The notes under the pieces were generated by a model, which had not been told where the DNA came from, made no database searches, and saw only the letters and a list, made by a program, of their open reading frames with translations. From an uncultured Rubrobacteraceae bacterium (GTDB lineage Bacteria; Actinomycetota; Rubrobacteria; Rubrobacterales; Rubrobacteraceae), in the NCBI GenBank assembly GCA_902805985.1, contig CADCUW010000208.1, forward strand, positions 1 through 17,484: a DNA stretch of 17,484 nt, read 5' to 3'. The position numbers and the translations under genes were made by a program. The stretch's first letter is position 1, and each line of letters starts with the position of its first letter. Positions 1 to 17,484 of this stretch are shown piece by piece.

Positions 1-346
1 CGAGGGCCATGCGGTAGCCGACCCTCCCGCCGCGGTCGTGGCCGCACAGGGCGAAGCTCTCGAAGCCGAAGTGGCGCATCACGGAGACCTGGTCTTCGGC
101 CATAGTTCGTTTGGAGTACGGGGCGTGATGCTCGTCCGAGGCGGGCTTGGAGGAGGCGCCGTAGCCGCGCAGGTCGGTGGCTACCACCGTGAAGTCGTCC
201 GTTAGCGCAGGCGCCACGAGGTGCCACATCGTATGGGTCTGGGGGTTGCCGTGGAGGAGGAGGAGCGGCGGGCCGCTCCCGGCCACCCGTGCCAGGATCC
301 CGACCCCTCCAACATCAACCGTCTCCGTCTCGAAACCCTCGAACAA
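1..346 (-). CDS. alpha/beta hydrolase, haloacetate dehalogenase-like (C-terminus beyond window)
   Basis: The 115 residues present form the N-terminal half of an alpha/beta-hydrolase. They show the oxyanion-hole strand LLLLHGNPQTH (residues 28-38), the segment ATDLRGYGASSKP (56-68), and the nucleophile elbow GHDRGGR (102-108). In fluoroacetate/haloacetate dehalogenases this elbow is GHDRGxR: the Asp attacks the carbon-halogen bond and the two Arg residues hold the substrate carboxylate. Here these are D104, R105 and R108. Epoxide hydrolases share the Asp nucleophile and remain an alternative; the halide-pocket His/Trp/Tyr lie outside the window. I chose the TTG at 346-344 as start because no ATG or GTG fits and a GGGGAGA Shine-Dalgarno lies about 9 bases upstream. 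It begins 4 bases after the stop of the PPOX gene, so the two are probably co-transcribed. Confidence 0.85.
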   Translation of the reverse strand, partial: MFEGFETETVDVGGVGILARVAGSGPPLLLLHGNPQTHTMWHLVAPALTDDFTVVATDLRGYGASSKPASDEHHAPYSKRTMAEDQVSVMRHFGFESFALCGHDRGGRVGYRMAL

Positions 347-350
347 GGTC

Positions 351-749
351 CTAGTCTCCCCTCTCTTCGGGCGGGCTGAGCTCCAGGAAGACGAGCTGGT
401 CCGCGGAGCCGAGCAGCCTCTCCACGAGCTCGAAGGCGCGGTACTGCCAGCCGTACTTGCTCCTGAGTGCCCTATCGGCGGCACCGCCCTTCCGCTCTTC
501 TGTCAGGCGGGCGACGGCGCGCAGGTCGTGGCCCTTCGGGCGGCCCCTGAAGTCGCTCGGGGCGAGGGCCACGCCGGGGTTGTTGCGGATGCGCTTGGCC
601 TTGCCGGTGTTGCCGCCGGTCACGACATAGAGGTTCTCGCCGACCCGGGCGAACCAGACCGGCGTCGGGACGGCCTCGCCGTTCTTACGAACGGTGCTCA
701 GGCGGACGTAACGGTGGCCCGCGAGGGCGTCGAAGGGATTGGGTGCCAC
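351..749 (-). CDS. PPOX-class (split beta-barrel) flavin/F420-type oxidoreductase
   Basis: This 132-residue protein has the usual length and order of the small pyridoxamine-5'-phosphate-oxidase-like family of high-GC Gram-positives. An N-terminal NPFDALAGHRYVRLSTVRKN precedes a PTPVWFARVGENLYVVTG strand pair (residues 28-45). A GKAKRIRNNPGVALAP segment (about 49-64) follows, and in this family it contributes to cofactor-phosphate binding. Such proteins bind FMN or coenzyme F420 and are typically soluble dimers; the substrate cannot be told from sequence. The start must be GTG at 749 or lower, because TAG-GAG-GTG puts the rmlC stop two codons upstream in frame. The AGGAGG at this junction overlaps the start and is too close to be a normal ribosome site, so translation is probably coupled to rmlC. 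No functional link to dTDP-sugar synthesis is evident. Confidence 0.82.
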   Translation of the reverse strand: MAPNPFDALAGHRYVRLSTVRKNGEAVPTPVWFARVGENLYVVTGGNTGKAKRIRNNPGVALAPSDFRGRPKGHDLRAVARLTEERKGGAADRALRSKYGWQYRAFELVERLLGSADQLVFLELSPPEERGD

Positions 750-752
750 CTC

Positions 753-1322
753 CTAGCCCTGCTCGTAGCGGGGCAGCGAGCCTTCCGGCATCCCGGACAG
801 GGGCGGGGCCGAGCCGTCCTTGCCAGATAGTGTTGGGTTCTGGACGGGCCACTCGATACCTATCTCCGGGTCGTTCCAGAGGATGGAGCCGTCGTGCTCG
901 GGGGCGTAGTAGTCGGTGCATTTGTACGAGAAGAGCGCCTCCTCGCCCGTGACGACGAAGCCGTGGGCAAAATCCGGGGGGACCCAGAACTGGCGCTTGT
1001 TCTCGGCAGAGAGCGTCACGCCCGTCCAGCGGCCGAAGGTCGGGGAGCCCGTGCGGATGTCCACCGCGACGTCGAAGACTTCGCCCCTAAGGACGGAGAC
1101 GAGCTTGCCCTGGGCCTTGGGGCTCTGGAAGTGGAGGCCGCGCAGGACGCCGTGGGCCGAGAAGGAGAGGTTGTCCTGGACAAAGCGCAGCTCCGCCCCC
1201 GGGATGCCGAGCTCCTCGTAGCGGCGGCCGTTCCAGGTCTCCATGAAGAAGCCGCGGTCGTCGCCGAAGACCCTTGGCTCCAGGATCAGGACGCCGGGAA
1301 GATCCGTCTCTATCACGTTCAC
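753..1322 (-). CDS. rmlC: dTDP-4-dehydrorhamnose 3,5-epimerase (RmlC)
   Basis: RmlC epimerises C3 and C5 of dTDP-4-keto-6-deoxyglucose, the third step from glucose-1-phosphate to dTDP-L-rhamnose, in the cytosol. The 189 residues match the normal length of this cupin family. Visible signatures are [11 protein letters not shown] (residues 20-30), [10 protein letters not shown] (57-66) with the catalytic His at 64, the substrate-binding Lys of QGKLVSV (Lys73), the [11 protein letters not shown] strand (114-124), the TDYYAPEHD segment (136-144) with the family's active-site Tyr, and LSGKD (165-169) supplying the Asp that partners the His. The start is GTG at 1322-1320, forming a GTGA overlap with the rmlA stop; a second GTG two codons on is possible. 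It is the last sugar gene in the run rmlB-rmlA-rmlC. Confidence 0.95.
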
Positions 1323-2200
1323 GTTACGGGCCCTCCATCCTTCAGGAGTTCAAGCAGGTACCGGCCGTAGTCGTTCTTCATCATCGGGGCGGCAAGCCAC
1401 TCCAGCTGTCCGGCGTCGATGTAGCCCTTGCGGTAAGAGATCTCCTCGGGGGAGCCGATCTTCAAGCCCTGGCGCTGCTCGATGGTCTCTATAAAGTTGC
1501 CGGCCTGCTGCAACGACTCGTGCGTGCCGGCATCCAGCCACGCCATGCCGCGGCCCATGATCTCCACCCTGAGCTCGTCGCGCTTGAGGTAGTCCACGTT
1601 GACGTCGGTTATCTCGATCTCCCCCCGCGCCGAAGGCTGCAGGTTCTCCGCCACCTCGACCACCCGGTTGTCGTAGAAGTACAGCCCCGTCACCGCATAG
1701 TGCGACCGTGGCGTCTCTGGCTTCTCCTCGATGGAGAGAACCTTCCCTTCGCCGTCGAACTCGACGACGCCGTAGCGCTCGGGGTCGCGGACGTAGTACC
1801 CGAAGACGGTCGCCCCTCTCCCGCCGCCGGCCGCCCGCTCCAGCTGGTCCACGAAGCCCTCGCCGTAGAAGATGTTGTCCCCGAGCACCAGCGAGACGTC
1901 GTCCCGGCCGACAAACTCCTTGCCCACCACGAACGCATCCGCGAGGCCTCTAGGCTCGGGCTGGACGGCGTAGTCGAAGCTCAGGCCCCACCGGGAGCCG
2001 TCGCCGAGCAGGTCCCTGAACCGGGGGAGGTCGTGCGGGGTGGAGATTACGAGGATCTCACGGATGCCAGCGAGCATGAGGGTCGATAACGGGTAGTAGA
2101 TCATGGGCTTGTCGTAGACGGGCAAGAGCTGCTTGCTGACCGCGTGGGTCAGCGGGTACAGCCGCGTCCCCGACCCGCCGGCGAGCACGATCCCCTTCAA
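1319..2200 (-). CDS. rmlA: glucose-1-phosphate thymidylyltransferase (RmlA)
   Basis: RmlA joins glucose-1-phosphate to dTTP, giving dTDP-glucose, and is the usual feedback-controlled entry step to dTDP-rhamnose. I place the start at TTG 2200-2198, overlapping the rmlB stop as TTGA. The 293-residue product then begins [18 protein letters not shown], exactly where the family begins, whereas an upstream extension would add unconserved residues. The nucleotide-binding loop [11 protein letters not shown] spans residues 8-18, [18 protein letters not shown] spans 22-39, the metal-binding GDN has Asp108, and [20 protein letters not shown] plus [10 protein letters not shown] follow. The length is that of the classical RfbA type, not the longer archaeal/RmlA3 type. 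It is likely translationally coupled to rmlB and rmlC. Confidence 0.95.
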
Positions 2201-3270
2201 GACCGCCCACCGCCGAGCCCCAGACGCTCCTGCCGGTAGCCGCCCGAGAGAACGCCCTCGCACCACTCCCGGTTCTCAAGATACCAGCGCACGGTCTTAC
2301 GCATGCCGGTCTCGAACGTCTCCTGGGGCGTCCAGCCGAGCTCGCGCTCGATCTTCCCGGCGTCGATGGCGTAGCGCCGGTCGTGCCCTGGCCTGTCCTC
2401 GACGAAGGTGATGAGCGACTCGTGCGGCGCGTGGGGCGAGTCCGGCGCGAGCTCGTCCAGCAGGGCGCAGATGGTCCTGACGACCTCAAGGTTCGTCCGC
2501 TCGTTGTGGCCGCCGACGTTGTACACCTCGCCGGGTACGCCCGTTTCTAGCACCCGCTCGATGGCGCGGCAGTGGTCCCCGACGTAGAGCCAGTCGCGGA
2601 CCTGCTGGCCGTCGCCGTAGACCGGGAGCGGGCCGCCGCGCAGGGCGCTCAGGATCATGAGCGGTATCAGCTTCTCTGGGAAGTGGTAGGGCCCGTAGTT
2701 GTTGGAGCAGTTCGTGGTGAGCACCGGCAGCCCGTACGTGTGGTGGTAGGCCCGCACGAAATGGTCCGAGGCCGCCTTGGAGGCCGAGTACGGCGAGTTC
2801 GGTTTGTAGGGGCTCTCCTCCGTGAAGAAGCCCGTCGGCCCGAGCGTCCCGTAGACCTCGTCCGTGGAGACGTGCAGGAACCGGAAGGCGTCCCGCGCCT
2901 CCCCTTCGAGACCCCTCCAGTGGTCGAGGACCGCATCGAGGAGGTTCTGCGTCTCGACGACGTTGGTCTGGATGAAGACGGATGGCCCGTCTATGGAGCG
3001 GTCGACGTGCGTCTCGGCGGCGAAGTTGACGACCGCCGCGGGCCTGTGTTCGGCGAGCAGCCGCGCCACGAGGTCCCGGTCGCCGATCCTGCCGTGTACG
3101 AAGACATGGTCGGGGTCGTCTGACACGGGGTCGAGCGTGCGCGGGTTGCCGGCGTAGGTGAGGGCGTCCAGGTTCACCACCTTGAAACGCCCAACCGCGC
3201 CAAGGACGAAGTTGCCGCCGATAAACCCGGCGCCGCCGGTAACCAGGACGGTAGGTCTCTCCTCTGCCAA
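2197..3270 (-). CDS. rmlB: dTDP-glucose 4,6-dehydratase (RmlB)
   Basis: RmlB is an extended short-chain dehydrogenase/reductase using NAD+ to convert dTDP-glucose to dTDP-4-keto-6-deoxyglucose. The 357 residues show the Rossmann loop GGAGFIGG (residues 12-19), [13 protein letters not shown] (84-96), the catalytic STDEVYG (135-141) whose Thr136-Asp137-Glu138 triad is diagnostic of dehydratases, YSASK (Tyr161, Lys165), and [20 protein letters not shown] stretch [17 protein letters not shown] completes the family pattern. The start is TTG 3270-3268, preceded by AAAAGGAG at good spacing; no ATG fits the conserved N-terminus. It leads the minus-strand operon and is divergent from thrC. No rmlD (final reductase) follows, so the cell must encode it elsewhere or use the intermediate for another deoxysugar. 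Confidence 0.95.
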
Positions 3271-3280
3271 GATGCTCCTT

Positions 3281-3356
3281 TTCTAGGTTCGAGGTTTTGA
3301 GGCATCAGGTTTTGAGCTTTTGCCTAGAACCTCAAAATTTTAGAGCCTAGAGCCTC
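3281..3356. repeat. AT-richer imperfect inverted repeat in the rmlB/thrC spacer
   Basis: The spacer contains TTCTAGGTTCGAGGTTTTGAGG (split here as TTCTAGGTTC 3281-3290 and TTCGAGGTTTT 3288-3298) facing CCTAGAACCTCAAAA (3323-3337). TTTTGAGG (3295-3302) pairs with CCTCAAAA (3330-3337), and a further GGTTTTGAG lies between the arms (3308-3316). Its base composition is clearly lower in GC than the surrounding genes. The same 10- and 11-mers recur in the spacer after thrB (5621-5650), suggesting a dispersed intergenic repeat family. It overlaps the likely promoter zone of rmlB. Confidence 0.6.
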
Positions 3357-3398
3357 TGCGCGTAATCTACTAAACGCGGCATACCGTCGCCACGCTTC

Positions 3399-3426
3399 TT
3401 GAAAGCCGCCGGGGTGGCGTGATACT
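3399..3426 (+). promoter_or_regulatory. candidate promoter for thrCB
   Basis: TTGAAA (3399-3404) and GATACT (3421-3426) are separated by 16 bases, resembling -35 and -10 hexamers of a housekeeping sigma factor. Transcription would start around 3433, leaving a 5' leader of about 65 bases before thrC. This rests only on consensus matching. Confidence 0.4.
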
Positions 3427-3497
3427 TCTGCGGGCTATCCCCGGCGGCCTCCGGTCGGTAGAGTATGGGACGTCGTTACAGGAAAGGTGGATCTCTG

Positions 3498-4574
3498 ATG
3501 AGCGTGCAGGCGCGGGTTTTCAGGCAGGGCGTTATACGGCGGTTCCGCAACTGGCTGCCGCCCATACCGGAGGAAGCGGTGACGACCATCGGCGAGGGGG
3601 ACACTCCCCTGATCGAGGCCCCCACCCTCTCCGAACGCGTCGGAGCCCGACTCTTCCTGAAGTTCGAGGGGATGAACCCCACGGCCTCGTTCAAGGACAG
3701 GGGGATGACGGTCGCCATGAGCCGGGCCGTCGCCGCCGGGAGCCGGTTTGCCGTCTGCGCCTCGACCGGGAACACGGCGGCGTCCGCGGCGGCGTACGCC
3801 GCACGGGCCGGTATCCGGTGCTTCGTGGTCGTGCCGGCCGGGAAGATAGCCCTGGGCAAGGCGGTGCAGGTCTTGGCGCACGGGGCGGAGATCGTGCAGA
3901 TAGAGGGCAACTTCGACGCCGCACTCAAGATCTCCCAGGAGATAGCCGCCGAGCGCGAGGACGTAACGCTCGTCAACTCCGTGAACCCCGACCGCATCGA
4001 GGGCCAGAAGACGGGCGCCTTCGAGGTCTGCGAGATACTGGGACATCCCCCGGACGCGATGGCCCTGCCGGTCGGCAACGCGGGCAACATCACCTCCTAC
4101 TGGAAGGGGTTCTCCGAGTGGCGCGAGGCGGGGCATTCGGATTCCGCGCCCCGGATGCTCGGTTTTCAGGCCGAGGGGGCCTCGCCGCTGGTGGCCGGGC
4201 ACGACTTCCAGAGCCCGGAGACGGTGGCGAGCGCGATCAGGATCGGGGCCCCGGCGAGCAAGGAGGGGGCGCTGAATGCCGCCCGCGAGTCCGGCGGCGC
4301 CATAGAGAGCGTGACGGACGAGGAGATCCTGGCGGCCCAGGAGCTGCTCGCCCGGGAGGAGGGCGTCTTCTGCGAGCCGGCGAGCGCGGCCGGTCTCGCC
4401 GGCCTCCTGAAGCTCGGCCGGGAGGATCGAGGGCCCGAAGGCACGGTCGTGAGCGTGTTGACCGGGCACGGTCTCAAGGACCCCGACGTTATCCTGAGCA
4501 GGGTCGAGCTTCCGGAGCCGGTGGAGGCGACCTTCGAGGCCGTGGCCGGACGAATGGAGAGGCGCGGGCCGTGA
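3498..4574 (+). CDS. thrC: threonine synthase (ThrC)
   Basis: ThrC is a pyridoxal-phosphate enzyme converting O-phosphohomoserine to threonine. The 358-residue product has the length of the short bacterial form. It opens with NWLPPIPEEA and GEGDTPLIEAP (residues 33-43), then KFEGMNPTASFKDRGM, in which Lys66 of SFKDRG is the predicted Schiff-base lysine. ASTGNTAASAAAYAA (about 93-107) is the phosphate-cup/substrate loop of fold-type II PLP enzymes, and PVGNAGNITSYWKGF (about 182-196) binds the cofactor phosphate. I chose ATG 3498 over ATG 3465 because GGAAAGGTGG (3481-3490) is properly spaced for it and the extra 11 residues are not family-like. It overlaps thrB by 4 bases, so both enzymes that make threonine from homoserine are translated together. 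Confidence 0.95.
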   Translation: MSVQARVFRQGVIRRFRNWLPPIPEEAVTTIGEGDTPLIEAPTLSERVGARLFLKFEGMNPTASFKDRGMTVAMSRAVAAGSRFAVCASTGNTAASAAAYAARAGIRCFVVVPAGKIALGKAVQVLAHGAEIVQIEGNFDAALKISQEIAAEREDVTLVNSVNPDRIEGQKTGAFEVCEILGHPPDAMALPVGNAGNITSYWKGFSEWREAGHSDSAPRMLGFQAEGASPLVAGHDFQSPETVASAIRIGAPASKEGALNAARESGGAIESVTDEEILAAQELLAREEGVFCEPASAAGLAGLLKLGREDRGPEGTVVSVLTGHGLKDPDVILSRVELPEPVEATFEAVAGRMERRGP

Positions 4575-5464
4575 TCTCCGTCCGCGTCCCGGCCACCTCG
4601 GCGAACCTGGGGCCCGGCTACGACGCGGTAGGGCTCGCGCTCTCCCTCGGCACCACGATAGCTCTGGACCGCTCGCAACACCCCGAGATAGAGGTCTCCG
4701 GCACGGGCGATGACCTTATCCCCCGCGGGCCGGAGCATCCGGCGTACCGGGCGGCCCGGTTCGTGGCCGAGGTCATCGGGGAGCCGGACGCGCACTTCAG
4801 GCTCGTGCAGGAGAACGACATACCCCCGACGCGCGGGCTCGGGGGGAGCGCCGCCGCGCTCGTGGGCGGGGCGGTCGCCGCGAACGAGCTCTTCGGAGGC
4901 CAGATCGCCGCCCCCGACCTCCTCAACATCGTCTGCGAGCTCGACGGCCACCCGGACAACGCCGCCCCGGCCCTCCTCGGCGGCCTCGTCATAGGCACCC
5001 TCACCCCAACCGGCATAAGCGCCGTGCGCCTCGAACCAAGAGATCTAGGCGTAGCCGTCGCCGTCCCGGACTTCGCCGTCTCGACCACCGCCGCGAGGCG
5101 CGCCCTGCCAGAGACCGTCACCCACCGCGACGCCGTCTTCAACGTCGGACGCTCCGGCCTCCTCCTCGGCGCCCTCGCGACGGGGGAGTACGGTCTCCTC
5201 CGCGTCGCCATGCAAGACCGCCTCCACCAGCCCTACCGCGCCCACCTCGTCCCGGGCCTCGAAGGCGTCATAGAAGCCGCGCTCGGCCACGGCGCCCACG
5301 GCGCCTGCCTCTCGGGCTCGGGCCCAACGGTCCTCGCCTTCACCCCGCGAGACCTGGCCCCCGCCGTCGCCGCAGCGATGAAGAAGACCTTCGAGGCGCG
5401 AGGGACGACGGCGCGGTCCTGGGCGCTGGACGTGGACCTCATGGGCGCCAGGGTCGAGCCGTAG
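4571..5464 (+). CDS. thrB: homoserine kinase (ThrB), GHMP family
   Basis: ThrB phosphorylates homoserine with ATP, supplying the substrate of the preceding ThrC. The 297 residues begin at GTG 4571, forming a GTGA overlap with the thrC stop, and read MISVRVPATSANLGPGYDA, the classic GHMP-kinase motif 1. Motif 2, the phosphate-binding loop, is PPTRGLGGSAAALVGG (residues 85-100); most homoserine kinases have GLGSSAA, so one Ser is Gly here. HPDNAAPALLGG (about 135-146) and the C-terminal GAHGACLSGSGPTVLAF (motif 3) are intact. An open frame continues upstream to 3419 in the same phase but has an Arg/Gly-rich shadow composition and lies over thrC. The gene is followed by a strong hairpin at 5583-5618, likely ending the thrCB transcript. 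Confidence 0.95.
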   Translation: MISVRVPATSANLGPGYDAVGLALSLGTTIALDRSQHPEIEVSGTGDDLIPRGPEHPAYRAARFVAEVIGEPDAHFRLVQENDIPPTRGLGGSAAALVGGAVAANELFGGQIAAPDLLNIVCELDGHPDNAAPALLGGLVIGTLTPTGISAVRLEPRDLGVAVAVPDFAVSTTAARRALPETVTHRDAVFNVGRSGLLLGALATGEYGLLRVAMQDRLHQPYRAHLVPGLEGVIEAALGHGAHGACLSGSGPTVLAFTPRDLAPAVAAAMKKTFEARGTTARSWALDVDLMGARVEP

Positions 5465-5506
5465 GACGGTTAGCTATGGGCTTTCAGCGGTCAGCTTCTG
5501 GTCAGG

Positions 5507-5548
5507 ATCGTACTATCGGACGATTGGGGACCATCCTTCCGGACGATT
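5507..5548. repeat. short direct and inverted repeats after thrB
   Basis: CGGACGATT occurs at 5517-5525 and 5540-5548, a direct repeat 23 bases apart (about two helical turns). The first copy also forms an inverted pair: ATCGT (5507-5511) and ACGAT (5520-5524). The spacing would suit binding of a regulator on one face of the helix, but the position downstream of thrB and about 200 bases before the ilvB promoter gives no clear assignment. Confidence 0.35.
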
Positions 5549-5582
5549 CGCGGCGTGGGGCCGTGGGCTACTCTGGTGGCGT

Positions 5583-5618
5583 GATCGGGACGGTCAACCC
5601 CCTCCAACCGTCCCGGTC
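5583..5618 (+). terminator. hairpin terminator of thrCB
   Basis: GATCGGGACGGT (5583-5594) pairs with ACCGTCCCGGTC (5607-5618): a 12-bp stem with a single G-U pair and a 12-base loop. It is followed by GTTT and, 9 bases further, a run of six or more T. The stem is by far the best in the spacer and lies about 120 bases after thrB. The T-tract is not directly adjacent, so efficiency is uncertain. Confidence 0.65.
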
Positions 5619-5620
5619 GT

Positions 5621-5729
5621 TTCGAGGTTTTTTGGGTTCTAGGTTCTGAGGGATGCCTGGCGGGTCTAAGTTTCGATTTCCTAACCCTCGATGACTCAAT
5701 CCCTCAATGACTCAGAACCTCGAAGCCTC
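5621..5729. repeat. inverted and tandem repeats in the thrB/ilvB spacer
   Basis: TTCGAGGTTTT (5621-5631) and TTCTAGGTTC (5637-5646) are identical to words at 3288-3298 and 3281-3290. AGGTTCTGAG (5641-5650) pairs perfectly with CTCAGAACCT (5711-5720). Inside the second arm a 14-mer is repeated with a 16-base period: CCCTCGATGACTCA (5685-5698) and CCCTCAATGACTCA (5701-5714), differing at one base. No open frame or transposase lies here. It may be a small non-coding repeat element of the genome. Confidence 0.55.
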
Positions 5730-5734
5730 CCCGC

Positions 5735-5762
5735 TTGACAAGCCTCTACCGTTGTGTAAACC
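5735..5762 (+). promoter_or_regulatory. candidate promoter of the ilv operon
   Basis: A perfect -35 hexamer TTGACA (5735-5740) is followed by GTTGTGTAAACC. The best -10 options are TAAACC (5757-5762, spacer 16) or TGTAAA (5755-5760, spacer 14), neither strong. Transcription from here would give a leader of about 275 bases containing the candidate leader peptide. The rest of 5465-6044 holds only repeats, the thrCB terminator and the leader elements listed here. Confidence 0.45.
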
Positions 5763-5843
5763 TTCACGACACTTGTGCAGATATGTGAGCGAGGGCTCTT
5801 GACGGAAGTCTCAAAAACGGCGCAGAAAAAGGTCTCGGGCCTG

Positions 5844-5966
5844 ATGCTCAAGATCCTACGCCTGCTCACGCCCCCCATCCACCCGCGAGTACCCTCGCTA
5901 GCCGTACCCTCCGCCCTACGACTAATTATCGGGGCGGGCCGGGGCGGCGCCCTCCGGTTCGCCTAG
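5844..5966 (+). CDS. candidate ilv leader (attenuator) peptide
   Basis: A 40-codon frame starts at ATG 5844, 11 bases after AAAAAGG. It begins MLKILRLLTPP and later reads ALRLIIGAGRGG. The in-frame run CTA-CGA-CTA-ATT-ATC (5916-5930) uses CTA and ATT, codons scarce in the neighbouring GC-rich genes, so it could sense Leu and Ile charging. The stop at 5964-5966 lies just before a GC-rich hairpin (5978-5992) and 78 bases before ilvB. The word CCTACGACTAA (5915-5925) recurs, in the same reading phase, in the leuA leader. It is probably a regulatory peptide with no function of its own. The exact start is uncertain; the frame also opens upstream at a GTG (5775). Confidence 0.55.
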   Translation: MLKILRLLTPPIHPRVPSLAVPSALRLIIGAGRGGALRFA

Positions 5967-5992
5967 CGGGCCTAAGCGGCGGGTCTCCCGCC
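5931..5992 (+). promoter_or_regulatory. candidate attenuator fold before ilvB
   Basis: GGCGGG (5978-5983), loop TCT, CCCGCC (5987-5992) form a tight hairpin. An identical GGCGGG at 5933-5938, immediately after the CTA-ATT-ATC codons, could pair with the same CCCGCC instead, giving two exclusive folds depending on ribosome position. A weak pyrimidine stretch TTCTCTTTC follows at about 6008. The high GC of the region makes chance pairings likely, so this is only suggestive. Confidence 0.35.
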
Positions 5993-6044
5993 TCGCGGCC
6001 TAGAGGCTTCTCTTTCAAGACCGATCTACGAGGATGGGATAACC

Positions 6045-7748
6045 ATGGAAAACACCGCCTTCAACGTCGAATACAAGCCGCGCACGGGCAGCGAGGCGAT
6101 GTGCGAGGCCCTGCTGGACGAGGGCGTCGAGTACCTCTTCGGGTACCCGGGCGGCGCGATCATGCCTTTCTACGACGCCCTCCCGGACTACCCGCTAAAG
6201 CACGTCCTTACCCGCCACGAGCAGGCGGCCGCCCACGCCGCCGACGGCTACGCCAGGGCGACCAACCGCGTCGGCGTGGTCGTCGCGACGAGCGGGCCTG
6301 GTGCTACGAACCTCGTCACCGGCCTCGCCACCGCGCAGATGGACTCGGTCCCGCTCGTGGCCATAACGGGGCAGGTCGGGCGCCCGGCTTTGGGCAAGGA
6401 CTCGTTCCAGGAGACAAACGTGATGGGCATGACGCTGCCCTTCACGAAGCATTCCTTCCTCGTCGAGGACCCTGACGAGCTCTACCCGACAATGCGTCGG
6501 GCCTTCGAGATCGCACGCAGCGGAAGGCCCGGTCCCGTCCTCGTGGACGTGCCGAAGGACGTCCAGTTCGCGGCCTGCAACGACAACGGCTACCGTCGCT
6601 TGCGCGAGGCGCAGGCGCCCGTAGAGTCGCCGGCGCTGGAGCGGGCCGCGATGCTTATCAGGAACGCGAAGCGGCCCCTCATCCTGGCCGGCCACGGCGT
6701 CACGCTCGCGGGGGCGGAGAAGGAGCTGAGGCTTCTGGCCGAGCGGACCGGCATCCCGGTCGTCACCACCCTGCTCGGCATAAGCGCCTTCCCCGATGAC
6801 CACCCGCTCTACCTCGGGTGGCCCGGGATGCACGGGCAGGCGAGCGTGAACAGGGCCATAGACCGCTCGGACTTGCTGTTCGCCGTCGGGATGCGCTTCG
6901 ACGATAGGATCACGGGCGCCGTCGCCAAGTTCGCCCCGAACGCGAAGGTGATCCACGTGGACGTCGACCCCTCCGAGCTCGGCAAGGTCGTCAGGCCGAC
7001 GATCGGCATCGCCGAGGACGCGAGGGCCGCGATGCGCTCGGTGCTCGGCCACCTCGAAGAGATCCCGGAGGGTGAGGGCTGCTCCGGATGGCGCGAGGAG
7101 CTGGCTAAGAGCCAGGAGCCAGAGAGGCGGCGCGAGGAGAGGGCGCGGGGCGAGTACGGCCCGATCCAGGTGATGGAGGCCATAAAGAAGGTCGCGGGCC
7201 CGGAGATGCGACTCGTCACCGACGTCGGCCAGCACCAGATGTGGGCCGCCCAGTTCTTCGAGTTCACCAAGCACAACAGCCACATCACCAGCGGCGGCCT
7301 CGGCACCATGGGCTTCTCGCTCCCGGCGGCGATGGGCGTTGCCTTCGCCTACCCGGACGAGCCGGTCTGGGTCGTCGCGGGCGACGGCGGCTTCCAGATG
7401 AACATCCAGGAGCTCGCCACGATCCGGGACTTCGGCCTGAACATCAAGGTCGCCGTCCTCAACAACGGCTACCTCGGCATGGTCCGCCAGTGGCAGCAGT
7501 TCTTCCACAACCGCCGCTACTCGGAGACCCCCATAACCGGCCCGAACTACGAGCAACTCACCGCCGCCTACGGCCTCGCCGGGCGCACGGTGCGCGAGGG
7601 CGACGACGTCGAGGGCGCGGTCCGGTGGGCCGAGGAGCAGGACGGGTGCGTGATCCTGGACTTCCACATCGACCCCGAGAAGAACGTCTACCCCATGATC
7701 CCGTCCGGCATGAGCGTCAACGAGATGATCGAGGAAGATGGCGCCTGA
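6045..7748 (+). CDS. ilvB: acetohydroxyacid synthase catalytic subunit (IlvB)
   Basis: IlvB condenses pyruvate with pyruvate or 2-oxobutanoate to give acetolactate or acetohydroxybutyrate, the first common step to Val, Leu and Ile. The 567 residues carry the three-domain ThDP fold: a pyrimidine-binding domain with LTRHEQAAAHAADGYAR (catalytic Glu59) and ATSGPGATNLVTG (81-93); a FAD-site domain (about 195-330) with VGMRFDDRITGAV (281-293); and the ThDP pyrophosphate domain with VVAGDGGFQMN (443-453) and the Asn pair at 473-474. SGGLGTMGFSLPAAMG and GYLGMVRQWQ are AHAS-typical. The start ATG 6045 follows GAGGATGGG. It overlaps the ACT-domain gene by 11 bases. Its expression is probably controlled by the leader upstream. 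Confidence 0.97.
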   Translation: MENTAFNVEYKPRTGSEAMCEALLDEGVEYLFGYPGGAIMPFYDALPDYPLKHVLTRHEQAAAHAADGYARATNRVGVVVATSGPGATNLVTGLATAQMDSVPLVAITGQVGRPALGKDSFQETNVMGMTLPFTKHSFLVEDPDELYPTMRRAFEIARSGRPGPVLVDVPKDVQFAACNDNGYRRLREAQAPVESPALERAAMLIRNAKRPLILAGHGVTLAGAEKELRLLAERTGIPVVTTLLGISAFPDDHPLYLGWPGMHGQASVNRAIDRSDLLFAVGMRFDDRITGAVAKFAPNAKVIHVDVDPSELGKVVRPTIGIAEDARAAMRSVLGHLEEIPEGEGCSGWREELAKSQEPERRREERARGEYGPIQVMEAIKKVAGPEMRLVTDVGQHQMWAAQFFEFTKHNSHITSGGLGTMGFSLPAAMGVAFAYPDEPVWVVAGDGGFQMNIQELATIRDFGLNIKVAVLNNGYLGMVRQWQQFFHNRRYSETPITGPNYEQLTAAYGLAGRTVREGDDVEGAVRWAEEQDGCVILDFHIDPEKNVYPMIPSGMSVNEMIEEDGA

Positions 7749-8358
7749 GGCTACGGGCACGGCGTCCAGCACCGTCAGCGTCCGCCTGGCCGCCGGTATC
7801 CTCGCCCTCAACCGCTTCATGATGACCCTCCAGAACAAACGCATGCCCGTCGTCGACATAAAGGTGGACGCGAACGCCCAGGGCACGGGCATCGAGCTCG
7901 GCTTCGACTGCCCGGAGGAATCCGCCCGCCGCTACGCGGTGCTGCTCGAGAACATGGAGGATGTGGAGGAGCTCCACTTCGCAGCGACCGCGCCGGAGGA
8001 CCGGAGCGACTCTTCCATGGACTACGACGGGCGACGGTTCCGTTCGGTCGAGAACTCGGAGACCGGCGAGGTCGGGCCGGAGACCGTGTTCGCTTACAGG
8101 CAGGACGGCAACGTCGTCAGCGCGACCTACGAGGGCGGCGGCGTCCGGTCCGGCGTCCTGATCGCCACCGCGGACGGCGAGGGCAACCTCGACGCCAGGT
8201 ACGGGCACGTAAACGCCTCCGGCGGGCTGATGACCGGCGAGTGCCGCACGAAGCCCGAGGTATTGCCGGATGGACGCCTCAGGTTGCGCGAAGAGTGGCG
8301 GTGGACCTCGGGGGATGGGTCTTCCGGCCGGTCCGTCGTCGAAGAGATAGGAGACTGA
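7738..8358 (+). CDS. IlvM-like ACT domain fused to an 'NAGS-like' domain; putative AHAS regulatory subunit
   Basis: This 206-residue protein occupies the place of the AHAS small subunit, overlapping ilvB by 11 bases and ending 1 base before ilvC. Residues about 10-84 align by eye with the ACT domain of E. coli Ilv[21 protein letters not shown], then a helix and [20 protein letters not shown], ending VEELHF. An ACT subunit would activate IlvB and carry valine feedback. The usual IlvN second half is absent. Instead residues 94-204 ([20 protein letters not shown], later [18 protein letters not shown] and [11 protein letters not shown]) match a family of about 110 residues that I know as a stand-alone protein commonly labelled N-acetylglutamate synthase, without a visible GNAT acetyl-CoA motif. 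Its function is unproven. Linker 85-93 is short and polar. The fold and role of the second domain are inference; the fusion itself is seen as one uninterrupted frame. Confidence 0.85.
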
Positions 8359-8359
8359 T

Positions 8360-9382
8360 ATGGCCCGCGTGTACCGCGAAGGCGACATAGGAAACGAGAT
8401 CACGGGCAGAAAGATCGCGGTCCTCGGCTACGGCAGCCAGGGCCACGCCCACGCCCTCAACCTGAAGGAATCCGGCTGCGACGTCACGGTCGGCCTCTAC
8501 GAGGGCTCGAAGAGCTGGCCGAAGGCCGAGTCAGACGGCCTCGCGGTCATGACCATCGCCGACGCCGCGCGCCACGCCGACGTGGTGATGATGCTGCTGC
8601 CGGACGAGCGCCAGCCGGCGGTCTTCGAGGCCGAGGTCAGGGAGAACTTGTCCGAGGGCGACCTGATGCTCTTCGCCCACGGCTTCAACATCCACTTCAA
8701 CCAGATCGTCGTCCCTCCCGAGGTGGACCTCGGCCTCGTCGCCCCCAAGGGTCCCGGCCACGTGCTGCGCCGGATGTACGTGGAGGGCAAGGGCATGCCC
8801 TCGCTCTTCGCCGTCCAGAACGACGCGAGTGGTGCCGCGCGCGACGTCGTCCTCTCCTACGCCCGGGGCATCGGCAGCGGTCGGGCCGGCATCATCGAGA
8901 CGACCTTCGCCGAGGAGACCGAGACGGACCTCTTCGGGGAGCAGGCCGTGCTTTGCGGCGGGCTCTCCGCGCTCTTGACGGCCGGGTTCGAGACGCTGGT
9001 CGAGGCCGGGTACCAGCCGGAGCTCGCCTACTACGAGTGCGTCAACGAGCTGAAGTTGATCGTCGACCTCATCTACGAGGGCGGGTTGGCCGGGATGCGG
9101 TACTCGATCTCGAACACCGCCGAGTACGGCGACTACACGGCGGGGCCGAAGATCGTGGACGACGCCGTAAAGACCCGGATGCGCGAGATACTTACGGACA
9201 TCCAGACGGGCAAGTGGGCCAAGGAGTGGGTGCTCGAGAACCAGGCAGGAGGATCGAGCTTCCTCGCCATGCGCCGCCGCCAGGCCAATATGCAGGTCGA
9301 GAAGGTCGGCCAGGAGCTCAGGGCGCTCGCCGCCGAGGGCGCGGAAGCGCCGGCCGCGAGCCCGGCGGGAGGTACGAACTGA
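8360..9382 (+). CDS. ilvC: ketol-acid reductoisomerase, class I (IlvC)
   Basis: IlvC isomerises and reduces acetolactate or acetohydroxybutyrate to the dihydroxy acid, using NAD(P)H and Mg2+. The 340-residue length is the short class I form. The Rossmann loop [17 protein letters not shown] begins at residue 23, and the cofactor-specificity loop reads GLYEGSKSW (45-53), with Ser residues usual for NADPH but Tyr where many homologues have Arg. FAHGFNIHF supplies His107. Mg2+ ligands are Asp190 and Glu194 in TETDLFGEQ, and Glu226 and Glu230 in [17 protein letters not shown]. The tail after about 320 is Ala/Gly-rich and unconserved. AGGAG (8349-8353) lies 6 bases before the ATG. It is translated between the ACT protein and ilvE, which starts at its stop codon. 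Confidence 0.97.
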
Positions 9383-10338
9383 TGGGCAGCAAGGCTTTCG
9401 CCGCGAACGACGCGGAGTGGTGCTACCACGACGGCGGGCTACAGAAGCTGGGCGACGTGCGCCTCTCCCCCGCCACCCACGCCCTCAACTACGGGACGGG
9501 AGTCTTCGAGGGTATCAGGGCCTACTGGAGCGAGGAGCGCGGGAGCTTGCAGGTCCTGAAGCTGCGCGAGCACTACGAGCGGTTCGAGAAGTCCTGCCGG
9601 ATGCTCCGCATCGACCTGCCGCACACCATCGACGAGCTGTGCGACATAACGCTTGAGATCCTCAAGCGCAACGGCCCGCGCGAGGACACCTACATCCGGC
9701 CGCTCGCGTACAAGGGCGCGACCTCGGTCGGGGTGAACCTGCTGGGCGAGTCGCAGCTCTCCATCTTCACGGTCCCGATGGGCAACTACGTCGAGCTCAC
9801 GGGCCTCAAGTGCTGCGTCTCCTCGTGGCGCCGCACGCCTGACACGTCCATACCGGCCCGCGGCAAGCTGACAGGCTCCTACATCAACACGGCGCTCGCG
9901 GTGGACGAGGCGCACCGGGCCGGCTACGATGACGCGATCTTCCTCACGCAAGACGGCCACGTCTCGGAGGCGAGCGCCGCCAACATCTTCCTGGTCAGGA
10001 AAGGCCAACTCATCACGCCGCCGGTTACGGCGGACATCCTGGAGGGCATCACGCGCGATGCGGTTATGGAGCTCGCGGAGAAGGAGATGGAGATACCCGT
10101 CATCGCCCGCGACGTGGACCGGACGGAGCTCTACGCCGCCGACGAGGTCTTTCTCTCGGGGACGGGCTTCCAGATAGCGCCCGTCACCGCGGTGGACGGC
10201 CGCGAGATAGGCTCGGGCAGCATCGGCCCGATTGCCGAGCGGCTGCAGGAGCTGTACTTCAAGGCCGCCCGCGGCGGCTGGGACGCGTACGCGGACTGGA
10301 CCGTCGCCGTCGAAGTTGCGGAGGGGGCGCGGCGGTGA
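9382..10338 (+). CDS. ilvE: branched-chain amino acid aminotransferase (IlvE)
   Basis: IlvE transfers the amino group of glutamate to the branched 2-oxo acids, the last step to Val, Leu and Ile. It is a fold-type IV PLP enzyme of 318 residues, the usual length. LSPATHALNYGTGVFEGIRAY (28-48) is the class IV start signature, ARGKLTGSYIN (159-169) contains the predicted PLP lysine Lys162, and VSEASAANIFLVRKGQL plus TPPVTADILEGITRDAV form the class IV pattern. ADEVFLSGTGFQIAPV completes the PLP-phosphate site. The ATG shares one base with the ilvC stop (TGATG), and GGGAGG (9367-9372) is well placed. Upstream codons in this frame back to 8953 are a shadow of ilvC and are excluded. Confidence 0.96.
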   Translation: MGSKAFAANDAEWCYHDGGLQKLGDVRLSPATHALNYGTGVFEGIRAYWSEERGSLQVLKLREHYERFEKSCRMLRIDLPHTIDELCDITLEILKRNGPREDTYIRPLAYKGATSVGVNLLGESQLSIFTVPMGNYVELTGLKCCVSSWRRTPDTSIPARGKLTGSYINTALAVDEAHRAGYDDAIFLTQDGHVSEASAANIFLVRKGQLITPPVTADILEGITRDAVMELAEKEMEIPVIARDVDRTELYAADEVFLSGTGFQIAPVTAVDGREIGSGSIGPIAERLQELYFKAARGGWDAYADWTVAVEVAEGARR

Positions 10339-10376
10339 GATACTGCCGACCCACATGAAGGAGAGCTTCTAACATC

Positions 10377-10448
10377 TTGCGTTCCTCCCTCGTCATCCTA
10401 CGACTAACCGGGGTGGCCGCCGGGCGAATTACTAGCCCCGGTCTCTAA
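10377..10448 (+). CDS. candidate leuA leader (attenuator) peptide
   Basis: A 23-codon frame can start at TTG 10377, after AAGGAG (10358-10363, spacing 13, rather long). It reads LRSSLVILRLTGVAAGRITSPGL, with the cluster CTC-GTC-ATC-CTA-CGA-CTA (10389-10406) holding Leu, Val, Ile and two rare CTA Leu codons. The 11-mer CCTACGACTAA (10397-10407) is identical, and in the same phase, to the ilv leader. An alternative five-codon frame ATG-AAG-GAG-AGC-TTC-TAA (10355-10372) overlaps the ribosome site. The peptide would act only as a sensor for leucine supply upstream of leuA. Start codon choice is the weak point. Confidence 0.5.
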   Translation: MRSSLVILRLTGVAAGRITSPGL

Positions 10449-10467
10449 CCGGCTGCCCCCGGCCACC
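10407..10467 (+). promoter_or_regulatory. mutually exclusive hairpins in the leuA leader
   Basis: ACCGGGG (10407-10413) pairs perfectly with CCCCGGT (10436-10442). GGTGGCC (10412-10418) pairs perfectly with GGCCACC (10461-10467). The 5' arms share two bases and the second stem encloses the 3' arm of the first, so stalling at the CTA codons could favour the downstream fold. No T-run follows, so the mechanism (termination or otherwise) is open. Confidence 0.4.
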
Positions 10468-10519
10468 AATCCCCCAGCGCCAGAGCATTTCAACGTAGTT
10501 TCGTAGGAGGAACAGAGTT

Positions 10520-12061
10520 ATGCGTCGAGTAGAGATCTTCGACACGACCCTTCGCGACGGCGAGCAGTCGCCGGGCATCTCCCTCTCGGTCGAGGAGAAG
10601 GTTGAGATAGCCCGCCAGCTCGCCCGCCTGGAGGTCGACGTCATAGAGGCGGGCTTCCCCATTACCTCGGAGGGTGACTTCGAGTCGGTCTCCAGGATCG
10701 CCGCCGAGGTCAAGGGCCCGCGAATCGCCGGCCTCGCCCGCCTCCACGAGGAGGACATACGCCGCGCCTGGGAGGCGGTCCAGTGGTCCGAGAGGCCCCG
10801 CATCCACACGTTCGTCGGCACGAGCGACCTGCACATCGAGCACCAGATGCGCTCGAACCGTGGGGACATCCTCAAGCGGGCGGGCGAGGCCGTTCAGTTC
10901 GCCAAGGGCCTCTGCCCGAACGTCGAGTTCTCCCCGATGGACGCGACGCGGACGGATATAGGTTTTCTCTCCGAGGTCGTCGCCGCGGCGGTCGAGGCCG
11001 GGGCGGACGTCGTCAACATCGCCGACACCGTCGGCTACACGACGCCGGTCGAGTTCGCCCATTTCCTGAAGGAGCTTCAGGAGAGAGTCCCGAAGCTCAA
11101 GGAGCGGGTCCTCTCGGTCCACTGCCACGACGATCTCGGGATGGCGGTCGCGAACTCGCTGGCCGGGGTCGAGGTCGGCGCCGGGCAGGTCGAGGTGGCC
11201 GTCAACGGCATCGGGGAGCGGGCCGGGAACGCGAGCCTCGAGGAGGTCGTGATGGCGCTCGCCACACGCGGCGACTTCTACGGCGTCGAGGTCGGCGTCG
11301 AGACGAAGCAGCTCGCCAACACGTCACGCCTCGTCTCGAACATGACCGGCTACGAGGTGCCGCCGAACAAGGCCATCGTGGGCAGGAACGCCTTTTTGCA
11401 CGAGTCCGGCATCCACCAGGACGGCGTCCTCAAGGACCGGCGCACCTTCGAGATCATGACGAAAGAAGATATCGGCCTGGAAGGCACGAACATCTTCCTC
11501 GGCAAGCACTCGGGCCGCCACGCCCTCAAGGACGCCCTCGAGGAGCTCGGCTACTTCGTCGATGGCGAGGTCCTCAAGCGCGCCTTCGTCCGCTTCAAGG
11601 AGATAGCCGACCACAAAAAGACCGTCACGGCGGCCGACCTCGAGGCGATAGCCGCCGACGAGGTCGGCTCCTTCGAGGGCAAGTACGTCCTCGACTCCTT
11701 CAGGGTCGTCGCCGCGACCGGCCGCCAGAGCCGGGCCGCCGTGAGGATCTCGCACGCCGAGCAGGGCACCTTCGAGGCCGAGGCCGAGGGCGAGGGCCCC
11801 GTGGACGCCGTCTTCCGCGCCGTGGACGCCGCCACCAACATCAAGGGACGGTTGACGGACTTCCGCATAGACGCCGTTACGGGCGGCAAGGACGCCCTCG
11901 GCGAGGTCCGGGTCTCGGTCGAGTTCGAGGGCAACGAGTACGGCGGCCGGGGCCTGAGCCAGGACGTCGTGGAGGCGGCGGCCCGCGCCTACGTGCGGGC
12001 GGCTAACGTGTACTCCGCCGGGCGGGTGAAGTCGGAGTGGGAAGCCCCGGTAGCGCCGTAG
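10520..12061 (+). CDS. leuA: 2-isopropylmalate synthase (LeuA)
   Basis: LeuA condenses acetyl-CoA with 2-oxoisovalerate, the committed step of leucine synthesis. The 513 residues are the standard bacterial type I length. The TIM barrel starts [13 protein letters not shown] (7-19) with metal ligand Asp13, [14 protein letters not shown] (199-212) gives His201 and His203, and [15 protein letters not shown] (229-243) gives the Asn ligand. KHSGRHAL and a C-terminal LeuA_dimer domain (about 375-510) are present, so leucine feedback inhibition is expected. The ATG follows TAGGAGGAAC at ideal spacing, the strongest ribosome site in the cluster, consistent with an independent start of translation after its own leader. 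It overlaps the next gene by 25 bases. Confidence 0.96.
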
Positions 12062-12810
12062 CGAACGCGGGGTGGGACGTCTGCGGGCCGTTCCCCGGCT
12101 ACCGTCGCCTCGACGGCCCGGTCCCCCTCCTCCACGCCCCGCGTCTCGCGGCGGAGGCGCGCAAGGTGCGGGAGTACCTGACGCGGGGCTCCGAGGCCCT
12201 CGCCAGCATCCTGATGGCAGGGCCGCCGATACTCTCGGCCCTCCTCGTTGCCGGCGAGGACTGGAGCGAGACGCCACGCGGAAACGAGCGCCCGTACCCG
12301 CCGGGGCTTCCGTACTTTACGCGCTCCGTCGAGCCCCCGGCGCTCGTGCTCCCGGAGAGGCTGTCTAAGGTCTTCCATCCCCAAACCGACGCGCTCCTGC
12401 CGCTAACCGTCTGGCACGAGCTGGCGCACGCCTTCCTGCTGGACGGGGAGGTCGTGAGGATGCCGTCGTGGCTGGGAGAGCTCGTGCCGCAGGCGGCGTC
12501 GGTGGCGGTCGCCCGGAGGGCCGGGCTGCCGCTGGAGGAGCATCTCGGCCTCGTCGACGAGGACCCGGGGTTCAAGATCCGGGATTTCCGAGGTCGGGCG
12601 GGCGCGGAGGAGCAGATGGCGTTTCAGAACCTCCTGCTTCTCCTCGGCGCGGCGGCGCTTGAGGAGTTCGGGGAGGACTCTCTCGGGCGTCTCTTCCGGG
12701 CGCTGTGGGACGAGAGGGACGTGGTCGGGGAGGCGCGGGCCGGGGAGTTGCTCGCAGGCGCTTTGGGGCCGGGAGGACAGGAGTGGCTCCGGTCGAGGCC
12801 GGAGTTCTAG
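12037..12810 (+). CDS. gluzincin-like HExxH putative metallopeptidase inside the leu operon
   Basis: I do not recognise this 257-residue protein as a named family. It contains HELAHAFL (His127, Glu128, His131), the zinc-binding HExxH, followed by MPSWLGELVPQAA. The latter resembles the WLxEG(x)A element of gluzincins, making Glu148 a candidate third ligand 20 residues after the catalytic Glu. The C-terminal third is helical and Leu/Ala-rich (LLLLLGAAALEEFGEDSLG). No signal peptide or membrane segment is clear, so it is likely cytosolic. The start is GTG 12037, overlapping leuA by 25 bases; the ribosome site is weak, suggesting coupled translation. Its stop is 10 bases before leuB. It is not a biosynthetic enzyme of the pathway, and its role there is unknown. 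Confidence 0.78.
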   Translation: MGSPGSAVANAGWDVCGPFPGYRRLDGPVPLLHAPRLAAEARKVREYLTRGSEALASILMAGPPILSALLVAGEDWSETPRGNERPYPPGLPYFTRSVEPPALVLPERLSKVFHPQTDALLPLTVWHELAHAFLLDGEVVRMPSWLGELVPQAASVAVARRAGLPLEEHLGLVDEDPGFKIRDFRGRAGAEEQMAFQNLLLLLGAAALEEFGEDSLGRLFRALWDERDVVGEARAGELLAGALGPGGQEWLRSRPEF

Positions 12811-12820
12811 GAGGAATATC

Positions 12821-13888
12821 ATGCGCGACTCTTTCGACATACTACTGCTACCGGGCGACGGCATAGGCCCTGAGGTGATCGGGGCCGCTAGACGCGTGAT
12901 AGACGCCGCGGCGGAGCACTTCGGCGTCGAGATCCGCTACGAAGAACGCAAGATAGGGGGGGTGGCGATCCGGGACGAGGGCGAGCCCGTCTCGGACGAG
13001 ACGCTTGAGGCGGCCCGGGCTTCGGACTCCGTCCTGCTCGGGGCGGTCGGGCACCCTGACTTCGACGACGCGCCCGTAAGACCGGAAGCTGGGTTGCTCA
13101 AACTCAGGAAGCACCTCGGGGCGTTCGCGAACTTGCGGCCCGTAGCGGCGATTCCGGCGTTGCTCGACGCGTCGCCGCTGAAGAAGGAGATCGTGTCGGG
13201 GGTGGACGTCCTGATCGTGCGCGAGCTTACCGGCGGCGCGTACTTCGGCGAGAAGGAGGAGGGCGAGGAGCGGGCGAGCGACCTCTCCGTCTATACCAGG
13301 GAGGAGATAGACCGGGTGGCCCGCGTCGCCTTCGACGCCGCCAAGCGTCGCAAGCGCCGCGTGACGAGCGTGGACAAGGCGAACGTGATGGCGACCGGCC
13401 GCCTGTGGCGGAAGGTCGTCACCGAGGTCGCCAAAGGCTACCCGGACGTCGAGCTCGACCACGTGCTGGTGGACGCGGCGGCGATGCACCTCGTCAGGGA
13501 GCCCAGACGGTTCGACGTGATGCTGACCGAGAACCTCTTCGGGGACATCCTCTCCGACGAGGCGGCGATGCTCCCCGGTTCGATGGGGATGCTCCCTAGC
13601 GCTTCTCTAGGGGAGCCCGGTTCCCCCGGCATCTTCGAGCCCGTGCACGGCTCCGCGCCGGACATCGCCGGGCAGGGCAAGGCGAACCCTTACGCCGCGA
13701 TCCTCTCTGCGGCGATGATGTTCCGCCACTCTTTAGGCCGCCCGGACGTTGCGGAGGCGATAGAGCAGGGCGTCTCGGTGGCGCTTGAGGCCCACTTTCT
13801 GACCGCCGACCTCGGCGGTAGCAAGACGACGGAAGGGGTGGCCGGGGCCGTCGGCCGGTGGGTCGGGGCCGGGGAGGGCGTGGCATGA
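12821..13888 (+). CDS. leuB: 3-isopropylmalate dehydrogenase (LeuB)
   Basis: LeuB oxidatively decarboxylates 3-isopropylmalate with NAD+, and the same reaction type acts on 3-methylmalate in the citramalate route. The 355 residues carry LLLPGDGIGPEV (8-19), VRELTGGAYFGEK with the family Tyr, VDKANVM with the catalytic Lys, the metal-binding TENLFGDILSDEAAMLPGSM, and the nucleotide-binding GIFEPVHGSAPDIAGQGKANP. His-Gly-Ser-Ala-Pro-Asp-Ile in this last motif is typical of NAD-dependent LeuB. I start at ATG 12821, just after TAGGAGGA; an upstream extension in this frame overlaps the metallopeptidase gene and lacks similarity. It overlaps cimA by 4 bases (ATGA). Confidence 0.96.
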   Translation: MRDSFDILLLPGDGIGPEVIGAARRVIDAAAEHFGVEIRYEERKIGGVAIRDEGEPVSDETLEAARASDSVLLGAVGHPDFDDAPVRPEAGLLKLRKHLGAFANLRPVAAIPALLDASPLKKEIVSGVDVLIVRELTGGAYFGEKEEGEERASDLSVYTREEIDRVARVAFDAAKRRKRRVTSVDKANVMATGRLWRKVVTEVAKGYPDVELDHVLVDAAAMHLVREPRRFDVMLTENLFGDILSDEAAMLPGSMGMLPSASLGEPGSPGIFEPVHGSAPDIAGQGKANPYAAILSAAMMFRHSLGRPDVAEAIEQGVSVALEAHFLTADLGGSKTTEGVAGAVGRWVGAGEGVA

Positions 13889-15438
13889 GCATAAGGCTCT
13901 TCGACACGACTCTGAGGGATGGGACGCAACGCGAGGGCGTCAGCCTGACGACGGAGGACAAGATCCGGATAGCCAAGGAGCTTGACTCTTTGGGCCTCCA
14001 CTACATAGAGGCGGGCTTCCCGGCCTCAAACCCCAAGGACCTCGAGTTCTTCGAGAACTTCGACGCCTCGGGGCTTGCGAACGCGAAGCTCGTCGCCTTC
14101 ACGCGGGCGCGGCGCCCGAACGGCCGGGCGGACGAGGACCCGGCGGTGACGCTCCTCCCCTCCCTCACGGCCCCCGTCGCCTGCATCGTCGCCAAGAGCT
14201 GGAAGCTGCACGTCGAGAAGGTCCTCAGGACCACGCCCGAGGAGAACATCGAGTCCGTGAGGGACACGGTCTCCTACCTCGTGGACGCCGGAAAAGAGGT
14301 CCTCTTCGACGCCGAGCACTTTTTCGACGGCTTCAGGGACGACCCCGACCACGCGCTCACGGTCCTGCGGGCGGCGGCTGAGGCCGGCGCGACGACGCTC
14401 GTCCTCTGCGACACCAACGGCGGCACGCTCCCGACGGAGCTCAAGGCCGTAGTCGCCAGGACCGTCAGGGAGTTTCCGGACGTCGAGGTCGGCATCCACA
14501 CCCACAACGACGCCGGGTGCGGGGTGGCGAACGCCTTGGCGGCCGTCGAGGCCGGGGCGACCCACGTGCAGGGGACCGTCAACGGCGTCGGGGAGCGGAC
14601 CGGCAACTGCGACCTCGTCACCACCATCGCCAATTTACAGCTAAAGATGGGCCTCAAGGTCGTCGAGGACGAGGGGCTGAAGCGGCTCACGGGGGTCTCC
14701 AACTACGTCTCAGAGCTAATGAACCTGACACCGGACACGCACAGGCCCTACGTCGGGAGAAGCGCCTTCGCCCACAAGGGCGGCCTGCACGTGGACGGCA
14801 TAAGCAAGGACCCGGCGACCTACGAGCACGTAGCACCCGAGGTCGTCGGCAACGTCCGCCGGACGCCGGTCGGGGAACTCTCCGGCAAGAACTCCATAAA
14901 GGCGAAGGCCGAGGAGCTGGGCCTGGACGCCGGGGACGCCGGCGAGATCCTCTCGGCCATCAAGAGGCGCGAGTACGAGGGCTACCACTACGAGGCCGCC
15001 GACGCCTCTTTAGCGCTCCTGATCGGGCGCACATCCGGCGAGGACCGGCCACTCTTCGAGTTAGAGACGTTCAGGATCATCTCCGAGAAACGCGCCGACG
15101 GCCGCACGACCACCGAGGCCACGATAAAGCTCTTCGTAAGGGGCCAGAGGGTGATCTCCACCGCCGAGGGCAACGGTCCCGTCAACGCGCTAGACAAGGC
15201 CTTGCGTGAAGCCATCGGCCCCCACTACCCCGAGCTTTCGGAGATCCACCTCTCGAACTACAAGGTCCGTATCCTCGACGAGCACCGCGCGACGGCCGCC
15301 ACGACCCGCGTCCTCATAGACTCGACCGACGGCAAGCGCGTCTGGGGAGCGGTGGGCGTAGGCGAGAACATCATCGAGGCGAGCTGGCAGGCGCTCGTGG
15401 ACGGCCTGGAGTACGGCGTGAACGGGCCGAAGGGTTAG
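13885..15438 (+). CDS. cimA: (R)-citramalate synthase (CimA)
   Basis: CimA condenses acetyl-CoA and pyruvate to citramalate, opening the threonine-independent route to 2-oxobutanoate and isoleucine. The 517 residues differ from the LeuA in this window: [17 protein letters not shown] (5-21) has TQREG instead of EQSPG, HTHNDAGCGVAN replaces [12 protein letters not shown], and GERTGNCDLVTTIANLQL replaces [11 protein letters not shown]. These features, plus CIVAKSWKLHVEKVL and FFDGFRDDPDHAL, are typical of the long CimA family. A C-terminal LeuA_dimer domain (about 390-510) suggests allosteric control by isoleucine. The start is ATG 13885 within the leuB stop (ATGA); a GTG at 13858 is less likely. 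It ends the plus-strand cluster; no convincing terminator is seen in 15439-15494. Confidence 0.92.
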   Translation: MSIRLFDTTLRDGTQREGVSLTTEDKIRIAKELDSLGLHYIEAGFPASNPKDLEFFENFDASGLANAKLVAFTRARRPNGRADEDPAVTLLPSLTAPVACIVAKSWKLHVEKVLRTTPEENIESVRDTVSYLVDAGKEVLFDAEHFFDGFRDDPDHALTVLRAAAEAGATTLVLCDTNGGTLPTELKAVVARTVREFPDVEVGIHTHNDAGCGVANALAAVEAGATHVQGTVNGVGERTGNCDLVTTIANLQLKMGLKVVEDEGLKRLTGVSNYVSELMNLTPDTHRPYVGRSAFAHKGGLHVDGISKDPATYEHVAPEVVGNVRRTPVGELSGKNSIKAKAEELGLDAGDAGEILSAIKRREYEGYHYEAADASLALLIGRTSGEDRPLFELETFRIISEKRADGRTTTEATIKLFVRGQRVISTAEGNGPVNALDKALREAIGPHYPELSEIHLSNYKVRILDEHRATAATTRVLIDSTDGKRVWGAVGVGENIIEASWQALVDGLEYGVNGPKG

Positions 15439-15494
15439 GCCGGCACCCCGCGGAACAGGCGGCCCGCCTATACCTCCGGTCTCGCCGCTTAGGG

Positions 15495-16547
15495 CTAGCT
15501 TCTCCGCCGGGCCGTGGAGGTGCCGGCGGGTGAGATCTCGAAGGCTTCGGCGAGAAGCTCGTAGGAGCGCAGGCGTTCGGCGTGGTCGTAGACGTTTGTG
15601 GTCACCATGATCTCGTCGGCCCCCGTGCGCCCGGCGAGTTCCTCGATGCGCGCCCTGACCCCGTCGGGATCTCCCACTATCTGCATCGATCTGTAGGCTT
15701 CGGCGAGCCGGCGCTCCGCGGGGGTGTAGGGATAGCCCATGGCCTCTTCCGGGCTGGGAAGCGGCCCCGGGCTCCCGCTCCGCATCCGGACCCAGGCCAG
15801 CTCCATGGACGAGGCGAGCTCCCGCGCCCGCCCGTCGGACGCGGCGCAGACGACGGCGACGGCGAGGATGGCCGAGGGCCGCCCGAACACCGTGGAGGGC
15901 TCGAAGCCCTCCTTGTAGGCGCGCATGGCGGGGGTGGGGTCCGTGGGACTGAAGTGCGCGGCGAAGGCGTACCCGAGTCCCATCTCCCCGGCCGCCCTGG
16001 CGGAGTATCCACTTGAGCCGAGGAGCCAGATCGGGGGCAACTCCACATCGTCCGGCATCGCCGCGACGGCTTCAAAGGGATGCCCATTGGGGAAGCCGTC
16101 GCCGGCGTAGGCCAGGAGTTCTGCGAACTGCTGGGGAAACTCGTCGGCCCCGACCCCGGCCCCGGCCGCGGCCTGCGGACGGCGCAGGGCGGAGGCTGTT
16201 ACGGGGTCGGTGCCCGGTGCGCGTCCGATGCCGAGGTCAATGCGGCCGGGGTGGAGGGCTTCGAGGACCCGGAAGGTCTCGACGACCTTGAGTGGGGCGT
16301 GGTTGGGGAGCATGATCCCCCCAGCCCCGACCCTCACGTTCTCCGTGGCGCTCGCGACGTGCCCGATCACTACCTCCGGCGCGGAGCTGGCGATCATACG
16401 TAGGTTGTGGTGTTCGGCGAGCCAGTACCTCCCGTAGCCGAGCCCATCGACGAGCCGCGCCAGATCCAACGTGTTGCGCAACGCCCTGGAGCTGTTCGAG
16501 CCCGCGCTCACCGGCGAGACGTCAAGGACGGAGAGCCCAAAGTTCAT
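15495..16547 (-). CDS. LLM-class (luciferase-like) flavin-dependent oxidoreductase
   Basis: The 350-residue protein is a bacterial-luciferase-like TIM-barrel flavoenzyme of the group that includes E. coli YhbW. It begins MNFGLSVLDVSPVSAGSNSS and shows GYGRYWLAEHHNLRMIASSAPEV (about 38-60), VRVGAGGIMLPNHAPLKVVE (about 71-90) and HPGRIDLGIGRAPGTDP, all typical of the family. Members are FMN-dependent monooxygenases or oxidoreductases; the substrate is not predictable. The ATG is preceded by GAAGGGTGG at normal spacing. An 86-base gap separates it from the SDR gene upstream, with a TACAAT that could be a -10 element (minus strand, 16594-16589) but no clear -35. It is convergent with cimA. Confidence 0.93.
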   Translation of the reverse strand: MNFGLSVLDVSPVSAGSNSSRALRNTLDLARLVDGLGYGRYWLAEHHNLRMIASSAPEVVIGHVASATENVRVGAGGIMLPNHAPLKVVETFRVLEALHPGRIDLGIGRAPGTDPVTASALRRPQAAAGAGVGADEFPQQFAELLAYAGDGFPNGHPFEAVAAMPDDVELPPIWLLGSSGYSARAAGEMGLGYAFAAHFSPTDPTPAMRAYKEGFEPSTVFGRPSAILAVAVVCAASDGRARELASSMELAWVRMRSGSPGPLPSPEEAMGYPYTPAERRLAEAYRSMQIVGDPDGVRARIEELAGRTGADEIMVTTNVYDHAERLRSYELLAEAFEISPAGTSTARRRS

Positions 16548-16633
16548 GCGGCCACCCTTCGTAGAGAATAGTTCGGTGCCTGTACGCCATTGTATCCGCC
16601 CCGAACACGTGGCCGGATGGGCGCCGCCACCTC

Positions 16634-17484
16634 CTACCCCAGAAGCCGCAGGGATTCTTCCCAGAGCCGGTCGGCCGCCGCGGAATCGAGGGCGTAGTCG
16701 CGTACCCCGTGGACGCCGTCCACGATCTCTGGCACGATCTTCGCCTCGTTGCAGTCCTCAAAGTACCGCCCGCCGATACCCTCCACCAGCGGCGAGGCCG
16801 CCAGCAGCACCGAGGTCGCCGCCCCCTGCTGCGGGGTCTTGTTTATCGAGCGGTCGTCGCTGTCGGCGGTCATCTCCTTGATGCCCTCGAGCACCTCCGC
16901 ATCCCAGTGGCGCTGGAGGTTCGTCCAGATCCCGCCCGGCATCAGCGAGTTGGCGAAGATGCCGCTCTCCGCCCACCGGCGCGTCACCCCGACGGCGAAG
17001 AGCGCGTTGGCGGTCTTGGACTGCCCGTACGCGAGCGACGGGGTGTACTCGCGCCGCTCGAAGTTGATGTCCTCGAAGACGACCGGGGAGGCCCCGTGCC
17101 CGCTGGAGCTTACCGAGACGATCCGGGCGCCTCTCGCGGAGCCCGCCGAGGCGAGCGCATCGTAGAGACCCAGCGCAAGGGCGAAGTGTCCCATGTGATT
17201 GGTGGCGAACTGTATCTCCCACCCTTCCAGGCTACGCGTAAGCCCGGGCACGTCCATGATGCCTGCGTTGTTGACGAGGATATGCAGCGGTCCTTCCCAG
17301 GAGGCGACGAAGGCCGCGACGGACCTCTGGTCGGCGAGATCCAGCGGCGCGACACCGACGCGCGGGCGGCCGGTCGTCCCGGCGATGTCGTCGGCGGCGC
17401 GGTCGCCGGCCTCCGTGTTCCTGACGGCGAGGGTGACCTCGGCGCCCGCGCCGGCGAGCGCCCTGGCAGTCTCCATGCCTATGC
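16634..17484 (-). CDS. SDR-family NAD(P)-dependent oxidoreductase (N-terminus beyond window)
   Basis: This is a classical short-chain dehydrogenase missing its first residues at the right edge. The visible start IGMETARALAGAGAEVTLAVRN is the end of the TGxxxGIG cofactor loop, so the Met at 17476 is not the true start. Counting from that Met, VNNAG is at 68-72, VSVSSSGHG at 120-128 with the catalytic Ser, and YGQSK at 150-154 with catalytic Tyr and Lys. The length and the INFERREYTPSLAYGQSK context resemble the retinol-dehydrogenase/WWOX-like subgroup common in actinobacteria. The substrate is unknown. It may be co-transcribed with the LLM gene downstream. Confidence 0.93.
   Translation of the reverse strand, partial: IGMETARALAGAGAEVTLAVRNTEAGDRAADDIAGTTGRPRVGVAPLDLADQRSVAAFVASWEGPLHILVNNAGIMDVPGLTRSLEGWEIQFATNHMGHFALALGLYDALASAGSARGARIVSVSSSGHGASPVVFEDINFERREYTPSLAYGQSKTANALFAVGVTRRWAESGIFANSLMPGGIWTNLQRHWDAEVLEGIKEMTADSDDRSINKTPQQGAATSVLLAASPLVEGIGGRYFEDCNEAKIVPEIVDGVHGVRDYALDSAAADRLWEESLRLLG

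Follow-up and report, generated by a model that had tools for sequence, protein, structure and literature searches.

The window analyzed here, a stretch of 17,484 nucleotides from an uncultured Rubrobacteraceae bacterium (GenBank assembly GCA_902805985.1, contig CADCUW010000208.1), contains an open reading frame of 206 codons between ilvB and ilvC, the genes for the catalytic subunit of AHAS and for ketol-acid reductoisomerase (Table 1). The frame shares 11 bases with ilvB and ends in a stop codon one base before the ATG of ilvC, which confirms the gene arrangement described in the original prediction. The ilvB gene is the only copy over the TIGR00118 cut-off in this genome (G000), a second match lying below the cut-off, and 3' of ilvC follow an aminotransferase class IV gene (in the position of ilvE), leuA, leuB and a citramalate synthase gene. 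The latter (13858-15438, plus strand; TIGR00977, 660 bits) is located after leuB and suggests that isoleucine is made via citramalate. Between leuA and leuB, an ORF of 257 amino acids (12037-12810, plus strand) carries a HELAH motif, was matched by neither Pfam nor NCBIfam at E 1e-5, and possibly encodes a metallopeptidase-like protein of the leucine operon. An Rfam scan of the window yielded no match at gathering scores.

Table 1. Features of the ilvB-ilvC region (positions in the window; residues are those of the fusion protein).
Feature	Position	Strand	Evidence or remarks
ilvB, AHAS catalytic subunit, 567 aa	6045..7748	+	TIGR00118, 675 bits (cut-off 538)
Fusion ORF, 206 aa, ATG to TGA	7738-8358	+	ilvB-X-ilvC slot
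ACT domain, residues 9-82, putative AHAS-activating half	7762..7983	+	
Linker, residues 83-94	7984..8019	+	pLDDT <50 at residues 85-91; dN/dS 0.48-1.31 (residues 84-95)
Predicted avidin-like eight-stranded beta-barrel, PF26421, residues 95-206, strands 100-203	8020..8355	+	
ilvC, ketol-acid reductoisomerase	8360..9382	+	NF004017, 515 bits; over KARI cut-offs

The 206-residue product was recognized neither whole nor as halves by Pfam and NCBIfam, a single match being at chance level (E 0.17). Structure prediction, also outlined in the original prediction, resolved the protein into an ACT domain (beta-alpha-beta-beta-alpha-beta at residues 10-82) and a barrel of eight strands, joined by a linker predicted with low confidence. 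Since the two-domain model has a pTM of 0.56, the relative arrangement of ACT domain and barrel is undefined.

A match to the fusion protein was found in 36 of 39 genomes of the order Rubrobacterales, at full length in only four, all of one genus (the window's own, G000, and G020, G021 and G024), and in all four the frame is open throughout. The ACT-barrel architecture is also present in about 130 of the 243 database proteins listed (125 by motif and five by PF26421, the window's own entry included). This recurrence in genomes and database proteins, brought out by the survey of relatives envisaged in the original prediction, indicates that the fusion is neither due to chance nor a local artefact and rules out the assembly error considered there; together with the predicted folds it bears out the central claim that the slot of the AHAS small subunit holds an ACT domain with an unrelated domain joined to it. 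The three genomes in which no match was found (G005, G031 and G035) gave no match to ilvB either and may therefore be incomplete at this locus.

The 37 loci in these 36 genomes all retain the ACT half but differ in their tails: 26 encode ACT with a short C-terminal part, six ACT only, four the barrel, and one, in a genome of the same genus as the barrel genomes (G018), a GLOD5-like VOC domain. Both ilvB and ilvC flank the ACT loci except at contig ends, with ilvC adjoining the ACT gene in 36 of the 37 and none found in the examined stretch of the last (G032). The VOC tail is also found in six database proteins (P0231-P0235 and P0237). In these ACT-VOC fusions of Rubrobacter the ACT half is closely related to that of the barrel fusion, and the G018 gene occupies the same operon slot. 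The closest solved relatives of the VOC tail are 3ey8/3ey7, 3huh/3hnq and GLOD5 itself (3zw5; E 1.6e-42 for 3ey8 and 1.9e-36 for 3zw5), all NCBIfam matches of the ACT-VOC proteins to other VOC groups being far below cut-off. Another protein, P0236, ends in an apparent frameshift and constitutes weak evidence. As for the short C-terminal part, the comparison with IlvN drew on 13 of 30 loci recovered by pattern and 25 of the 26 ACT+C loci. Over the whole length E was 1e-4 (probability 58), and the short part alone scored 24.5 (probability 24) against the IlvN C-domain, compared with 15.4 for the best of 40 column-shuffled controls and 9.7 for the reversed one. This is modest evidence that the short C-part may be a diverged remnant of an ancestral IlvN-type architecture.

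AHAS catalyzes the first step in the synthesis of valine, leucine and isoleucine, is subject to feedback control and is a major target of herbicides; its catalytic subunit IlvB is bound and activated by IlvM, IlvN and IlvH. The predicted fold of the ACT half (residues 9-82) has AHAS regulatory subunits among its best solved-structure matches, along with other ACT proteins. In profile comparisons with hhalign, an ACT-half profile from 36 of the 37 loci reached probabilities of 0.2 for IlvM, 0.8 for E. coli IlvN, 4.1 for IlvH and 8.1 for actinomycetotal IlvN, so the alignment by eye of the first 84 residues with E. coli IlvM finds no support in the sequence. As the window protein also gave no match to TIGR00119, and Pfam was silent on its ACT half, we describe the fusion as a diverged relative that would work like an AHAS subunit and do not file it as a member of TIGR00119. 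What supports its assignment is the fold, the genomic context and the homologous ACT genes at the other ilvB-X-ilvC loci. Like IlvN and IlvH (TIGR00119; 2fgc, 6u9d, 6u9h) and the ACT-only IlvM, it has an ACT fold, adjoins the biosynthetic ilvB and was found in one copy; unlike IlvN and IlvH, it is too diverged for TIGR00119 and carries the barrel where the C-domain of IlvN would stand. Bacterial AHAS small subunits possess either one ACT-like subdomain (AHAS I and II) or two (AHAS III), as described in a published account (PMC5727371). We consider it likely that the ACT half is the AHAS activator.

A separate ilvN, which the original prediction had named as an objection, was not found in the fusion genomes by ACT, Rubrobacterales ACT+C or TIGR00119 profile searches. 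The four barrel genomes, like G018, contain one ACT match each. The Rubrobacterales ACT+C profile gave one match in each of seven genomes (E up to 1) and recovered the gene at near full length in the controls G022 and G023. No genome among the 39 of the order had a TIGR00119 match over the cut-off (a single one, in G013, fell below it with 21 bits), compared with 46 of 60 in a sample of the phylum, five of these 60 being Rubrobacterales. The ilvB gene was found over the TIGR00118 cut-off in 31 of the 39 genomes, exactly once in each and adjoining the ACT gene. The completeness of G000, G021 and G024 is 88.6%, 100% and 97%, respectively. In 20 of the 39 genomes there is a further TPP enzyme that scores under the TIGR00118 cut-off (e.g., G000:C619) and lies away from the ACT matches.

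Residues 95-206 are annotated as PF26421, which we take to be named "avidin-like domain" in Pfam, on the database copy of the protein (a precomputed annotation); our own Pfam scan of the fusion gave no PF26421 match, probably because the copy scanned did not contain that model. Predicted alone, the domain reached a pLDDT of 95.9 and its best solved-structure matches are avidins, and it shows the avidin-type barrel fold by a measure on which designed beta-barrels score nearly as high. Although the predicted fold is alike, no sequence relation to avidin or streptavidin was detectable: profile comparison with streptavidin gave a probability of 1.1, and the barrel part matched nothing in Pfam, avidin PF01382 included. 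The PF01382 profile matched in none of 296 genomes, the 14 controls among them, so that this negative carries no weight. Homology to avidins by sequence was rejected on the profile comparison, and a resemblance to streptavidin motifs seen by eye was dropped for the same reason. By sequence, the barrel profile matched among solved structures YwiB (1r0u, E 0.052, positions 24-103 of 116) and an Rhs protein (E 1.5), which may be regarded as leads at most, the Bacillus-type YwiB possibly being a distant relative. One of the alignments used (A1, 18 rows) gave a single match to solved structures, with E 8.4, which we took as chance; A1 and A2 (27 rows) were hand-chosen, and A3 comprised 64 rows.

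Compared with the stand-alone PF26421 proteins of Bacteroidota, Acidobacteriota and others, the fused barrel is the same domain (55-74% identity, 26 aligned) and keeps the family-invariant residues found in them. The stand-alone proteins are mostly single-domain and of 110-135 amino acids, whereas the domain in the window is attached as a tail to an ACT protein of the AHAS type. Among 34 barrel positions tabulated in 38 fused rows, 32 are invariant (one row being gapped at seven) and two, 101 and 106, vary. Pairwise dN/dS between the four barrel genomes (six pairs) was 0.12-0.27 for the barrel (residues 96-206) and 0.26-0.60 for the ACT half (see Table 1 for the linker). The low values of the barrel and its invariant positions indicate that it is maintained and not decaying.

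Public databases name some relatives of the fusion, e.g., P0122 and P0123, "n-acetylglutamate synthase", and the original prediction accordingly spoke of a "NAGS-like" second domain. An N-acetylglutamate synthase in the C-terminal part is scarcely credible, since the part is predicted as an eight-stranded barrel with avidins as best matches, no acetyltransferase (GNAT), amino-acid-kinase or ArgJ fold was matched in it by Pfam or predicted-structure comparison, and ArgJ is encoded over its cut-off elsewhere in all four barrel-fusion genomes (G000, G020, G021 and G024), away from the fusion. P0123 (Rubrobacter tropicus, 113 aa) is identical to the barrel part of P0081 except for the first residue, and its start codon in the DNA is an ATA inside an open ACT frame; its label thus hides a fusion (L032, in G024). 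PF26421 proteins are therefore without fold-level support as N-acetylglutamate synthases, which bears on the public label. The entry P0123 begins at codon 94, which is an ATG in the window, and a restart of translation in the linker could yield a separate barrel protein. However, of the four barrel genomes only the window's own has ATG at this codon, the others having GCA, GTA and ATA. The internal start is thus not conserved, and the frame is open throughout in all of them; an internal start at this codon was rejected, and two products seem very improbable.

The distribution of tails on closely related ACT halves points to exchange. In a tree of the C-terminal part of IlvB together with IlvC (34 of the 37 loci, without G029, the second copy of G030, and G032), the VOC genome G018 falls among the barrel genomes, with ultrafast bootstrap values of 100 for all five, 94 for G024+G018+G021+G000, 94 for G018+G021+G000 and 85 for G000+G021. 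The ACT halves of the VOC proteins G018 and P0231 share 78 of 80 residues with the barrel protein P0076; that of the VOC protein P0237 shares 75 of 80 with the barrel protein P0093 but only 66 of 80 with G018, and P0237 and G018 are 95% identical in the VOC part (128 of 135) where their ACT halves reach only 82%. On the ACT-half tree at least two tail-type changes are needed. Forcing the ACT halves of the VOC rows into one clade gave an AU p of 0.040, a marginal value from 82 residues, a quick tree of 41 of 119 rows (all seven VOC rows, the genomes and those 30 barrel rows that lay closest to a VOC row) and a simple model, with groups named after an earlier tree. The contigs involved measure about 1 kb (P0076), about 3 kb (P0237), 8 kb (P0093) and 42 kb (P0234), and the shortness of the first two makes a chimera possible in either.

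The fused barrels form one group in the barrel tree (support 0.82), together with P0132, a fragment of 90 amino acids labelled stand-alone, a grouping that would be consistent with one capture. The 33 rows labelled fused include P0121-P0123 (113-119 aa), which were taken as shortened calls, as demonstrated for P0123 alone. In quick trees of barrel and ACT parts (35 of the 37 loci with 27 barrel and four VOC proteins), the ACT halves that bear the barrel in P0125 and P0126 lie outside the main group; with the barrel on two distant ACT backgrounds, one capture followed by descent in a single clade is insufficient by itself. Judged from these sequence comparisons, tail exchange by recombination appears supported but not proven.

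Our preferred reading, to which we give a probability of roughly 0.55, is that the fusion represents an AHAS regulatory subunit that has diverged and in which an accessory module, probably one that binds small molecules and acts on AHAS, has taken the place of the C-domain. The ACT half would most likely bind and activate IlvB, as IlvM, IlvN and IlvH do. An ancestral IlvN-type C-domain might have diverged and become short in most Rubrobacterales and been lost from six loci, and in one Rubrobacter clade a captured avidin-like barrel would have replaced it; in some members the GLOD5-like VOC domain would then have taken the place of the barrel, most simply by recombination across the linker. The barrel occupies the place of the C-domain as an accessory module and is a maintained functional module, most likely one that binds a small molecule and acts on the activity or assembly of AHAS, but that it both binds a ligand and regulates the enzyme we propose only tentatively. 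The presence of two unrelated domains at one place could also reflect tolerance instead of regulation. An extension of our preferred reading, in which the C-terminal position is a recombination-exchangeable socket for unrelated ligand-binding domains and branched-chain amino acid flux would answer to a metabolite that no known AHAS senses, we consider unlikely.

The main rival holds that ACT alone serves as the AHAS subunit, that the C-terminal slot is dispensable, and that barrel and VOC domain perform unrelated jobs, gaining from operon expression and tethering. The ACT-only genes at six of the 37 loci, the occupation of the slot by two unrelated folds, the retention in the barrel of the invariant residues of the stand-alone family, and the VOC relatives (45-69% identity) encoded at other places in 23 further genomes of the order are all in line with it, but the barrel fusion is long-lasting, of nearly fixed length, spread over many lineages and under purifying selection. 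A search of the four barrel-fusion genomes matched no barrel gene standing alone, a result compatible with both readings. On this evidence we hold the passenger role to be possible, if somewhat unlikely. It has also to be considered that both tails might act on a reactive keto- or hydroxy-acid, such as acetolactate, diacetyl or methylglyoxal, by binding or converting it at the step from AHAS to IlvC, given the glyoxalase-like relatives of the VOC tail and the slot between the two acetolactate-handling enzymes; however, the barrel matched no catalytic family in Pfam or NCBIfam and ACT-only lineages manage without any such module, which makes this handling improbable.

Returning to the diverged regulatory subunit, a normally conserved AHAS regulator appears to have exchangeable parts in the Rubrobacter group. 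Among the matches listed in the part of the literature covered, there was no report of a barrel- or VOC-fused AHAS subunit. The closely conserved ACT half with four kinds of tail forms a natural series in which the role of the C-domain can be tested, and the tail variants represent ready-made chimeras for engineering AHAS control.

The surroundings of stand-alone PF26421 genes were surveyed at the best 80 of 359 loci, with the target ORF recovered in 61 (the fusion locus L066 included), and contain no recurrent branched-chain synthesis gene. Recurrent neighbors are genes of the peptidyl-arginine-deiminase family, PPIase, pyruvate kinase, phosphofructokinase and others, which by eye seem lineage-bound. 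In another genus of the family (L194 in G036, L195 in G032), PF26421 gene fragments are located between glycerate kinase-like and trehalose phosphatase-like genes, as judged by eye. In three large-genome Actinomycetota of one genus (L186, L190 and L193) a PF26421 relative lies beside a thiO glycine oxidase-like gene, accompanied in L186, L190 or L193, at two of these loci, by an FAD oxidoreductase-like gene, both likewise assigned by eye.
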